From positions 1,907,501 to 1,971,500 of the forward strand of contig NZ_QFFF01000001.1 of assembly GCF_003129465.1 (NCBI RefSeq): a stretch of 64,000 bases of DNA, read 5' to 3'. The stretch is from Sphingosinicella humi. GTDB taxonomy: Bacteria > Pseudomonadota > Alphaproteobacteria > Sphingomonadales > Sphingomonadaceae. The translations under genes were made by a program, and so were the position numbers. Under the pieces are notes generated by a model, which saw only the letters and a program-made list of their open reading frames with translations, made no database searches and was not told the DNA's origin. Shown here one piece after another: positions 1-64,000 of this stretch (the first letter of the stretch is position 1; every line of letters begins with the position of its first letter).

Positions 1-647
1 GCGACCGGCGCCTCGAAGCCGGCGGCACGAAGCGTCGCAGCGGCGGCGAGGGTGGTCTCGCGCTCCCGCCTCGCCGCCTCGCCAAGCTCGGCTTGGCTGC
101 GGGCGTCGTAGGAGCCGCCATAATGGGTCATCACCCCGCGCGGCACGGCTCCGCCCGACGCCAAGGTGCGGGCGATCGCGATGAGCCGGTCCCTATCCTC
201 CGGCGGCACGCCACCCCGGTGGCCGTCGCTGTCGATCTCGATCAGCACCGGGATGGGCTCGCCCGAAGCCCGCGCCGCCGCGGCAATCGCTTCGGCGGCG
301 ACGAGATTGTCGGTGATGATGGTGAGGTCGATCTCCCGTCGCCTGATCTCGATCACCCGATCGAGCTTCGCCTGCGCGATGCCGACCGCGTACAAAATGT
401 CCGTGATGCCGGCCTCGGCGAAGCGCTCGGCCTCCAGCAGTGTCGAGACGGTGATCGGTCCGTTCGACCCGCCGAGCACGCGCCGGGCGACCTCGATCGA
501 CTTCGCCGTCTTAAGGTGCGGGCGCAGGACGACGCCGTCACCGGCCTCGGCCAGTTGCGCACGCATCCGCTCGATATTGCGTTCGAGCTTCGCCGGGTCG
601 AGCAGCAACGCCGGCGTTTCGATCGTCTCCAGCGGCTGCTCGTCCAT
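1..647 (-). CDS. DSD1-family PLP enzyme (D-threonine aldolase / D-serine dehydratase-like), 3' end cut by window
   Basis: The reading frame starts at ATG 647 and runs off the left edge, giving about 215 residues of the N-terminal part. The sequence begins MDEQPLETIETPALLLDPAKL, then RPHLKTAKS, where Lys46 is the expected PLP Schiff-base lysine of the alanine-racemase-fold DSD1 / D-threonine aldolase family. MTHYGGSYD further on also fits the barrel. Such enzymes cleave or dehydrate D-hydroxy amino acids in the cytoplasm; the exact substrate cannot be read here. It lies 10 bp downstream of a DUF885 peptidase gene on the same strand and may be co-transcribed with it. The zinc ligands near the C-terminus are outside the window. 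Confidence 0.85.
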   Translation of the reverse strand, partial: MDEQPLETIETPALLLDPAKLERNIERMRAQLAEAGDGVVLRPHLKTAKSIEVARRVLGGSNGPITVSTLLEAERFAEAGITDILYAVGIAQAKLDRVIEIRRREIDLTIITDNLVAAEAIAAAARASGEPIPVLIEIDSDGHRGGVPPEDRDRLIAIARTLASGGAVPRGVMTHYGGSYDARSQAELGEAARRERETTLAAAATLRAAGFEAPV

Positions 648-657
648 GGCTGTCACC

Positions 658-2508
658 TCAGCGCTGCGCCTCCGCAATATAGGCATCGATCTGCGCTTCC
701 AACACGTCGAGCGGGAGCGATCCGTTCTCCAGCACGGCGGCGTGGAAATCGCGCACGTCGAACTTGTCACCGAGCGCCTTCTCCGCCTTGGCCCGCAGCT
801 CCAATATCTTCAGCTGGCCGATCTTGTAGCTCGTCGCCTGGCCGGGATTGTTGATGTAGCGCTCCACTTCCTTGACGATGTCGCGCTCGGAGAGGAGCGA
901 ATTCTCCCGGAAATACTCGATCGCTTGCTCGCGGCTCCAGCGCTTGTGGTGGAGGCCGGTGTCGGTGACGAGGCGGACTGCACGCCAGAGCTCGAGCGAG
1001 AGGCGCCCGAAGTCCGAATAGGGATCCTGGTAGAAACCCATCTCCTTGCCGAGCTTCTCCGAATAGAGGCCCCAGCCTTCGCCATAGGCGCCGTAGCCGC
1101 CGAACCGGCGGAACTTGGGAACGTTCGGCAGCTCCTGGGCGAGCGCGGACTGGAAATGATGGCCCGGCGCGCCCTCATGATAGCTGATCGCCTCGATCTG
1201 GGGTTTGAGCACCTGCGTCATGTCGGCGAGGTTGACGTAATAGATGCCGGGGCGGGAGCCGTCGGGCGACGGGCGGTTGTAGAAGGCGACCGCGGCCGTC
1301 TCCTCCCGCCACTTCTCGACGGCGCGGACCTCCAGCGGCGCCTTGGGCAGGCGCCGGAAATATTGCGGCGCCACCCCCATCACCTGATCGATGTAGGCGT
1401 TGGCCTCCTTCAGATACTGCGCCCGGCCCGCTTCGGTGTTGGGGAAGTGGAACTGCTCGCCGGTCTTGAGATGCTCGAAGAACTGCTGGAGCGTGCCCTT
1501 GAAGCCCACCTTCGCCTTGATCGCTTCCATCTCGCCATGGATGCGCGCGACCTCGTCGAGGCCGATCTGGTGGATTTGGTCGGCGCTGAGGTCGGTGGTG
1601 GTCGAATAGCGAAGCTGGCTCGCATAATATTCGGCGCCGCGCGGCAGGTCCCAGGCGCCGTTATTGTCGGTCGCCAGCGGTTCGATCGCGTCGAGGGCGG
1701 CGAACATGGTGTCGTAGCCGCGCTTGAACGGGCCGGTCAGCGCCGCGGAAGCCTCGGCGATCAGCCGCTCCTTAACCTCGGGCGGAGCGGTGAGGGCGCT
1801 CACCTTCTTCTTGAAGTCGGCAAAGAGGGTGCTGTCGGGGCCATCGGTGAAGGGCGCGCCGGTGATGACCTTCTTCGCATCGGCGCGGGCCGGCTCGAAA
1901 TTGAGCTTGGGCGGGACGATGCCCATCTCGGCTTGGCGGCGGACGTTGGCCGAGACTTCGCTCATCACCCGCTCGACCTCCTTCAGACGCGAGATATAGG
2001 CCTCGGCATCGGCGACGCTGTCGATCTTGTGCTGGTTGATGAGGAAGACGGGGATCGAGCCGGCGGGGCTGCCGTTGGTCGAGATCGGGAAATCGTGCCA
2101 GCGCCATTCGAACTGCTCGCGGTCGCGGGCGACCTCATGTTCGAACAGGCGATAGCTGAGCTGGCCGGCGGGGCTCAGCGCCTCATAATCGAACTTCGCC
2201 TTCATCGCGGCGAGCTGGGCTTCCTCCATCGCCAGCACCCGCTGCGCCTGCGCGTCGGTATAGTCGTTGAGCTTGTCGTAATCGGTCTTGATGCCGAGCG
2301 CGGTCATGAATTGCGGGCTGGTCGCGACGATCGCATCGAAGCCTTCGTCGAGGAAGGCGAGGAGGCGGGCGTCTTCCTCGGCCGGGGAGGTGGCTGCGGC
2401 CTCGGTGGTCGGCGCGGTGGCAAGCGGCGCGGGCGGGTTCGCCTCCATCTGCGGCGCGCACGCGGCGGTGGCGAGAAGCAGGGCGGTAAGCGGGAGCTGA
2501 AGCTTCAT
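658..2508 (-). CDS. DUF885 family lipoprotein, putative zinc metallopeptidase (copy 1)
   Basis: A 616-residue protein with an N-terminal lipoprotein signal (MKLQLPLTALLLATAAC, lipobox ending at Cys), so probably membrane anchored in the periplasm. The DUF885 core has HEGAPGHH at about residue 440 and the downstream GEGWGLY motif, which together resemble a zinc peptidase site. I chose ATG 2508 over the in-frame ATG 2523 because AGAGGA sits 6 bp before it and the signal peptide then starts normally. The neighbour at 2551-4392 is a close paralogue in the same orientation with a 42-bp gap, so this is a tandem duplication. Peptidase activity is inferred; substrates are unknown. Confidence 0.85.
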   Translation of the reverse strand: MKLQLPLTALLLATAACAPQMEANPPAPLATAPTTEAAATSPAEEDARLLAFLDEGFDAIVATSPQFMTALGIKTDYDKLNDYTDAQAQRVLAMEEAQLAAMKAKFDYEALSPAGQLSYRLFEHEVARDREQFEWRWHDFPISTNGSPAGSIPVFLINQHKIDSVADAEAYISRLKEVERVMSEVSANVRRQAEMGIVPPKLNFEPARADAKKVITGAPFTDGPDSTLFADFKKKVSALTAPPEVKERLIAEASAALTGPFKRGYDTMFAALDAIEPLATDNNGAWDLPRGAEYYASQLRYSTTTDLSADQIHQIGLDEVARIHGEMEAIKAKVGFKGTLQQFFEHLKTGEQFHFPNTEAGRAQYLKEANAYIDQVMGVAPQYFRRLPKAPLEVRAVEKWREETAAVAFYNRPSPDGSRPGIYYVNLADMTQVLKPQIEAISYHEGAPGHHFQSALAQELPNVPKFRRFGGYGAYGEGWGLYSEKLGKEMGFYQDPYSDFGRLSLELWRAVRLVTDTGLHHKRWSREQAIEYFRENSLLSERDIVKEVERYINNPGQATSYKIGQLKILELRAKAEKALGDKFDVRDFHAAVLENGSLPLDVLEAQIDAYIAEAQR

Positions 2509-2550
2509 TAATGTTCCTCTCATAATCTCATCTCGCTCCGAGCGAGGTTG

Positions 2551-4392
2551 TCAGGCCCTTGCCTTCTTTCCGGCGATCCAGGCGTCGACCTGGGCCTCGA
2601 GCACATCCAGCGGCAGGGCGCCGTTGCCGAGGATGACGGTGTGGAATTCGCGGATGTCGAACTTGTCGCCGAGCGCCGCCTTGGCCTTGTCGCGCAACTC
2701 CATGATGCGGATCTGGCCGATCATGTAGCTCGTCGCCTGGCCCGGATTGTTGATGTAGCGCTCGACCTCCTTGACGATGTCGCGCTCGCTCACCAGCGAG
2801 TTTTCCTTGAAATAGTCGATCGCCTGCTCGCGGCTCCAGCGCTTGGCGTGGAGGCCGGTGTCGACCACCAGCCGCACGGCGCGCCAGAGCTGGGAGGAGA
2901 GCATGCCGAACTCCGACATGGGATCCTTGTAAAAGCCCATCTCCTTGCCGAAGCGCTCGGCATAAAGGCCCCAGCCCTCGCCATAGGCGCTGTTGCCGCC
3001 GAAGCGGCGGAACTTGGGGAGTCCGGGAAGCTCCTGCGCCAACGCGCCCTGGAAGTGATGCCCGGGCGCACCCTCATGATAGGCGATGGTCTCGACCTGC
3101 GGCTTCAGCACCTGCGTCATGTCGGCGAGGTTGACGTAATAGATGCCGGGGCGGGAGCCGTCCGGCGCCGGGCGATTGTAGAAGGCGACCGGCGCCGTGT
3201 CCTGCCGCCATTCCTCGACCGCGCGGACCTCCAGAGACGCCTTGGGCAGGCGGCTAAAATAGCGCGGCGCCGCCTTCATCACCTGGTCGATATAGGCGGT
3301 GGCGTCCTTGAGATACTGCTGCCGCCCCTCGTCGCTGTTCGGATATTTGAACTCCGGGCTCGTCTTGATGTGCGCGAAGAACTGCTGGAGCGTGCCCTTG
3401 AAGCCCACTTGGTCCTTGATCGCTTCCATCTCGCCATGGATGCGCTTCACCTGGTCGAGGCCGGTCTGGTGGATCTGGTCACCGCTGAGGTCGGTGGTGG
3501 TGAAAAACCGGAGCTGGTCGGCATAATAAGCATCGCCGTCGGGCAGGCTCCACGCGCCGTCATTGTCGGTCGCCTGGGGCTCGATCTCGTCGAGCACCGC
3601 GAACAGGGCGTCGTAACCGCGCCTGAAGGGACCGGTCAGTGCGGCGGTGGCGTCGGCGACCAGCTTCGCCTTGACGTCGTCGGAGGCGTCGAGCTTCGCC
3701 ACCTTCTCCCTGAAGTCGGCGAGGATGCTGTTGTCGGGACCATTGTCGAAGGGCGCGCCGGTCAGCACCTTCCGCGCATCGGCCCGCACCGGATCGAAAT
3801 TGAGCTTGGGCGGCAGGATGCCCATGCCCGCCTGGGTGCGGACGTTGGCGGCGACCTCGTTCATCACCCGCTCGACCTGTTTGAGCCGCGAAATATAGGC
3901 TTCGGCGTCGGCGACGCTGTCGACCCGGTGCTGGTTGATGAGGAACACCGGAATATCGCCGGCCGGGCTGCCGTTGGTCGAAATTGGAAAATCGTGCCAG
4001 CGCCACTGGAAACGCTTGCGCCCGCGCTCGACGTCGTTCTCGAACAGCTTGTAGCTGAGCTGGCCGGTGGGGCTCAGCGTCTCATAATCGAATTGCGCCT
4101 TCATATCGGCGAGCTGCCGCTCCGCCAGCTCGCGGGATTTCTGGTTCTGCGCGTCGGTATAGTCGTCGAGCTTGTCGTAATCGGTCTTCATGCCGAGGCT
4201 GGTCATAGCCTCCGGGCTCATCGCCACCTGCGCATCAAAGGCGGCATCCAGGAAAGCGAGAAGGCGGGCATCCTCGGCTTGCTGGGAGGCCGGGGCGGCC
4301 GAGGCGGCGGGCGCTCCGGCCGGCTGTGCGGCATAGGCGCTGAGCGACGTGGCGGCGAGGAGGAGGGCGGCGAGCGGAAGCTTGAGCGTCAC
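2551..4392 (-). CDS. DUF885 family exported protein, putative zinc metallopeptidase (copy 2)
   Basis: A 613-residue protein with a cleavable signal peptide (MTLKLPLAALLLAATSLSAYAAQ), not a lipobox, so copy 2 should be soluble periplasmic while copy 1 is lipid anchored. It carries the same HEGAPGHH and GEGWGLY motifs (near residue 436) and aligns with copy 1 along its whole length by eye. It is transcribed first of the pair, and the two are probably one operon. It ends in KKARA. The family role is putative peptidase; I see nothing that identifies a substrate. Confidence 0.87.
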   Translation of the reverse strand: MTLKLPLAALLLAATSLSAYAAQPAGAPAASAAPASQQAEDARLLAFLDAAFDAQVAMSPEAMTSLGMKTDYDKLDDYTDAQNQKSRELAERQLADMKAQFDYETLSPTGQLSYKLFENDVERGRKRFQWRWHDFPISTNGSPAGDIPVFLINQHRVDSVADAEAYISRLKQVERVMNEVAANVRTQAGMGILPPKLNFDPVRADARKVLTGAPFDNGPDNSILADFREKVAKLDASDDVKAKLVADATAALTGPFRRGYDALFAVLDEIEPQATDNDGAWSLPDGDAYYADQLRFFTTTDLSGDQIHQTGLDQVKRIHGEMEAIKDQVGFKGTLQQFFAHIKTSPEFKYPNSDEGRQQYLKDATAYIDQVMKAAPRYFSRLPKASLEVRAVEEWRQDTAPVAFYNRPAPDGSRPGIYYVNLADMTQVLKPQVETIAYHEGAPGHHFQGALAQELPGLPKFRRFGGNSAYGEGWGLYAERFGKEMGFYKDPMSEFGMLSSQLWRAVRLVVDTGLHAKRWSREQAIDYFKENSLVSERDIVKEVERYINNPGQATSYMIGQIRIMELRDKAKAALGDKFDIREFHTVILGNGALPLDVLEAQVDAWIAGKKARA

Positions 4393-4458
4393 GGGACATC
4401 CTGGCTGTCGGAACGGAGGCGTTATCTAGATCATGATCGCAAGGCCTTGGGAATACCG

Positions 4459-7400
4459 TCATTCCCGCGGCGGCGGCGGCTCGCGGTCGGCCGGCCGAAT
4501 GCGGCCGTCGAGCATGTCGCGGACTTTCCGCGCGAGCGCCTGATAGGTGAAAGGCTTGACGAGCAGGTCCACGCCCGGGTCGAGGCGTCCGCCATGGACG
4601 ATGGCGTCCCGGGTGTAGCCGCTGGTGTAGAGGATCTTGAGGTCCGGCTGAACCGCGCGGGCGCGCTCCGCCAGCTCGCGGCCGGACATGCCCGGCATCA
4701 CCACGTCGGTGAAGAGGAGCTGGACCGGTGCGTCCTGTCGCTCGAGCAGCCTCAGCGCCGACGGACCATCATGCGCCTCCAGCACGCGATAGCCTAGCTC
4801 GCGGAGAAGCTCGACCGTGTAGCCGCGAACGTCGTCATCGTCTTCGACGACGAGCAGGCATTCGTCGGAACGTCCATGCTCCGGCGCCGGCTTCGCCCCT
4901 TCCTCCTCGTCGGCCGCCTCCTCGCCTGCAAGGCGCGGGAGGTAAATCTTAACGGTCGTTCCCTGGCCTTCCTCCGATTGGATATGCACATGGCCGCCGG
5001 ATTGCTTGACGAAGCCATAGACCTGGCTGAGGCCGAGCCCGGTCCCCTTGCCGACCTCCTTGGTGGTGAAGAAGGGTTCGAAGGCGCGGACGGCCATCTC
5101 CTTCGACATGCCCTTGCCGGTGTCGGTGACCGAGATGACGACATAGCTCCCCGGTGCCACCGCGCCCTGGCCCGGCAACTGGCAGTCGGAGACGACCGCA
5201 TTGGCCGTCTCTATGGTCAGGCTGCCCCCCGAGGCCATGGCATCGCGCGCATTGACGGCGAGATTGAGGATGGCCGCCTCCAGCTCATTGGGATCGGCCT
5301 CGATCGGCCATAAGCCCGGCGACGTGACGACTTCCAGCCTGATCGTCTCGCCGAGCGCCCGACTGACCAGATCCGACATTCCCATCACTAGCTTGTGGGC
5401 ATCGAGCGGCTTGGGCGAAAGCGGCTGACGGCGCGAAAAGGCTAGCAGGCGTTGGGTGAGGGCCGCCGCGCGCTCCGCGCCCCGTTGCGCATTGTCCAGC
5501 GAGCGGCGGAGACGGGCGTCGCCGCCTTCCATGTCGAGGGCGCGGCGGCCCATGTCGAGATTTCCGATGACGACGGTCAGCAGATTGTTGAAGTCATGGG
5601 CAATGCCGCCGGTGAGTTGCCCGACCGCTTCCATCTTCTGGGCTTGGCGGAGCGCGTCCTGGGCTCGCTCGCGCTCATCTACGGCCTCCGCGACCCGCGC
5701 TTCCAGCGTCTCGTTGAGATCACGCAGCGCTTCTTCGGTTTCTCGACGGCCTGTGATGTCGATGGTCACCGCGAGGACGGTGCCGGGGCGATCGTCGGCG
5801 GCGCGAATGTAGCTGACGCTATTGTTGACCCAGACCACGGACCCATCGGAACGAAAGTACCGCTTTTCGATTTCGTAGGGCGTCGTCTTCTCGACGAGGC
5901 GCTGAAACTTCTCGAGGTTCCCCGGCAGATCGTCGGGGTGCGTGATGTCCTGCATCTTGAGTTCGAGCAGCTCTTCGCGGCTGCGGCCGACTATCTCGCA
6001 ATAGCGGTCGTTGACCCTGACGAACCGCCCGTCCAGGTCGACCTCGGCCAAGCCGGCCGTGGTCTGGTTGACCATTGCCGAAAGATGCGCCTCGCTTTCC
6101 CTCAGCGTCTGCTCGGCGTGCTTGCGCTCGGCGATTTCCCGCTGTGCCTCTTGGTAAAGGCGGGCATTGTCGATGCCGATCGCCGCCTGGGCGGCTATTC
6201 CCGCTATCAGACGCTCGTGGCTCTCGGTGAAGCGCCCGGTTTCCGAATGACCGAAGAAGAGACCGCCAAGAACCGCGCCGGATCGACTGGTGACTGGAAC
6301 GGCAAGATAGCTGCGGACCGGCAAATGGCCTTCCGGCATGCCATGATAGGGCTCGTTCTTGCCGTAGCGCGGATCCCGGGTGATGTCGCCCGAACGCACG
6401 ACACCTTCGCCGCGAAAGGTCGGGCCGAAGACCGCCGTGTTGCGCGGCATCGGAAAGCTCTCGAAGGCCGAACGGTCGACGCCCGAGAGGGTGTAGAGCA
6501 TGTAGCTCTCGCCCGCCTGGTCCAGCACATTGTAGAAAAAGGCGCCGAACTGCGCGCCGGTCAGCTCGACGGCCGCGTCGGTTACCCTCTGGACCAAGCG
6601 CTCCAGGTCCAGCTCGCCCGCGACGGCCGCGCCGATCCGGTTCAGCGTCTCCAGCCGGCGACTTTCCTCCTGCAGGGCCCGCTCGGCTTTCTTGCGCTCG
6701 ATCACCAGCGAAGCGGTGCGGGTGACGAATTCGACCAGTTCGAGATCGTCCGAATTGGCTTCCCGAGGTTCGCGATAATACATGGCGAAGGTACCGAGCA
6801 CTGCGCCCTGGCTCGAAAGGATCGGCGTCGACCAGCAAGCCTTGAGACCATGGCCGAGCGCAAGGTCGCGAAAACTCACCCAGCGCGGGTCGGAGGCGAT
6901 GTCCGAGACGTGGACCGGCGCCTTGCTGTGGGCTGCCGCGCCGCATGAGCCTGCTTCCGGGCCGATGGCGGAGCCGTCGATGCCCTCGATATAGGCCTTC
7001 GGCAGCTTTGGCGCCGCGCCGTGGCGCAGGTGCACGCCATCCTCGTCCAGCAGCAGGATGGAGCCGATCACTCCGGCTGACGATTGCGCTTCGACCGAGG
7101 CGATCAGCGCTTCCAGCGTTTCCTCGAGCGAGGTATTCCGGATGGCCAGCTCCAGCACCCGGGTCTGTGCCGCTCGAAGGCTCTCGGCCTGCTTCGCATC
7201 GCTGATATCATGGGCCACGCCGATGAAGCCGTTCGCTTCGCCGTTCGGCCCGAGGCGCGGCTGGGAAATGGAGCGAAGCCAGCGCCACTCCCCGTCATGC
7301 CGGCGATAGCGCCCCTCGAGGGCAAAGGGTTTGAGCGAGGCCTCGCCGGCCAGGGATTCGGCGACGACCCGGTCATGATCGTCGGGGTGGAGGATGGTCC

Positions 7401-8064
7401 GCCAGTCGAAATCGACGGCTTGCCCATAAGAAACATCGAGAAAATCGACATAGGCGCGGTTAACGAACTCGCGCCGGCGGTCCGGCCGCGTCACCCACAT
7501 GGGCGTCGGCGCGCTGTCGGCGATGCGCCTAAAGCGCGCCTCGCTCTCGCGCATGCGGCGTTCGCTGGAAACCCGGCCGGACGTCTCCACTACGATGGCG
7601 ATCACCCCCGCGGGTTTGCCGCTCTCGTCGAGCAGCGGTGAGTAATCGAGGTCCATCCAGACCTGCTCGGCCTCGCCGTGGCGATAGAGGGTCAGCTCCT
7701 GGTCCTTGTACGACAAGGTGCCGCCGGCAAGCACCGTTTTCATGACATTGTCGTTGAAATCGGCGATCTCGGGCCAGCCCTCCCGAATCTTGGAACCGAG
7801 CAACTTCGGATGACGACCGCCGGCGAACTGGGAATAGGCGTCGTTGTAGATCATGACGCCGTCCTCGCCCCACAGCGTCGCGAGCGGAACAGGGGAGCGG
7901 AGGATGGTGCCCACCGCCGCCTTGAGGTTTTGCGGCCATCTATCGATAGGGCCGAGCGAGGTGGCCGACCAATCGTAGGCGCCGATCAGCGCCCCGAGTT
8001 CGCCGCCCCCGACGAGGAAGTTTCTCTGTTTCGGCGGGCTTGCGTCGGTCGTGCCTCGATTCAC
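4459..8064 (-). CDS. Hybrid sensor histidine kinase (PAS-PAS-GAF-GAF-PAS-HisKA-HATPase-REC)
   Basis: A 1201-residue cytoplasmic-looking kinase with no obvious transmembrane segment. In order I read a PAS domain (about 25-165), a second PAS (about 175-290), two GAF domains (about 300-635), a third PAS (about 650-770), a HisKA dimerisation helix with the phosphoacceptor in [11 protein letters not shown] (His823), an HATPase with [12 protein letters not shown], and a C-terminal receiver whose phosphoacceptor is Asp1120 ([11 protein letters not shown]). I chose GTG 8064 because GGCGGAG precedes it by 4-5 bp; an in-frame TTG lies at 8082. There is no output domain and no adjacent response regulator, so the phosphorelay partner is elsewhere. 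Its stop codon lies in a CGTCATTCCCGCG motif resembling one arm of the palindromic repeats found elsewhere in the window. Confidence 0.9.
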
Positions 8065-8112
8065 AAATCTCCGCCTTTTCAATTGGCGCCGTTTCTCTGC
8101 CGATCCAATCAG

Positions 8113-9072
8113 CTAGCGCATCGATACTGGGCTGTTAAGTCCGCTTGCGTGCTTCTTTTTTGCCGCGTGGCCTGGGTCCCAGCAAGGATCCCATTCGGGT
8201 TCGGGACCGAAGCGCGCGGCGAGGAAATCGACCAGGGCCCGGACCCTTGCGGTGGTGGCGCGTCCGGGCGGCATGACGACATAGAGACCGTTCTCCTCGA
8301 GCGGATAGTCGGCGAGGACGACCTCCAGTTGGCCGGACATGATCGCGGGCGACGCGATGAAGGTGGGGAGGACGACGACGCCGAGCCCGGCGACCGCAGC
8401 CTCGCGCAGAAGCTCACCATTGTCCGCCCGAAGCCGAGCGGTGCCGCGCACATATTCCCAGCGCCCATCGACCTTGAACCGCCACTGATTGCCGCGGCCG
8501 GGATTGGCGTAGAGGAGGAGGTCGTGATCGTTGAGGTCGCGCGGATGCCTGGGCCGTCCGCGTTCGGCCAGATAGGCGGGGTTTGCCAGGACGACTGCGC
8601 GCACAGGGGCGATCCGCCGGGCGATCAGCGACGAATCCGCCAAACTCCCGATCCGTACCGCCAGATCGAAGCCGCCGCCGACCAGGTCGACCAGCCGGTC
8701 GTCGAGCGATATGTCGAGGTCGACATCGGGGTGCAGCCGCGCGAACTCGGCGATCGCCGGCGCCAGATGCTCGGTGCCGAAGGAGAGGGGCGCGGCGAGG
8801 CGGATCGTTCCGGCGATCTGCGTCACGGCATCGGCGACGATCTCCCTTGCGGCATCGAGGTCGGCGAGAATGTTGGAGGCGCGGGCAAAATAGGCCTCGC
8901 CTATGTCGGTCGGCTGTGCGCCCTGCGCCGAACGGGTGAGGAGCTTGGCGCCGAGGTCCTGCTCCAACCGGGCGACGCGGCGGCTGACAATCGACTTCGA
9001 CAGGCCCATCCGTTCGGCGGCGCGGGCGAAGGCTCCGGTCTCCACCACCCGCACGAAGGCGAGAACATCCAT
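8113..9072 (-). CDS. LysR family transcriptional regulator
   Basis: A LysR-type regulator of about 319 residues: winged HTH at residues 1-60 (MDVLAFVRVVETGAFARAAE, then GLSKSIVSRRVARLE), followed by a substrate-binding domain (LAAPLSFGTEHLAP onward). ATG 9072 matches the usual start of the family; an in-frame GTG at 9108 would add 12 residues and neither has a strong ribosome site. It is divergent from the azoreductase gene at 9191, the usual arrangement for a LysR protein controlling its neighbour and itself, and a TAC-N11-GTA dyad lies between them. The inducer is likely a quinone, azo compound or other electrophile, by inference from the neighbour. Confidence 0.9.
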   Translation of the reverse strand: MDVLAFVRVVETGAFARAAERMGLSKSIVSRRVARLEQDLGAKLLTRSAQGAQPTDIGEAYFARASNILADLDAAREIVADAVTQIAGTIRLAAPLSFGTEHLAPAIAEFARLHPDVDLDISLDDRLVDLVGGGFDLAVRIGSLADSSLIARRIAPVRAVVLANPAYLAERGRPRHPRDLNDHDLLLYANPGRGNQWRFKVDGRWEYVRGTARLRADNGELLREAAVAGLGVVVLPTFIASPAIMSGQLEVVLADYPLEENGLYVVMPPGRATTARVRALVDFLAARFGPEPEWDPCWDPGHAAKKKHASGLNSPVSMR

Positions 9073-9128
9073 CAGGTCGATCGAAGAGCGTTCCACAATC
9101 AGCAACACCGTAATGCGTCGAGGATGGC

Positions 9129-9145
9129 TACTGGCAACAATGGTA
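9129..9145. promoter_or_regulatory. Candidate LysR operator (TAC-N11-GTA dyad)
   Basis: In the 118-bp gap between the divergent LysR and azoreductase genes there is a dyad TAC-N11-GTA that contains the T-N11-A pattern usual for LysR sites. It is 45 bp upstream of the azoreductase start. Short dyads occur by chance, so this is a candidate only. Confidence 0.35.
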
Positions 9146-9190
9146 GGCTCTTAAATCTCCTCCAGCAAGTTCAACGGAGGAAAATCTACC

Positions 9191-9817
9191 ATGACCAGGA
9201 CTCTCATTCTCGACAGCGCGGTAACCGGCGAGGCGTCGGTCTCCAAGCGACTGACCGCGGCCTTCGCCGACGAGCTTCGCCGCCGCGACCCCAAGGTGCA
9301 GATCGTTTCACGCGACCTCGGCGCCAATCCCGTGCCGCACCTTCTGCCCGAGACGGTGGCCGGCATTCGCGCGACGGCGACGACCGAGGCGGAGAAGGCT
9401 GCGCTCGCCCTCTCCGACGAGCTGGTTGACGAGCTTCGCGAAACGGACCTGCTCGTGATCGGCGCGCCGATGTACAATTTCGGCATTCCGTCGGCGCTCA
9501 AGACCTGGTTCGACTATATCCTGCGAGCGGGCGTCACCTTCCGCTATACCGAAAACGGCCCCGAAGGGCTGCTGCCGGTCAAGAAGGCGGTGGTGATCGA
9601 GACGCGCGGCGGCCTCTACAGCGAGGGGCCGGCGGTGGCGATGGACAGCCAGGAGCCGCACCTTCGCACCCTGCTGGGCTTCATGGGCGTTAACGACGTA
9701 ATTTTCGTCCGTGCCGAGAAGCTGGGCTTCGGTCCTGAGGCCGTGCAGGAAGCCGTCGACGGCGCCATCGCCGAGCTCAATGGATGCGCGGAAAAGGAGT
9801 TGGCCCTGGCCGCCTGA
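9191..9817 (+). CDS. azoR: FMN-dependent NADH-azoreductase
   Basis: A 208-residue flavodoxin-like reductase. The N-terminus MTRTLILDSAVTGEASVSK fits the FMN phosphate-binding loop, and GAPMYNFGIPSALKTWFDY is the AzoR/NQO-type FMN-binding signature (about residues 95-113). AzoR enzymes transfer two electrons from NAD(P)H to azo compounds and quinones in the cytoplasm and protect against thiol-reactive electrophiles. GGAGG sits about 8 bp before the ATG. The gene is divergent from a LysR regulator and is followed by a pirin, a pairing often seen in quinone/electrophile response loci. A GC hairpin follows the stop codon. Confidence 0.93.
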   Translation: MTRTLILDSAVTGEASVSKRLTAAFADELRRRDPKVQIVSRDLGANPVPHLLPETVAGIRATATTEAEKAALALSDELVDELRETDLLVIGAPMYNFGIPSALKTWFDYILRAGVTFRYTENGPEGLLPVKKAVVIETRGGLYSEGPAVAMDSQEPHLRTLLGFMGVNDVIFVRAEKLGFGPEAVQEAVDGAIAELNGCAEKELALAA

Positions 9818-9877
9818 TAAACGTCCCGGAAGGGACCCGATTACCGTCGCCTTTTCTCCCCCCGGGGCGACGCACAC

Positions 9878-9909
9878 GAGGCCCGCCGGTCCCTCCCCCG
9901 GCGGGCCTC
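9878..9909 (+). terminator. GC-rich hairpin between azoR and pirin
   Basis: A perfect 12-bp stem (9878-9889 with 9898-9909) and an 8-nt loop, without a clear U tract. It sits directly before the pirin ribosome site AAGGAG (9912-9917), so it could end azoR transcripts or protect and modulate a joint transcript. Confidence 0.5.
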
Positions 9910-9923
9910 TCAAGGAGATGGAC

Positions 9924-10622
9924 ATGATCGACATTCGACCCTTCGACACGCTCGGCCATGCCGACCATGGCTGGCTCAATGCGCGTCATCATTTCTCTTT
10001 CGCCAACTATTATGATCCCGGCCGCATGGGCTGGGGCGCGATCCGGGTGTGGAACGACGACGAGATCGCCGCCCGCTCGGGCTTTCCGCCGCACCCGCAT
10101 GCCGACATGGAGATCATCACGTACGTCCGCACGGGCGCGATCACCCACCAGGATTCGATGGGCAATCAGGGCCGCACGGCCGCGGGCGACATTCAGGTGA
10201 TGAGCGCCGGCACCGGCGTCCGTCATGCCGAATATAATCTTGAGGACGAGACCACGACCTTGTTCCAGATCTGGGTGCTGACGGACAAGCCGGGCACGGA
10301 GCCGAGCTGGGGCGCCAAGCAATTCCCCAAGGACGACCGGGCAGGGAGCTTCGTCACCCTCGCCAGCGGCTTTGCCGACGATGCGGATGCGCTCAGGATC
10401 AACGCCGCCGCGCGGGTCATGGGCGCGACGCTGAGAGCGGGCGAGACGGCGGAACTCAGCCTCGATCTTCAGCGCCACGTCTATCTCGTCCCGGTCACCG
10501 GCCGGATCGAGGTGAACGGAGTCGCGACCGCCCCGCGCGATGGCGTCGCCGTCACCGGCGAGGAGCGGCTGATCATCGCAGCCCTCGATGATACGGAGAT
10601 CGTGCTGGTCGACGCTCGCTGA
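9924..10622 (+). CDS. Pirin family protein
   Basis: A 232-residue bicupin. The N-terminal cupin shows FSFANYYDP and HPHADMEIITYV, including the metal-ligand histidines typical of pirins; the second half (ARVMGATLRAGET onward) is the C-terminal cupin. Bacterial pirins bind iron and some act as quercetinases or redox-responsive cofactors. ATG 9924 is preceded by AAGGAG with 6 bp spacing; the ATG at 9918 directly abuts that site and is less likely. The azoR-pirin order suggests a shared role in quinone or flavonoid detoxification, which is inference from context. Confidence 0.9.
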   Translation: MIDIRPFDTLGHADHGWLNARHHFSFANYYDPGRMGWGAIRVWNDDEIAARSGFPPHPHADMEIITYVRTGAITHQDSMGNQGRTAAGDIQVMSAGTGVRHAEYNLEDETTTLFQIWVLTDKPGTEPSWGAKQFPKDDRAGSFVTLASGFADDADALRINAAARVMGATLRAGETAELSLDLQRHVYLVPVTGRIEVNGVATAPRDGVAVTGEERLIIAALDDTEIVLVDAR

Positions 10623-10626
10623 TCCG

Positions 10627-10664
10627 CCGAGGCGGCCGATCCCTCACGGGGTCGGCCGCCTCGG
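10627..10664 (+). terminator. Long GC hairpin after pirin gene
   Basis: A perfect 13-bp stem (10627-10639 with 10652-10664) whose inner bases can also pair. There is no U run, so it may act as a factor-dependent terminator or insulator between pirin and the stress-type promoter at 10686. Confidence 0.5.
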
Positions 10665-10685
10665 TCCGCTCTGCACGGGTTCATG

Positions 10686-10711
10686 GGAACAGGGCCGTGG
10701 TGCCTGCCGTT
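10686..10711 (+). promoter_or_regulatory. EcfG-type (general stress response) promoter for the lipoprotein gene
   Basis: GGAAC at 10686-10690, 17 bp spacer, CGTT at 10708-10711. This is the exact consensus reported for the alphaproteobacterial general-stress sigma factor EcfG (GGAAC-N16/17-CGTT). It predicts transcription starting near 10718, about 15 nt before ATG 10734. Confidence 0.75.
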
Positions 10712-10733
10712 TGAAGACCGGAAGGAGAGCGGA

Positions 10734-11288
10734 ATGAGGTCCATCACGATCATTGGCGCGGCGGCAGCGCTTGTTTCCTGTTCTGGCGAGGCGCCCGAGA
10801 TCAATAGTCAACCGGCCGAGCAGCCGGACATACCGCAGGCCTCGGGGCCGCCGGTGCCGGACCAGGAGCCGGCGCCTGCCGCTCCGGCCCCTGCGCCCGC
10901 CATGGCCTGGGAAAGCGTCGCCGGCGGGGGCGGCACAATGCTCCGGCTGACCGGTAAGGACGGGAATGTGAGGATGAGCATCGCCTGCATGGGCGATCCG
11001 CCCCGCCTGGTGGTCAACGTGCCCGAATTCCGGCCGGTGATGAGCGAGGACCGCTTCGCGCTCGGACTTGGATCAGAGCCGGTGACGCTCGTCGCCAATC
11101 CCTATGAGCACGAGGCAAAGCCGGGCGTGACGGGCGAGGGAGCTGTTCCCGACAATCTCTCGGCCTTCGTCGACGCGGCCGACGAGGTGCGAGCCCTGTA
11201 CGGGGCGCAGCAGACCGGGCCTTACCCGGCGCCCTCGCGCGAGCTGAAACAGCTTCTGGTCGAAGCGTGCGAAGGCGCGGCGGACTAG
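10734..11288 (+). CDS. Small lipoprotein, unknown function, under a stress-type promoter
   Basis: A 184-residue protein starting MRSITIIGAAAALVSCSG, with a lipobox ending at Cys16. A Pro/Ala-rich linker follows to about residue 60, then a compact domain with GGTMLRLTGKDGNVRMSIAC. It is probably anchored in the envelope. GGAG lies 6 bp before the ATG. An exact EcfG-type promoter 23 bp upstream indicates induction by general stress. I recognise no family. The last codons overlap the -35 element of the next stress promoter (11288). Confidence 0.8.
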   Translation: MRSITIIGAAAALVSCSGEAPEINSQPAEQPDIPQASGPPVPDQEPAPAAPAPAPAMAWESVAGGGGTMLRLTGKDGNVRMSIACMGDPPRLVVNVPEFRPVMSEDRFALGLGSEPVTLVANPYEHEAKPGVTGEGAVPDNLSAFVDAADEVRALYGAQQTGPYPAPSRELKQLLVEACEGAAD

Positions 11289-11312
11289 GAACGCAGGCGG
11301 TTGCCGTTCGTT
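11288..11312 (+). promoter_or_regulatory. EcfG-type promoter, predicted start at or next to ATG 11321
   Basis: GGAAC at 11288-11292, 16 bp spacer, CGTT at 11309-11312: exact EcfG consensus. Its -35 begins on the last base of the preceding lipoprotein gene. Transcription should start about 6-9 nt after CGTT, that is at or just before ATG 11321, so the transcript may be leaderless. Confidence 0.75.
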
Positions 11313-11320
11313 CTTACCCT

Positions 11321-11476
11321 ATGATCACCGCAGAAAATCAGCAGGGCCGCGCGCGCGGCCTTTATGACGAGCAGCTCCAGCGCCAGAAGCAGGAGAAGCT
11401 GCTCTTCCGCCACCCCCGTGCCCGTGAAGCCGCGACGCCTGCGATGGCGCCCGCCGGCGGGCTGCCCCGGGCCTGA
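11321..11476 (+). CDS. Short hydrophilic ORF (51 residues), possibly leaderless, or an sRNA of the stress island
   Basis: ATG 11321 opens a 51-residue frame (MITAENQQGRARGLYDEQLQ and on) rich in Gln, Arg and Ala, with no membrane segment or signal. There is no room for a ribosome site because an exact EcfG-type promoter ends 8 bp upstream. A strong hairpin terminator follows at 11478. The promoter and terminator define a transcript of about 185 nt, so the product could be a leaderless small protein, a small RNA, or both. No family recognised. Confidence 0.5.
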   Translation: MITAENQQGRARGLYDEQLQRQKQEKLLFRHPRAREAATPAMAPAGGLPRA

Positions 11477-11477
11477 A

Positions 11478-11503
11478 GAGGCGCGCCCGCGCGGGCGCGC
11501 CTC
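11478..11503. terminator. Perfect 13-bp inverted repeat between convergent units
   Basis: 11478-11490 is the exact reverse complement of 11491-11503, so it folds as an 11-bp GC stem with a 4-nt loop. It separates the plus-strand short ORF from the convergent DUF2383 gene and can serve both. There is no clear U tract. Confidence 0.6.
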
Positions 11504-11517
11504 TCCCATGACTGCTA

Positions 11518-11976
11518 TCAGCCGGCGGAGGTCACCCCCGCATGGGCCGCGCGCCACTCGTCGTGACCCGCACGGATCGATGAATAGCATTGGGTGATGA
11601 CGCTGCGCGTCTCCGGCGAGAGCTGATCGTCTCTCAAGGCCGTCTCCCATTTCTCGTTGAGATAGGTCTCGCCATGGTCGACCTCGGCGATCACCGACGC
11701 GTCGTCGCTGCCCGTGACCTTGTCGCGAAGCGTCAAGAAGGCGCGGTGGGCGGCGGCGAGGATGCTGCCGTCGTCCTGGGGATCGCCGCCCAGGCGCCGC
11801 ACCTCATCGCGGAGCTTGCCGACGATCTGCTCGCGCTCCGTCACCCGCCCTCGGAAGGCAGCGGCGAAGCGGCTGTTGGTGGCCTCCTCGGCCGCGCGGC
11901 GATAGCCGTCGATACTGTCGACGGTGGTCTCGATCAGGCCGTTCAAGACGCGGATATCGTGGCTCTTTTCGAACAT
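11518..11976 (-). CDS. PA2169-type (DUF2383) four-helix-bundle protein
   Basis: A 152-residue helical protein (MFEKSHDIRVLNGLIETTVD...). It matches the DUF2383/PA2169 ferritin-like four-helix-bundle family in length and in the pattern EVDHGETYLNEKWE and AGHDEW near the C-terminus. ATG 11976 follows GGAGAAGG on the minus strand; upstream in-frame codons are not supported. The biochemical function of the family is unsettled; members are commonly stress associated. It is the only minus-strand gene in the 10.7-14.0 kb stress island, and I find no GGAAC promoter in its own upstream region. Confidence 0.85.
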   Translation of the reverse strand: MFEKSHDIRVLNGLIETTVDSIDGYRRAAEEATNSRFAAAFRGRVTEREQIVGKLRDEVRRLGGDPQDDGSILAAAHRAFLTLRDKVTGSDDASVIAEVDHGETYLNEKWETALRDDQLSPETRSVITQCYSSIRAGHDEWRAAHAGVTSAG

Positions 11977-12039
11977 TTCCTTCTCCTGCTGGGGGTTGCG
12001 CGACACCAACGCACTTGCCGCGAGAAAGGTGCGCGCCCC

Positions 12040-12064
12040 GGAACGGCGGCATGGACAGGGCGTT
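12040..12064 (+). promoter_or_regulatory. EcfG-type promoter for two small hydrophilic genes
   Basis: GGAAC at 12040-12044, 16 bp spacer, CGTT at 12061-12064: exact consensus. The first start codon is ATG 12092, leaving room for a short leader with GAGAGG at 12081-12086. Confidence 0.75.
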
Positions 12065-12091
12065 TCAAGGAGACGACATGGAGAGGCGGCG

Positions 12092-12331
12092 ATGACCGAT
12101 CGAGAGACCAATCAGGACAAGCAGAGCGAGCGGGGACGACGCGCCTCCTTCGATCCCAAATCGGGCGAGGTCCATGGCAGCGGATCGGGCGCTGGCGGCG
12201 GCGGCAATCCTCGCGAGGATTATGACGACGATTCCATGGGTGGCGGCGGCGCCGAGCCGCAGGGCGGTCCGCGGGCGATCGACAAGGCCGTCCGCAAGCC
12301 CGAGGACCGCCATCAGGGCGACGCGGCGTGA
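12092..12331 (+). CDS. Small hydrophilic protein (79 residues), stress-island member
   Basis: MTDRETNQDKQSERGRRASF begins a 79-residue protein with a Gly-rich centre and an acidic patch (REDYDDDSMGGGG). It has no Cys and very few hydrophobic residues, so it is likely disordered, like hydrophilins linked to desiccation and osmotic stress. GAGAGG is 5 bp before ATG 12092. An exact EcfG-type promoter lies 28 bp upstream. Its TGA overlaps the GTG start of the next gene, so the two are probably translationally coupled. Function unknown. Confidence 0.7.
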   Translation: MTDRETNQDKQSERGRRASFDPKSGEVHGSGSGAGGGGNPREDYDDDSMGGGGAEPQGGPRAIDKAVRKPEDRHQGDAA

Positions 12332-12543
12332 CCGGCGGCAAGAAGCGTCACCCGCTGCCCGCCAGCGATGAAGCGCGGCACGGCGAGATTCCTGAACCGC
12401 TGGAACGTGAGAAGGGCACCGGCGACGACGACTCTGCCGTGGTACAGCCGGGCGAAGAGGCGGTAGACCCGGATGGGAAGCTTTACCGCTACGAGGATCT
12501 CGGCCGAGGCCCGGCGGGTTCGCGCCGTGCGGCGCATCTATAG
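12328..12543 (+). CDS. Small hydrophilic protein (71 residues), coupled to the gene before it
   Basis: It starts at GTG 12328, which overlaps the preceding stop in a GTGA arrangement. The sequence is MTGGKKRHPLPASDEARHGE, then EKGTGDDDSAVVQPGEEAVD. It is charged and has no membrane segment. The coupling and the upstream EcfG-type promoter place it in the same stress operon. The annotation depends on the overlap and on continued coding-like base use; no family is recognised. Confidence 0.5.
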   Translation: MTGGKKRHPLPASDEARHGEIPEPLEREKGTGDDDSAVVQPGEEAVDPDGKLYRYEDLGRGPAGSRRAAHL

Positions 12544-12617
12544 AACCCTTCGGCGCGCTCTCGGCGGAAAAGATCAGGTTTTCAGTAGCTTCCACAAATG
12601 GTGGCGCGGCAGGCGCA

Positions 12618-12643
12618 GGAACGAGGGCGGTCCGGGGGGCGTT
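12618..12643 (+). promoter_or_regulatory. EcfG-type promoter for the Gln/Gly-rich protein
   Basis: GGAAC at 12618-12622, 17 bp spacer, CGTT at 12640-12643: exact consensus. It lies 29 bp before ATG 12673, with the strong ribosome site GAGGAGG at 12661-12667 in between. Confidence 0.75.
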
Positions 12644-12672
12644 GATTGATCCTCTCAGTTGAGGAGGATGCA

Positions 12673-13263
12673 ATGGTACATCGGAAAGACACGGACAAGC
12701 AGCATGGCCTTCGCGGCAGCGACCTGCAGCAATCGCAGCAGGGCGGCCGGACGGGCGAACCCGGCGGCGACGTCCATCGCGGGCAGCAGCAGGCGGCACA
12801 AGGCGGCACCGGTGGCCGGCAGATGGGCGGCGGCGCTTCGGCGAGCGACATGGGTCAAGGCGGCGGCAGCAGCGGCTCCGCCGGCTATGGCGACATGCAG
12901 AACCAGCAAAACATGCAAGGTCAGCAAGGGCAGGGCATGCGGTCCGGCCAAGGCCAGGATCGCGGCGAAGCCATTGACGAGCAGCAGGGTGGCGGCCGCG
13001 ACGAGTCGAGCATAAGCGGCGGCAGCGAATGGGATCAGCAGCAGGCGACCGGCCAGCGCGAGCGCCAGATGGGAAGCACCGGTGGCGGCGGCATGGACCC
13101 GAGCCAGGGCGGCCGTCATAGCGGTACCAGCGAATGGGACCAGCAGCAGGGCCAGGGCAGCAAGCAGCGCCAGCAGGGCGGCGGCAGCGTCGACTTCAAG
13201 CAGGACCAGAAGCGTCATCAAGATCGTGGGCAGGGCGACATCGATTTCGAAAGCGATCTTTGA
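12673..13263 (+). CDS. Gln/Gly-rich, probably disordered protein (196 residues), stress-island member
   Basis: The protein begins MVHRKDTDKQHGLRGSDLQQ and is then almost entirely Gly, Gln, Ser, Asp and Arg, with runs such as NQQNMQGQQGQG. The motif S-x-SEWDQQQ occurs twice (about residues 117 and 152), so there is an internal repeat. It has no Cys, no signal peptide and hardly any aliphatic residues. GAGGAGG precedes ATG 12673 by 5 bp and an exact EcfG-type promoter lies just upstream. The composition suggests a desiccation-type hydrophilin or a condensate-forming protein, which is inference. A 42-residue Gln-rich protein at 61778-61906 has similar composition. Confidence 0.75.
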   Translation: MVHRKDTDKQHGLRGSDLQQSQQGGRTGEPGGDVHRGQQQAAQGGTGGRQMGGGASASDMGQGGGSSGSAGYGDMQNQQNMQGQQGQGMRSGQGQDRGEAIDEQQGGGRDESSISGGSEWDQQQATGQRERQMGSTGGGGMDPSQGGRHSGTSEWDQQQGQGSKQRQQGGGSVDFKQDQKRHQDRGQGDIDFESDL

Positions 13264-13291
13264 ACCGCCTGAAATTGACGCTGGTTAAATG

Positions 13292-13324
13292 GGGCCGTTC
13301 CTTCGGGAGCGGCCCTCCTTTTTT
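13292..13324 (+). terminator. Intrinsic terminator of the Gln/Gly-rich gene
   Basis: A 10-bp GC stem (13292-13301 with 13306-13315) with a TTCG tetraloop is followed by CTCC and six T. The T run ends exactly where the next EcfG-type -35 (GGAAC, 13325) begins, so one unit ends and the next begins with no spare bases. Confidence 0.85.
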
Positions 13325-13349
13325 GGAACTGTTCGTCGTCCCGCTCGTC
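13325..13349 (+). promoter_or_regulatory. EcfG-type promoter variant for the Lys/Ala-rich protein
   Basis: GGAAC at 13325-13329, 16 bp spacer, CGTC at 13346-13349. The -10 differs from CGTT by one base, as in the site at 35277. Start codon ATG 13386 follows 36 bp later. Confidence 0.55.
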
Positions 13350-13385
13350 TGTTACGCAACAGTTATAACATGCTGGAGACGGCCA

Positions 13386-14006
13386 ATGGCGAAGACGAAA
13401 TCAACGACGGGCAAGTCGGGGGGTAAGAAGTCGACCAAGTCCGGTTCGACCGCATCGGCGCGGATCAACGAGGCCCTGCGCGAAGCCGGGCAGAGAGCGG
13501 CCGAGTTGGCGCAGAATCCTGTGGCGCGCGGCATGCTGGCCGCGGGCCTGGTCACCGCCGCGGCCGCGCTTACCTCGAGCAAGAAGGTGCGCGACAGCGT
13601 GAAGGAGGCGGGCCGTGACGCGGCCGACAACGCCGAAGCCGCGGCCGATAATGCGAGCAAGGTCGGCGCCGCGATCATCACCGCCGCAACGGACGCCGTG
13701 CGCAAGTTCATGGCAGCTGGCGGCGGCGATACCACCGGCGGCGGGACCAAGGTCGCTTCGACGACGAAGAAAAGCAGCAGCACGGCGAAGGCCAGGACGA
13801 GCAAGGCGAAAAGCGGCGGCACGAAGAAAACCGGCGCGGCCAAGACATCGACCGCCAAGTCGGGCGCGCCGACTAAAACCGCTTCCGCCCGGAAGGCGAA
13901 ATCCGCCGCCGCGAGCAAGCCCAAGTCGACCACGGCGAGACGCGCCTCGGCCAAGGGGGGCGCCAAGAAGAGCGCTGGAACCGGAAGCGAGGGCGGCGGC
14001 CGCTAA
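13386..14006 (+). CDS. Lys/Ala-rich protein with hydrophobic helix and histone-H1-like tail
   Basis: A 206-residue protein: a basic N-terminus (MAKTKSTTGKSGGKK), a helical Ala-rich middle with PVARGMLAAGLVTAAAALTSSKKVRDS (about 48-75), and a long Lys/Ala/Thr/Ser tail from about 120 that resembles bacterial histone-H1-like proteins. GGAGA precedes ATG 13386. The middle segment is shared with the product at 62033-62380 (AAGLLAAAAALT...KLRDA), so the two are paralogues differing in tail length. A nucleoid or envelope-associated stress role is possible; the tail suggests nucleic-acid binding. A near-consensus EcfG-type promoter lies upstream and a terminator follows. Confidence 0.75.
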   Translation: MAKTKSTTGKSGGKKSTKSGSTASARINEALREAGQRAAELAQNPVARGMLAAGLVTAAAALTSSKKVRDSVKEAGRDAADNAEAAADNASKVGAAIITAATDAVRKFMAAGGGDTTGGGTKVASTTKKSSSTAKARTSKAKSGGTKKTGAAKTSTAKSGAPTKTASARKAKSAAASKPKSTTARRASAKGGAKKSAGTGSEGGGR

Positions 14007-14033
14007 GTCCGCCCGAGCCTTTGGAATAGCATG

Positions 14034-14065
14034 AGGCGGGGCGCCCGGTCGGCGCCCCGCCTTTT
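14034..14065. terminator. Bidirectional terminator between convergent genes
   Basis: A 12-bp GC stem (14034-14045 with 14051-14062), a 5-nt loop, then TTTT on the plus strand. It separates the Lys/Ala-rich gene from the convergent glycine-zipper gene. Confidence 0.8.
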
Positions 14066-14072
14066 CCTTAGC

Positions 14073-14381
14073 TTAGCGGCAGTAACGGCCACGGCCGCTG
14101 TTGCGGTCGATGTGGCGGCCGAGCAGGGCGCCGGCGGCGGCGCCGACAATGGTGCCGGTGGCACGATCGCGGCCGCCGTCGATCTCGCGACCGATCAGGG
14201 CGCCGGCCGCGCCGCCGACCAGCAGGCCGACCGTGCCGTCCTTCTTGCGGCAATAATAGCGGCCATCGTCGCCACGCCAGGACTTGCCCTTGTAATAGCC
14301 GTCCTTGGCCATGGCGGGCGCCGGCAGCGCCATGGGAACGGCCATGGTGGCAGCGGCGACGGCGAGAGCGATGTTACGCAT
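14073..14381 (-). CDS. Glycine-zipper 2TM-type exported protein
   Basis: A 102-residue protein with a signal peptide ending in AMAKD, a YYCRKKDG segment, and a glycine-zipper repeat (VGLLVGGAAGALIGREID, then TIVGAAAGALLGRHID). Such proteins (OmpA/Rick_17kDa-like) sit in the envelope and are often stress linked. The two Cys residues could form a disulfide. It lies at the end of the stress island but I see no GGAAC element upstream on its strand. Promoter elements presumably lie in 14382-14610, which holds no other gene I can support. Confidence 0.85.
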   Translation of the reverse strand: MRNIALAVAAATMAVPMALPAPAMAKDGYYKGKSWRGDDGRYYCRKKDGTVGLLVGGAAGALIGREIDGGRDRATGTIVGAAAGALLGRHIDRNSGRGRYCR

Positions 14382-14610
14382 GACTTCTTCCCTTCACTGA
14401 TTACTCGTACGGAACAACGCGGGCCTTGTCGCAGCGGTTTCATTAACCACACACAACGAGGCGAACCGTTTGCGACCAATGGGGATATTGCTGGTTTGCC
14501 CCCTGCCACTGTGGCGTCGAAAACACAGCATCATTGGGCGCCAAGCGAAAGAATCCGAACTGGGACGGCGGAATCGCCGCTCGCGTCTCCTTCGCGACGA
14601 CGCCGAACCG

Positions 14611-15039
14611 CTAAGCGTTCAGTCGGTGCTCGAGCGTGATCTCGGCATTGAGGAGCTTCGAGATCGGACAGCCGGCCTTGGCGCCCTCGGCGAGGGCTGC
14701 GAAGCGATCTTCATCGATGCCGTCAACGCGGGCGTCGACGCTGAGGTCGGAGCGGCTGACCTTGAAGCCCTCGCCCTCCTTCTCGAGCTTGACCTTGGCG
14801 GTCGTCTCCAGGGTGCCGTCGGTGAAGCCCTCCTTCGCCAGCGCGAAGGACAGGGCCATGGTGAAGCAGGCGGCGTGCGCCGCCGCGATCAGCTCTTCCG
14901 GATTGGTGCCGGGGGCGTCTTCGAACCGGGTGCCGAAGCCGTAGGGCTGCTCGGCAAGAACGCCCGACTGGGTCGAAACCTGGCCGCGGCCGTCCTTGCC
15001 GAAGCCTTCGTAACGCGCCGAAGCGGTGCGGTTAATCAT
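14611..15039 (-). CDS. OsmC family peroxiredoxin
   Basis: A 142-residue OsmC/Ohr-fold protein. It starts MINRTASARYEGFGKDGRGQ; the two redox cysteines appear in AAHAACFTMALS and AKAGCPISKLL. OsmC proteins reduce organic hydroperoxides in the cytoplasm. ATG 15039 has AGGAGG at 6 bp; the ATG one codon earlier (15042) is only 3 bp from it. The family is commonly under general stress control, in keeping with the neighbouring island, but I find no consensus stress promoter directly upstream, and it may be read through from the unknown gene at 15092. Confidence 0.92.
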   Translation of the reverse strand: MINRTASARYEGFGKDGRGQVSTQSGVLAEQPYGFGTRFEDAPGTNPEELIAAAHAACFTMALSFALAKEGFTDGTLETTAKVKLEKEGEGFKVSRSDLSVDARVDGIDEDRFAALAEGAKAGCPISKLLNAEITLEHRLNA

Positions 15040-15091
15040 CATGGCCCTCCTGCTGGTCGGGAGGGTAACGGCCGAAGCCGAGCTTCGATCC

Positions 15092-15640
15092 TCAGCCCGC
15101 GACTGTGACGTCGACCTTCTCGACCCATTCGGGATAGAAGACCGGCTCGCGGTTCGACCAGCCCGGAGCCGTCGCCGCGGCCTCGCTGATCGACTGGAGC
15201 AGCACCCGCCGCTTCTCGGGATGGAGGTGCGGGAGCGCCGCCGCCGCGCAGAAGGCGCCCGGCAGCCACGGCCGCACCGCCGCGCCGATCAGCCGCTCGT
15301 AGAGAAAGCGGTAGGAGGCGAAGTCGGGAAGCCGGTCCTGGCTGAGGTCGAAGGCGGTCATGGTGACGAGCGGCGCCATCAGCGGCTCCATCACGTCGAG
15401 GCCGCTGTCGTCCGGCACATAATTGCGGATATGGTCGAGCCGCTGATAGATGCGGGCCTGGGCACGGATGCTGGCGGCCTCGGCGACGTCGCGCGACCAG
15501 CGCTTGATCGCGTCACGGCGGCCGAGCCCCACGTCGAGCGAGCGCCGGATGTAGCGCTGCGTGCCCTTCGAGAAGCTCGCGAATTCCTTCATTTCAGCCA
15601 GAGTCAGCGCGCCGTCGGCGGGCCTGGTCTGCGTACCCAT
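15092..15640 (-). CDS. Hypothetical protein, 182 residues
   Basis: A helical-looking soluble protein (MGTQTRPADGALTLAEMKEF, then RYIRRSLDVGLGRRDAIKRW) with no signal, membrane segment or Cys pair. It has normal coding base use and an aromatic-rich C-terminus (WSNREPVFYPEWVEKV). It lies 52 bp upstream of osmC on the same strand and may be co-transcribed. I do not recognise the family. GGAG lies close before the ATG. Confidence 0.7.
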   Translation of the reverse strand: MGTQTRPADGALTLAEMKEFASFSKGTQRYIRRSLDVGLGRRDAIKRWSRDVAEAASIRAQARIYQRLDHIRNYVPDDSGLDVMEPLMAPLVTMTAFDLSQDRLPDFASYRFLYERLIGAAVRPWLPGAFCAAAALPHLHPEKRRVLLQSISEAAATAPGWSNREPVFYPEWVEKVDVTVAG

Positions 15641-16139
15641 GATCCCACTCCTTTTGCCCTGCGGGGGATCATGCGCCGAAATCGGTTACGCGACGCTTAA
15701 TCAGTTCCCCGGCTCCCGTTAAGGATTGAATCAGAGAAGGTTGGGCGCTGCAATTGGTAATCGCCGCAGATGGGATTGCGAATCCACAGTGTCACATCGC
15801 GGCAACATGGGCCCGCGCCGGCCGACGGATTTCGGCGCGTCCCAACTCTGCGGCAAAGTTTTCCACAATTTTGCGACGAACGTGCAGGCGGCGGCGCGCC
15901 GCACCGACAAAGATTATCGCGTCATGAAAAGCTGCTATAAGCCTTGCTTGACCTGTGGGGCTATGGCGATGGCGCATCGAATCAAGGACGCGGCCGAAAA
16001 TGGCGTTCAGCCTTCGAGCAACACATCGGCGGCCGCGGCCGGTCTGAGGCCGCGTTCTTTTTCGACAAATGACGGTGCGTCTTCTGCGAACGACCTGATC
16101 GGCAACGGCGTTTTCGGGTCGACTGCGTTATTAGGCGGC
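15641..16139. other. About 500-bp region upstream of the LytS-type kinase; no separate gene supported
   Basis: The kinase reading frame stays open back to 15726 (with ATGs at 15963 and 15969), so part of this segment could be coding if the kinase starts earlier. Base use in 15726-15960 is less coding-like and the translated stretch lacks any domain. Several GANTC sites (for example in TCGAATCAAGG near 15977) and an AT-richer stretch suggest a promoter region. Confidence 0.4.
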
Positions 16140-17258
16140 ATGGAATTGCAGCCACGACCTCTTTCGCAGCGCAGGCTGCCGGACCTCGAGATCGCGCTCA
16201 AGTCGATCTTGGGGTTCTGGCTGCTCTACCTCGCGCTCATCACCCTTCGTGCATTGGTGCTCGACTTCCCCGATTTCTGGGCGATGCTGGCACGGCGAGG
16301 CGCGGTCGTTCTGGTCGGCGCGGCGCTCACCTTCCTCGTCTATCTGGCCCTGCGGCCGCTGGCGGCGGCGAGCCTCAACAGGAAGGCGGTGATCGCCGGG
16401 CTGCTGTGCCTGCCAGCCTCGGTCGCCTTCTCGGCCTTCAACTACTACATCTTCTACATCTACGCGCCGCTCGACGCCGCCGAGATGGACGCGGCGATGA
16501 AGGATATGACGCCGCTTCAGATGGCGCTCCAGAATATCGCCGAAAGCGCGCTCAGCTGGTACTTCATCTTCGCCGCTTGGGCCTCGCTCTATGTCGCGAT
16601 GAGTTACGCCAAGGAACTCCGCGCCGCCGATCGCCGCGCCGCCGCCTTCGCCCGCGAGGCGCAGGAGGCGCAGCTGAGGGCGCTCCGCTACCAGATCAAT
16701 CCGCATTTCCTGTTCAACACGTTGAACTCGCTCTCCTCGCTCATCCTCTCGCAACGAATCGAGAAGGCGGAGCGGATGATCATGAACCTTTCCAACTTTT
16801 TCCGAACGACGCTGTCCGCCGACCCGACCGCGGACATCGCGCTCGAGGACGAGATCAAGCTGCAGCGCCTTTACCTCGACATCGAGCAGGTGCGCTTTCC
16901 AGAGCGACTAAAGGTCGAGGTGGACGTGCCGCCGCACCTTGCCAGTGTGCGAGTCCCCGTCCTCATCCTGCAGCCGATTGTCGAGAACGCGATCAAATAT
17001 GGCGTCGCACGATCTCGCCGCGGGGTAACGGTGCGTGTCTCGGCCTATGAGGAGGCCGGTCGGCTCCATCTCAAGGTCAAGGACGATGGCGAGGAGCCGC
17101 CGCCCCTGAATTGTGACGGCTGCGGCACCGGCGTCGGCCTCAAGAATGTCTGCGAGCGTCTCATCGCCCGATACGGCGTCCAGGCCGGATGCTTCCACGG
17201 GCCCGATCCTGAAGGGGGGTTCACCGTCCATGTCATCATGCCCGTCAACCGTGACTGA
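16140..17258 (+). CDS. LytS/YehU-type sensor histidine kinase
   Basis: From ATG 16140 the product has 372 residues: an N-terminal membrane part with several helices (SILGFWLLYLALITL, VVLVGAALTFLVYLAL, later ones near ESALSWYFIFAAWASL), then the His_kinase domain with QINPHFLFNTLNSLSSLI (phosphoacceptor His) and an HATPase domain ending GVGLKNVCERL. The true start is uncertain; in-frame ATGs at 15963 and 15969 would add about 57-59 residues. It overlaps the LytTR response regulator gene by 29 bp, forming a two-component pair. The stimulus is unknown; a TonB receptor gene lies immediately downstream. Confidence 0.88.
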   Translation: MELQPRPLSQRRLPDLEIALKSILGFWLLYLALITLRALVLDFPDFWAMLARRGAVVLVGAALTFLVYLALRPLAAASLNRKAVIAGLLCLPASVAFSAFNYYIFYIYAPLDAAEMDAAMKDMTPLQMALQNIAESALSWYFIFAAWASLYVAMSYAKELRAADRRAAAFAREAQEAQLRALRYQINPHFLFNTLNSLSSLILSQRIEKAERMIMNLSNFFRTTLSADPTADIALEDEIKLQRLYLDIEQVRFPERLKVEVDVPPHLASVRVPVLILQPIVENAIKYGVARSRRGVTVRVSAYEEAGRLHLKVKDDGEEPPPLNCDGCGTGVGLKNVCERLIARYGVQAGCFHGPDPEGGFTVHVIMPVNRD

Positions 17259-17997
17259 CAACTGGACGCTGCGGGTCCTCGTCGTCGACGATGAACCGCT
17301 GGCCGTCGAACGGATGCAATTGCTGCTCGCCCGGGCCGAGGGCGTCACCCTGGTCGGCACCGCCGCCGACGGTGAGGCGGCGCTGCGCATCGCCGAGGCG
17401 GTGAATCCGGACGTGCTCCTGCTCGACATCGCCATGCCCGGCATGGACGGGATCGAGGTGGCGCGCGCGCTGGCCGCCACCGCGGTTGATCCGGCCGTCA
17501 TCTTCGTCACCGCGTTCGACAATTTCGCGGTCGCCGCCTTCGACGTCGCCGCCGTCGACTATCTGATGAAGCCGGTGGATCCCGAGCGTCTCTCACGCGC
17601 ACTGGCGAGAGCGCGCGAGGTCATCGCCAAAGGCTATGTGGAGCGCCCGCAGCCCTCGTCCCACTATGTCGAGGAATTCTGGGTCCCCGACCATAGCGGG
17701 CTCATCCGCATCGCAGTGCGCGACGTCGATCGGATCACCGCCGAGCGCGACTATATGCGGCTCCACGTCGGCAAACGCAGCTGGCTCATCTACCGCACCA
17801 TCGCCAAGCTGGAGGAGGAGCTCGATCCGGAGCTGTTCATCCGAGTCCACCGTTCCGCCATCCTGCGCCGCGACACCATCGTCGGGCTGGTGCGGGACGG
17901 CATGGGCCACTGGGCCGCGCGCCTCGCCGACGGCACCGAGCAGCGCATCGGCCGCAGCCACATAGGCGACATCAAGAAGCTCGCCGGCCGCGCCTAG
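17230..17997 (+). CDS. LytTR family response regulator
   Basis: A 255-residue regulator: receiver domain (LRVLVVDDEPLAVERMQLLL; phosphoacceptor Asp66 in LLLDIAMPGMDG; YLMKPV) and a C-terminal LytTR DNA-binding domain (DVDRITAERDYMRLHVG, then LFIRVHRSAILRRDTI). ATG 17230 has a G-rich run about 10 bp upstream; a GTG at 17251 overlapping the kinase stop is the alternative. It is the partner of the kinase encoded just before it. Targets may include the TonB-receptor gene that starts about 200 bp downstream, by position only. Confidence 0.9.
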   Translation: MSSCPSTVTDNWTLRVLVVDDEPLAVERMQLLLARAEGVTLVGTAADGEAALRIAEAVNPDVLLLDIAMPGMDGIEVARALAATAVDPAVIFVTAFDNFAVAAFDVAAVDYLMKPVDPERLSRALARAREVIAKGYVERPQPSSHYVEEFWVPDHSGLIRIAVRDVDRITAERDYMRLHVGKRSWLIYRTIAKLEEELDPELFIRVHRSAILRRDTIVGLVRDGMGHWAARLADGTEQRIGRSHIGDIKKLAGRA

Positions 17998-18199
17998 TTA
18001 AGCTTACTTTGCGGCGATTTGCAGCTAAATCCATTTGGTTCAATCACTTGGCGACCAGCGTTTGCCGAAGTAGCGTTACTGCGCTGTAACAAAACTATCA
18101 CAGTCGACAAAGCTTTGTCCGTTCTGCGGGACTTGACCTTGTTTATTCCCGTGGCGCCCGCCTAGTCTCCGGCGACACTGTGGCTGGAGGGTTTTCGAA

Positions 18200-20611
18200 A
18201 TGGGAGTTCGTAAAGTCGTAAGTAGTTGGAAGAATAATGTTTTCTTCGGCGGCGCGTCGATTGTTGCGCTACTGGCGACGAGTTCCGGTGCTTATGCCCA
18301 GACCGGGCCAGCCGACGATACGCGGACTATCATCGTGACCGCCACCAAGCGCGCCTCGACGGTGCAGGACGTTCCCTTCTCGATCAACGCGCAGACCGAG
18401 GCAGATATTCAGCGGTCGGGCGCGGTCACCATCGAGGACCTGTCGCGCAACGTCGCCGGCCTCACGGTCCAGAATCTCGGGCCGGGCCAGAGCCAGGTCG
18501 CGGTGCGCGGCGTCTCCGCCGGCCAGATAATCCGCGACCAACCGGGCGTGAAGGAACAGGTCGGCGTCTATCTCGACGAATCCGTCATCTCGCTGTCGCT
18601 GTTCACGCCGGATCTCGACCTGTTCGACCTTAGCCGCGTGGAAACGCTGCGCGGACCGCAGGGCACGCTGTTCGGCTCGGGGTCCGTCGGCGGCACGATC
18701 CGCTACATCACCAACCAGCCCGACCTCGACACCGTCGAAGGCCTGGTCGAAGGCAATGTGAACCTCGTCGACGGCGACGATTTCGGCGGGCATTTGAAGG
18801 GCGCGATCAACGTGCCGCTCGTGGAGGGCGTCGCCGCCGTCCGCGTGGTTGGCTACCACACCGAATATGGCGGCTTCATCAACGCGCTGCGCGAGGACGG
18901 CGACATCGACGAGGATGTGAACGACGGCCGTCGCACCGGCGGCCGGATCGCGCTCACCGTCCAGCCCACGCCCGATATCAGCATCACGCCGCGGGTCGTC
19001 TATCAGGAGATCCGGTCGAACGGCTTCAATCGGCAGGAGGTCTACAACCTCTACGCCAACCGCTTCACGGATCCGACCGTTCCCGGCGGGCGTGAACCCG
19101 TCGTCTTCGATGAACGGCAGCAATTCCTGCTGCTCAACGAGGATTTCGCCGACGATACGCTGATCCTCGACAATGTGCTCGAATGGAATTTCGGCGCCGC
19201 CGCCTTGACGTCGGTGACGAGCTATATCGACCGCGACATCCTGGTCAGCCGTGACGCCAGTGCTCTGACGGGCAGCGTCTCGGTAGACCTTGGCTTTCCC
19301 ACGGCCGGCGTGATGCTCCCGTCGAATCTCGTCGACACGACGGATCTTCAGACCTTCACCCAGGAAATTAGGCTGGCTTCGCAGACGACCGGTCCGTTCC
19401 AGTGGCTGATCGGCGGCTTCTATTCGGACGTCGAGCGTCTCTATTCCCAGCGCCTGCCGACGCCGGGCTACGACGCCTTCACCGATGCCGTGCTCGGGGC
19501 CGGCACGTCGGCGGCGGTGGCCAACGGCTTCGGTCCGGATTCGCCTTACAATGCGGACCTGCCCTACGACATCAAGCAGAAGGCGCTGTTCGGCGAGGCG
19601 AGCTACGACCTCACCGATCGCCTGACCGCCACCGCGGGCCTTCGTTACTACGACTTCAAGGAGGAGCGGCGCTTCACCTCTGGCGGCCTCTTCGCCAATG
19701 GCGACGACCAGATCGATGAGACGAAGTCGGACGGCTTTTCGCCGCGCTTGCTGCTCAGCTACGAGGCGAGCGACAATGTGACCTTCAACGCGCAGGCGTC
19801 GAAGGGCTTCCGGCTTGGCGGCGTCAACGACCCCTTGAACGAAACGCTCTGCAGCGCCGACGACGAAGCGACCTATGGCGGCTTCGACCGCTATGACGAC
19901 GAGACGCTGTGGAACTATGAGGCCGGAGTGAAGTCGCAATTCGCCGGCATCACCTTCAACGCCGCCGCCTTCTACACCGACATCAAGAACCTGCAGGTGA
20001 CCGCCGACGCGGGCTCCTGCTCGTCGCGCGTCGTGTTCAACGCCGACGCGCACACGATGGGCGTCGAGGTCGAGCTGTCGGCGCGGCCGGCGGAAGGGCT
20101 CGACCTGTCGGTGGCCGGCAGCCTCATCGAAGCCGAGTTCGACGAGACGCAGCTCAAGGCCAATGGCGACATCCTGGAAGGCATAAGGGAGGGCAACCGG
20201 CTTCCGTCGGTGCCCAATTTCCAGGTTGCGGCGAGCGCTTACTACACCGTCCCTGTCAGCAGCACGATGGACGCCTTCGCCGGCATCACCTTCCAGCATG
20301 TCGGCAGTCGCTTTACCCAGCCAGGCGACCAGGAGAACAACCCGCGTACCTTCGTCCACGGACTGCCGTTCGGGGGCGCGCCGGCGACTGCGGCGACCAC
20401 GCTCGATCTCAAGCTGCCGGACTATCAGCTGGTCAACATCAGCGCTGGCGTCGAGATGGCGAACGGGTTGGAGATCGTCGCCTACATCAACAACCTGTTC
20501 GACGAGAACACCCTGTTGTCCTTCGATCGGGAGCGCGGCGGACGCGCACGGCTCGGCTTCAGCACCAACCAGCCGAGGACCTTCGGCCTGACGGTGCGCA
20601 AGGGCTTCTGA
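18200..20611 (+). CDS. TonB-dependent outer-membrane receptor
   Basis: An 803-residue receptor with a signal peptide ending near GAYAQTG, a TonB box-like segment (TIIVTATKRASTVQDVPF), a plug domain to about residue 165 and a beta barrel that ends in the usual terminal aromatic (LTVRKGF). It imports a substrate across the outer membrane using TonB energy. The leader (about the first 35 codons) and the 200 bp before it are AT-richer than the surroundings. GGAGG lies 8 bp before the ATG. The Tat-exported FAD oxidase downstream may act on the imported compound. Substrate unknown. Confidence 0.92.
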   Translation: MGVRKVVSSWKNNVFFGGASIVALLATSSGAYAQTGPADDTRTIIVTATKRASTVQDVPFSINAQTEADIQRSGAVTIEDLSRNVAGLTVQNLGPGQSQVAVRGVSAGQIIRDQPGVKEQVGVYLDESVISLSLFTPDLDLFDLSRVETLRGPQGTLFGSGSVGGTIRYITNQPDLDTVEGLVEGNVNLVDGDDFGGHLKGAINVPLVEGVAAVRVVGYHTEYGGFINALREDGDIDEDVNDGRRTGGRIALTVQPTPDISITPRVVYQEIRSNGFNRQEVYNLYANRFTDPTVPGGREPVVFDERQQFLLLNEDFADDTLILDNVLEWNFGAAALTSVTSYIDRDILVSRDASALTGSVSVDLGFPTAGVMLPSNLVDTTDLQTFTQEIRLASQTTGPFQWLIGGFYSDVERLYSQRLPTPGYDAFTDAVLGAGTSAAVANGFGPDSPYNADLPYDIKQKALFGEASYDLTDRLTATAGLRYYDFKEERRFTSGGLFANGDDQIDETKSDGFSPRLLLSYEASDNVTFNAQASKGFRLGGVNDPLNETLCSADDEATYGGFDRYDDETLWNYEAGVKSQFAGITFNAAAFYTDIKNLQVTADAGSCSSRVVFNADAHTMGVEVELSARPAEGLDLSVAGSLIEAEFDETQLKANGDILEGIREGNRLPSVPNFQVAASAYYTVPVSSTMDAFAGITFQHVGSRFTQPGDQENNPRTFVHGLPFGGAPATAATTLDLKLPDYQLVNISAGVEMANGLEIVAYINNLFDENTLLSFDRERGGRARLGFSTNQPRTFGLTVRKGF

Positions 20612-20681
20612 GGCCGTTGACAAGGGAGGCCGGGGCGGAAACGCTCCGGCCTTCTTCGTTGGGAGTTGGAGCTTGGCCGAC

Positions 20682-21923
20682 ATGACGCGCCGTTCCGCGC
20701 TGATCGCTGGGGCCGGGGCGGCGGGCGCATTGGCGGCGCCCGGCCTGCTCCGCGCGGCTTCCGCGGGTGGACCGGCGGACGTGATCGTCGTCGGCGCCGG
20801 CGTGTTCGGCGCCTGGACGGCGCGGCGGCTGCAGCAGCTTGGCCGCAGGGTGACCTTGGTCGATGCCTGGGCGCCCGCCCATGCCCGCGCGTCGTCCGGC
20901 GGGGAATCCCGGATGACCCGCGCCGCCTATGGACCCGACGAGGTCTATGCCCGCATGGCCCTGGAGTCGCTTCCCGAATGGAAAGCCTTGTCGGCTTCGG
21001 CGAAGCTGCCGCTCTTCCATCAAACCGGCGTGCTGTTCTTCTTTCCGACGGTGGAGCCCTATGTCGAGGATTCGCTCAAGGTCCATGCGAAGCTCGGCCT
21101 TCCGACCGCGCGGCTCGACAATGCCGAGCTTAGCCGCCGCTTTCCGATGATCGACTTCGACGGCGTGGAGGTGGGGTTGTTCGAGCCCGACTTCGGCGTC
21201 CTGATGGCGCGGCGGGCGGTGCAGACGCTCGTCGTCGCCTTGGTCGCGGAGGGCGGCACCTATGTCCGGGCGGAGATCGCGCCACCCGCCGCATCGGGCG
21301 ATGGGCTTGGCTATGTCCTCACCGGCGCGGGAGATCGCCTCGACGCCAGCCAGTTCGTGTTCGCCTGCGGACCCTGGCTGCCCAAGCTGTTTCCGGCACT
21401 GCTCGGATCGCGCATCTTCCCGACACGGCAGGAGGTCTTCTTCCTTGCTCCGGAAGCGGGCGACGAGCGGTTCACGCCGGGGCGCCTGCCGGCCTGGGCG
21501 GACTTCAACGGCGGCGACATCTATTACGGCTTCCCGGACCTGGAAGGGCGCGGCTTCAAGATCGCGCATGACGCACACGGCCCGGCGACGGACCCGGACG
21601 TTGGCGATCGCGCCTTTTCGGCCGATGCCTTGGCCGACGTCCGCGCATTCATGGCGCGGCGCTTTCCCGCGCTGGCCGGGCGCCCGCTCAACGAGGCGCG
21701 GGTCTGCCAATATGAGAACAGCGCCAATGGCGACCTGCTGATCGATTTCCATCCCGAACTGAAGAATGTCCTGTTCGTCGGCGCCGGCTCAGGCCATGGC
21801 TTCAAGCACGGGCCGGCGGTGGGCGGCTATGCCGCCGCCCTGCTCACCGGAGGCCTGGAGCGGGTCGAACCTCGCTTCTCCCTTGCCTCCAAGGGTCAGA
21901 CGGCGAAGCGCGAAGTTCACTGA
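20682..21923 (+). CDS. Tat-exported FAD-dependent amine oxidase (sarcosine / N-methyltryptophan oxidase-like)
   Basis: A 413-residue flavoprotein. The N-terminus MTRRSALIAGAGAAGALAAP looks like a twin-arginine signal; the Rossmann motif VIVVGAGVFGAWTARRLQQLG follows at about residue 35. The downstream SSGGESRMTRAAYG and the C-terminal GAGSGHGFKHGPAVG fit the MSOX/MTOX family, which oxidises secondary amino acids and binds FAD covalently via a Cys. I chose ATG 20682; a TTG at 20673 with GGGAG at 7 bp is a real alternative. It lies 70 bp after the TonB receptor and ends with a 7-bp overlap into the convergent hydrolase gene. Confidence 0.85.
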   Translation: MTRRSALIAGAGAAGALAAPGLLRAASAGGPADVIVVGAGVFGAWTARRLQQLGRRVTLVDAWAPAHARASSGGESRMTRAAYGPDEVYARMALESLPEWKALSASAKLPLFHQTGVLFFFPTVEPYVEDSLKVHAKLGLPTARLDNAELSRRFPMIDFDGVEVGLFEPDFGVLMARRAVQTLVVALVAEGGTYVRAEIAPPAASGDGLGYVLTGAGDRLDASQFVFACGPWLPKLFPALLGSRIFPTRQEVFFLAPEAGDERFTPGRLPAWADFNGGDIYYGFPDLEGRGFKIAHDAHGPATDPDVGDRAFSADALADVRAFMARRFPALAGRPLNEARVCQYENSANGDLLIDFHPELKNVLFVGAGSGHGFKHGPAVGGYAAALLTGGLERVEPRFSLASKGQTAKREVH

Positions 21924-22789
21924 CCGGCGGATGCATCCGTTCCGCCCTGGGTGACGTGCCGCGCAAAAGCCGCGACATCGCGAAGAACGGGCGCGTCGCC
22001 GCGGAACGGCTTTGCGAGAGCGGCTACGATCCCGACATGGCCGACGTCCGGGTAGATACGGGATTGTGCGGCCGCGCCGGCCTCCGTCATGGCGATTGCC
22101 ATGCCCGTGCTTTGCGAGGGAAGGACGAGCTCGTCCCTGCCGCCGGCGAGGAGCAAGCCAGGCGGGTCGTCGGCGCTGGCGAGGAGGATAGGCTGGGTCG
22201 CCTCCAGGTCGCCTGCCGCGCTAAAGGCGGCCCGGGTGACTTCGGTGTCGAGAGGCAGGAAATCGTAAGGACCGGCGAGCGCCGCCCAACCCTTCACCGC
22301 TGCCCGATCCGGTCCGAGCCATCGGGGGTCAACCGCGAGCATCGCCGCATTATAGGCGCCCGCCGAATGGCCGACGAGGACGATGCGATCCGGATCGCCG
22401 CCGTAGCGGGCGACATGGCGCTGCACCCATTGGACCGCGGCGGCGCTGTCCTCCACGAACGCAGGAAAGCGGACGTCCGGTACCAGCCGATAATCGGGAA
22501 TGGCGACGACGAAGCCTTGTGCGGCCAGAGCGCGGCCCACGAAGCCGTATCCCTCCTTGGAACCGCTCTTCCAGGAGCCGCCGTAGAAGAAGACGATCAT
22601 CGGCCGCGGCCCCGACGCTGCGGCGACGGGCGCGTAGATGTCGAGCCTTTGCCGTCGATCCTGGCCATAGGGTTCATCGTCCGCCACCTGCCGGCCTCCC
22701 GCATCCTTGGGGATCAGCGCGTTGAAGGCGGTGAGCGGCGTGCAGCCGGCGAGCAGGGGGATGAGGAGAACGATCAGAAAAGCGCGCAC
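21917..22789 (-). CDS. Alpha/beta hydrolase lipoprotein
   Basis: A 290-residue esterase-like protein. The signal MRAFLIVLLIPLLAGCTPL has a lipobox (Cys16). The oxyanion segment VFFYGGSWKSG and nucleophile elbow GHSAG (about residue 145) identify the carboxylesterase/HSL-like group; the acid is probably in GGRDEL and the His in DVGHVGI. It would be anchored on the periplasmic side. Substrate unknown. Its stop overlaps the end of the convergent FAD oxidase gene. Confidence 0.88.
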   Translation of the reverse strand: MRAFLIVLLIPLLAGCTPLTAFNALIPKDAGGRQVADDEPYGQDRRQRLDIYAPVAAASGPRPMIVFFYGGSWKSGSKEGYGFVGRALAAQGFVVAIPDYRLVPDVRFPAFVEDSAAAVQWVQRHVARYGGDPDRIVLVGHSAGAYNAAMLAVDPRWLGPDRAAVKGWAALAGPYDFLPLDTEVTRAAFSAAGDLEATQPILLASADDPPGLLLAGGRDELVLPSQSTGMAIAMTEAGAAAQSRIYPDVGHVGIVAALAKPFRGDAPVLRDVAAFARHVTQGGTDASAGQ

Positions 22790-22860
22790 CCTGCCGCTAT
22801 AGGCGGAAACAAGTCGCGCGGGACAGGGGTTGGTGGGGCAAACCCACGAGGAGAAGCGAG

Positions 22861-23019
22861 ATGCGCAGCAACGGCGGTCAGGGAAAAGGCAAGAACAACC
22901 TGCACGACCCGACGCTCAAGGAGCAAGAGCGCGCCCGCGGCGTCAGCGGCGAAGCGATCCAGGGCGAGAAGACGGTGAAGGCCGAGCCGAACCGGCGAGG
23001 GACCGCCAAGTCCTCCTGA
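22861..23019 (+). CDS. Small hydrophilic protein, 52 residues
   Basis: MRSNGGQGKGKNNLHDPTLK opens a 52-residue, highly charged frame ending TAKSS. GAGGAG lies about 8 bp before ATG 22861 and a strong terminator follows directly, so it looks like a real single-gene unit. The composition (Gly, Lys, Asn, Glu, no Cys) is like the hydrophilic stress proteins at 12-13 kb. Upstream there is only a loose GGAAAC...GGTT resemblance to the stress promoter, which I do not call. Confidence 0.6.
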   Translation: MRSNGGQGKGKNNLHDPTLKEQERARGVSGEAIQGEKTVKAEPNRRGTAKSS

Positions 23020-23026
23020 ACGAGCA

Positions 23027-23055
23027 GAGGCGGCGGAGCCGGGCTCCGCCGCCTC
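23027..23055. terminator. GC-rich hairpin between convergent genes
   Basis: A stem of 12-13 bp (23027-23039 with 23043-23055) immediately after the 52-residue gene and before the end of the convergent UrcA-type gene. No U tract, but the position fits a shared terminator. Confidence 0.6.
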
Positions 23056-23068
23056 CCTCGCGGTCCGC

Positions 23069-23398
23069 TCAGCGGCTGGCGAAGGCGATCACGCCCTTGT
23101 CGTTCATCGCCATGGCACGGCTGACCTGCGGCCGGGCCGAGTTCAGCACGTCGTCGCGGCAATCCTGAACGCGGAGCGCCTCCGCAAGGCCGGGGGCCTG
23201 GGGGACGCCGCAGATGCGGTCGGCCGCCGCCTCGACGCGGCTCTCGAGCCGGCGGGCGCCCGCCGCGCTGGCGAGGTTGAGATCGCCATAGGGAACGAAG
23301 GCGATGAAGCCGTCCTCGGCCGCATTGGGCTGGGCCTGGCAGGGGACGGCCGCGAAGCCGGCCATGGTGAGTGCGGCGAGGGCGATGATATTCTTCAT
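23069..23398 (-). CDS. UrcA family protein
   Basis: A 109-residue exported protein with a signal peptide ending near CQAQP and the UrcA pattern VPYGDLNLASAAGARRLESRVEAAADRICG, followed by CRDDVLNSARPQV. The two Cys (CG and QDC) may pair in the periplasm. The family is frequent in sphingomonads and Caulobacterales, with unclear function. ATG 23398 follows GAAGGA. About 210 bp upstream to the fabI terminator holds no further gene. Confidence 0.88.
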   Translation of the reverse strand: MKNIIALAALTMAGFAAVPCQAQPNAAEDGFIAFVPYGDLNLASAAGARRLESRVEAAADRICGVPQAPGLAEALRVQDCRDDVLNSARPQVSRAMAMNDKGVIAFASR

Positions 23399-23546
23399 TT
23401 TGTCTGGTCCTTCCTGAACTGGGGTACGGCAGGAAGCCCGTCCGATGGGGGGCAACATTGGGAATGCTCCCTGCCGTTCCCCCGTCCTATTCAGGCGCGC
23501 CGCGACGCGCGCGTCCGCTTCGACGGCGAACGCTTTCGCTTCGGCG

Positions 23547-23580
23547 AAAAAGCGCCAGGGCCGACGAAGGCGCCCTGGCG
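23547..23580 (-). terminator. Intrinsic terminator of the fabI operon
   Basis: On the minus strand a 9-bp stem (23580-23572 with 23561-23553) is followed by a run of T (complement of AAAAA at 23547-23551), downstream of the fabI stop. Confidence 0.75.
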
Positions 23581-23607
23581 TTCGACGGATGTCGGCGGGA
23601 CCTGGCC

Positions 23608-24411
23608 TCAGGTAGTGGCGATGTCCGGCGCGTCCTCCGCCTTCATGCCGACCACATTGTAGCCGGCGTCGACATGGTGGATCTCACCGGTAACGCCGGA
23701 GGCAAGGTCGGAGAGCAGGTAAAGGGCCGATCCGCCAACGTCATCGATCGTCACGTTGCGTCGGAGCGGCGAATTATATTCGTTCCACTTCAGGATATAG
23801 CGGAAGTCGCCGATGCCGCTTGCCGCCAGCGTCTTGATCGGCCCGGCGGAAATGGCGTTCACCCGGATATTCTCAGGTCCTAGGTCCATGGCGAGATATT
23901 TGACGCTGGTCTCGAGCGCTGCCTTGGCAACGCCCATGACATTGTAGTGAGGGATGACCTTCTCCGCGCCGTAATAGGTGAGAGTGAGGATCGAACCGCC
24001 CTCGGGCATCATCGCCCGCGCCCGCCTGGTCACGGCGACGAAGCTGTAGGCCGAGATGTTCATCGTCAGCAGGAAATTGTCGAGGCTGGTGTCGACGAAC
24101 TGGCCGCGAAGCTCGTTCTTGTCGGAAAAGCCGATGGCGTGGACGAGGAAGTCGATCGTCTCCCACCGGGCTTTCAGTGCATCGAAGGTGCGGTCGAGCG
24201 CCGCCATGTCGGAGACGTCGCAGTCGATGAGGAAGTCGGAGCCGAGCTGCTCCGCGAGCGGCGCCACCCGCTTCCTGAGCGCGTCGCCCTGGTAGCTGAA
24301 GGCGAGCTCCGCGCCCTGGTCCGCCAGCGCCTTGGCGATTCCCCAGGCGAGCGACTTGTCGTTCGCGAGGCCCATGATCAGCCCGCGCTTGCCCGCCATC
24401 AAACCCGTCAT
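23608..24411 (-). CDS. fabI: Enoyl-[acyl-carrier-protein] reductase (NADH)
   Basis: A 267-residue short-chain dehydrogenase-type reductase that carries out the last step of the fatty-acid elongation cycle and is the target of triclosan. The FabI-specific GLANDKSLAWGIAKAL nucleotide-binding region and the catalytic pair Tyr156/Lys163 (YNVMGVAK) are at the same numbers as in the E. coli enzyme. ATG 24411 overlaps the stop of the upstream yihY gene (ATGA), indicating translational coupling. It is last in the LytTR / J-domain / yihY / fabI operon, an unusual place for a core lipid gene. Confidence 0.96.
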   Translation of the reverse strand: MTGLMAGKRGLIMGLANDKSLAWGIAKALADQGAELAFSYQGDALRKRVAPLAEQLGSDFLIDCDVSDMAALDRTFDALKARWETIDFLVHAIGFSDKNELRGQFVDTSLDNFLLTMNISAYSFVAVTRRARAMMPEGGSILTLTYYGAEKVIPHYNVMGVAKAALETSVKYLAMDLGPENIRVNAISAGPIKTLAASGIGDFRYILKWNEYNSPLRRNVTIDDVGGSALYLLSDLASGVTGEIHHVDAGYNVVGMKAEDAPDIATT

Positions 24412-25364
24412 ATGCTTTCCCTGTTGTAGAATGCCTCTTCGCCTTCCTTTAGGCCCTCTTCCGGCGTTTCGGCTAGTGCGGCGTTGAGCTCCGCGCCGAT
24501 AACGACGCCGAGACCGATAACGAAGAAGAAGATGAGCGCGATCATCACGCCGGCGAGGCTGCCATAGGTGAGGTCGTATCTGCCGAGGTTCCTGAGGACG
24601 ATGGGCAGCAGCGCCGTCGTCGCCATCCACCAGAGGGTTACGAACAGCGCGCCGGGCCATTTGAGGCAGCCGCGCTTGCGATAGCGCTGCGGCGTCAGGG
24701 TGTAGAAGAGCAGGTAGAGCGAGCCGAACAGCACCAGCCCCGGCACCACCCGGAGCAGGCTGAGCAGCGCGACGATGTCGTCGGCGAGCGGCAGGAACTG
24801 GACGACGAACTCCTGGACGCTGCTCAGCACGATCGAAATCGAAAAGGCGATCATCGCGATGATGACGGAGCCGATGATCATGCCCACCGAGCCGAGGCGA
24901 TACTCCCAGAAGGGGCGGCTGTAGGTGACGCCATAGGCGCGCCGGATGATGTCGCGGATCGTCTCGACGAAGCTGCCCGTGGTCCAGAGGCCGACCAGCG
25001 CGCCGAACCAGAGGAGGTTGCCGGATCGCGCCTCGATGACGTCGGCAATCGGCTTCGACAGCACTTCGGCGACGCTCGGCGGCATCGTCTGGAGGAGAGC
25101 GATCACCGCCTCCATGCCGCCTTGCTGCTGGCCGACCAGCCGGGCGACGGCGGCGGCGACGATGACGAAGGGAAAAAGGGTGAGAAGCGCCAGATAGGCG
25201 AGATTGCCGGCGTGGATGAAGCCGTCATTATAAACGCCGACGGCGACTCGCTTGGCCACCTGGAAGGCGTAGGTGCCCTGGCCGATATGCTTGTCGACCA
25301 CCGCGCGCGCGCCGGCGAAGCGCTTGCGCCTTTCCTCCGGCGATTCGGGGGAGATGTTGGTCAC
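24408..25364 (-). CDS. YihY/BrkB family inner-membrane protein
   Basis: A 318-residue protein with six predicted membrane helices (LAYLALLTLFPFVIVAAAVA, SVGMIIGSVIIAMIAFSISI, GLVLFGSLYLLFYTLTP, and others) and the family motif LWFGALVGLWTTGSFVETIRD. The BrkB/YihY family (once called RNase BN by mistake) has no settled activity. GTG 25364 lies 6 bp after the J-domain gene. It overlaps fabI by ATGA, so its translation is coupled to a membrane-lipid synthesis enzyme. Confidence 0.9.
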   Translation of the reverse strand: MTNISPESPEERRKRFAGARAVVDKHIGQGTYAFQVAKRVAVGVYNDGFIHAGNLAYLALLTLFPFVIVAAAVARLVGQQQGGMEAVIALLQTMPPSVAEVLSKPIADVIEARSGNLLWFGALVGLWTTGSFVETIRDIIRRAYGVTYSRPFWEYRLGSVGMIIGSVIIAMIAFSISIVLSSVQEFVVQFLPLADDIVALLSLLRVVPGLVLFGSLYLLFYTLTPQRYRKRGCLKWPGALFVTLWWMATTALLPIVLRNLGRYDLTYGSLAGVMIALIFFFVIGLGVVIGAELNAALAETPEEGLKEGEEAFYNRESI

Positions 25365-25370
25365 GACCGA

Positions 25371-26330
25371 CTAGACGCCCAGGCCGGCGCGCGGGTTTCC
25401 TTTCCCTTTGCCGGGCCAGTTGTCGACGAACTCCGCCAGGGCCGCATCGTCGCCCGGAATATCCACCATCAGGGTCACCAGCTGGTCGCCTCTGGCTCCG
25501 CTCTTGCCCGAAAAACCCTTGCCCTTGAGACGCAGCACCTTGCCCGAGGTCGATCCCTTGGGAATGCTCAGCATCACCGCGCCGTCCACCGTCGGCACCT
25601 TCACCTTGCCGCCGAGCACCGCCTCGTCGAGCGAGATCGGAAGATCGAGCCGGACGTCGTCGCCCTCGCGCCTGAAGAAGCGGTGCGGCTGGATGGAGAT
25701 GGTGACGATGGCATCGCCATTGCCGCCCGGGCCCGGCTGCCCCTGGCCGGCGAGGCGGATCTTGGTGCCGTCTTCCACACCCCTCGGCAGCTTGATGTCG
25801 ACGGTCTTGCCGCCCGCCAGCGTGACCCGCTGGTCGGCGAGCGTCGCCGCGTCCTGGAAGGACACGGGGAGGCGATAGAGGGCGTCGGCGCCCTTGGGCG
25901 GCGGCGCCCTGCGCGTGCCACCGAAGCCCCCGAAACCGCCGGCGCCGCGCCGCGCTCCGCCGCCGAACAGCCCCTCGAACAGGTCGGAAAGGTCCGGCGC
26001 CTCGGCGCCGGCCGTGTCGAAGCCGCCGAAGCCGCCTTGTCCCGGACGGAAGCCGCCGCCCGCGCCGGGCTGCGCGCCGCCGCGGCCGAAGCCGAAGGGG
26101 GAGCGGGGATTGCCCTCCTCGTCTATCTCGCCCCGGTCATATTGGGCGCGCTTGTCCTTGTCGGTGAGGATGTCATAGGCCTGCGTCACCTTGGAGAAGC
26201 GCTCGGACGCCTTGGGGTTGTCCTTGTTGCGGTCCGGATGCAGCTCCTTGGCCAGCTTGCGATAGGCCTTTTTGATGTCCGCCTCGCTGGCGCCGCGCGC
26301 CACCCCCAGCTCTGAATAGAGATCCGCCAT
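25371..26330 (-). CDS. J-domain protein with DnaJ C-terminal domain (CbpA-like)
   Basis: A 319-residue co-chaperone. The N-terminal J domain (LYSELGVARGASEADIKKAY) has the HPD motif in ELHPDRNKDN, then a Gly/Phe-rich linker (about 75-135) and the DnaJ C-terminal substrate-binding domains (ADALYRLPVSFQDAATL, then GDDVRLDLPISLDEAVLGG). There is no CxxCxGxG zinc finger, so this is a type B/CbpA-like protein rather than DnaJ. It stimulates DnaK-type ATPases. It follows the LytTR gene by 24 bp and precedes yihY by 6 bp. Confidence 0.92.
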   Translation of the reverse strand: MADLYSELGVARGASEADIKKAYRKLAKELHPDRNKDNPKASERFSKVTQAYDILTDKDKRAQYDRGEIDEEGNPRSPFGFGRGGAQPGAGGGFRPGQGGFGGFDTAGAEAPDLSDLFEGLFGGGARRGAGGFGGFGGTRRAPPPKGADALYRLPVSFQDAATLADQRVTLAGGKTVDIKLPRGVEDGTKIRLAGQGQPGPGGNGDAIVTISIQPHRFFRREGDDVRLDLPISLDEAVLGGKVKVPTVDGAVMLSIPKGSTSGKVLRLKGKGFSGKSGARGDQLVTLMVDIPGDDAALAEFVDNWPGKGKGNPRAGLGV

Positions 26331-26354
26331 TCGCCTGTCGTTCTCCAGCGCGTC

Positions 26355-27299
26355 TCAAAAGTCCACCGGTTTGCGGATTCCGGACGCCCGCAAGCGGGCC
26401 AAAGCCTCCGGCTGACGCCGCGAAAGCGGCACCGCGGCGCCGTTGCTCAGCACCAGCTCATAGTCGCCCGAACCCGCCGGGACGATTTCGGCGACGTGGC
26501 GCGCGTTTACAAGCCAGGATCGATGCGTGCGAAGGAAGCCCGCATCGTCCAGCGTCTGGGCGATGCTGACCAGCGTGGCGCGCATCAGGGGCTGGCGGCC
26601 GTCGGCGAGGCTGAACTCCACATAATTCCCGCGCGACTGGACGCTGAGGATGTCGGCCCGGTCGACCCTGATCAGGCGCTGCCCCTCGTTGATGTCGAAG
26701 GTGTCGCGCGGCGGCGCGGCGGGAGGCGATGGCGCCACGGGAGCCCGCCCCAAATGCCCGGCGATCCAGAATGTGGCTGCGAAGAGGAAGTAGGTGAGGA
26801 AATCCTTGCGATACTCGTAGGGCAGCTCGCTCGCGGCCGGGCCGAAATCGTAGGTCTCTCCCATCAGCGCGTAAACGCCGTGGCGCAGCAGGACCATCGC
26901 GGCGATGTGGATGAGCGAGAAGGCGACGGTCGCGGCCAGATGGGCCGCCAGGGCGACGGCCCAGCCCCGCCCGGCCGGCGGAAAGCGTCGCACCATCAGC
27001 ATCGGAATCCAGGCGAGGCCGACGATCACGATGCCACTCGTCCCCTCCCATGTCGCCGGCTCCCATACTGGCAGCGGCTCGCCGTCGCGGCCGCTGTCGT
27101 GGAGCACCGTCAGCACGTTGATGACGCCGACGAGCACGGCGATGGCCGCAATCGCCGCATAGGCGATCAGCCATGGCGGCCGCGAAGCTCTGCCGTTCGT
27201 CACGCCCATGGCGCCGTTCGTCACGCCGTCATCCCGGCCGAACCGGCGAGGCGGCCGCTCGCCCCGGCGCGATTGCGAGAAGATGCCGATAAACGCCAT
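26355..27299 (-). CDS. Membrane-anchored LytTR DNA-binding regulator
   Basis: About 314 residues. The N-terminal half has four likely membrane helices (LIAYAAIAAIAVLVGVINVL, IVIVGLAWIPMLMV, WAVALAAHLAATVAFSLIH, FLTYFLFAATFWIAGH); the C-terminal 100 residues form a LytTR domain (LIRVDRADILSVQSRGNYVE, then FLRTHRSWLVNARHV). There is no receiver domain, so it must sense through the membrane part, like the LitR/AlgR-independent LytTR regulators. ATG 27299 is preferred over TTG 27317. It is first in the operon ending in fabI and divergent from an acyltransferase gene 35 bp away. Confidence 0.88.
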   Translation of the reverse strand: MAFIGIFSQSRRGERPPRRFGRDDGVTNGAMGVTNGRASRPPWLIAYAAIAAIAVLVGVINVLTVLHDSGRDGEPLPVWEPATWEGTSGIVIVGLAWIPMLMVRRFPPAGRGWAVALAAHLAATVAFSLIHIAAMVLLRHGVYALMGETYDFGPAASELPYEYRKDFLTYFLFAATFWIAGHLGRAPVAPSPPAAPPRDTFDINEGQRLIRVDRADILSVQSRGNYVEFSLADGRQPLMRATLVSIAQTLDDAGFLRTHRSWLVNARHVAEIVPAGSGDYELVLSNGAAVPLSRRQPEALARLRASGIRKPVDF

Positions 27300-27334
27300 C
27301 CGCTCGACCGTTCGCAATTGAAGAGGGACGGGAC

Positions 27335-28549
27335 ATGCAGGAACTGACGCCGGCCGGCACGGGGATGCGGCTCATCTATCTCGACTGGATCCGCGTCACA
27401 GCGTTCGGCCTCTTGATCCTCTACCATGTCGGCATGTTCTACGTGACGTGGGATTGGCATGTGAAGAGCGATCATGTCGGCCACGCGCTGGAGCCGCTGA
27501 TGCTCGCCACCAACCCGTGGCGGCTGACCCTATTGTTCCTGGTGTCCGGAGTGGCGACCCGCTTCATGGCGGACAAGCTCGCGCCGGGCGCGCTGGCGGG
27601 GCAGCGCACGATGCGGCTGCTGCTGCCGTTGCTGTTCGGCATGCTCATCATCGTGCCGCCGCAAAGCTATTATGAAGTGGTCGAGCAGGTCGGCTATTCC
27701 GATGGCTATCTCGCCTTCTGGGGCCGCTACCTTTCCGCCGACCAGAGCTTCTGCGACGCCGACGGGTGCCTGATCCTGCCGACCTGGAACCATCTCTGGT
27801 TCGTCGCCTATCTGCTCGTCTACACGCTGCTGCTGACGGCGATGCTGAAAGCGGCTCGAGGTCCCCTTATCCGGTTCGGCGACCGGCTGGCGGCCTCGCT
27901 CACCGGCCTTCGCCTGCTCGTCTGGCCGATCCTGTTCCTGGCCGCGGCGCGACTGATCCTCCTGCCGATGTTCGAGGTGACGCACGCGCTGGTCGACGAT
28001 TGGTACAATCACGCCGTCTCCTTCGCCGCCTTCCTGTTCGGCTTCCTGCTGATGAAGAAACGGTCGGTCACCGACGACCTCGTTCGCCTGCGCTGGATCG
28101 CGCTTGGGCTCTTCGCGGTCTGCTATGCCGCCTATGCGAGCTATGTCTGGGCTTATCGCGCGGAGGACGCGATCGCACCCGAAGCGCTGCGCATGGCGAT
28201 GCGGCTCGTCTACGCGGCCGACCAATGGTGCGCGATCGTCGCCATCCTCGGCTTCGGCGCCCGCCATCTCACCCGCGACAGCCGGCTGCTGAGGACGCTG
28301 ACGCAGGCCGTCTTCCCCTTCTACATCGCCCATCAGACGATCATCGTCGTGGCCGGCCATCATCTGAAGGCCGCCGGCCTGCCGGCGCTTGTGGAGGGCA
28401 CGCTGCTCGTCGCCATCACCGCCGCCGGCTGCTGGCTCACTTATGAGATCGCCAGGAGCGTCACGCCGCTTCGTCCGCTGCTCGGCCTCGGGCCGCGGAA
28501 GCGGCCGGCGCGGCGGCACACCCTCGACCCGGTGGCCGTGGCCGATTAA
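27335..28549 (+). CDS. Acyltransferase family 3 membrane protein
   Basis: A 404-residue integral membrane protein with about ten helices. The opening RLIYLDWIRVTAFGLLILYHVGMFY carries the Arg/Asp and His residues typical of Acyl_transf_3 (OafB/OpgC-like) enzymes, which acylate cell-surface or periplasmic glycans. It is divergent from the membrane LytTR gene with only 35 bp between starts, so their promoters must overlap and the LytTR protein may control it. It is followed 11 bp later by pdxH. Substrate unknown. Confidence 0.87.
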   Translation: MQELTPAGTGMRLIYLDWIRVTAFGLLILYHVGMFYVTWDWHVKSDHVGHALEPLMLATNPWRLTLLFLVSGVATRFMADKLAPGALAGQRTMRLLLPLLFGMLIIVPPQSYYEVVEQVGYSDGYLAFWGRYLSADQSFCDADGCLILPTWNHLWFVAYLLVYTLLLTAMLKAARGPLIRFGDRLAASLTGLRLLVWPILFLAAARLILLPMFEVTHALVDDWYNHAVSFAAFLFGFLLMKKRSVTDDLVRLRWIALGLFAVCYAAYASYVWAYRAEDAIAPEALRMAMRLVYAADQWCAIVAILGFGARHLTRDSRLLRTLTQAVFPFYIAHQTIIVVAGHHLKAAGLPALVEGTLLVAITAAGCWLTYEIARSVTPLRPLLGLGPRKRPARRHTLDPVAVAD

Positions 28550-28560
28550 AGCCTTCGGCC

Positions 28561-29139
28561 ATGGCCGACGATCCCCACACGCTGTTCGATCACTGGTTCG
28601 CCGAGGCGGCCGCCCTGGAGCCCAACGACCATAATGCGATGGCGCTGGCGACGGCGGACGGGACGGGGCGGCCGTCGGTCAGGATGGTGCTGCTGAAGGG
28701 GCACGATGCGCGCGGCTTCGTTTTCTTCACGAATCTCGACAGTCGCAAGGGCGGGGATATGGCGCATAATCCGCACGCGGCCCTGCTCTTCCACTGGAAG
28801 TCGCTGCGCCGGCAGGTGCGGATCGAGGGGGCGGTGGAGCCGGTCAGCGCAGCCGAGGCGGACGCCTATTTCGCGACGCGCTCGCGCGATTCGCAGCTCG
28901 GCGCCTGGGCGTCCGAGCAGTCCCGTCCGCTGGACAGCCGCGAAACCTTCGAGACGCGTTATGAGGAGGTGCGGTCGCGCTTTGCTGGAGGCGATGTGCC
29001 CCGCCCGCCGCGCTGGTCGGGCTTCCGCCTCGCCCCCGAGCGAATCGAATTCTGGATCGACCGCGCGCACCGGCTTCATGAGCGCCGGCTTTTCGTGAGG
29101 AGCGGCGACGAGTGGAGCGAGGGGCTGCTCTACCCATGA
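28561..29139 (+). CDS. pdxH: Pyridoxamine 5'-phosphate oxidase
   Basis: A 192-residue FMN flavoprotein that oxidises PNP/PMP to PLP. The signature VRMVLLKGHDARGFVFFTNLDSRKG (FMN and substrate site) and the C-terminal PPRWSGFRLAPERIEFW and RLHERRLF are canonical; length is slightly short of the E. coli enzyme (218). Its TGA overlaps the ATG of the cation-efflux gene (ATGA at 29136), so the two are translationally coupled. Confidence 0.95.
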   Translation: MADDPHTLFDHWFAEAAALEPNDHNAMALATADGTGRPSVRMVLLKGHDARGFVFFTNLDSRKGGDMAHNPHAALLFHWKSLRRQVRIEGAVEPVSAAEADAYFATRSRDSQLGAWASEQSRPLDSRETFETRYEEVRSRFAGGDVPRPPRWSGFRLAPERIEFWIDRAHRLHERRLFVRSGDEWSEGLLYP

Positions 29140-30074
29140 GCACCGCGCGCCAACAGGAGGGCAAGCTTACCGCCCGCGCCGCCCTGGCCAGCGTGGCGAC
29201 GGCGCTCTTCCTGCTGACGCTCAAGAGCTTCGCCGCCTGGCAGACCGGATCGGTGGCGATGCTGGGGTCGCTCGCCGACAGCGGGCTCGATCTGCTCGCT
29301 TCGCTGGTCACCCTCTACGGCGTCAGGATCGCGTCGATGCCGGCCGATCACGACCATCGTTTCGGCCATGGCAAGGCCGAGGCACTGGCGGCCCTTTTCC
29401 AGGTCGCCCTGATCACCGCCTCCGCCGCGGCGATCGGCTGGCGCGCCATCGTCAGCCTGACGGCAGACCGGCCGACTGAGAGCGCCGAGCTGGGGATCGG
29501 CGTCTCCCTGATCGCCATCGCCGCCACCTTTGCCTTGCTCTACTATCAGCGGCGGGTGATCGCCCGGACGCGCTCGGTCGCGATCCAGGCCGACAACGTC
29601 CATTACCAGAGCGACCTGCTGCTCAACCTGTCGGTGATCGTGGCGCTGGTGCTCGACCAATATCTGGGGCTGACCGGTGCCGATCCGGTGTTCGGCATCG
29701 CCATCGCGCTGTGGCTCGCCTGGGGCGCGTTCCGCGCTTCGAGCCACGCGATCGACCAGCTGATGGACAAGGAATGGCCGGAGGAGAAGCGACGCCGGTT
29801 CGTCGAGGTCATTGCCCGCCAGCCCGAGCTTAAGGGCATCCACGATCTCCGCACCCGCCGGAGCGGCGCCAAGGATTTCGTCCAGTTCCACGTCTGGGTC
29901 GATCCCGGCATGACCGTGGCGGAGGCGCATGACGTGATGGACGCGGTCGAGGCGAGGCTCGAACGGGAGTTTCCGGACGTCGAAATCCTGATCCATGTCG
30001 ATCCGGAGGGCCAGGTGGACGAACCCGGCAATCCCCTGGTCGAGACCGATCTCACCCCTGGAGCCCAGAGATGA
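29136..30074 (+). CDS. Cation diffusion facilitator family metal efflux transporter (FieF-like)
   Basis: A 312-residue CDF transporter. Helix 2 begins at SLADSGLDLLASLVTLYGVR with the Asp metal site, DHDHRFGHGKAEALAALFQ is the conserved loop, and helix 5 has HYQSDLLLNLSVIVALVL. The C-terminal cytoplasmic domain carries HVWVDPGMTVAEAHDVMDAVE and ILIHVDPEG. Asp residues at the transport site suggest Zn/Fe/Mn-type efflux. It is coupled by ATGA overlaps to pdxH before and PhzF after it. Confidence 0.92.
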   Translation: MSTARQQEGKLTARAALASVATALFLLTLKSFAAWQTGSVAMLGSLADSGLDLLASLVTLYGVRIASMPADHDHRFGHGKAEALAALFQVALITASAAAIGWRAIVSLTADRPTESAELGIGVSLIAIAATFALLYYQRRVIARTRSVAIQADNVHYQSDLLLNLSVIVALVLDQYLGLTGADPVFGIAIALWLAWGAFRASSHAIDQLMDKEWPEEKRRRFVEVIARQPELKGIHDLRTRRSGAKDFVQFHVWVDPGMTVAEAHDVMDAVEARLEREFPDVEILIHVDPEGQVDEPGNPLVETDLTPGAQR

Positions 30075-30859
30075 CCCAACTGCGCCTCGTTCAGGTCGAC
30101 GCCTTCGCCGACCGCCCCTTCACCGGCAATCCGGCCGCCGTCGTGCCGCTGGACCAATGGCTGCCGGACGAGACGATGCAGGCGATCGCGATGGAGAATA
30201 ATCTCAGCGAGACGGCCTTCACCGTGCCCACCGACGGCGATGCGGATTACGAGCTTCGCTGGTTCACGCCGACGACGGAAGTCGCGCTGTGCGGCCATGC
30301 CACCCTCGCCAGCGGCCATGTGCTGATAGCGGGGGACGAGGTTCGCTTTCGCACGCGCAAGGCGGGCGTGCTGACGGTCGGGCGCGACGGCGATGCCCTT
30401 ACCCTCAGCCTGCCGCAGATCCTGGTGAAGCCCGACCGGCACGAGACGCTCCTCGACGTGCTCGGGACGCCCGAAGGCGAGTTCTTCCTCTCCTATGAAG
30501 GCGTCGAAGCCACTTCGATCGTGCTTCTCCCCGACGCCGAAGCGGTGCGGGCCTGCGCGCCTGACATGAAGGCGCTCGGCCGGATCGACCTGATGGTAAT
30601 CGTCACCGCTCCGGACGACGGCCCACATGACGTGGTGAGCCGCGTCTTCGTCCCCGCCTGGGGCGTCGACGAGGATCCGGTGACCGGCTCCGCCCACGCC
30701 GCGCTGACGCCCTTCTGGTGCGACCGGCTGGGACGCGAGAGCTTCACCGCCTATCAGGCAAGCCGGCGCGGCGGCCTCGTCCAATGCCGCAGGGAAGGGG
30801 ACCGGGTCGTGCTCGGCGGACAGTGCGTCACCGTCATGGAAGGCACGCTACGGCTTTAG
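30071..30859 (+). CDS. PhzF family isomerase/epimerase-like protein
   Basis: A 262-residue protein with the diaminopimelate-epimerase fold of the PhzF family: LVQVDAFADRPFTGNPAAVV, then NNLSETAFTVP with the catalytic Glu, and GWGVDEDPVTGSAHAAL in the second half. Except for phenazine producers, the substrate of these proteins is unknown; no other phenazine genes are here. It begins at ATG 30071 overlapping the previous stop, as the third gene of a coupled set. Confidence 0.92.
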   Translation: MTQLRLVQVDAFADRPFTGNPAAVVPLDQWLPDETMQAIAMENNLSETAFTVPTDGDADYELRWFTPTTEVALCGHATLASGHVLIAGDEVRFRTRKAGVLTVGRDGDALTLSLPQILVKPDRHETLLDVLGTPEGEFFLSYEGVEATSIVLLPDAEAVRACAPDMKALGRIDLMVIVTAPDDGPHDVVSRVFVPAWGVDEDPVTGSAHAALTPFWCDRLGRESFTAYQASRRGGLVQCRREGDRVVLGGQCVTVMEGTLRL

Positions 30860-30924
30860 GCTCCGATTCGGTCACGTCACGTTCAGCCCCTATATGCTAT
30901 GGAGTGCGACGAAAGGATGATCCC

Positions 30925-31314
30925 ATGCGCAAGACCGCTGCTCTTCTCATAGGTTCGCTGCTCCTTGCCGGCGTGCCCGCCATGGCCAGCACGCCCGAGG
31001 GCGAGGCGAAGCTCGCCAAGGCGCTGGAAGGCCGCGTCGCCGGAGAGCCCGTGGACTGCATCAACCTGCGCAACGTCCGCTCAAGCAAGGTCATCAGAGA
31101 CACGGCGATCATCTACGATGCCGGCAGCACCCTTTATGTGAACCGGCCGGACGCGGGTGCGGAATCGCTTGGCAAGTGGGACGTGCTAGTGACGCGCACG
31201 CTGTCGTCCCAGCTGTGCAATGTCGACGTCGTCCACCTGCGCGATCGGAGCACGGGCATGCAGACGGGCTTCGTGCTGCTCGGCGACTTTATTCCCTATC
31301 GCCGGGCGGAGTGA
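30925..31314 (+). CDS. Exported hypothetical protein, 129 residues
   Basis: The protein has a signal peptide (MRKTAALLIGSLLLAGVPAMA) and a mature part of about 108 residues with two Cys (VDCINLRNVR and SQLCNVDVV) that could pair in the periplasm. Similar small proteins with CINL...NIR-type segments are common in sphingomonads, without known function. GAAAGGA lies before ATG 30925. Its 3' end overlaps the end of the convergent NUDIX gene by 26 bp. Confidence 0.75.
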   Translation: MRKTAALLIGSLLLAGVPAMASTPEGEAKLAKALEGRVAGEPVDCINLRNVRSSKVIRDTAIIYDAGSTLYVNRPDAGAESLGKWDVLVTRTLSSQLCNVDVVHLRDRSTGMQTGFVLLGDFIPYRRAE

Positions 31315-31771
31315 CGCCCAGCATTTGCGCAAGCTCGTCCAGCATCGGCCGCTGCCTGGCCAATATCTTCTCCCGCGCCTCCGCCAATGGGAGCCACCCC
31401 GCCCGGTCCACCTCAGGGAAGGATTGAAGGCGGCCGCTTCTCGGCGGCCATTCCATCTCGAACCGATTGCTGACGATCCGGTCCGGGTCGAGCTCGCCTT
31501 CGAGCGCGAACGCCTCCACCCTTTTGCCGCCCGCCTGCCGGACCGGGCTTAGCGGCCGGGGCGAGCCTTCGGGCCTGACGCCCAGCTCCTCCTCGAATTC
31601 TCGCAGCGCGCAGGCGAGCGGCGCCTCGCCGGGCGCGACCTCGCCCTTGGGGATCATCCAGGCGCCGGCATCCTTGTTGCGCCAGAAGGGGCCGCCCGGA
31701 TGCACGAGCAACACCTCCGCCGTTCCGCGGCGCAGGCGGTAGAGCAGGATTCCGGCGCTGATCTTCGGCAT
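31289..31771 (-). CDS. NUDIX hydrolase
   Basis: A 160-residue protein with the Nudix box GEVAPGEAPLACALREFEEELGV (G-x5-E-x7-REFEEELG). The segments SAGILLYRLRRGTAEVLLVHPGGPFW and AWMIPKGEV place it in the Ap4A-hydrolase-like group acting on nucleoside diphosphate derivatives. ATG 31771 gives the proper N-terminus MPKISAGILLYR. It is divergent from the permease gene. Confidence 0.92.
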   Translation of the reverse strand: MPKISAGILLYRLRRGTAEVLLVHPGGPFWRNKDAGAWMIPKGEVAPGEAPLACALREFEEELGVRPEGSPRPLSPVRQAGGKRVEAFALEGELDPDRIVSNRFEMEWPPRSGRLQSFPEVDRAGWLPLAEAREKILARQRPMLDELAQMLGVTPPGDRE

Positions 31772-31868
31772 GCCGCGCGATCCTCCACCGAAGGCGCGAC
31801 GTCCGCAAGCGGCTTGCCCCGGCGGAAGCGGTCCTGCAAAGCTGGCGCAGGTGAAGGGAAGGGGCGTG

Positions 31869-33179
31869 ATGAACGACAGCCAGGACACGGCGCCGGACAG
31901 CCGACTGCGCCGCGACATCGGCTTCACCGGGTCGGCCTTTCTCTCCTTCAACGGCATCGTCGGCGCCGGCATCTTCGCGCTGCCGGCGACGCTGCATATG
32001 CAGTTCGGCGCCTTCAGCCCGTGGCTGTTCCCGATCTTCGGCCTGCTCATCCTGCTCGTCGCCATGCCTTTCGCGCGGCTCGCGGCGCTGTTTCCGCAAT
32101 CGGGCGGGCCGGTCGCCTACACCGCTGCCTTCGGGCCGCTCGCTTCATTCCAGGCGGGCTGGCTCTACTATCTGGCGCGGGTGACGGCGCTCGCCGCCAA
32201 TGCCAATGTCTTCGCGACCTACGCCGCGACCCTGTGGGCTCCGCTCGGCTTCGGCGTCGGCCGCGCGGCGACCATTCTCGCGCTCTGCGCCTCGCTCACC
32301 GCGATCAACATCGTCGGCGTCCGCCGCGCCATCCGGGCGCTGGACGGGCTCACCGTGCTGAAGGGCCTGCCTCTGATCGCGCTGGCCATATGGGGCCTCG
32401 CCGCCACCGCCGGCGCCTGGCCGACGCCGGGGCCGGCGCCGAGCCTGTCGGGCGTGGAGGCAGCCGCGCTCATCATCTTCTACGCCTTCATCGGATTCGA
32501 AAATTCGGTCGTGCCCGCCGGCGAGACCGCCAATCCCGGACGCACCATCCCGCGTGCCCTGATCGCCACCATCGTCGGCACCGCTGCCCTCTATTTCATC
32601 GTCCAACTCGCCTATGTTTCAGCGATGCCGGCGGGCGAGGCGCCCGAGGCGCCGCTGGTCGCGTTCGCGTCCTTGCTGGCCGGGCCGGCCGGTGCGCTGG
32701 TCATTACCGTGGCGGCGCTCTCCTCGATCGGCGGCAATATCGCCGGCTCGCTCACCTCCACGCCGCGCATCACCTTCGCGCTGGCGCGGGAGGGGCTGCT
32801 GCCGCGCTGGTTCGCCGCCGTGAGCGAGCTATACCATACGCCGGCCAATTCAGTGCTGTTCATGGGCCTGCTCGGGGCCGTGCTGGCGCTCACCGGCAGC
32901 TTCCTCTGGCTCGCCGTGGTGAGCACCCTGGCGCGGCTATTCGTCTACGGCACCAGCATCGCCGCTCTGCCCCGATCCGAACAGATCGCGGGCCGGCGGA
33001 CGACGCTCCCCACCTTCGGCCTGATGAGCGCGGGCCTCATAGTCTGCCTGTGGGCGGCGTTCCAGTCGGAATGGGCCTCCTGGCGCATGCTGCTGATCCT
33101 GGCGGCGATTGGCCTCGCCCTGTACCTGCTGGCGCAATCGTCATCCCGGCGGAAGCCGGGACCCAAGAAAACAAAGTGA
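31869..33179 (+). CDS. APC-family amino-acid permease with repeat-derived C-terminal tail
   Basis: A 436-residue transporter with about twelve helices, starting RRDIGFTGSAFLSFNGIVGAG, the helix-1 substrate motif of APC permeases, then GGPVAYTAAFGPLASFQAGW and FYAFIGFENSVVPAGET. ATG 31869 lies a few bases after a purine-rich AAGGGAAGGGG. The last 12 residues (SSRRKPGPKKTK) are encoded by the left arm and loop of a palindromic repeat (33139-33246) that also supplies the stop codon, so the original C-terminus was probably different. Substrate unknown. Confidence 0.9.
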   Translation: MNDSQDTAPDSRLRRDIGFTGSAFLSFNGIVGAGIFALPATLHMQFGAFSPWLFPIFGLLILLVAMPFARLAALFPQSGGPVAYTAAFGPLASFQAGWLYYLARVTALAANANVFATYAATLWAPLGFGVGRAATILALCASLTAINIVGVRRAIRALDGLTVLKGLPLIALAIWGLAATAGAWPTPGPAPSLSGVEAAALIIFYAFIGFENSVVPAGETANPGRTIPRALIATIVGTAALYFIVQLAYVSAMPAGEAPEAPLVAFASLLAGPAGALVITVAALSSIGGNIAGSLTSTPRITFALAREGLLPRWFAAVSELYHTPANSVLFMGLLGAVLALTGSFLWLAVVSTLARLFVYGTSIAALPRSEQIAGRRTTLPTFGLMSAGLIVCLWAAFQSEWASWRMLLILAAIGLALYLLAQSSSRRKPGPKKTK

Positions 33180-33246
33180 TCGGAAAGGCCTCGCGCTGGA
33201 CGTCTCAAGAAGCTGTTCTTGGGCCCCGACTTTCGTCCGGGCGACG
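33139..33246. repeat. Palindromic repeat element A between permease and mnmA
   Basis: Left arm 33139-33169 and right arm 33216-33246 are inverted copies matching at about 24 of 31 positions, with a loop of about 46 bp. The arms begin and end CGTC...GACG and contain the CGGAAGCCGGGACCC type of sequence found in widespread bacterial palindromic repeats. It fills the whole space between the permease and the convergent mnmA and contains the permease stop codon. Confidence 0.75.
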
Positions 33247-33247
33247 T

Positions 33248-34390
33248 TCAGGCGGAGATAGGTTCCGCCGGGACGGTCTCTTCGATCCAGCCGCCGCCGA
33301 GGACGCGGTCGCCGTCGTAGATGACCGCCGCCTGGCCCGGTGCGACGCCATATTCGGGGGCGAGGAAGTGAACGGCCTCGCCGCCTGCCCCGGACGCCGA
33401 TCCGGGGTCGAAGCGCACCGGCGCGGGCTTGGCCATCGAGCGCACCTTGGCGGTGAGACCCTCGCGCTGGTCCTCGCCCAGCCAGTTGAGGCCGTCGAGC
33501 TTGACCGTCCGCACCGCCAGCGCCGCCTTCGGCCCCACCACGACGCGCCGCGCCTCGGGCTCCAGGCGGACCACGTAGAGCGGCTCGGGCTGGCCGCCGA
33601 TCTCGAGGCCGCGACGCTGACCGACGGTGAAGTGGATGAGGCCCTGGTGCCGGCCGAGCACGCGGCCTTCCAGGTCGACGATCTCGCCTTCCGCCGCCGC
33701 TTCCGGCCGGATCTTCTTGACCACCGAAGCATAGTCGCCGTTCGGTACGAAGCAGATGTCCTGGCTGTCCGGCTTGTCGGCGACGAGCAGGCCGAGCTCG
33801 CGGGCGATCTCGCGCACCGCCGGCTTGGGCATGTCGCCTAACGGAAAGCGGAGATAATCCAGCTGCTCCTGAGTCGTCGCGAACAGGAAATAGCTCTGGT
33901 CCCGCGCCGGATCGGCCGCGCGGTGGAGCTCCGCGCCGTTCGGGCCCAGGACCCGCCGGACATAATGGCCGGTCGCCAGGCAATCGGCGCCGAGATCCTT
34001 GGCGAGGCTCAATAGGTCGGTGAACTTCACGCCCTGGTTGCAGCTGATGCAGGGGATGGGCGTACGGCCCTTCATATATTCGTCGGCGAAGCGATCGATC
34101 ACGCTGCCCTTGAAGCGGCTTTCATAGTCGAAGACATAGTGCGCGATCCCCAGCCGGTCGGCGACGGTGCGCGCATCGTAAATGTCCTGGCCGGCACAGC
34201 AGCTCCCGGTCCGCTGGACGGCGGCGCCATAATCGTAAAGCTGGAGGGTCACGCCGATCACTTCCGCGCCGGTGCGGGCGGCGAGTGCGGCCACGACCGA
34301 GCTGTCGACCCCGCCCGACATGGCGACGACGATCCGGGCCTCCGAAAGGGGCCGGTCCAGCTGGAAATCCACGGTCATGAAGGCGGCCAT
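33248..34390 (-). CDS. mnmA: tRNA-specific 2-thiouridylase
   Basis: A 380-residue enzyme that thiolates U34 of tRNA-Glu, -Gln and -Lys. The PP-loop SGGVDSS is at residues 25-31; the catalytic Cys pair is in [10 protein letters not shown] (Cys117) and [11 protein letters not shown] (about 213). [24 protein letters not shown] and [12 protein letters not shown] are also conserved. ATG 34390 is used; an in-frame ATG at 34378 would remove four residues. The tRNA-Glu(UUC) encoded at 52278 in this window is a predicted substrate. Confidence 0.96.
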
Positions 34391-34419
34391 ATAGGCGCAT
34401 CGCCGCCCCGCGCCCAGCC

Positions 34420-34428
34420 TGTGGATAA
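34420..34428 (-). promoter_or_regulatory. Consensus DnaA box
   Basis: TGTGGATAA on the plus strand, the reverse complement of TTATCCACA. It lies between mnmA and the small gene at 34469. It is one of three perfect copies in this window (others at 50374 and 61608), all outside coding sequence. Confidence 0.4.
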
Positions 34429-34468
34429 TTTTACGATGGATTCAGCCTTCTTGGTTAGGACTCGGGGA

Positions 34469-34735
34469 ATGGACATGAGCTTCCTCCGTCGCGCCCGGCG
34501 AATCGCCAAGCAGACGCCCGCGCATCTCGATTACAGCGTCCTTGTCGCGACGCTTGAGGCGATGCAGTCGTCGAGCGCGACGGCGCGCGCCCAGATCCGC
34601 GCCGCTCATGGCGAGGAGGAGGAGCGCACTGCCCGCGAGCCGCTGGTCGAAATCCTGCTCGCCGCTCCCGACTGGCCGGACGCGATCGCTGTCCAGCAGG
34701 GAAGCTTCCATCGCGGTACCGTGCCGCCCGAATGA
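34469..34735 (+). CDS. Small hypothetical protein (88 residues)
   Basis: MDMSFLRRARRIAKQTPAHL opens a helical, charged protein with a C-terminal APDWPDAIAVQQGSFHRGTV segment. ATG 34469 follows TTAGGA by 8 bp; an in-frame ATG at 34475 follows GGGGA by 6 bp and is about as likely. No signal, membrane segment or known family. It lies 125 bp upstream of sciP in the same direction and just after a DnaA box. Confidence 0.55.
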   Translation: MDMSFLRRARRIAKQTPAHLDYSVLVATLEAMQSSSATARAQIRAAHGEEEERTAREPLVEILLAAPDWPDAIAVQQGSFHRGTVPPE

Positions 34736-34859
34736 AGCGGTAACTCAAATGACCGCGAAATTTACCTTCGCATTTTAGCCTTCCTTCAATGCCTCGGCGC
34801 TAACACGGGTGGCGACGAAGGAGACGCTCCCCCCAGCGGGAGCCATAGTTGAGGTAGTA

Positions 34860-35159
34860 ATGATCGAACATCAGAAGATTCGCCCTGCCCAGGTCATCGG
34901 CCCGCTGGGAGAGCCGTTGACGTTGGAGACCCTGCCGCCGCGCACGACCAGTCGTTGGGTGGTGCGCCGCAAAGCGGAGGTCGTCGCGGCCGTCAATGGC
35001 GGGCTTCTGAACGTCGATGAAGCCTGCGAACGCTATGGCCTCACGCTCGAGGAGTTCGCCAGCTGGCAGCGCGCGGTCGACCGGTCCGGCATGCCGGGTC
35101 TCAGGGTCACCCGCATCCAGCATTACAAATCGCTTTACGAGCGCCAGCAGAAATTCTGA
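34860..35159 (+). CDS. sciP: DUF1153 family protein, SciP-type cell-cycle regulator
   Basis: A 99-residue protein with the DUF1153 helix-turn-helix: PRTTSRWVVRRKAEVVAAVNGG, then EACERYGLTLEEFASWQRAV. In Caulobacter, SciP is a small protein that restrains CtrA-activated transcription in newborn cells. GAGG lies 5 bp before ATG 34860. The length matches the family. It stands alone between an unknown small gene and a stress membrane protein. The orthology is by family recognition; cell-cycle timing cannot be read from the sequence. Confidence 0.9.
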   Translation: MIEHQKIRPAQVIGPLGEPLTLETLPPRTTSRWVVRRKAEVVAAVNGGLLNVDEACERYGLTLEEFASWQRAVDRSGMPGLRVTRIQHYKSLYERQQKF

Positions 35160-35276
35160 GTCCTTGCCGCGCCTTACGCGTGGCAAGTCCTCCCTTCTTC
35201 AATACTCTTCCGAAACGATGTAAGACGGGCTGCCTGCGCGGCCGATCCACGCGCGAAGAACGTGCGACGGTTCGCA

Positions 35277-35301
35277 GGAACAAGCGTGCGCTTCGCGCGT
35301 C
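35277..35301 (+). promoter_or_regulatory. EcfG-type promoter variant for the GlsB-type gene
   Basis: GGAAC at 35277-35281, 16 bp spacer, CGTC at 35298-35301. This is the same one-base -10 variant as at 13325. The predicted start near 35309 leaves a leader of about 55 nt before ATG 35365. Confidence 0.5.
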
Positions 35302-35364
35302 TTGGATTCGGAACGCCGCTGAAACCTCTTGGGATCATCGGCAGTGAGTACAGGAGGGAAGAAG

Positions 35365-35634
35365 ATGAATCTCATCATTGCACTGATCATCGGGGGTATC
35401 ATCGGCTGGCTCGCGAGCATCATTATGCGCACCGACGCCCAGCAAGGTATTCTCCTCAATATTGTGGTAGGGATCATCGGGTCCCTGCTCGGTGGCTTCC
35501 TGCTCGGCCCGCTCATCGGCGGCGGCAACCTGCTCAGCGGCGCCTTCGACATCATGACGCTGATCGTCGCCCTGCTTGGCGCGATCATCCTGCTCGCGAT
35601 CGTCAACCTGTTCCGCCGCGGCAGCGTTCGTTAA
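35365..35634 (+). CDS. GlsB/YeaQ/YmgE family stress-response membrane protein
   Basis: An 89-residue protein with three hydrophobic glycine-rich helices (MNLIIALIIGGIIGWLASII, VVGIIGSLLGGFLLGPLIGG, and TLIVALLGAIILLAIVNLF), the transglycosylase-associated/YeaQ pattern. AGGAGGG lies directly upstream of ATG 35365. The family is induced by general stress in many bacteria, which fits the GGAAC-N16-CGTC element about 65 bp upstream. A strong terminator follows. Confidence 0.92.
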   Translation: MNLIIALIIGGIIGWLASIIMRTDAQQGILLNIVVGIIGSLLGGFLLGPLIGGGNLLSGAFDIMTLIVALLGAIILLAIVNLFRRGSVR

Positions 35635-35655
35635 GACTTTTTCTGGTCCAAGGAT

Positions 35656-35692
35656 AAGGGGCCGCTTCGCTCAGGCGAGGCGGCCCCTTTTT
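35656..35692 (+). terminator. Intrinsic terminator of the GlsB-type gene
   Basis: A long stem (35656-35665 with 35680-35689, extendable inward) followed by TTTTT. Confidence 0.85.
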
Positions 35693-35706
35693 GTTGCGCA
35701 GAGAAA

Positions 35707-35782
35707 CGTCATTGCGAGCGAGCGAAGCAATACCGCCCGGCGCAGACTGGGTTGCTTCGTCACTTCGCTCCTCACAATGACG
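35707..35782. repeat. Palindromic repeat element B (CGTCATTGCGAGCG type)
   Basis: A 76-bp element with near-perfect inverted ends: CGTCATTGCGAGCGAGCGAA at 35707 and its inverted counterpart ending at 35782. This end sequence belongs to a repeat class common in bacterial genomes. It lies between the GlsB-type terminator and the end of the convergent SIMPL gene. Confidence 0.8.
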
Positions 35783-35791
35783 GGGATGGAT

Positions 35792-36508
35792 TCACTGCAA
35801 TTCGTAGGTGACCGAGAGAGTCACGGACAGCGTCTGCTCGCCCGGCACGATCTTGGTCGAGGCGTCCTGAGCCACGGCCTCCATCCGCATCATCGGATAG
35901 GGGATGGGCGGACCCGCCACGGCCGATTCGCTGATGGCGAGGATGCGGGCTACCTTCATGCCCGTGGCCCGCGCATACATCTCCGCTCGCGCGCGCGCCG
36001 TTTCGAGCGCTGCGCGGCGGGCCTCGTCCAGCGCCTCGTCCGGCTTGTCGATCTCCAGCATCGGGCCATTGATCTGGTTGGCGCCCTCCGCGACCAGGGC
36101 ATCCAGTATCGCGCCGGTCTCGGCGATGTCGCGAAAGCGGACGGTCACCTCGTTGCTGGCGCGGTATCCGGTGAGGATCGGCGCCTGGTTCTCGACATAG
36201 CGATATTCCGGATTGAGGTTGATCGAGCTGGTCTGGATGTCGCGCTCCTCGATCCCGGCGCGCTTCAGCGCCGCGATGACGCGGTTCATGCGCTGGGCGT
36301 TCTGGGCGATGGCCTCGGTAGCCGTCTTCGCCTGGGTCACGACGCCTGCATTGATGCGGGCGATATCCGGAACGCGGCTGACTTCACCGGTCGCGACGAC
36401 GTCGAGCCGAGTGCCGGCAATGGCCCGGACCGGCACAACTTCCTGCGCCACGGCCCCGGCAGGCAGCGCCAGGGCCAGCGCGGAAGCGAAAAGAGCGTAT
36501 CGGATCAT
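35792..36508 (-). CDS. SIMPL domain-containing (DUF541) exported protein
   Basis: A 238-residue protein with a signal peptide (MIRYALFASALALALPAGAVAQ) and the SIMPL/DUF541 domain (LDVVATGEVSRVPDIARINA, IQTSSINLNPEYRY, GYRASNEVTVRFRD). It is periplasmic or outer-membrane associated; homologues such as BP26/Omp28 and YggE are linked to envelope or oxidative stress. ATG 36508 follows GGGAGAAC. It is divergent from the RND efflux operon with a gap of about 350 bp. Confidence 0.92.
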   Translation of the reverse strand: MIRYALFASALALALPAGAVAQEVVPVRAIAGTRLDVVATGEVSRVPDIARINAGVVTQAKTATEAIAQNAQRMNRVIAALKRAGIEERDIQTSSINLNPEYRYVENQAPILTGYRASNEVTVRFRDIAETGAILDALVAEGANQINGPMLEIDKPDEALDEARRAALETARARAEMYARATGMKVARILAISESAVAGPPIPYPMMRMEAVAQDASTKIVPGEQTLSVTLSVTYELQ

Positions 36509-36854
36509 TTTGTTCTCCCGAATTTGGCGCCCGACTACGGCCGGGCCACGCCCATAGAACGTGCCCCGCCCTGCACGGTTGCTGAACGTTACGGACGCGG
36601 CTTTCATCGAAAAGTCGCGCAGGTTCGTCGAAAATAACCGCGCTCCTGCTGCCCGTTCGGTCAATCGCCGTTTCCCCCACCCGCGAGCCTGAGCGAAACT
36701 TCATTCAGCCTGTGGAAACAGTAGAGTTTGCAGTGTATGGGCGCGCGCGAATGTGGGGACCGGCAGATTAGAAAACATATGGCTTGAGCGCGGTGCCTTA
36801 TTCGGCTAATACAGTGGCCGAGACGCGGCGCGGCCGCCCTGCGGTGTGAGAGAG
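36509..36854. other. Divergent promoter region between SIMPL gene and RND efflux operon
   Basis: About 346 bp with no supported gene. Open frames here lack ribosome sites. The central part (36700-36800) is relatively AT-rich and probably holds promoters for one or both directions. I see no clear regulator dyad. Confidence 0.4.
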
Positions 36855-38060
36855 ATGAGGACCATGAACTTCGAAACGACGGGTTGGCGGCGCCAGGCGC
36901 TCGAGGGCGAGGTGCTGGATGAGGTCGTCATCGCGCAGCGGCGCAAGCGCCGGCGGATCATCATCGCCGCCGCCATCGCCGCTATCCTGCTGATCGCCGC
37001 GTTCTTCGCATTCGCCGGTGGCGAGGATCCGGCCACAACCCCCGCCGCTGGAGAGGGGGCCGAGGCATTGCCTTCGGTCACGGTCATCGTCCCGGGGAAC
37101 GAACAGATTTCGCGCACCATCTCGGCGACAGGAACGCTCGCCGCTCGCCGCGACATGCCCGTCGGCGTCGCCGGCGAAGGCGGAGAGGTGAGCCGCGTGC
37201 TCGTCGAGGCCGGCGATTGGGTGAATGCCGGCCAGGCGCTCGCCACCATCGAGAGATCCGTCCAGTCGCAGCAGGCGCGCCAGCTCGCCGCCCAGATCCA
37301 GGTGGCCCGCGCCGAAGCCGATCTGGCCCAGAGCGAGCTCGATCGCGCGCTCGCGCTCGTCGACCGCGGTTTCATCTCCAAGGCCGATGTTGACCGCAAG
37401 ACGGCCACCCGCGACGCCGCCGTGGCGCGCGTTCGTGTCGCCGAGGCGCAGCTCGCCGAGACGCGCGCCCGCATCGGGCGGCTCGACGTGCGGGCTCCGG
37501 CGAGCGGCCTTGTGCTCGATCGCATGGTCGAGCCGGGCCAGATCGTGGGGCCGGGCTCCGGCGCCTTGTTCCGCATCGCCATGGGCGGCGAGATGGAGCT
37601 GGTCGCCAAGCTGTCGCAGGAGGACCTGGCGCGGGTTACCGTCGGCGTTCCGGCGACGGTGACGCCGGTCGGCTCCACCGATAGCTACCAGGGGCAGGTG
37701 TGGCAGGTGTCGCCGGTGATCGACCCGCAGACCCGCCAGGGCGACGCTCGCATATCGATACCGTACCAGCCTGACCTGCGCCCGGGCGGCTTCGCCAGCG
37801 CCACGATCGTGACCGGCGCCATCGACGCTCCGCTCCTGCCGGAATCGGCCGTGCTCAGCGACGAGAAGGGCAGCTACGTCTATATCGTTGACCAGAAGGA
37901 CATGGTCGTCCGGCGGCCGGTCCGCACCGGCCAGATTACCGACGAAGGCGTCGCGATCGTCGAGGGCCTGAACGGCACCGAGCGGGTCGTGCGCTCCGCC
38001 GGCGGCTTCCTGAACCCGGGTGAGAAGGTCCGACCTGTGCGGCAGAAGGCCGGGCGCTGA
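36855..38060 (+). CDS. RND efflux periplasmic adaptor (membrane-fusion protein)
   Basis: About 401 residues. A short basic cytoplasmic start (RRQALEGEVLDEVVIAQRRKR) and one membrane helix (IIIAAAIAAILLIAAFFAFA) anchor it. Next come the lipoyl half-motif with GEGGEVSRVLVEAGDWVNAG, an alpha-hairpin (about 130-200), and the second lipoyl half IGRLDVRAPASGLVLDRMVEPG. The C-terminal beta-barrel and membrane-proximal domains follow. ATG 36855 is chosen; ATG 36864 and GTG 36846 are close alternatives. The partner RND pump starts 10 bp downstream; the outer-membrane channel is not in the window. Confidence 0.93.
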   Translation: MRTMNFETTGWRRQALEGEVLDEVVIAQRRKRRRIIIAAAIAAILLIAAFFAFAGGEDPATTPAAGEGAEALPSVTVIVPGNEQISRTISATGTLAARRDMPVGVAGEGGEVSRVLVEAGDWVNAGQALATIERSVQSQQARQLAAQIQVARAEADLAQSELDRALALVDRGFISKADVDRKTATRDAAVARVRVAEAQLAETRARIGRLDVRAPASGLVLDRMVEPGQIVGPGSGALFRIAMGGEMELVAKLSQEDLARVTVGVPATVTPVGSTDSYQGQVWQVSPVIDPQTRQGDARISIPYQPDLRPGGFASATIVTGAIDAPLLPESAVLSDEKGSYVYIVDQKDMVVRRPVRTGQITDEGVAIVEGLNGTERVVRSAGGFLNPGEKVRPVRQKAGR

Positions 38061-38070
38061 GGAACGAGCG

Positions 38071-41000
38071 ATGAACTTCCGCAACATCTCCGCCTGGTCG
38101 ATCCGCAACCCGATCCCGCCGATCGTGCTGTTCGTGGTGCTGACCCTCGCCGGGCTGATTTCGTTCGTCCGCATGGACATTCAGAACGATCCGGACATCG
38201 ATTTCCCGGGGGCCCTCGTCCTCATCAGCCAGCCCGGCGCCGCCCCGACGGAGATGGAGACGCAGGTCACCCAGCGCGTCGAAGCCGCGATCCGGAGCAT
38301 CGAGGGCGTCGACGAGATCAATTCGACGATCCGGGAAGGCTCGTCGGAAACCTTCGTTCAGTTCAATATCGGTACCCCGATCGATCGGGCCGTCACCGAC
38401 GTCCGCGATGCCATCGCGCAGATACGGGGAGAGCTGCCGGACGGCATCTTGGAACCGCAAGTCATCCGCGTGTCCACGTCCGGCAATACGCTCGCCTACT
38501 ACGCGGCCGAGACGACCGACATGACGCTCGAGGAACTGAGCTGGTATGTCGACAACAATGTCGCCAAGGCCTTGCTCTCGGTGCCGGGCATGGCGGAGGT
38601 TTATCGCCGCGGCGGCGTCTCGCGTGAAATTCGGGTCATCCTCGACCCGGCGAGGATGCAGGCGCATGGCCTCACCGCCAGCGAGGTCAACGCGCAGCTG
38701 CGGCAGGTGAACCTCAACGCGGCCGGCGGCCGGGCCGAGATCGCCGGCTCTGAGCAGTCGGTCCGCATCCTCGGCAACGCGAAGAGCGCGCATGAGCTGG
38801 GCGAGACCCGCATCGGCGTCGGCGGCGGGCGCACGGTCAAGCTCTCGGACGTGGCTGACGTCCGGGACCTCTATGCGGAGCAGCGCTCGATATCGCTGGT
38901 GCAGGGCGGGCAGCAGGTGACGACCTTCGGCTTCGAGCGGGCCAAGGGCGAATCCGACATCACCGTCTACGACGACGCCGTCGAAGTGCTGAAGAAGCTC
39001 CAGGAGCAGAATCCGTCGGTCAAGTTCACCGAGCTCTTCACCACCGTCGACTACGCCAAGGAACAATATAGCTCGGCAATGGAGGCGCTGGTCGAGGGCG
39101 CGATCCTCGCCGTCATCGTCGTTTTCCTGTTCCTCAGGGACTGGCGCGCGACCTTGATCTCGGCGCTGGCGATACCGCTGTCGGCCATCCCCACCTTCTG
39201 GTTCATGGATCTGATGGGCTTCACGCTGAACAGCATGACGCTGCTCGGCCTCAGCCTGGTGGCCGGCGTGCTCGTCGACGACGCCATCGTGGAGATCGAG
39301 AACATCGTGCGCCACATGCGCATGGGCAAGACCGCCTATGAGGCATCGATCGAGGCCGCCGACGAGATCGGGCTTGCGGTGCTCGGCACGACCATGACCA
39401 TCGTGGCCGTCTTCTTCCCGGTCGCGCTGATGCCCGGCGTCGCGGGGCAGTTCTTCAAGAATTTCGGCATGACCGTGGTCGCGTCCGTGCTGACCAGCCT
39501 TGCGGTCGCCCGTCTGATCACGCCGATGATCGCGGCCTATTTCCTCAAGGCCAAGGGCCATGCCTCGCACGGCGAAGGCTGGGTGATGGACCGCTACATG
39601 GACGTGCTGCGCTGGACCCTTAAAAACCGCTGGAAGACGGTGGGCATGGGCGCGCTGGCCTTCGTCGCCACCATCATCACCTTCTCCCAGCTGCCTTCGT
39701 CCTTTTTCCCGCCGACCAACCAGGACACCAGCCGCATTTCGATCGCGATGGTGCCCGGGACGACACTCGAGCAGACCCGGAACGTGGCCGAGCGGGTGAT
39801 GAACATGATGTCGAAGCAACCCGTCGTGGAGCGCGCCTTCGCCCGCATCGATGTTGCAAGCGCGACGGTCTATCTCCGGCTCAAGGACGACCGCGACGTG
39901 ACCAGCATCGAGTTCGAGCGGTCGCTGGCGCCGATGCTCGCCCAGGTTCCTGATGCACGCGTCAACTTCATGTCGCAGAATGGCGGCGGAGGCGGTAGCA
40001 ACCGCGACGTTTCGATCACGCTCGGCGGCGACGATCCGGAGCAGCTGATGCAGGTGGCCACGAAGCTGGTCGGCGAAATGGCCGGCATCAGCGAGATCGT
40101 GGCGCCGCGGATCGAGGGCAATCTCCAGCGGCCCGAGATCGTCATCCGGCCGCGTCTCGACCTGGCCGCGGACCTTGGCGTCACCACTGCGGCGCTGAGC
40201 CAGGCGATCCGCATCGCCACTCTCGGCGACATCGACCAGAATGTCGCCAAATTCTCGCTGTCGGACCGTCAGATCCCGATCCGGGTGGCCCTGAACCAGG
40301 ATGCGCGGGAACGACTCTCGACCATCGAGAATTTGCCGGTGGCGACGCAGAATGGCGGTTCGGTGCCGCTGAGCGTCGTCGCCGAAATCGGCTTCGGCGC
40401 CGGCCCCACCCAGATCGACCGTACCAACCAGGTGCGGCAGATCACGATCGGCGCGGACCTGGCGCCGGGCATCGTCAGCGGCGAGGCCATGACCAAGATC
40501 GAGGCGCTGCCGACGCTGTCGAACCTGCCGCTCGGCGTCTCCCGGCTGATCCTGGGCGACACCAAATGGCAGCAGGAGTTGATGGTGAACTTCGTCATCG
40601 CCGTCATATCCGGCGTGCTGCTGGTGTTCGCGGTGCTGGTGCTGCTCTATCGCTCGGTGATGCCGCCGTTCGTCAACCTGGGCTCGCTGCTGCTCGCCCC
40701 GCTGGGCGGCGGCCTGGCCCTGCTGATAACGGGCAATCCCCTGTCGCTGTTCGTCTTCATCGGCATCCTCATGCTGCTCGGCATCGTCGGCAAGAACTCG
40801 ATCCTGCTGATCGACTTCGCGCTCGAAGAGATGTCCAAGGGCATCGGCAGGCAGGAAGCGATCGAAGATGCCGGCCATAAGCGCGCGCAGCCGATTGTGA
40901 TGACCACCGTCGCCATGGTCGCCGGCATGATCCCGACCGCGCTGTCGCTCAGCGGCGACGGCAGCTGGCGCGCGCCGATGGGCATCGTCGTGATCGGCGG

Positions 41001-41154
41001 CCTGATCGTCTCGACGGTGCTGACCCTGGTCATCGTCCCGGCGACGTTCAGCCTCGCGATCGGCTTTGAGCGCTGGCTTGGGCCCAAGCTCGCCAGGCAC
41101 CTCACCACCGGTGGCAAGAACGCGCAGATACCCGGCGTGCAGCCTGCGGAGTGA
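38071..41154 (+). CDS. RND family efflux transporter permease
   Basis: A 1027-residue inner-membrane proton antiporter: first helix WSIRNPIPPIVLFVVLTLAG, periplasmic porter domains, helix 4 region VAGVLVDDAIVEIENIVRHMRMG with the proton-relay Asp pair, and the second half repeating this layout (FIGILMLLGIVGKNSILLIDFALEEM). Helix 1 lacks the typical HAE-1 FxxRP pattern, and the sequence resembles the sphingomonad/AcrB-like multidrug or MdtB-type pumps. GAGGAA precedes ATG 38071. It forms an operon with the adaptor and perhaps with the DUF445 gene. Confidence 0.93.
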   Translation: MNFRNISAWSIRNPIPPIVLFVVLTLAGLISFVRMDIQNDPDIDFPGALVLISQPGAAPTEMETQVTQRVEAAIRSIEGVDEINSTIREGSSETFVQFNIGTPIDRAVTDVRDAIAQIRGELPDGILEPQVIRVSTSGNTLAYYAAETTDMTLEELSWYVDNNVAKALLSVPGMAEVYRRGGVSREIRVILDPARMQAHGLTASEVNAQLRQVNLNAAGGRAEIAGSEQSVRILGNAKSAHELGETRIGVGGGRTVKLSDVADVRDLYAEQRSISLVQGGQQVTTFGFERAKGESDITVYDDAVEVLKKLQEQNPSVKFTELFTTVDYAKEQYSSAMEALVEGAILAVIVVFLFLRDWRATLISALAIPLSAIPTFWFMDLMGFTLNSMTLLGLSLVAGVLVDDAIVEIENIVRHMRMGKTAYEASIEAADEIGLAVLGTTMTIVAVFFPVALMPGVAGQFFKNFGMTVVASVLTSLAVARLITPMIAAYFLKAKGHASHGEGWVMDRYMDVLRWTLKNRWKTVGMGALAFVATIITFSQLPSSFFPPTNQDTSRISIAMVPGTTLEQTRNVAERVMNMMSKQPVVERAFARIDVASATVYLRLKDDRDVTSIEFERSLAPMLAQVPDARVNFMSQNGGGGGSNRDVSITLGGDDPEQLMQVATKLVGEMAGISEIVAPRIEGNLQRPEIVIRPRLDLAADLGVTTAALSQAIRIATLGDIDQNVAKFSLSDRQIPIRVALNQDARERLSTIENLPVATQNGGSVPLSVVAEIGFGAGPTQIDRTNQVRQITIGADLAPGIVSGEAMTKIEALPTLSNLPLGVSRLILGDTKWQQELMVNFVIAVISGVLLVFAVLVLLYRSVMPPFVNLGSLLLAPLGGGLALLITGNPLSLFVFIGILMLLGIVGKNSILLIDFALEEMSKGIGRQEAIEDAGHKRAQPIVMTTVAMVAGMIPTALSLSGDGSWRAPMGIVVIGGLIVSTVLTLVIVPATFSLAIGFERWLGPKLARHLTTGGKNAQIPGVQPAE

Positions 41155-41186
41155 ACCAAAGGCCGGTTCCGGCTATTGATGCAGGA

Positions 41187-42452
41187 ATGACCCTGCTCGA
41201 ACGGACCGGCCTCACCCGATTCAACCCCGCGCAGGGTGGCGCCCGCGGCATGAAGATCATCGCCACCGGCTCGCTGGTGGTGATGGCGGGCGTCTTCCTC
41301 CTCGCCAACACATTGGACGACGCCTATCCGGCCTGGGGCTTCGTCAAGGCCTTCGCCGAGGCGGCGATGGTGGGCGGCCTCGCCGACTGGTTTGCGGTCA
41401 CTGCCCTGTTTCGCCACCCGCTCGGCCTGCCCATCCCCCACACCGCCATCATTCCGCGGAACAAGGACCGGATCGGCGATACCCTCGCCCAGTTCCTGCG
41501 GGAGAATTTCCTGACCCCCTCCGTCGTCGCCCGGCGGATGCGCGGCGCGGACGTGGCCGGCGCGATCGGCCGCTTCCTCACCGATCCGCCGGGCGAGGGC
41601 CGGCTCCGCCAAGGCGCCTCGAGCCTCATCGCCAGCATCCTGGAGGCGCTCGATCAGGAACGGCTCGGCGGCATGGTCAAGGGCGCGATCGCCGGCCGCA
41701 TGAAGGCGATGGAAGTCTCGCCGCTACTCGGCAAGTCACTGGACGCCGCGATCACCGAGGACCGTCACGTGCCGGTGCTCGACGCCGTCATCAACTGGGC
41801 GAGCCGCACGCTCGACGCCAATGAAGACCTGATCCGCGGCATGGTTCATGACAAGTCGGGTTGGGTTGTGCGCTTCACCGGCCTCGACGCCCGCGTCGCC
41901 GACGGCATCATCGACGGCCTGAGGCGCCTCACCGTCGAGCTCGCGACGGACGTCAACCACCCGCTGCGCGCCAAAGCCGAGGATTCGCTGGCCGCGCTCG
42001 CTTGGGATCTTCAATATGACGAGGCCGTGCGCAGCAAGGTCGAGAGCGCGAAGCAGGACATCATCGCCAACAAGGCGTTCGGCGACTGGATCGACGGGCT
42101 CTGGGAGAAGACTCGTGCCGGCCTGCTCAAGTCCGCCCGCGATCCCGACGCGACCATGGCCGGGCGCTTCGGCGAAGCGGTGCGTGCGCTCGGCGCGACG
42201 CTCCAGGAGGATGCCCGGCTCAAGGCGACGATCAACCAGTTCGCCCGACGCGCCATGGTGGGGGCGGTGGCGACCTACGGCGCGGGGATCGTCACCCTGG
42301 TGTCCGAGACGATCCGCGGCTGGGATGCCCGCACGGTCACCGGCCGTCTCGAGAACGCGGTCGGGCGCGATCTCCAATATATCCGCATCAACGGCACCCT
42401 GGTGGGCGGCCTCGTCGGCCTCGTCATCCACAGCGTCGAAATGGTGGCGTGA
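41187..42452 (+). CDS. DUF445 family membrane-associated protein
   Basis: About 421 residues with two N-terminal helices (KIIATGSLVVMAGVFLLANT, then WGFVKAFAEAAMVGGLADWFAVTALF) and the DUF445 core: HPLGLPIPHTAIIPRNKDRIGDTLAQFL. A last hydrophobic segment (GTLVGGLVGLVIHSVEM) is at the C-terminus. The family resembles YjiN of enterobacteria and has no defined activity. ATG 41187 is chosen; a GTG at 41151 overlapping the pump stop (GTGA) would couple it to the RND operon. Confidence 0.88.
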   Translation: MTLLERTGLTRFNPAQGGARGMKIIATGSLVVMAGVFLLANTLDDAYPAWGFVKAFAEAAMVGGLADWFAVTALFRHPLGLPIPHTAIIPRNKDRIGDTLAQFLRENFLTPSVVARRMRGADVAGAIGRFLTDPPGEGRLRQGASSLIASILEALDQERLGGMVKGAIAGRMKAMEVSPLLGKSLDAAITEDRHVPVLDAVINWASRTLDANEDLIRGMVHDKSGWVVRFTGLDARVADGIIDGLRRLTVELATDVNHPLRAKAEDSLAALAWDLQYDEAVRSKVESAKQDIIANKAFGDWIDGLWEKTRAGLLKSARDPDATMAGRFGEAVRALGATLQEDARLKATINQFARRAMVGAVATYGAGIVTLVSETIRGWDARTVTGRLENAVGRDLQYIRINGTLVGGLVGLVIHSVEMVA

Positions 42453-42570
42453 GCGGCCCGTTCGCTTTGACAAGGCGCGTCGGCTGTAGCACTGTCGCAG
42501 CGATGGGACCGCTTTCCGCCTTCGAGAGACGCCTGCGCCTTCACGCCGGCCAGCTTCCGGCACGCGCCTG

Positions 42571-42610
42571 ACCCCGGATCGGCCCTCGGGCGCGGGTCCG
42601 GGGTTCCTTT
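42571..42610 (+). terminator. Hairpin terminator after the DUF445 gene
   Basis: An 8-bp outer stem (42571-42578 with 42597-42604) with inner GC pairing and a CCTTT tail. The 228-bp gap before the rnk gene holds nothing else I can support. Confidence 0.6.
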
Positions 42611-42680
42611 CGCCTGACTAACCGTTTTAACTCCCGGCGGCCGCACGTCATCGTGCGCCGATGCTTCAAGGAAAGATGCC

Positions 42681-43103
42681 ATGGCTGCCACTCGCGATCC
42701 ATCGACGGGCGCCCGTCCGCCGATCCATCTGCTGGATACGGAATCCGACCTGCTCGGCGATCTCGCGCTGCGGGCGGAGCATCGCGTTCCGGTCGTCGCG
42801 GCGATGCTGCTTGCCGAGATCGAACGGGCGGAAATCCATGACGAAGCGTCGCTCCCCAAGGATGCCATCACCCTGGGGTCCGAGATCGACTATGTGGACG
42901 AGGCGAGCGGTGCTCAACGCACGGTTCAACTGGTGCTGCCGGCCGAGGCGGATATCGAGGCGGGGCGGATTTCCGTCATGACGCCGATGGGCGCCGGGCT
43001 GATCGGCCTCTCCACCGGCCAGACGATCGAGTGGCCCGACCTGGAAGGTCGTGAACGGCGTATCACCATCCAGGCGGTGCGGCGGCCGAAGAAGGACGCC
43101 TAG
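42681..43103 (+). CDS. rnk: Rnk/GreA-GreB family regulator
   Basis: A 140-residue protein: N-terminal helical Rnk segment (IHLLDTESDLLGDLALRAEH) and the C-terminal GreA/GreB FKBP-like domain (AITLGSEIDYVDEASGAQRT, VMTPMGAGLIGLSTGQTIEW). Rnk proteins bind RNA polymerase like truncated Gre factors and influence nucleotide-metabolism genes. GGAAAG lies upstream of the ATG. It is convergent with murA. The symbol is given by family resemblance. Confidence 0.85.
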   Translation: MAATRDPSTGARPPIHLLDTESDLLGDLALRAEHRVPVVAAMLLAEIERAEIHDEASLPKDAITLGSEIDYVDEASGAQRTVQLVLPAEADIEAGRISVMTPMGAGLIGLSTGQTIEWPDLEGRERRITIQAVRRPKKDA

Positions 43104-43144
43104 AGCCGAACCAAGTTTGGGGGCGACGTCCCCAGGCTCCCGCC

Positions 43145-44428
43145 TTAGCCGTCGCTGGCCCGCTCGATATCGGCGCCGACGGCCTGAAGCTTTTCCTCCA
43201 GCCGCTCATAGCCCCGGTCGAGATGATAGACGCGGCTGACCTGGGTCTCCCCCTCGGCGGCGAGTCCGGCGAGGACGAGGCTCATCGAGGCGCGAAGGTC
43301 CGTTGCCATCACCGGCGCGCCGATCAGCTTCTCGACGCCGCGCACCACGGCCGACCGACCCCGCACCTCGATATCGGCGCCCATGCGGGCGAGCTCGGGC
43401 ACGTGCATGTAGCGGTTCTCGAAGATCGTCTCGGTCAGCAGGCTGGTGCCGTCGGCGAGGCTCAGCATGGCCATGAACTGCGCCTGCATGTCGGTCGGAA
43501 AGGCGGGGTAGGGCGCCGTCGAGATCGACAGCGGCCGGAGCCGCCCATCGGCGCTCACCTTGATGCCGCCCGCCACGTCCTCGACGATGAGACCTGCGTC
43601 CTGAAGGCCGGTGAGGATCGACGGCATCGTCTCCTTGCGCGCGCCAACGAGCTCCAGCGATCCGCCGGTGATGGCGGCCGCGCAGGCATAGCTGCCCGCC
43701 TCGATCCGGTCCGGCATCACCGAATAGGTGGCGCCGTGCAGCTCCTCGACGCCCTGGATCGTGAGCGTGTCGGTGCGCAGGCCCTCGATCCGCGCGCCCA
43801 TCGCGATCAGGCACTTGGCGAGGTCGGTGATCTCCGGCTCGCGCGCGGCGTTCTCGATCACCGTCGCGCCCTTGGCGAGGACAGCGGCCATCAGCGCATT
43901 CTCGGTCGCGCCGACCGAGACAACCGGGAAGCTGATATGGCCGCCGGTAAGGCCGCCCTTGGGCGCAGTCGCCTTCACATAGCCTGCCGCCAGCTCGATA
44001 TGGGCGCCGAGCGCCTCCAGGGCCTTGAGGTGCAGGTCGATCGGCCGGTTCCCGATCGCGCAGCCGCCGGGCAGCGACACCGTCGCCTCGCCCGCCCGCG
44101 CCATCAACGGCCCGAGCACCAGGATCGAGGCGCGCATCTTGCGGACGATATCGTAGGGAGCCACCGTCGAGCTGATCGTCGCGGCCCTGAGGGTCATCAC
44201 CCGCCCGAACTCCTCCGGCTTGGAGCCTTCGACGGTGGTCGAGACGCCGAGCTGGTTGAGCAGATGCCCGAAGCTGTCGACGTCGGCGAGGCGCGGCAGG
44301 TTCCTCAGCGTCAGCGGCTCGTCGGTGAGCAGCGCGCAGGGGAGGAGGGTCAGCGCCGCGTTCTTGGCGCCCGATATGCAGACTTTGCCTTCAAGGCGCC
44401 TGCCGCCGCGAATGATGATGCGATCCAT
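43145..44428 (-). CDS. murA: UDP-N-acetylglucosamine 1-carboxyvinyltransferase
   Basis: A 427-residue enzyme that transfers enolpyruvate to UDP-GlcNAc, the first committed step of peptidoglycan synthesis, in the cytoplasm. [14 protein letters not shown] near the N-terminus is typical. The catalytic Cys123 is in [14 protein letters not shown], so the protein should be fosfomycin sensitive in principle. Length matches the family (about 420). The gene starts [16 protein letters not shown] and is divergent from phaC across about 130 bp. Confidence 0.97.
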
Positions 44429-44561
44429 GCGGGGCTTCTAGAGTTTTGCCGGCCATGCGCAAGCGGAAGCGGCCAGGTTTGCGCGGAGGAGGAAATATTG
44501 GCGATTCCGTGTAAAAGCCATCAAAGCCGTCAAAATGCCGAAGCATTTGAGGAGCCCGAAC

Positions 44562-46346
44562 ATGGCCGACCCGGACGCCGATACCCGCCCCACGGCCGCG
44601 CCTTTTCCGAGCCTGGAGGAGCTGCAGCACTGGACCTGGGTGATGGGCCGGGCGCAGCAGCTGATGATGGAGCATGTCGCCCGGCAGTGGAGCGAGGCTC
44701 CGAAGACGGCTCCGGCGGCACCCGCGGCGACGCCGTCATGGCCCGGCATGAACCTGTTCGCCGATGCGGGGCGGATCGCCAAGGCGCAGGTCGACATGTG
44801 GACCGAAGGGCTCGGCATTTGGCAGCGCGCGCTGGGCGGCGATGGGGGCAAGTCCGAGATCGAGGAGAAGGCGGACAGGGACAAGCGCTTTTCGGCGCCC
44901 GAGTGGCGGGAGAATCCGCTCTTCGATATGATCCGGCAGAGCTACATCCTCATCTCCGACCGCCTGCTCGGCTCGGTCGAGGCGGTCGAGGGACTGGATG
45001 ACAAGGAGCGGGAGAAGCTGCGCTTCGCCACCCGCGCCTTCGTCGACGCGATGAGCCCGTCCAATTTCGCGCTCACCAATCCGCTGGTGCTGGAAAAGAC
45101 GCTGGAGACGCGCGGCGAGAACCTCCTCAAGGGTCTCGAGCACATGCTCGGCGACCTCTCCAGGGGGCAGCTCACCCACACCGATCCCAATGCCTTCGAG
45201 GTCGGCCGCAACATCGCGGTGACACCCGGCAAGGTCGTCAAGCAGACGGAGCTCTACCAGCTCATCCAATATGCGCCGACAACCAAGGAGGTGTTCGAAA
45301 CGCCGCTGGTCATCTTCCCGCCCTGGATCAACCGCTTCTACATTCTCGACCTCAACCCCAAGAAGAGCTTCATCCGCTGGGCCGTCGAACAGGGTCTCAC
45401 CGTTTTCATGGTTTCCTGGAAGTCGGCCGACGAAGACATGGCCGACGTGACGCTCGACGACTATGTCGCCGCCCAGACCGACGCCATCGACACGATCCGC
45501 GACCTGCTCGACGTGGAGGCGGTCCACGCGGTCGGCTATTGCGTCGCCGGCACCACGCTCGCCGCCACGCTGGCGCTGCTCGAGGCGCGCGGCGAGGCAG
45601 ACAAGGTCGCCAGCGCCACCTTCCTGACGGCGCAGGTCGATTTCGCGGAAGCGGGCGACCTGTCGCTGTTCGTCGGCGATGAGCAGATGCAGCTCATCGA
45701 GCAGCTTTCGGCCGACAAGGGCTATCTCGACGGCCGCTACATGGCCGCCACCTTCAACCTGCTGCGCGGCCGCGACCTCATCTGGAGCTATGTCACCAAC
45801 AATTACCTGATGGGGGAGGACTATACGCCCTTCGACCTGCTCCACTGGAATTCGGACACGACCAACCTGCCGGCCAAATGGCACCAGGCCTATCTGCGGG
45901 ACTTCTACCGGGAGAACCGGCTGGTCCGGCCGGGCGGGGTGGTTGTTGACGGCACGCCGATCAACATCGGCAAGGTGAAGACGCCGACCTACGTCCAGGC
46001 CGGCCGCGAGGACCATATCGCGCCGCCGCAAAGCGTCTGGAAAATCACCCATCATTTCCAAGGGCCGCTGCGCTTCGTGCTGGCCGGATCCGGCCATATC
46101 GCCGGGGTCGTCAATCCGCCCGAGGCGCAGAAATATCAATATTGGACCAACGACGAGAAGGCCGACACGCTCGAAGCGTTCATCGCCGGCGCCAATGAGA
46201 CCAAGGGGAGCTGGTGGCCCGACTGGATCGGCTGGATCGCCAATCTGTCGCCGGACAAGGCCTTCGCCATCGGCCCCCGCAAGCCGGGCAAGGGCAAGCT
46301 GAAGGCGATCGAAGATGCGCCGGGAAGTTATGTGAAGGCGCGCTAA
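44562..46346 (+). CDS. phaC: Class I poly(3-hydroxyalkanoate) synthase
   Basis: A 594-residue synthase that polymerises hydroxyacyl-CoA on PHA granules. The alpha/beta-hydrolase catalytic triad is visible: Cys327 in the PhaC box GYCVAGT, Asp484 in GREDHIAPP, His512 in GSGHIAG. The N-terminal Pha_N region (about 90-260) includes NPLVLEKTLETRGENLLKGL. ATG 44562 has GAGGAG at 7 bp; an upstream ATG at 44535 has no such site. A phasin gene lies 0.6 kb downstream, forming a local PHA storage segment. Confidence 0.95.
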   Translation: MADPDADTRPTAAPFPSLEELQHWTWVMGRAQQLMMEHVARQWSEAPKTAPAAPAATPSWPGMNLFADAGRIAKAQVDMWTEGLGIWQRALGGDGGKSEIEEKADRDKRFSAPEWRENPLFDMIRQSYILISDRLLGSVEAVEGLDDKEREKLRFATRAFVDAMSPSNFALTNPLVLEKTLETRGENLLKGLEHMLGDLSRGQLTHTDPNAFEVGRNIAVTPGKVVKQTELYQLIQYAPTTKEVFETPLVIFPPWINRFYILDLNPKKSFIRWAVEQGLTVFMVSWKSADEDMADVTLDDYVAAQTDAIDTIRDLLDVEAVHAVGYCVAGTTLAATLALLEARGEADKVASATFLTAQVDFAEAGDLSLFVGDEQMQLIEQLSADKGYLDGRYMAATFNLLRGRDLIWSYVTNNYLMGEDYTPFDLLHWNSDTTNLPAKWHQAYLRDFYRENRLVRPGGVVVDGTPINIGKVKTPTYVQAGREDHIAPPQSVWKITHHFQGPLRFVLAGSGHIAGVVNPPEAQKYQYWTNDEKADTLEAFIAGANETKGSWWPDWIGWIANLSPDKAFAIGPRKPGKGKLKAIEDAPGSYVKAR

Positions 46347-46393
46347 GTCGATGGAAGCATGGTATAAGAGGGCGTCCGTAGGAGACGCTTTTG

Positions 46394-46846
46394 ATGGGCT
46401 GGACGGCCCCACTCGCGCTGTTGGTCCTGCTCCTCACGGCCGGCGAGGCGGCCGCCGGCACGCGCGGCGAGGATGCGCCCGAATGCGCTGCGCTTCGTGA
46501 GGCGATCCTGGGTCATCGCCTGACCCCCCAGAGCTTCGAAACCTTCTGGTCCATCGCGACTTATCGGGAGGCGAAGAATCTCGAAATCCTCCCCGGATAC
46601 CCCCATTGCACGAAGACCGACGAAGCGGTGTCGACACTCGGCGCGGATGCCGAAACGGGTGTGCGCCTGCTCGCGGGCGGGATGACCCCGGCCGATTACA
46701 TCGTCACCGGCTGGGTGATCGTCACCGCCTACGATCCCTCTCGGTCAGGCCTCCGTGACGCGGCGGAGGAATCGCCCAGCGCACAGGCGAACATCGCCTT
46801 CGTCAAAGAACGACGGGGCAGGGTCCGGCGCATGTTCCGTCGCTGA
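46394..46846 (+). CDS. Exported hypothetical protein, 150 residues
   Basis: Signal peptide MGWTAPLALLVLLLTAGEAAAG, then a soluble domain with two Cys (PECAALREAIL and GYPHCTKTD) and PADYIVTGWVIVTAYDPS. GGAGA lies 8 bp before ATG 46394. It sits between phaC and the phasin gene, but its export signal argues against a role on cytoplasmic PHA granules. No family recognised. Confidence 0.75.
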   Translation: MGWTAPLALLVLLLTAGEAAAGTRGEDAPECAALREAILGHRLTPQSFETFWSIATYREAKNLEILPGYPHCTKTDEAVSTLGADAETGVRLLAGGMTPADYIVTGWVIVTAYDPSRSGLRDAAEESPSAQANIAFVKERRGRVRRMFRR

Positions 46847-46891
46847 ACGCGACTGTTTGTGACGATTATGTTGCATCGCACAATTTTTATC

Positions 46892-46929
46892 TTGCAATGC
46901 GGATCGGATCCCTTATTTGTGCATTGCAA
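46892..46929. promoter_or_regulatory. Inverted repeat TTGCAATGC / GCATTGCAA upstream of the phasin gene (candidate PhaR operator)
   Basis: TTGCAATGC at 46892-46900 and its exact reverse complement GCATTGCAA at 46921-46929 are separated by 20 bp, and a third related motif TTGCATCGCA lies at 46871-46880. PhaR-type repressors of PHA genes recognise TGC-rich sites, and this AT-rich island lies 38 bp before the phasin start. The regulator itself is not in the window. Confidence 0.5.
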
Positions 46930-46966
46930 CATAGACCCGCAGTGCATCGAAAGAGGGATCAGGACC

Positions 46967-47452
46967 GTGACCAAGGAAACCAACGCCAAGACCGCCGACG
47001 CCGCCAACAAGGCCGCCGAGACCGGCAATGCCGCCGCGGACCGCTTCCAGGCCGCCCTCGGCGAGGCCAATGAGCGCACCAAGGTGGCCGTCGAGAAGTC
47101 GACCCGCCTGTTCGAGGAGGCGACCGAGCTGACCAAGGGCAATGTCGAGGCGTTCGTCGCCTCTTCGAAGATCGCCGCCAAGGGCGTCGAGACCCTCGGC
47201 CAGGAAGCCGCCGAATATGGCCGCAAGAGCTTTGAGGAAGCGTCGGCCGCTCTCAAGAGCTTCGCCGAGGTCAAGTCGCCGACCGACTTCTTCAAGCTGC
47301 AGAGCGACTATGCCCGCTCCGCTTTCGACAGCCTCGTCACCGAGAGCTCGAAGCTGAGCGAGGCCGTGATCAAGCTCGCCGGCGAAGTCGCGGAGCCGAT
47401 CACCAACCGCTACACGGTTGCGGCCGAGCGGGTGAAGACGCTCGCTCTCTAA
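46967..47452 (+). CDS. Phasin family protein
   Basis: A 161-residue amphipathic helical protein ([20 protein letters not shown]) with the phasin_2 pattern: [40 protein letters not shown], and [18 protein letters not shown]. Phasins coat PHA granules. GTG 46967 with AGGA/GAGGG upstream is chosen because the frame upstream to 46859 runs through an AT-rich promoter with a TGC-type inverted repeat. A strong terminator follows. Confidence 0.92.
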
Positions 47453-47481
47453 ATCACTCCCGACCCCCTAGGGAGACCGAG

Positions 47482-47516
47482 GGGCGGCCGCTTCCCAGCG
47501 AAGCGGCCGCCCTTTT
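47482..47516 (+). terminator. Intrinsic terminator of the phasin gene
   Basis: A perfect 12-bp stem (47482-47493 with 47501-47512), 7-nt loop, then TTTT. Confidence 0.85.
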
Positions 47517-47646
47517 CGCGTGCGCTGGAACCTCGACCGGCCGTCCCGATTTATCGCCCTGTCGGCTGTGGCTGGTCTTGCCCCGTGCCGGCCGAATGCC
47601 ATATTTTGATGTTGTGATGATTAGGCACGATTCCCAAATTCTGGCG

Positions 47647-47973
47647 ATGAGCGACGATCGCACGGGCCACGACGAAGGCACCGGCCTCGGCGTCGCGACC
47701 CGCACCCGCACCCGCACCAAGACTCCGTCGCCCTACAAGGTGCTGATGCTGAACGACGACTATACGCCGATGGAGTTCGTCGTCCTCGTCCTGCAGCGCT
47801 TCTTCCGCATGGACATAGAGGACGCGACCCGCGTGATGCTCCACGTGCACCAGCGCGGCGTCGGCGTCTGCGGCATCTTCAGCTACGAGGTGGCGGAGAC
47901 CAAGGTCGCCCAGGTCATCGACTTCGCCCGCGAGAACCAGCACCCTCTCCAGTGCACCTTGGAGAAGGCCTGA
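47647..47973 (+). CDS. clpS: ATP-dependent Clp protease adaptor ClpS
   Basis: A 108-residue adaptor that delivers N-degron substrates to ClpAP. The core [20 protein letters not shown] and [20 protein letters not shown] hold the Asp and His residues that bind the N-terminal residue. ATG 47647 ([11 protein letters not shown]) fits the usual disordered N-terminal extension; ATGs further up (47617) are possible. clpA, often adjacent, is not here. Confidence 0.93.
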
Positions 47974-48009
47974 AGTATCGCTTCCACGCGGCGGCGCGTG
48001 GCGCCAGTC

Positions 48010-48408
48010 TCATTCGCCGTCCACCAGTGCCTTCACCGCCTTCATCGCCACCCCGATGATCGGGAAGATGGGGATGAATCCGCCGCAGCTACTCTGGCGT
48101 CCGACGGGGGAGCACTCGTCCTTCATGTTTGCGGTCTCGACGGCCGACATCGCTTCGCCGGAGATCCGATCGCCCGGCAGCGGCTCGACCGGAAGAGGGA
48201 GACGGCTGGGGTCGGGCGCGCCGGTCGGGCGGCCGCAGACGACGATCTCGTCGGTGTCTTCGCTCTTGGGGCAATCGAGTTCCGCCAAGGGCACGAAAGC
48301 GCCGCGATAATTGGCCATCGCCTGCTCGGCCGTGAGGGGTTGTGCGGGCGCGGCGACGGCGGACATTGCCCCCCAGATCAGCACCCCCATCAATCTCGAC
48401 TTTGCCAA
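48010..48408 (-). CDS. Exported hypothetical protein with DEIVVCG motif, 132 residues
   Basis: Signal peptide MAKSRLMGVLIWGAMSAVAAPAQ, then DCPKSEDTDEIVVCGRP, a motif seen in many small sphingomonad exported proteins, and a C-terminal Cys pair and hydrophobic end (CGGFIPIFPIIGVAMKAV). It is divergent from glpX with 50 bp between the starts. No function known. Confidence 0.75.
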   Translation of the reverse strand: MAKSRLMGVLIWGAMSAVAAPAQPLTAEQAMANYRGAFVPLAELDCPKSEDTDEIVVCGRPTGAPDPSRLPLPVEPLPGDRISGEAMSAVETANMKDECSPVGRQSSCGGFIPIFPIIGVAMKAVKALVDGE

Positions 48409-48458
48409 GGGCCTCGCCTATCGCTGCGGCAAACGCTTCAAACAGGGTGACAGAAAAA

Positions 48459-49445
48459 ATGGTGACTGCAAGTCATGTGCTCGACCGCGTCCTCGTGCTG
48501 GAGATGGTGCGGGTTACGGAGGCCGCAGCGGTGGCGGCGTCGAAGCTCATCGGCCGCGGCAACGAAAAGGCCGCCGACGCCGCCGCCGTCGAGGCCATGC
48601 GCGAGGCGCTGAACCAGCTCGATTTCGACGGTACGGTCGTCATCGGCGAGGGTGAGCGGGACGAAGCGCCGATGCTCTATATCGGCGAGAAAGTGGGCCG
48701 CGTGGATTGCAACGGGCCCAAGATCGCCATCGCCCTCGATCCCCTGGAAGGCACGACCATCACCGCCAAGGCCGGGCCCAACGCACTCGCCGTCCTCGCC
48801 ATCGCCGAAGAGGGATGCCTGCTCAATGCGCCGGACGTCTATATGGACAAGCTCGCCATCGGCCCGGGCTATCCGGAAGGGACGATCGACCTCGCCAAGT
48901 CGCCGACCGAGAATATCCGCGCCATCGCCAAGGCGAAGGGCGTCGAGCCGTCCGACATCATCGCCTGCGTCCTCGATCGTCCGCGCCACGAAGCGTTGAT
49001 CGCGGAGCTGAGGGCGCTGGGTTGCGGCATCCAACTCATCCCAGACGGCGACGTCGCGGGCGTGATCGCGGTGACCGATCCCGACACCACCATCGACGTC
49101 TATATGGGGCAGGGCGGCGCGCCCGAGGGCGTGCTGGCGGCGGCGGCGCTGCGCTGCGTCGGCGGCCAGTTTCAGGGGCGGCTGGTCTTCCGCAACGACG
49201 ACGAGCGCGGCCGCGCCGCCAAGTGGGGCGTTGAGGACCTCGATCGCATCTATCATCTCCACGATCTCGCCAAGGGCGACGTGATCTTCGCCGCCACCGG
49301 CGTCACCGACGGGTCGCTGCTGGAAGGCGTGAAGCGGCGCAAGAGCTGCATCACCACCGAAAGCGTCGTGATGCGGGCCAGCACCGGCACGGTGCGCTGG
49401 GTGAAGGGCGAGCATCGGTACGATCACGCGCCGGGCGGCCGCTGA
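48459..49445 (+). CDS. glpX: Class II fructose-1,6-bisphosphatase
   Basis: A 328-residue GlpX-type phosphatase of gluconeogenesis. GTVVIGEGERDEAPMLYIGE and the metal-binding IALDPLEGTTITAK (about 90) are canonical, as are GGAPEGVLAAAALRC and GVTDGSLLEGV. ATG 48459 gives the expected N-terminus (SHVLDRVLVLEMVRVTEAAA). The ribosome site is weak (AGGGTGA, about 10 bp). Confidence 0.96.
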   Translation: MVTASHVLDRVLVLEMVRVTEAAAVAASKLIGRGNEKAADAAAVEAMREALNQLDFDGTVVIGEGERDEAPMLYIGEKVGRVDCNGPKIAIALDPLEGTTITAKAGPNALAVLAIAEEGCLLNAPDVYMDKLAIGPGYPEGTIDLAKSPTENIRAIAKAKGVEPSDIIACVLDRPRHEALIAELRALGCGIQLIPDGDVAGVIAVTDPDTTIDVYMGQGGAPEGVLAAAALRCVGGQFQGRLVFRNDDERGRAAKWGVEDLDRIYHLHDLAKGDVIFAATGVTDGSLLEGVKRRKSCITTESVVMRASTGTVRWVKGEHRYDHAPGGR

Positions 49446-49448
49446 TGC

Positions 49449-50312
49449 CTAGCGGAAGGCAAAGGGGTCGGCGCGAAGGGCGATGCGCACCGGCAGGTCG
49501 GCGACGATGTCGCCGTCGGCCTGCAGAGGGAACGGCGCGTCGGCCTCGGCGCTGAGTTCGGTGCAGGTGAAGGCCAGGGCCCCGGCCCCGTCGCCGACGG
49601 GCTTCCCGCGCAGCAACGCCCACAGGAAGCGGGCGTAGTCGCGGCGGCGGGCGCGCCGAAGGGCGACGACGTGGAGCAATCGCGCGGTGCGGCAGGCTTG
49701 GGGCGCGAAGCTCCACGGGCCGGCATAATAGCGGCCCTTGGCGACGTAGAAGGCTTCGCAGCGTATCTCGCGGCCGTCGCAAATCAGCCGGATCGACGGC
49801 TGCTGCCAACGGAGCAGCACGCCGAGGAAGGCGGCGCCATAGGCGAGCCTGCCGAGACGGCGCTTGAGCGCGGGCGTGACCGCGGCCACGGCGCGGCTGT
49901 CCGGTCCGGCGCTGGCGCAGGCGAGAAACAGCGTGTCGTTTATCTCGGCGGCATAATGGAGGCAGGCGGCCTCACCGCTAAGGGCCCTGGCGGCATAGCG
50001 CGCCGGTTCCGTCGGCGCGGCGAACTCCCGGTGGAGGAGATTGACGGTGCCGCCCGGATAGACGCTCAACGGCAGCGGCCGGCCGCTTCGGGCAATGGCC
50101 AAGGCGACATGACGGGCCGTGCCATCGCCGCCGATGGCGCAGACATGGCTCGCTTGCTTGTCGATGGAAAGGGTGAGGCCCGGCGCGCTTTCGGACAGGA
50201 TGACCTGGGCGCCGCCAGCCTCGAAGCCGAGACGAAGCGCATCCAGCCGCTTGGCGCAATGCCGCCCCGCCGTCGGATTGTAAATCAGCTGGACGATCCC
50301 GCCTGGCGCCAT
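49449..50312 (-). CDS. Diacylglycerol/lipid kinase family protein
   Basis: A 287-residue DAGK-catalytic-domain protein. It opens VQLIYNPTAGRHCAKRLDAL, and the nucleotide site GGDGT is at residues 61-65, with YPGGTVNLL following. Family members phosphorylate diacylglycerol, sphingosine or undecaprenol-type lipids; the substrate is open, and sphingolipid-making sphingomonads make a ceramide/sphingoid link conceivable. GGAG precedes ATG 50312. It is convergent with glpX and divergent from recJ. Confidence 0.87.
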   Translation of the reverse strand: MAPGGIVQLIYNPTAGRHCAKRLDALRLGFEAGGAQVILSESAPGLTLSIDKQASHVCAIGGDGTARHVALAIARSGRPLPLSVYPGGTVNLLHREFAAPTEPARYAARALSGEAACLHYAAEINDTLFLACASAGPDSRAVAAVTPALKRRLGRLAYGAAFLGVLLRWQQPSIRLICDGREIRCEAFYVAKGRYYAGPWSFAPQACRTARLLHVVALRRARRRDYARFLWALLRGKPVGDGAGALAFTCTELSAEADAPFPLQADGDIVADLPVRIALRADPFAFR

Positions 50313-50373
50313 GCGTCGCTCCTTCGAGCGGCCGCTATCATGGCTGGAGTAACAGCGCGTTAAAGGCCTTTTC

Positions 50374-50382
50374 TGTGGATAA
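50374..50382 (-). promoter_or_regulatory. Consensus DnaA box upstream of recJ
   Basis: TGTGGATAA on the plus strand (TTATCCACA on the minus), 42 bp before the recJ start in the divergent promoter region. Second of three perfect copies in the window. Confidence 0.4.
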
Positions 50383-50424
50383 GCGGGGCAAGCCCTTCGA
50401 CAGGCCGGGATCGAAGAGGTTAGG

Positions 50425-52227
50425 GTGGCGGGCGTGAACCTCCACCGACCTTCCTCCGACTTCGCCCATGTCTGCGGCATTTCGCGCTCGATCCTCGGGC
50501 AGCCCTGGCGATGGCGCGGGGCGGCGGCGGGCGAGGCGGATGCCGCGTTCGTGCCGGACGACCTGGTCGACCAGCTGTTGATGGCGCGCGGGGTGACGCG
50601 CGAGGAGCTGGAGCGGCATCGCGCGCCAACCTTGCGCAGCTTCATGCCGGACCCGTCAGTCTTCCGCGACATGGACCGTGCGGCCGAGCGGCTGGCCGAC
50701 GCGGTCGAGGGGCGGGAGTCCGTCACCATCTTCGGCGACTATGATGTCGACGGCGCCACCTCCGCGGCGCTGCTCATCCGCCTGTTGCGGACGCTCGGCT
50801 GTGAGCCCCAAGCCTATATCCCCGATCGGCTGATGGAGGGGTATGGGCCCTCCGGCGAGGCGCTGGTGCGGATCGCCGAGGGCGGGGCGAAGCTGATCGT
50901 CACCGTCGATTGCGGTGCCCAGGCCTTCGAGGCGCTGGAGATGGCGCGAACGGCCGGCGTGGATGTCGTCGTCGTCGATCACCACAAATGCGCGAGCGCG
51001 CTCCCCGTCGCCCATGCACTGGTCAACCCCAACCGCCTCGATGAGAGCCAGGAGGGCGCCGTCCACGGCCACCTTGCGGCCGTCGGCATGGCCTTCCTCC
51101 TCGGCGCGGCGCTGGTTCGCGAGCTTCGCCGCCGAGAGTTCTTCGCGGGCCGGGACGAGCCACGGCTGATCGATCTGCTCGACATCGTCGCGCTCGGCAC
51201 GGTCGCTGACGTGGCGCAACTCAAGGGGCTCAACCGGGCCTTCGTGACCCAGGGGCTGAAGGTGATGGCGGGACGGCGCAACATCGGCCTCGCCGCGCTG
51301 ATCGACGCCTCTCGCCTCACCCGGGCGCCCACGGCCACCGATCTGGGTTGGGCGCTGGGGCCGCGCATCAATGCCGGGGGCCGGGTCGGCAAATCCGACC
51401 TTGGCGTCCGTCTGCTCACCACCGAGGATCCGGCGGAAGCCCGCGAGATTGCCGCCGAGCTGGAACGGTTGAACGAAGAACGACGGGCGATCGAGACGCT
51501 CGTGCTCGAGGCGGCCGAGGGTCTGTGCAAGGGCCAGGGCAACCGCGCCGTTGCCCTCGTCGCGGGCGAAGGCTGGCACCCCGGCGTGATCGGCATCGTC
51601 GCCGGGCGATTGAAGGAGAAGCTTGGCCGCCCCGCGATCGTCGTGGCGCTGGACGGCGACGGTATCGGCAAGGGCTCGGGCCGCTCCGTCGCCGGCGTCG
51701 ATCTCGGCGCGGCGGTGCTGGCGGCGAAGGACAGCGGCCTCCTCATCGCGGGCGGTGGGCATGCGATGGCGGCGGGGCTCACCGTTGCCCGCGACCGGAT
51801 CGAGGCGCTTACCGATTTTCTCGATGAGCGCCTGGCCGACGGCGTCGCCCAGAGCCGCGATGGCCGCGCCTTGCTGCTTGACGCCGTGCTCGCGCCGGGC
51901 GGCGTCTGTCCCGATCTGTGCGACGCGCTCGAGGCGGGCGGACCCTATGGCGCCGGCTGGCCGGCTCCGCGCGTCGCCGCGGGCCCGGTGCGCATCGTCA
52001 AGGCGGACGTGGTCGGGAGCGGTCATCTCCGCCTGATCGTCTCGGGCGACGACGGCCGACGCATCAAGGCGATCGCCTTTCGCATGGCGGACAGCCAGCT
52101 CGGCCAGGTGCTGCTCGCCGCTCCATCCCACCGGAAGCTCTGGATCGCCGGACGGGTGAAGCGCGACGACTGGGGCGACCGGCCGTCCGCCGAACTTCAT
52201 CTGGAAGACGCCGCTTTCGCCGACTGA
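50425..52227 (+). CDS. recJ: Single-stranded-DNA-specific exonuclease RecJ
   Basis: A 600-residue 5'-3' ssDNA exonuclease used in recombination and mismatch repair. The DHH-family motifs are visible: FGDYDVDGATSAALL (motif I), VTVDCG, VVDHHKC, and later GPRINAGGRVGKSDLGVRLL plus GGGHAMAAGLT in the DHHA1 domain. The C-terminal OB fold follows. GTG 50425 has AGAGG close upstream. A consensus DnaA box lies in its promoter region. Its stop is 50 bp before the tRNA-Glu gene. Confidence 0.95.
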   Translation: MAGVNLHRPSSDFAHVCGISRSILGQPWRWRGAAAGEADAAFVPDDLVDQLLMARGVTREELERHRAPTLRSFMPDPSVFRDMDRAAERLADAVEGRESVTIFGDYDVDGATSAALLIRLLRTLGCEPQAYIPDRLMEGYGPSGEALVRIAEGGAKLIVTVDCGAQAFEALEMARTAGVDVVVVDHHKCASALPVAHALVNPNRLDESQEGAVHGHLAAVGMAFLLGAALVRELRRREFFAGRDEPRLIDLLDIVALGTVADVAQLKGLNRAFVTQGLKVMAGRRNIGLAALIDASRLTRAPTATDLGWALGPRINAGGRVGKSDLGVRLLTTEDPAEAREIAAELERLNEERRAIETLVLEAAEGLCKGQGNRAVALVAGEGWHPGVIGIVAGRLKEKLGRPAIVVALDGDGIGKGSGRSVAGVDLGAAVLAAKDSGLLIAGGGHAMAAGLTVARDRIEALTDFLDERLADGVAQSRDGRALLLDAVLAPGGVCPDLCDALEAGGPYGAGWPAPRVAAGPVRIVKADVVGSGHLRLIVSGDDGRRIKAIAFRMADSQLGQVLLAAPSHRKLWIAGRVKRDDWGDRPSAELHLEDAAFAD

Positions 52228-52277
52228 GCCGCTTGACCGGCGCGGAACGCTCGCCTAAGTCCGCCCGCGCCGGCAAC

Positions 52278-52353
52278 GGCCCCATCGTCTAGCGGTCTAG
52301 GACGTCGCCCTTTCACGGCGAAAACACGGGTTCGAGTCCCGTTGGGGTCACCA
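52278..52353 (+). tRNA. tRNA-Glu (anticodon TTC)
   Basis: A 76-nt cloverleaf starting GGCCCCATCGTCTAGCGGTC with acceptor partner TGGGGTC, discriminator A and encoded CCA at 52351-52353. The anticodon TTC is at 52312-52314 in the loop CTTTCAC; the T arm reads GGGTTCGAGTCCC. The GTCTAGCGG D arm is typical of tRNA-Glu. It is the only tRNA I see in the window. Confidence 0.97.
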
Positions 52354-52611
52354 TATTCTGTCACGGCGGCAAGTGGCTGCGGGTTGACTTTTTGCGCTGC
52401 AGCATCCACTTGCACCTCCAGCGAAGCATCATGCAGCGTGAACAGGCGGTCGTCCGCCCCGGCTCTGCTTCGTGGATTTCCAGGCTTTCCCTTTTCACGC
52501 GGGTCGGCACCGGGTCCCATCAAAGTAATATTTTGATGGTGCCTATAACCCGCCGCGTTTCCGTGCGCCTTTCGGCCGCGCGAGCGCCGCTCATGAGTGA
52601 GTTTCAATCCC

Positions 52612-53949
52612 ATGTCTTTCGACAATCTCGGGCTTTCGCAGCCCGTCCTCCAGGCGCTCGCGCTGAAGGACTACACCCAGTCCACGCCGATCCAGGAGCA
52701 GGCTATTCCGCTGCTGCTGAAGGGCCGCGACCTGCTCGGCATCGCCCAGACGGGGACCGGCAAGACGGCCGCCTTCATGCTTCCCTCGATCGACCGGCTC
52801 GCCGCCTCCGACAAACGGCCGCAGCCGCGCACCTGCCGGATGCTGGTGCTGGCGCCGACGCGCGAGCTGGCCGGCCAGATCGCGGAGAGCGCGAAGGCTT
52901 ATGGCCGCTTCAGCCATATCAGCGTCGCTACCGTCTTCGGCGGCACTTCGATCAACAAGAACCGGCAGGAACTCTCGCGCGGCGTCGATGTGCTGGTCGC
53001 CACGCCCGGCCGGCTGATCGACCTCGTCGAGCAGGGCTTCCTGACCCTCAAGAATGTCGAGATACTGGTGCTGGATGAAGCCGACCAGATGCTCGACCTC
53101 GGCTTTATCCATGCGCTGAAAGCCATCGTGAAGATGCTGCCGTCCAAGCGGCAGAGCCTGTTCTTCTCGGCGACCATGCCGAAGGCGATCAAGGACCTGG
53201 CCGACAAGTTCCTGACCGATCCGGCGCAGGTGTCGGTCGCGCCCGCGTCGACGACGGCGGAACGGGTCGACCAATATGTGACCTATGTTCAGCAGACCGA
53301 GAAGCAGGCGCTGCTTACCATGATGCTACGCGCCGGTTTCTCCGATCGCGGCAATATGGACCGGGTGCTCATCTTCACCCGCACCAAGCATGGCGCCGAC
53401 CGGGTGGTGAAGCTTCTCGCCGGCAACGGCATCGCGGCCAACGCCATCCACGGCAACAAGAGCCAGCCGCAGCGCGAGCGCGCGCTCGGCGAGTTCAAGT
53501 CCGGCAAGGTGAAGATCCTGGTCGCGACCGACATCGCCGCGCGGGGCATCGACGTATCGGGGGTTTCCCACGTCATCAATTTCGAGCTGCCCAACGTCTC
53601 CGAGCAATATGTCCATCGCATTGGCCGCACCGCGCGCGCCGGCGCGGCGGGCGTCGCCATCGCCTACTGCGCCGAGGATGAGCGGGCCTATCTGAAAGGC
53701 ATCGAGAAGCTCACTCGGCAGCGAATCGAGGTCGTGCCGCTGCCGGAGAATTTCCTCGCCGAGGCTGCCCGCATCAAGTCCAGCCGTGTCGCGCCTCCCG
53801 CTCCGCCCAAGGGCCAGCCGCGGCATCATGGCGACGGCGAGGCGGGCGAGCGCAATCGCGTCAAGCGGCCGAAGAGCCGCCGACCGAATTTCGGCCATGC
53901 CGGCAAGCCCAAGAGCAATCGTGCGAAAAGGCGCGCATCGGGGCGGTAA
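52612..53949 (+). CDS. DEAD-box ATP-dependent RNA helicase (RhlE-like)
   Basis: A 445-residue helicase. The Q motif is at MSFDNLGLSQPVLQAL...TPIQEQAIP, motif I AQTGTGKT, Ia PTRELAGQ, II DEAD, III SAT, then the second RecA domain with VATDIAARGID and HRIGRTARAGAAG. A basic Arg/Lys-rich tail from about 390 (KRPKSRRPNFGHAGKPKSNR) probably binds RNA. ATG 52612 gives the normal RhlE start; GTG 52597 would add five residues. The 258 bp before it (after tRNA-Glu) show no other gene; a long leader is common for cold-inducible helicases. Confidence 0.94.
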   Translation: MSFDNLGLSQPVLQALALKDYTQSTPIQEQAIPLLLKGRDLLGIAQTGTGKTAAFMLPSIDRLAASDKRPQPRTCRMLVLAPTRELAGQIAESAKAYGRFSHISVATVFGGTSINKNRQELSRGVDVLVATPGRLIDLVEQGFLTLKNVEILVLDEADQMLDLGFIHALKAIVKMLPSKRQSLFFSATMPKAIKDLADKFLTDPAQVSVAPASTTAERVDQYVTYVQQTEKQALLTMMLRAGFSDRGNMDRVLIFTRTKHGADRVVKLLAGNGIAANAIHGNKSQPQRERALGEFKSGKVKILVATDIAARGIDVSGVSHVINFELPNVSEQYVHRIGRTARAGAAGVAIAYCAEDERAYLKGIEKLTRQRIEVVPLPENFLAEAARIKSSRVAPPAPPKGQPRHHGDGEAGERNRVKRPKSRRPNFGHAGKPKSNRAKRRASGR

Positions 53950-54009
53950 AAGCGTCGTTTCCCAAGCCGTCTTTACCGTCCATTAGCCATGGCCGGCTAG
54001 GATCGCGAC

Positions 54010-54456
54010 ATGGATGAGGCGCGGAAATCCGGGAGCCAAGAGGAACCGGCCGACGCCGTCACGACGGGTCGGCGGGAAACCCAACGCGCGCGCGTGCAGC
54101 TCGCCGCGGCGCTGGTCGGCACGACGCGCGAATATCCGGTGACGTTGCGCAACATCTCCTGCACGGGCGCCATGGTCGAGGGCGCCGACCTGCCGCCCAA
54201 GGGCTGGACGGTGGCGCTGAAGCGCGGCGACATGGACGAGCTCGGCGACGTGGTATGGGCGCGGGCCGGTTTCTGCGGCATCCATTTCTTCGACCCTATT
54301 CCCTATGGAAAGGTGCTGGAGCTCGCCGCCCTTCCGCCCGAGGCTCGGCAGGAGAAGACCCCGAGTCTTTATGTCGCCCCGGCCGGCCGCGACGATCGGC
54401 TGAGCGCGGAGGAATGGGCACGGGCGAAGCTCCGCGCTAGCCGGATGGGGCGCTGA
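54010..54456 (+). CDS. PilZ domain protein
   Basis: A 148-residue protein with one PilZ domain: an Arg-rich start of the domain (TTGRRETQRARVQLAAALVG), then NISCTGAMVEGADLPPKG, the (D/N)xSxxG motif, and a closing VWARAGFCGIHFFDPI. Such domains bind c-di-GMP, although the RxxxR part is not perfectly standard here. No other domain, so it is a candidate c-di-GMP effector or a degenerate PilZ protein. Confidence 0.87.
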   Translation: MDEARKSGSQEEPADAVTTGRRETQRARVQLAAALVGTTREYPVTLRNISCTGAMVEGADLPPKGWTVALKRGDMDELGDVVWARAGFCGIHFFDPIPYGKVLELAALPPEARQEKTPSLYVAPAGRDDRLSAEEWARAKLRASRMGR

Positions 54457-54524
54457 GGACGCGCTAATCTTGCGGCGCCGGTCGTGCCGTGGAAGAGAGG
54501 CGGCTGCCAATAAAGGAGCCGCTG

Positions 54525-55775
54525 ATGTCTGTAGTCGATCGCCGTGGATTTTTCGGGCTGGCCGGGGCGGCGGCCGTCGTCGGCGCGGTGATGCCGGCGC
54601 TGGCGCAGACGCAGACAGGCGGCCTCACGTCGATGACGGCCGGTGCGAAGGCGATCAGTGCCGAGGAGCGGCAGGCGCGGATCGCCAAGGCGCAGCGGCT
54701 GATGCGCGACCAGGGGCTGTCGGCGCTGCTGATCGAGCCCGGAGCAAGCCTCGTCTATTTCACCGGGGTGCAATGGTGGCGGAGCGAGCGGCTGACCGCC
54801 GCCGTGCTGCCGGTCGAGGGCGAAATCGCCATCGTCACACCCTTCTTCGAAGAGCCGTCGGTGCGCGAGAGCCTGGGCGTCCCGGCCGAGGTGCTGACCT
54901 GGAACGAGCATGAGGACCCGCTGAAGCTGGTCGCCGGCTGGCTCGGCAAGCGCAAGCTCACCGGCCCCGTCGGCATCGAGGAAACGGTGCGCCATTTCGC
55001 CATCGACGGGCTCCAGAAGGCGATGCCCGGCGTGGAGATTCGTTCCGGCGCGCAGGTCGTGCGCGGCTGCCGGATGGTCAAGTCGCCCGCCGAGATCGCA
55101 CTGATGAAGCTGGCGAACGACGTCACCGTCGCCGCCTATCGCCACACCCATTCCCGCATCGAGCGCGGCATGACGCCATCGGACATCGGGGCGATCATGA
55201 ACGAGGCGACGACGGCGCTGGGCGGCAACCCCGGCTTCGCGCTCGTACTACTCGGCGAAGCGAGCGCCTATCCGCACGGCTCCGGCCAGCCCCAGGAGGT
55301 GCGCGAAGGGGAGGTCGTGCTGATGGATTGCGGCTGCGACGTCCACGGCTATCAGTCCGACATATCGCGCACCTTCGTCTTCGGCGAGCCGACCCAGCGC
55401 CAGCGCGAGGTCTGGGACCAGATGCACAAAGGCCAGCAGATCGCCTTCGAGGCGGCCAAGCTCGGCGCGACCTGCGGCAGCGTCGACGACGCGGTGCGCG
55501 CTTATTATGAAAGCCTCGGCTACGGCCCGGACTACAAGCTTCCCGGCTTGTCGCACCGCACCGGCCACGGCATCGGTCTCGACGGCCACGAGCCGGTCAA
55601 CCTGGTCCGCGGCGAGACGACGAAGCTGGCGCCCGGCATGTGCTTCTCGAACGAGCCCGGCCTCTACATTCCAGGCCAGTTCGGCATTCGCCTCGAGGAC
55701 TGTTTCTACATGACCGACGCGGGGCCGAAATATTTCTCCGAACCGCCGCCGTCGCTGGACAAGCCGTTCGGCTGA
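54525..55775 (+). CDS. Tat-exported Xaa-Pro peptidase (M24B family)
   Basis: A 416-residue aminopeptidase P/prolidase-like protein. The twin-arginine signal VDRRGFFGLAGAAAVVGAVM is at the N-terminus. After an N-terminal creatinase domain comes the pita-bread metallopeptidase domain with metal ligands in LMDCGCDVHGYQSDISRTF, HRTGHGIGLDGHE, and FSNEPGLYIPG followed by RLEDCF. Tat export indicates the metal is loaded before export. ATG 54525 has AAGGAG at 6 bp. It directly precedes the trp leader region but is probably a separate unit. Confidence 0.92.
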   Translation: MSVVDRRGFFGLAGAAAVVGAVMPALAQTQTGGLTSMTAGAKAISAEERQARIAKAQRLMRDQGLSALLIEPGASLVYFTGVQWWRSERLTAAVLPVEGEIAIVTPFFEEPSVRESLGVPAEVLTWNEHEDPLKLVAGWLGKRKLTGPVGIEETVRHFAIDGLQKAMPGVEIRSGAQVVRGCRMVKSPAEIALMKLANDVTVAAYRHTHSRIERGMTPSDIGAIMNEATTALGGNPGFALVLLGEASAYPHGSGQPQEVREGEVVLMDCGCDVHGYQSDISRTFVFGEPTQRQREVWDQMHKGQQIAFEAAKLGATCGSVDDAVRAYYESLGYGPDYKLPGLSHRTGHGIGLDGHEPVNLVRGETTKLAPGMCFSNEPGLYIPGQFGIRLEDCFYMTDAGPKYFSEPPPSLDKPFG

Positions 55776-55843
55776 CTTCGTCCCATCGCCTGCCGTACAA
55801 ATCGGGGCTTGACGCCGCCCGCCGCTTTCGTGAGTTTAAGGGC

Positions 55844-55975
55844 ATGACCCATCGTGCACCCTTTTCGACCGCTGCCGCCGCTTCGGCGGGCGCGGTGTCG
55901 TGCGGGGGTCATTCGCAGGCTTGGCTCTGGTGGCGGAATTGCGATTCCGTGGCGGCACGCCTGCATCGATGGTGA
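55844..55975 (+). CDS. trpL: trp operon leader peptide (Trp codons 27, 29, 30 and 43)
   Basis: The frame from ATG 55844 encodes 43 residues including QAWLWWRNC (Trp codons at 55922, 55928, 55931) and ends with a Trp codon at 55970 followed by TGA. An intrinsic terminator lies 34 bp downstream and trpD starts 86 bp after the stop. This is the layout of ribosome-mediated attenuation: scarce charged tRNA-Trp stalls the ribosome at the Trp codons. A possible -35 TTGACG (55809) would place the transcript start close to the ATG, as in the leaderless trp leader of Sinorhizobium. The exact start is uncertain; GTG 55895 in frame would also include all the Trp codons. Confidence 0.8.
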   Translation: MTHRAPFSTAAAASAGAVSCGGHSQAWLWWRNCDSVAARLHRW

Positions 55976-56009
55976 TGGTGACTCTCTAAGTCCCTCTTTT
56001 CACCCGATC

Positions 56010-56035
56010 AGCCCGCCGCCCGGCGGGCTTTTTTA
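56010..56035 (+). terminator. trp attenuator terminator
   Basis: An 8-bp GC stem (56010-56017 with 56022-56029), loop GCCC, and a T run from 56029 to 56034. The upstream GGCGGC at 55951-55956 can pair with GCCGCC at 56015-56020, which would break this stem and act as antiterminator. A 6-bp hairpin (55934-55939 with 55944-55949) just after the tandem Trp codons may act as the pause element. Confidence 0.8.
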
Positions 56036-56061
56036 TTGCGCTTCCACCAGGAACCATCGCC

Positions 56062-57129
56062 ATGTTCATGAACAACAATCTCGCCGAATTCGTCGCCCCC
56101 GAAGTCGCCCGGGAGGATGCGGTCGAGGCCGCGCTCGGGCGGCTCTACGCCGGGGATTCCTTGAGCCGAGAAGCGACCGAGCGCCTCTTCACCGAGCTGG
56201 TCGGAGGTCGGCTTTCGGAGCCCGCCATCGCCGCCATGCTCGTCGCGCTCCGCCTCAAGGGCGAGACCACCGACGAGCTGATCGGCGCCGCCCGGGCGCT
56301 TCGCGCGGCCGACGAACCCTTCGAGCGGCCCGATTATCTCTTCGCCGATACCTGCGGGACGGGCGGAGACGGATCGGGTTCGATCAACGTCTCGACCGCC
56401 GCGGCCTTCGTCGCGGCGGCGGCGGGGCTGCCGGTCGCGAAGCACGGCAATCGCTCGGTCACCTCGCGCTGCGGATCCGCCGACGTGCTGGAGCATCTGG
56501 GCGCGAAGCTCGACGTGCCGGCGGCGGTGTCGCGGCGAGTACTGGACGAGACCGGCGTCTGCTTCCTGTTCGCGCCGCGCTACCATCCGGGTCTGCGTCA
56601 TGCCGGACCCGTCCGCCGGGCGCTGAAGGTCAGGACGATCATGAACGCGCTCGGTCCCTGCGTGAACCCGGCCGAGCCCCCGGTGCAGCTCCTCGGCGTT
56701 GCCGATCCGCGCCTCATCGAGCCGGTGGCGCTCACCCTGGCGGCGCTCGGCGTCGAGCGGGCGCTGGTCGTGCACGGCGCCGGCCTCGACGAAATCGCTC
56801 TTCATGGCGAGACGCATGCGCTGCGCCTGACGGGTGGCCGGCTCGAGCCGATGATCATTGTCCCTGAGGAGGTAGGGCTGGCGAGGGCGCCCGTGAGGAC
56901 GCTCGAGGGCAGCGGTCCGGAGGAGAATGCCGAGCGGCTGAAGAGGCTGCTCATGGGCCAGGGCCACGCCGCCGAGGCCGATGTCGTGGCGCTCAACGCG
57001 GGTGCTCTGCTGATGACGGCGGGCCTCGCGGAAAGTCTGAAGGCGGCGGTCGATCTCGCCCGTGAGACCCTGGCCTCGGGTGCCCCTTACAAGCGGCTCA
57101 CCGCCTTTGTGGAGGCGACGCATGGTTGA
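56062..57129 (+). CDS. trpD: Anthranilate phosphoribosyltransferase
   Basis: A 355-residue enzyme that joins anthranilate and PRPP. The PRPP-binding CGTGGDGSGSINVSTAAAF has GTGGDG at residues 99-104, and KHGNRSVTSRCGSADVLEHL and MNALGPCVNPAEPP are conserved. It is not fused to a TrpG glutaminase domain. ATG 56062 or the ATG at 56068 could start it. It is the first structural gene after the attenuator; trpE and trpG are not in the window. Its 3' end overlaps trpC-trpF by 8 bp. Confidence 0.95.
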   Translation: MFMNNNLAEFVAPEVAREDAVEAALGRLYAGDSLSREATERLFTELVGGRLSEPAIAAMLVALRLKGETTDELIGAARALRAADEPFERPDYLFADTCGTGGDGSGSINVSTAAAFVAAAAGLPVAKHGNRSVTSRCGSADVLEHLGAKLDVPAAVSRRVLDETGVCFLFAPRYHPGLRHAGPVRRALKVRTIMNALGPCVNPAEPPVQLLGVADPRLIEPVALTLAALGVERALVVHGAGLDEIALHGETHALRLTGGRLEPMIIVPEEVGLARAPVRTLEGSGPEENAERLKRLLMGQGHAAEADVVALNAGALLMTAGLAESLKAAVDLARETLASGAPYKRLTAFVEATHG

Positions 57130-58525
57130 CGTGCTTGGCGAGATCGTCGCCCGCAAGCGGATCGACGTGACGGAAAGGCTGCGGGACATCGGCCTCGATG
57201 CGCTTCGCGGGCAGGCCAGGCCGACGCGGCGGAGCTTGCGCACGGCGCTGGCGCGGGCAGGCGGTCGCTTCATCATGGAGGTGAAGCGCGGCTCTCCGTC
57301 CCAGGGCCTGCTCCGCGCGGGCGTCGATCCGGCGGCGCAGGCGCGGGCCTATGGCGGCGCCGCGGACGCGATCAGCGTGCTGACGGACGGCCCCTATTTC
57401 GGCGGTTCCTTTGCCGATCTCCGGGCCGTCCGTCAGGTCTTCGACGGTCCTATCCTCGCCAAGGACTTCGTCGTCGATCCGCGCCAGGTGCCCGAAGCGC
57501 GGATGCACGGCGCCGATGCGGTGCTGGTCATGCTGTCGGTCCTCTCCGACGCGCAGGCCGCCTGCGTGATGGATGAGGCGCGCCGGCTCGGCATGGACGC
57601 GCTGGTCGAGGCGCATGACGAAGCGGAGATGCGGCGCGCGGTCCGGATCGGCGCGCCGATCATCGGTATCAACAACCGCGATCTGAGGACGCTGTCGGTG
57701 GACCTTCGCGTCACCGAGCGGCTCGCCGGCCTGGTGCCTGCCGACCGGCTGGTCGTCGCGGAGTCCGGAATCCAGGGCAGGAGCGACGTCGAGCGCCTCT
57801 CCCGCCACGCCGACGCCTTCCTCGTCGGCTCGTCTCTGATGCGAGCCGGCGACCCGAGGGGGGCGGCGCGGGCGCTCGCCTTCGGCCGCGTGAAGGTCTG
57901 CGGCCTCACCGATCCCCACGATGTCGAGACGGCGGCGGAGTGCGGCGCGGCTTATGCGGGTCTCATCATGGTGCCGCATACGCCGCGGGCAGTGACGCCC
58001 GCTCAGGCGGGGAAGATCGCCGAAACGGCGGCGGGGCAGGATCTGCCGCTGGTCGGAGTCTTCCGCGACGAAGCGGTTCCGAAGGTCGTCGACCTCGCTC
58101 GCGAGCTCCGGCTGCACGCCGTCCAACTCCACGGGATGGAGAGCGCCGACTACATCAGCGACTTGAAGCTCCGGCTTCCGGAGCGGTGCGAAATCTGGGC
58201 GGCGGGAGCGGTCGGAGCGCGCGTCCCGGCGGCGCGGCCCGGTGCCGACCGAACCTTGTTCGACACGCTGGTCGGCGGCCGCTCGGGCGGAACCGGGCGC
58301 ACCTTCGACTGGCAGCGGATCAGGCGGAGACCAGACTTGGACCGGGCAATCCTCGCCGGCGGCCTCAACCCCTCCAACGCCCGCCGAGCCTCGCGCGTCG
58401 GCGCCTTCGCGCTCGACGTCGGTTCGGGGGTCGAGATGGCGCCGGGCCGCAAGGACGCGGGCAAGCTCCACGCCTTCTTCCAGGCGCTGCGGCCGGCCAA
58501 GCGCGGGGAGGCGCTGCCATGCTGA
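57122..58525 (+). CDS. trpCF: Bifunctional indole-3-glycerol-phosphate synthase / phosphoribosylanthranilate isomerase
   Basis: One 467-residue chain with two TIM barrels. Residues 1-255 are TrpC (FIMEVKRGSPSQGLL with Lys55, ILAKDFVVDP, INNRDLRTLSVDL, VAESGIQG). From about 256 the TrpF barrel begins at VKVCGLTDPHDVETA (Cys260) and ends with AGGLNPSNA and FALDVGSGVE. The order TrpC then TrpF is that of the enterobacterial fusion; most alphaproteobacteria have separate trpC and trpF. The frame is continuous across the junction. GGAGG lies before ATG 57122, which overlaps trpD by 8 bp. A palindromic repeat separates it from trpB. Confidence 0.94.
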   Translation: MVDVLGEIVARKRIDVTERLRDIGLDALRGQARPTRRSLRTALARAGGRFIMEVKRGSPSQGLLRAGVDPAAQARAYGGAADAISVLTDGPYFGGSFADLRAVRQVFDGPILAKDFVVDPRQVPEARMHGADAVLVMLSVLSDAQAACVMDEARRLGMDALVEAHDEAEMRRAVRIGAPIIGINNRDLRTLSVDLRVTERLAGLVPADRLVVAESGIQGRSDVERLSRHADAFLVGSSLMRAGDPRGAARALAFGRVKVCGLTDPHDVETAAECGAAYAGLIMVPHTPRAVTPAQAGKIAETAAGQDLPLVGVFRDEAVPKVVDLARELRLHAVQLHGMESADYISDLKLRLPERCEIWAAGAVGARVPAARPGADRTLFDTLVGGRSGGTGRTFDWQRIRRRPDLDRAILAGGLNPSNARRASRVGAFALDVGSGVEMAPGRKDAGKLHAFFQALRPAKRGEALPC

Positions 58526-58533
58526 CCGTTCCC

Positions 58534-58618
58534 CGTCATTCCCGCGAAAGCGGGAATCCCGCTTCTTCCTTCCTGCACCCCGTAAGGCAGCGGGATCCCC
58601 GCTTTCGCGGGGATGACG
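58534..58618. repeat. Palindromic repeat element C between trpCF and trpB
   Basis: An 85-bp element whose ends are inverted copies: CGTCATTCCCGCGAAAGCGG at 58534 and its inverted match ending GGGGATGACG at 58618, with a central loop. This is the type of repeat that encodes the recurrent peptide RHSRESGNP when translated. It sits within the operon between the trpCF stop and the trpB ribosome site (GGAGG at 58622). Confidence 0.85.
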
Positions 58619-58634
58619 ATAGGAGGTCGCTGTC

Positions 58635-59810
58635 ATGCTGATGCGCGGGCGCTTCGGCGAATATGGCGGCGCTTATGTGCCGGAGATACTGATGCCGGCG
58701 CTGGAGGAACTGGAGACAGCCTTCCTGACAGCGCGCGAGGATGCAGGCTTCCAGGCCGAGCTCGACGATCTCCTGGTCAAATATGCGGGGCGGCCGACGC
58801 CGCTGACGCTGTGCCGCAACCTCGGCTCCGACAAGGTCCGCATCTATCTCAAGCGCGAGGACCTGCTCCACGGCGGCGCGCACAAGACCAACCAGGTGCT
58901 GGGCCAGGCCCTGCTCGCCAGGCGGATGGGCAAGACGAGGCTCATCGCGGAGACGGGCGCGGGCCAGCACGGCGTCGCGACCGCCATCGTCGGGGCGCTC
59001 TTCGGTCTCACGACGCGCATCTACATGGGTGCGCAGGATGTCGAGCGGCAGAAGCTCAACGTCTTTCGAATGCGCCTGATGGGCGCGGAGGTCGTGCCGG
59101 TCGAGAGCGGCAGCCGTGGCCTCAAGGACGCGGTGAACGAGGCGCTGAGAGATTGGACGGCGACCTTCGGCGACACCCATTACCTCCTCGGCACCGTCGC
59201 CGGGCCGCATCCCTTTCCGCTGATGGTGCGGGAGTTCCAGCGCGTGATCGGCGCGGAGGCGCGGGCGCAGATAGTGGAAGAGGAAGGGCGGCTGCCGGAT
59301 GCGGTGATCGCCTGCGTCGGCGGCGGCTCCAATGCGATGGGCCTGTTCGCGGATTTCATCGACGATCCGTCGGTCCGACTGATCGGGGTCGAGGCGGCGG
59401 GCAAGGGCCTCGACGGCGCCGAGCATGGCGCCACGCTGCTGCGCGGCCGGCCGGGCGTTCTGCATGGCGCCGAAACCTATGTGCTGCAGGATGCGGACGG
59501 GCAGATATCCGACAGCTGGTCGGTCTCGGCCGGCCTCGATTATCCGGCGGTGGGGCCGGAGCACGCCCATCTGAAGGATAGCGGCCGCGCGGAATATGTC
59601 GGCGCGGCCGACCGCGAGGCGCTGGATGCCTTCGCCCTGCTCGCGCGATCGGAAGGGATCGTCTGCGCCTTCGAATCGGCCCACGCGCTGGCGCACGCGC
59701 TGAAGATGGCGGAAGGGGCGAGGGAGGAGATGGTGCTGGTCGTCAATCTCTCCGGGCGCGGCGACAAGGATATGGAGCAGGCGCAGCGATTGATCGGGCT
59801 CGAAGCATGA
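58635..59810 (+). CDS. trpB: Tryptophan synthase beta chain
   Basis: A 391-residue PLP enzyme that makes tryptophan from indole and serine. It starts [20 protein letters not shown]; the PLP lysine is Lys84 in [11 protein letters not shown], the phosphate loop is VGGGSNAMG, and [12 protein letters not shown] is conserved. GGAGG lies 8 bp before ATG 58635. Its TGA overlaps the trpA start (ATGA), so the two subunits are made in a coupled way. Confidence 0.96.
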
Positions 59811-60613
59811 GCGGCCGTTACGAAGCGATGTTCGAACGACTCCGGGCGCGGGGCGAGGGCGCCTTCGGGGCCTTCGTCATGCTGGGCGATCCGGACCTTC
59901 AGGCAAGCGCGGCCATTCTCGATGCGCTCGTCGAGGCCGGCGTTGACATGCTCGAGGTCGGCATACCCTTTTCCGATCCCGTGGCGGACGGTCCCACGAT
60001 CCAGGCGGCGGCCGACCGGGCCCTGCGCCTGGGCGTCACCCCGGCCGACTGCTTCGATCTTCTCGGGGCGTTCCGCACACGCCATCGACATGTCCCGGTC
60101 GGCATCCTCACCTACGCCAATATCGTGCTCGCCCGGGGCCGCGACGCTTTCTATGCGGCGGCGGCACAGGCGGGCGTGGACAGCGTGCTGGTGGCGGACG
60201 TTCCCGTCTTCGAAGCCGAACCCTATGTCGATACGGCGCAGCGGCATGGCGTAGCGCCGGTGCTGATCGCCGCGCCGAACACGCCAGCGGCGACGCTGGA
60301 GCGGATCGCGCGCCTGGGCAGCGGCTACACTTATTGCGTCGCCCGGCCAGGCGTCACGGGGACCGAAGCCGAGATGGCACTGGACCATGACGCCCTGTTC
60401 GAAGGCCTGGCGCGTCATGGCGCGCCGCCGCCCGTCCTGGGCTTCGGCATCTCAACGCCGGCTCATGTCCGCTCGGCGCTCGCCGCCGGCGCGGCAGGGG
60501 TGATCTCCGGGTCTGCGATCGTGAAGATCGTGGCCAACGAGCGTGACCCGGTCCCGGCGCTCAAAGCCTTTGTCGCCGCGATGAAACAGTCTGCGGCGGC
60601 GCAGCCCGCTTGA
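59807..60613 (+). CDS. trpA: Tryptophan synthase alpha chain
   Basis: A 268-residue TIM barrel that cleaves indole-3-glycerol phosphate. Catalytic residues correspond to Glu50 ([11 protein letters not shown]) and Asp61 (DGPTIQ), as E49/D60 in E. coli; [10 protein letters not shown] is the phosphate site. It is the last trp gene and its stop lies 4 bp from the end of the convergent bactofilin gene. Confidence 0.96.
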
Positions 60614-60617
60614 GGGG

Positions 60618-61082
60618 CTAGCCGGCCGCGGCGCGCGGCTCGGTCGCATCCGGGGGCGGCGGCAGCTTGGCCTTCTCGGCCGCCACGATCAGCTTCGGCG
60701 CACTCGCCGCCGCGCCTTCGCGGCGGGCGAAGCGGCCTTCGATGCGGGCGCCAGGCTCGATGCTCAGCACCTCATAGGCGACGTCGCCGGTGATTCGCGC
60801 CGTCGGGCCGAGGGTGAGGCGCTGGGCCGTCACCGTGCCGTCGACCAGCCCGGCGAGCCGGGCCTCATCGGTCACGATGTTGCCGGCGATGGTTCCGGTC
60901 TCGCCCTGGCTCAGGGTCGAGCAGCGCACATCGCCTTCGATCTTGCCGTCGACATGGAGGCGGGCCTCGGTGACGATGTCGCCGTTCACCACCACTTCGG
61001 CGCCGATGAAGGACAAGCCGCCGCCATTCTTGCCCGACTTGCCCGCGGCGCGAGCGCGAGCCTTCTTTTCCTTGGCAAACAT
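60618..61082 (-). CDS. Bactofilin (polymer-forming cytoskeletal protein)
   Basis: A 154-residue protein with a short basic disordered start (MFAKEKKARARAAGKSGKNG), the right-handed beta-helix core (GAEVVVNGDIVTEARLHVDG, then CSTLSQGETGTIAGNIVTDE and later repeats) and a Pro/Ala-rich tail. Bactofilins polymerise without nucleotide and organise cell-wall enzymes. The Mur-ligase/LD-carboxypeptidase pair a little further right is consistent with a local cell-wall theme. The upstream 700 bp on its strand contain the hairpin-rich segment. Confidence 0.93.
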   Translation of the reverse strand: MFAKEKKARARAAGKSGKNGGGLSFIGAEVVVNGDIVTEARLHVDGKIEGDVRCSTLSQGETGTIAGNIVTDEARLAGLVDGTVTAQRLTLGPTARITGDVAYEVLSIEPGARIEGRFARREGAAASAPKLIVAAEKAKLPPPPDATEPRAAAG

Positions 61083-61607
61083 GTTCCGGCGCCTCCCCTC
61101 GCCTGAAGATGGAGTCCATCTATCACCAAAAGCCTAAGCCACGGCAAGCACGGGGGAACCGCAGGTGGCTGGAACGGAGGGATGCCGTAGCGGCGGGGAC
61201 ACATGGCGAAACGTAATGGGGGCTGGTGTCGCCACCAGCCCCCACTGTCCCTTGCTTGATCGGCTGCGCCCGAAGGCGGAGCCTTTCTCGCTTGGGGCGT
61301 ATCGAGTTTCCGTCGAAGCTGACTTCGAATGGATTCTCGATCAACAGAGCCATCATCGGGAGGATTCCAGCTCTGCCTGGCTTTAGAAGACTGCCGCTTC
61401 ACTTCCGTCGAAAGCTTGCGCTTTCGGATCGTCGGTGTCGCGCCGGCTTCTTCCGGCCATCGCCTGTGTGTCGCAATGGATGTCCTCTCGGATGTCCTGC
61501 TTCACATCGGCTTTGTGGTCGGGAGGGTTCTTCCGTCTCCGGTCGATCGTTCCGACCACACAGGTAAAATCTCACCTGTTCCCGAGTCGCACCAAGCGAA
61601 ATCGACC

Positions 61608-61616
61608 TGTGGATAA
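61608..61616 (-). promoter_or_regulatory. Consensus DnaA box
   Basis: TGTGGATAA on the plus strand (TTATCCACA on the minus), with a near match GGGGATAAA about 20 bp to the right. Third perfect copy in the window, in the gene-free segment. Confidence 0.4.
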
Positions 61617-61707
61617 ATTGGATATCGGGGATAAATCTGGACGGCGGAATCGCGTCGGGCGAGCCGTGCCGCCGGCCGCTTAATTGCCCGGAAGGCGGCG
61701 GGCAAAT

Positions 61708-61737
61708 GAAAATGGGCCGCCTCGAAAGACGGCCCAT
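61708..61737 (-). terminator. Intrinsic terminator of the Gln-rich small gene
   Basis: On the minus strand the stem 61737-61730 with 61719-61712 (8 bp, ATGGGCCG) is followed by a T-rich stretch (TTTCATTT). Confidence 0.7.
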
Positions 61738-61777
61738 CCATCCTCTGCTCTCCCGGAGAGGGAGATTAGAGCGTCAG

Positions 61778-61906
61778 TTACTGCTGCTGGCGGCCGCGGT
61801 CGCTGCTGCCGCCCTGCTGCCGCTGGCGATCGCTCTGCTGCTGTTGCTGCTGCTGGCGATCCTGCCTGCCTTGCTGACGCTGTTTATTCTTGTCCTGACC
61901 TGGCAT
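61778..61906 (-). CDS. Gln-rich small protein, 42 residues
   Basis: A perfect ribosome site (GGAGGAGG, complement at about 61911-61919) precedes ATG 61906. The product MPGQDKNKQRQQGRQDRQQQ continues with more Gln, Arg, Ser and Asp and ends DRGRQQQ; 19 of 42 residues are Gln. It has its own terminator at 61708. The plus strand of the same stretch reads as a long hydrophobic frame, which is the artefact of CAG/CTG-type codons. Composition is like the 196-residue stress protein at 12673. Function unknown. Confidence 0.65.
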   Translation of the reverse strand: MPGQDKNKQRQQGRQDRQQQQQQQSDRQRQQGGSSDRGRQQQ

Positions 61907-62032
61907 CAGTGCCTCCTCCGTTCAAGTTCCCCCAAGGGGGTGGGAACGGAAGAAAAACGCGAGGAGCGAAGGCACGGTTCCCCCCGTCCATCGCGCAGTA
62001 GCGGCACCCCGACGTCCGCTCGCCGTCTCCGC

Positions 62033-62380
62033 TCAGGGCTTTGCGGCGCCGTTCCGGGCCTTGCCGGCGAGGAGCTCGTCGCGCAGCGCCTTGCCCATCG
62101 CGCCCGCCGCCGCCTTGGCCGCGGCCTTGGCACGGCCAGCCTTCGCGGCCGCGGCCGCGTCCTTGACTTCCTCGCCCAATTCCCGGGCGGCGTCGCGAAG
62201 CTTCCTGTCGCCGGTCAGCGCGGCGGCGGCGGCGAGCAGGCCGGCGGCGACGACGTCGCTGATCACCGGATGCTCGACGGCGAGCTTCAGCGCCTTGTTG
62301 CCGGCCTTGCGGGCCTGCTTCGGGATCTTCACGCCGCCGATCTTCTTGGGGATCTTCGGCTTCTTCGATTTCTTGGCCAT
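62033..62380 (-). CDS. Ala/Lys-rich protein, paralogue of the stress-island protein at 13386
   Basis: A 115-residue protein: basic start (MAKKSKKPKIPKKIGGVKIP), central helix VISDVVAAGLLAAAAALTGDRKLRDAARELG and an Ala/Lys-rich C-terminal part. The middle aligns with the 13386-14006 product (MLAAGLVTAAAALTSSKKVRDSVKEAG), but this copy lacks the long Lys/Thr/Ser tail. GGAG lies just before ATG 62380. It follows the Mpl-like gene by 49 bp on the same strand. Function unknown. Confidence 0.75.
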   Translation of the reverse strand: MAKKSKKPKIPKKIGGVKIPKQARKAGNKALKLAVEHPVISDVVAAGLLAAAAALTGDRKLRDAARELGEEVKDAAAAAKAGRAKAAAKAAAGAMGKALRDELLAGKARNGAAKP

Positions 62381-62429
62381 GAATCGCTCCACTGTCTTAG
62401 ATGGATAATACACAGCCGATGCGCTCGCG

Positions 62430-63842
62430 CTAGTCCTTCTTTGGCTGGAGCCGTTCGAGGAGGCTGACGGCGAATTCAGACAGCGTGTCGTCGCGCGCGC
62501 CCATGACGACGATACGGTCGCCGGGCCGGGCGAGGGACAGGAGGCGTTCGGCGGCGGTCGGGCGGTCGCCGACATATTCCGCCGTGCGGCCGGTGGCGAG
62601 CACTCCGGCGACGATGTCCTCGCTGCCGACGGAGCGTTCGACGGTGCCGCCGAAATAGGCCGGGTCCGGCATCAGCAGCACGTCCTCGGCGGCGAGATTA
62701 TGCGCGAAGCCGTCGATCAGCTCCCGTCCCATCTTCTGGAGCGGTCCATAGCCGTGCGGCTGGAAGAAGATGAGCAGCCGGCCCGGAAAGGCGTGGAGCG
62801 TCTTGAGGGTCGCGGCGATCTTGTCGGGGTTGTGGCCGAAATCGTCGATGACGGTGACGCCGTGGCGCGTGCCGACGATGTCGAAGCGGCGGCGAAGGCC
62901 GGTGAAGCCGGAAAGCGCCGCCGCGGCCGGGCCGAGGTCGAGGCCGAGGGCGCGCACCGCGGCGAGGGCGGCGAGGGCATTCTCGGCATTGTGGCGGCCG
63001 GGGACGGCGAGGCGCACCGGAACGGTCTCGCCGGTTCGCCGCTCCGTCACGTCGAAGCTGATGGCGAGCGGCTCCTCGCGGACGTTGCTGCCGAGGAGAT
63101 CGGCATCCGCCTCCTCGAAGGCCACCGTGATGACCTTTTCGGCGGGAAGAAGGGCGGCGAGCAGGCGGGTCTCGTCATCATCCAGGTTGAGCACCGCGGA
63201 CTCGGCCTTGCCGACGAAGTCGCGGAACAGGGTGCGGAGCTCGTCGAGCGACTTGTGGTCGAGGGTGATGTTGTTGAGGACGGCGATGCGCGGCTCGTAG
63301 AGCGCGATCGAGCCGTCGCTCTCGTCCACCTCGCTGACGAAGATGTCGCCGCCGCCGACGAGCGCGCTGGCGAAGGGGGTCTCCGGCGTCACGAAATTCT
63401 TCATGACCGCGCCGTTCATCACCGTCGGCGCCTTGCCGAGGCTGTGGAGAATCCAGCCGATCATCCCCGTCGTCGTCGATTTGCCGCTGGTGCCGCCGAC
63501 GGCGATGCCGCTCGGGGCCGCATTGAACAGGCGGGCGAGGAGCTGCGGTCGGGTGATATGCTCGGCGCCGAGGCGGCGGGCGGCCTGCACGTCCGGCACC
63601 GTCTCCTCGACGGCGGCGGAGGTGACCAGCAGCTGGTCCGCGCGGGTAAGGCCGCTGCCATCCTGCGGGAAGAGCGCGATGCCGTGGTCCTTCAGGAAGT
63701 CGAACTTCGGCGCGAGCCGTCCCTGGTCGAGCGCCCGGTCGGAGCCGGCGACCTCGTGGCCCTGCGCGCGGACGATGCAGGCGAGGGGGAGCATGCCGCT
63801 CCCGCCGATGCCGCAGAAGAAATAGGGTTTGGCCTCGTTCAT
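62430..63842 (-). CDS. Mur ligase family protein, probably Mpl-like (UDP-MurNAc : tripeptide ligase)
   Basis: A 470-residue three-domain Mur ligase. The N-terminal Rossmann start [20 protein letters not shown] is MurC/Mpl-like, the ATP loop is [13 protein letters not shown], the central domain has [16 protein letters not shown] and [14 protein letters not shown], and the C-terminal domain has [14 protein letters not shown] and [13 protein letters not shown]. MurC adds L-Ala to UDP-MurNAc; Mpl attaches recycled tripeptide. I favour an Mpl-like or MurC-paralogue role because it is divergent from an LD-carboxypeptidase and no mra-cluster genes are adjacent. Substrate assignment is inference. Confidence 0.85.
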
Positions 63843-63893
63843 GCGCCAGCCCTATTGGGAAGCGTCGGGCATTTCAAACGAAGAGGAGCGGGG

Positions 63894-64000
63894 ATGCGGA
63901 TCGGAGTGGTGGCGCCCAGCACGCCGATCGAACGGACGGTCGCGGATCGGGTGACGGCGCTGGCGGAGGAGGCCGGCGCGGAAGTCCATTTCCACCCGCA
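63894..64000 (+). CDS. LD-carboxypeptidase (S66 family), 5' part only
   Basis: The first 35 codons from ATG 63894 (MRIGVVAPSTPIERTVADRV and on) before the window ends. The opening IGVVAPSTPI is the hallmark start of LdcA-type peptidases, which cut the terminal D-Ala from tetrapeptides during murein recycling. GAGGAG lies about 5-8 bp upstream. It is divergent from the Mpl-like gene with 51 bp between, so the two probably share a control region. The catalytic Ser/Glu/His lie beyond the window. Confidence 0.75.
   Translation, partial: MRIGVVAPSTPIERTVADRVTALAEEAGAEVHFHP

Follow-up and report, generated by a model that had tools for sequence, protein, structure and literature searches.

A block of small, mostly unstudied genes in Sphingosinicella humi is, with high probability, activated as a group by EcfG, the sigma factor of the general stress response. 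The block lies in the window, by which we mean the whole stretch of 64,000 nucleotides analysed, and its sites are well supported as conserved promoters whose regulators are encoded in the same genome. We assign a probability of roughly 0.8 to the whole explanation, a cluster of direct EcfG targets with protective products that belongs to the alphaproteobacterial general stress response. The regulon is of a known kind, and the member families are new. Under stress, phosphorylated PhyR releases EcfG from NepR. In the proposed mechanism, EcfG freed in this way would direct RNA polymerase to initiate at GGAAC-N16/17-CGT[T/C] before B51 (as a leaderless message), D79-E71, F196, and G206, and before a Gly-zipper gene on the other strand, with osmC and a DUF2383 gene as possible further targets.

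All five plus-strand sites named in a preliminary description of this DNA were recovered, at 10686 (N17), 11288 (N16), 12040 (N16), 12618 (N17), and 13325 (N16, CGTC). The distance of 9-37 bp to a start codon given there held only approximately, the values measured from the motif end being 22, 8, 27, 29, and 36 bp, respectively. When both strands are counted, the window contains five exact matches, a number reached by none of 100 shuffles, whose mean was 0.77. That four exact sites within 1.93 kb are far above chance was also confirmed: when 26 sites per strand were scattered randomly over 3.03 Mb, such clustering arose on one strand at a frequency of 1.5e-5, a rough figure because only 3 of the 200,000 placements were positive. 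Within the window, the CGTC form by itself did not exceed chance (4 seen, 1.69 expected; at least 4 in 10 of 100 shuffles), nor did the one-mismatch class (18 versus 12.5, and 10 versus 13.2), and the sites of the Gly-zipper and OsmC genes therefore count through conservation only. An Rfam search of positions 9000-16000 gave no match.

A scan of the full genome, proposed in the preliminary description as a check, showed that 38 of 52 exact sites fall in no called gene and precede a start by no more than 100 bp, a count that depends on a home-made gene caller, which still puts an antisense open reading frame over E71 in the window. The reversed pattern, used as the control, did so at 5 of 30 examined sites out of 34 in the genome. 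The genes for NepR, PhyR, an EcfG-like sigma factor, and a HisKA_2 kinase lie together ~130 kb off, at 2.051-2.055 Mb of the contig. NepR and PhyR were identified by Pfam, and the sigma factor was assigned because it has sigma-70 regions 2 and 4, matches PhyR_sigma2, and is encoded beside phyR; a profile search found a single NepR in the genome. The other proposed check, a synteny search in related genomes, showed that much of the arrangement is common to relatives. Control genes at the same loci gave the background there: an exact site preceded 9 of 273, and a site with no more than one mismatch preceded 37 of 273. Chance as the sole explanation of the sites was rejected on the combined grounds of the shuffles, the random placement, the genome-wide positions, and the footprints in relatives.

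The promoter of the D79-E71 unit (GGAAC-N16-CGTT; 12040..12064, plus strand), 27 bp before D79, has the most exact counterparts of all the sites, being exact upstream of 13 of 16 D79 orthologs. D79 (12092..12331, plus strand) encodes a 79-residue, Gly-rich hydrophilic protein with the signature GEVHGSGSGAGGGGNPxEDYD. It overlaps by 4 bases with E71 (12328..12543, plus strand), which encodes a 71-residue hydrophilic protein with the signature HPLPxSDEARHxEIPE and is present in 6 of 119 family genomes, its own genome included. As the second gene in the operon, E71 serves as an internal negative: an exact site was seen before only 1 of 13 copies, and that one is a fused call. Among 17 loci with D79 homologs elsewhere in sphingomonads, the site was exact at only 2 and carried one mismatch at 9, two at 4, and three at 2. 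Passages of PMC6599016 report that gene #2452 of S. melonis Fr1 is EcfG-dependent by RNA-seq (log2 of -3.6 in the ecfG mutant), and that its motif scored 7.71, where the cut-off for likely direct targets was 10. In the genome G076, the motif listed for #2452 precedes a D79 homolog at the listed distance, and the D79 family includes #2452. Support for EcfG dependence is carried over from this one S. melonis experiment on a D79-family gene. Together with the genome-wide motif positions, the footprints in relatives, and the PhyR-NepR-EcfG locus, this RNA-seq result gives good support to the EcfG-controlled island claimed originally.

Divergent from D79 lies a gene for a DUF2383/PA2169-family four-helix-bundle protein (11518..11976, minus strand), whose product passes the family cut-offs (94 bits versus 30.8; 109.6 bits versus 44.8, TIGR02284 family). 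No exact EcfG-type site was found before it; there is just the D79 site read backwards, GAAAC-N16-CGTT. The D79 site might on this basis work in both directions, and 5 of 10 relatives show its reverse reading with one mismatch, but the near-palindromic nature of the motif accounts for most of this.

At B51 (11321..11476, plus strand; 51 residues, core QGRAxGLYDEQLQRQQQEKLL), which has matches in 7 of 26 congeneric genomes, the promoter GGAAC-N16-CGTT (11288..11312, plus strand) ends exactly 8 bp upstream of the ATG. Precisely this spacing is found at B51 in five genomes (that of the window, G020, G019, G007, and G009), and the G009 copy sits in another neighbourhood. As the start codon falls near the expected +1, the spacing suggests that the B51 transcript is a leaderless mRNA. 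The same 8-bp spacing recurs at D79 homologs in five other sphingomonad loci, and it predicts leaderless mRNAs among EcfG targets. A literature search joining "leaderless" with EcfG returned PMC4842269 alone, in the passages of which EcfG appears merely in a reference.

The imperfect promoter of G206 (GGAAC-N16-CGTC; 13325..13349, plus strand), 36 bp before the start, retains its GGAAC upstream of 10 of 11 orthologs and is present with at most one mismatch at 8 of 11. G206 (13386..14006, plus strand) is predicted to form helices over residues 23-110, followed by a low-confidence tail rich in Lys, Ala, Ser, and Thr (pI 11.1). The G family was found in none of 16 Sphingomonas-type genomes, in a search set that held no positive control. 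Directly past the -10 element of G206 is an unexplained sequence resembling TGTTACGCAnCAGTTAYRA (13350..13368, plus strand), which occurs at one place only in the genome when up to three mismatches are allowed. A hairpin within it, CTGTT-ACGC-AACAG, is visible in the window and was dismissed, as by eye it is not kept in relatives. On the minus strand, a GAAAC-N17-CGTT site (14416..14441) stands 34 bp before a gene for a Gly-zipper 2TM small protein (Rick_17kDa_Anti; 14073..14381), and the one-mismatch form G[A/C]AAC...CGTT precedes 13 of 13 orthologous genes (12 loci). Further along the same strand, a GGATC-N16-CGTT site (15067..15091) stands 24 bp before osmC, which encodes an OsmC-family peroxiredoxin (14611..15042). 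It is not conserved in the two checkable relatives, one of which (L101) has none and the other (L107) a different one-mismatch site; OsmC members belong to both published sphingomonad regulons, according to passages of PMC6599016 and PMC7083833. These two minus-strand sites had been omitted from the preliminary description. Its picture of unusual proteins does not hold for every product: DUF2383, OsmC, and Gly-zipper are recognised families.

With GAAAC or GCAAC as its -35 element, the Gly-zipper gene might depend on a different sigma factor or on an additional regulator. A broader form of this idea, in which an ECF sigma factor of similar consensus reads all the sites in place of EcfG, could draw on the GAAAC variant and the CGTC -10 element at two well-conserved sites. 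We regard it as highly improbable, since the consensus equals that of EcfG in two sphingomonads (passages of PMC6599016 and PMC7083833), expression of the D79-family gene #2452 requires EcfG in S. melonis, and one NepR was found in the genome. In S. melonis Fr1 the EcfG promoter is given as GGAAC-N17-20-GTT, with enrichment at distances of up to 100 bp from the start (PMC6599016, passages). For EcfG1/EcfG2 of Sphingopyxis granuli TFA, passages of PMC7083833 describe GGAAC-N16-CGTT with a flexible -10 element and a frequent GCAAC -35 element.

Two of the exact sites have few or no exact counterparts in relatives. The GGAAC-N17-CGTT site at 10686..10711 (plus strand) stands 22 bp upstream of LipoA (10734..11288, plus strand), a predicted 184-residue lipoprotein with a lipobox-like ALVSC by our own reading, no match in Pfam or NCBIfam, and matches in 13 of 60 genomes, its own included. 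Twelve relatives have a homolog; in the seven checked, an exact counterpart of the site was found in none and a one-mismatch counterpart in two. The 10686 site is weakly supported and may have arisen by chance. The GGAAC-N17-CGTT site at 12618..12643 (plus strand), 29 bp before F196 (12673..13263, plus strand; a Gln/Gly-rich hydrophilic protein), recurs at the corresponding position in L099, L101, and L105 only. An exact site of its own was called for 2 of 12 F orthologs, with L105 added by eye, and F begins within 16 bp past E in 8 of 12 relatives having F. Serial one- or two-gene units, as proposed in the preliminary description, are hence not the usual state. We put at slightly less than even the chance that EcfG promoters of long standing are confined to B51, D79-E71, G206, and the Gly-zipper gene, that the 10686 site and perhaps the 12618 site are accidental or very recent, and that the density is partly luck. 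The scarcity of exact counterparts at these two sites and the 34 genome matches of the reversed pattern itself speak for such a history; the 22 and 29 bp to the starts, which are within the usual range for the genome, and the same-place counterparts of 12618 speak against it.

What the products do was approached through composition. Hydrophilins were taken, after the definition in passages of PMC4190154, as proteins with Gly above 6% and GRAVY below -1; a mean hydrophilicity above 1 was considered separately. Gly exceeds 6% and GRAVY lies below -1 in D79, E71, F196, and Q42, and likewise in 15 of 17, 13 of 13, and 13 of 13 alignment rows of D, E, and F, respectively; G206 and B51 do not combine these values. 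Q42 (61778..61906, minus strand), a 42-residue Gln-rich protein, belongs to a second, related locus, where GGAAC-N17-CGTT (61956..61981, minus strand) lies 49 bp before it. The preliminary description lacked this site, which is the window's fifth exact match. The same locus carries K115 (62033..62380, minus strand), a Lys/Ala-rich relative of G206, for which no EcfG-type site of its own was found. Two small congeneric genomes, G007 and G019, carry a Gln-rich and Lys-rich pair divergent to B51-D79. The likeness of D79, E71, and F196 to hydrophilins or LEA-like proteins lies in high Gly, GRAVY below -1, and, for E71, a prediction of mostly coil; the difference is that D, E, and F have no Pfam or NCBIfam match and Hopp-Woods means not above 1 (D79 0.88, E71 0.73, F196 0.51; Q42 reaches 1.01), on a scale that may differ from that of PMC4190154. 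A general link between EcfG sites and hydrophilin-like proteins found no support beyond the window: 1 of 33 EcfG-site genes outside the window was hydrophilin-like versus 1 of 107 control genes, and hydrophilins are thus not typical of the EcfG regulon.

From this composition we infer that D79, E71, and F196 are hydrophilin-like and might act in drying or osmotic stress as small disordered protectants. The idea of desiccation protection derives from the composition together with the ecfG2 mutant of Sphingopyxis granuli TFA, which is sensitive to salt, copper, peroxide, and drying (passages of PMC7083833). G206, with its helical part and basic tail, would bind a partner of acidic character, for instance DNA or membrane, and the products would jointly raise survival of drying or osmotic shock. 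A competing view, to which we give not quite even odds, is that none of these are desiccation protectants: G206 and K115 would be nucleoid or envelope proteins, D79-E71-F196 would associate with other stress proteins or regulate them, and the island would be a device for stationary phase or general oxidative stress. It fits the basic tail and predicted helices of G206, the peroxiredoxin and four-helix-bundle neighbours, and the Hopp-Woods means of D79, E71, and F196, which are below the value of 1 in one hydrophilin definition; it has to contend with the Gly and GRAVY values kept across nearly all D, E, and F rows and with the predicted coil of E71. An unlikely elaboration is that D79, E71, and F196, as co-induced disordered proteins, assemble with G206 under stress into a protective structure, either a condensate or a coat on DNA or membrane; the Q42/K115 locus would then be a smaller copy of this pairing of Gln-rich with Lys-rich protein.

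Comparison with known systems places a probable direct-target cluster within the EcfG regulons of sphingomonads. The regulon of S. melonis Fr1, in passages of PMC6599016, shares the promoter type, an OsmC member, many hypothetical genes, and #2452 of the D79 family. In G076, which is close to that strain, the D79 gene is longer (127 residues) and adjoins a gene read as enolase, and no E, F, or G is among the genes called around it. The regulon of Sphingopyxis granuli TFA shares the promoter form, the GCAAC -35 element, and an osmC member, and passages of PMC7083833, supplements aside, contain no such cluster. No description of the cluster was found among the open-access papers listed on hydrophilins, EcfG/PhyR, and Sphingosinicella stress, and none was found there joining hydrophilins with the general stress response in alphaproteobacteria. 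About 40% of the EcfG-dependent genes of S. melonis have no assigned function, according to passages of PMC6599016. Here, several genes of that sort stand side by side, their promoters legible in the sequence itself, so that one deletion made in a laboratory sphingomonad could probe a block of them.

The four exact sites (GGAAC-N16/17-CGTT without mismatch) at 10686, 11288, 12040 and 12618, and the GGAAC-N16-CGTC site at 13325, were all located by a motif search of the window where the preliminary description had placed them, and a fifth exact site was found at 61956 on the minus strand. Five exact sites on both strands compare with 0.77 expected from shuffles. In the genome (3,026,360 bases, 4 contigs), the exact motif occurs 52 times versus 34 times for the reversed pattern, so that up to two thirds of the matches could be chance, judged by count alone. 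Position relative to genes separates the true motif from this control: 38 of the 52 sites lie outside called genes and no more than 100 bp before a start called by a simple codon-usage gene caller, versus 5 of the 30 control sites examined. In the order listed, the island sites precede the start codons of LipoA, B51, D79 (followed by E71), F196 (F) and G206 (G) by 22, 8, 27, 29 and 36 bp, the same range as at the genome's other sites. Outside the window, 33 sites meet this description; judging from our own reading of translations rather than from a family search, the genes that follow them encode, among others, CBS-domain-like, PfpI-like and Gly-zipper proteins and small membrane proteins. At G000:C1:708963-709000 (L005, L006), a single -35 palindrome, GGAACCGGTTCC, serves a pair of exact sites of opposite orientation, which would form back-to-back promoters for the facing genes 17 and 22 bp away. 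A 52-residue hydrophilin-like protein (window 22861-23019) is preceded at 29 bp by GAAAC-N17-GGTT, which departs from the motif at two positions.

The regulator of the general stress response is encoded in this genome. A profile match to NepR lies at G000:C1:2052772-2052861, ~130 kb from the island, beside a PhyR (PhyR_sigma2, PhyR_sigma-like and receiver domains), a HisKA_2 kinase, and a sigma factor that contains regions 2 and 4 and has an additional match to PhyR_sigma2. Identification of this sigma factor as EcfG rests on the domain matches and gene position.

A search of 60 genomes gave D79 matches in 20: the source genome itself, 18 more from the same genus, and a single one from a different genus within the family. 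The relatives include Sphingomonas deserti (G014), S. parva (G003), Sphingosinicella terrae (G005) and Allosphingosinicella vermicomposti (G019). Comparison of the 19 relatives' loci showed the order D79-E71-F in 12; among these, G is the next called gene in 11, the F start lies no more than 16 bp beyond E in eight, DUF2383 is divergent beside D79 in seven, and a Gly-zipper gene lies within the stretch in ten.

Promoter footprints were sought in the 120 bp upstream of each ortholog; the control, 273 further genes called at these loci, may itself include true targets, and in it 9 genes had an exact site and 37 a site with at most one mismatch. An exact site precedes 13 of 16 D79 orthologs, the exceptions being L104 and L108, where D79 follows a site-bearing B51, and L113, a weak homolog located elsewhere. 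The L112 homolog, outside these 16, has GGAAC-N17-TGTT, one mismatch, 21 bp before its start. As expected of a second gene, E71 is nearly devoid of exact sites (1/13, in a fused call). The G orthologs have exact sites in 2 of 11 cases, one mismatch in six, all GGAAC...CGTC, and two or three mismatches in three; GGAAC is retained before ten, and the site is always 30-37 bp before the start. Before F, sites are exact in 2 of 12 and have one mismatch in another, plus L105 by eye, while LipoA relatives show none exact and two with one mismatch among seven checked of 12 with a match. Thus, the imperfect site at 13325 has stronger support than the exact one at 10686. The osmC site in the window has one mismatch; none is within range in L101, and L107 has a different one-mismatch site. 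On the minus strand, the Gly-zipper gene has exactly one mismatch in 13 of 13 genes (12 loci), as G[A/C]AAC with CGTT, 32-38 bp before the called start in 11.

Other upstream elements were also seen. TGTTACGCAnCAGTTAYRA (window 13350-13368), just after the G206 -10, is shared by many of the 12 upstream regions that were aligned by eye or by site, occurs at a single place in the genome, and lies in a region without an Rfam match. A GTTGTTTTAGGTTAATGAAAC-like block (window 14416-14475, minus strand), upstream of and into the Gly-zipper -35, recurs in many relatives; its GGTTAA is reminiscent of a CtrA half-site, so a second regulator of this gene is possible. GGAAC-N16-CGTC also stands 63 bp before a gene for a transglycosylase-associated small membrane protein (window 35277-35634), possibly another target of the CGTC form.

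A B51 match was present in 7 of 26 genomes. In the window, L099, L104 and L108, exactly 8 bp separate the end of its site from the ATG, and the same holds in L152 (G009), where B51 is in another gene neighbourhood; no such site directly precedes B51 in G012, and in G021 the locus is cut by a contig end. Transcription from an ECF promoter is expected to start ~8 bp after the motif. The B51 ATG would then lie approximately at the transcription start, and the gap suggests a leaderless mRNA. This gap occurs at 3 of the 38 gene-proximal sites of this genome, B51 among them, and in Table 1 of PMC6599016 at #1765 and #2534 of S. melonis Fr1. The G009 site (L152:1447-1473) is near-palindromic (GGAACG...CGTTCC) and exact on both strands.

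The D79 family extends to other sphingomonads. Table 1 of PMC6599016 gives a change of log2 -3.6 in an ecfG deletion for the hypothetical protein #2452 of S. melonis Fr1; its motif, GATACGCCCGCGATCCCAACGCGTT, lies 28 bases before the start and scores 7.71 against a cut-off of 10, so it was not counted there as a likely direct target. Searched with up to one mismatch and one position written as R, this motif matched 2 of 295 genomes from the genus of G060, both without mismatch, and in both the next ATG, 28 bases on, begins a protein of 127 residues that contains the D79 core GSGSGAGGGNPGEDF. One of them, G076, has the #2452 motif letter for letter but deviates by one mismatch from a second motif of Table 1, and is therefore a close relative, perhaps not Fr1 itself. 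The best site upstream of the D79 homolog was also scored at 17 other sphingomonad loci (L125-L141): two are exact, nine have one mismatch, four have two and two have three; the one-mismatch sites of L137 and L140, both within a terminator-like repeat, may be chance. Five of the 17 (L126, L127, L129, L131, L134) have the 8-bp gap to the called ATG, as GGATC-N16/17-CGTT; the osmC site of the window has this -35 as well. By our own reading, the homolog lies near a small membrane protein and a putative enolase gene in L125, L130, L132, L133 and L136; it is longer (127-134 residues) in L125, L130 and L133.

A second locus (61778-62380, minus strand), 48 kb from the island, comprises an exact site, the 42-residue Gln-rich Q42 and the Lys-rich K115, which has no site of its own in the window. 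K115 is related to G by profile comparison (47 columns, probability 95, E 3.8e-8), with a K115 profile of three rows only. In L104 and L108, Gln-rich and Lys-rich genes of this kind are divergent to B51-D79, with an exact site on each side.

LipoA, B51, D79, E71, F196 and G206 had no NCBIfam match, nor, together with K115, a Pfam match at 0.01. D79, E71, F196 and Q42 combine Gly above 6% with GRAVY below -1, which is kept in 15 of 17 D, 13 of 13 E and 13 of 13 F alignment rows. E71 is predicted to be mostly coil (mean pLDDT 62), and G206 to form helices at 23-110, after which comes a basic tail of low confidence (mean pLDDT 59).

Of the five serial units first proposed, plus-strand promoters with relatives stand at B51, D79-E71(-F) and G; the sites at F and LipoA, like that at osmC, occur more narrowly. 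The island is better described with the minus-strand Gly-zipper promoter, which has counterparts in relatives, included. EcfG-type regulation is well supported by these sequence comparisons, and the products may act jointly. Within this genus, the island forms part of the general stress regulon and is largely conserved.
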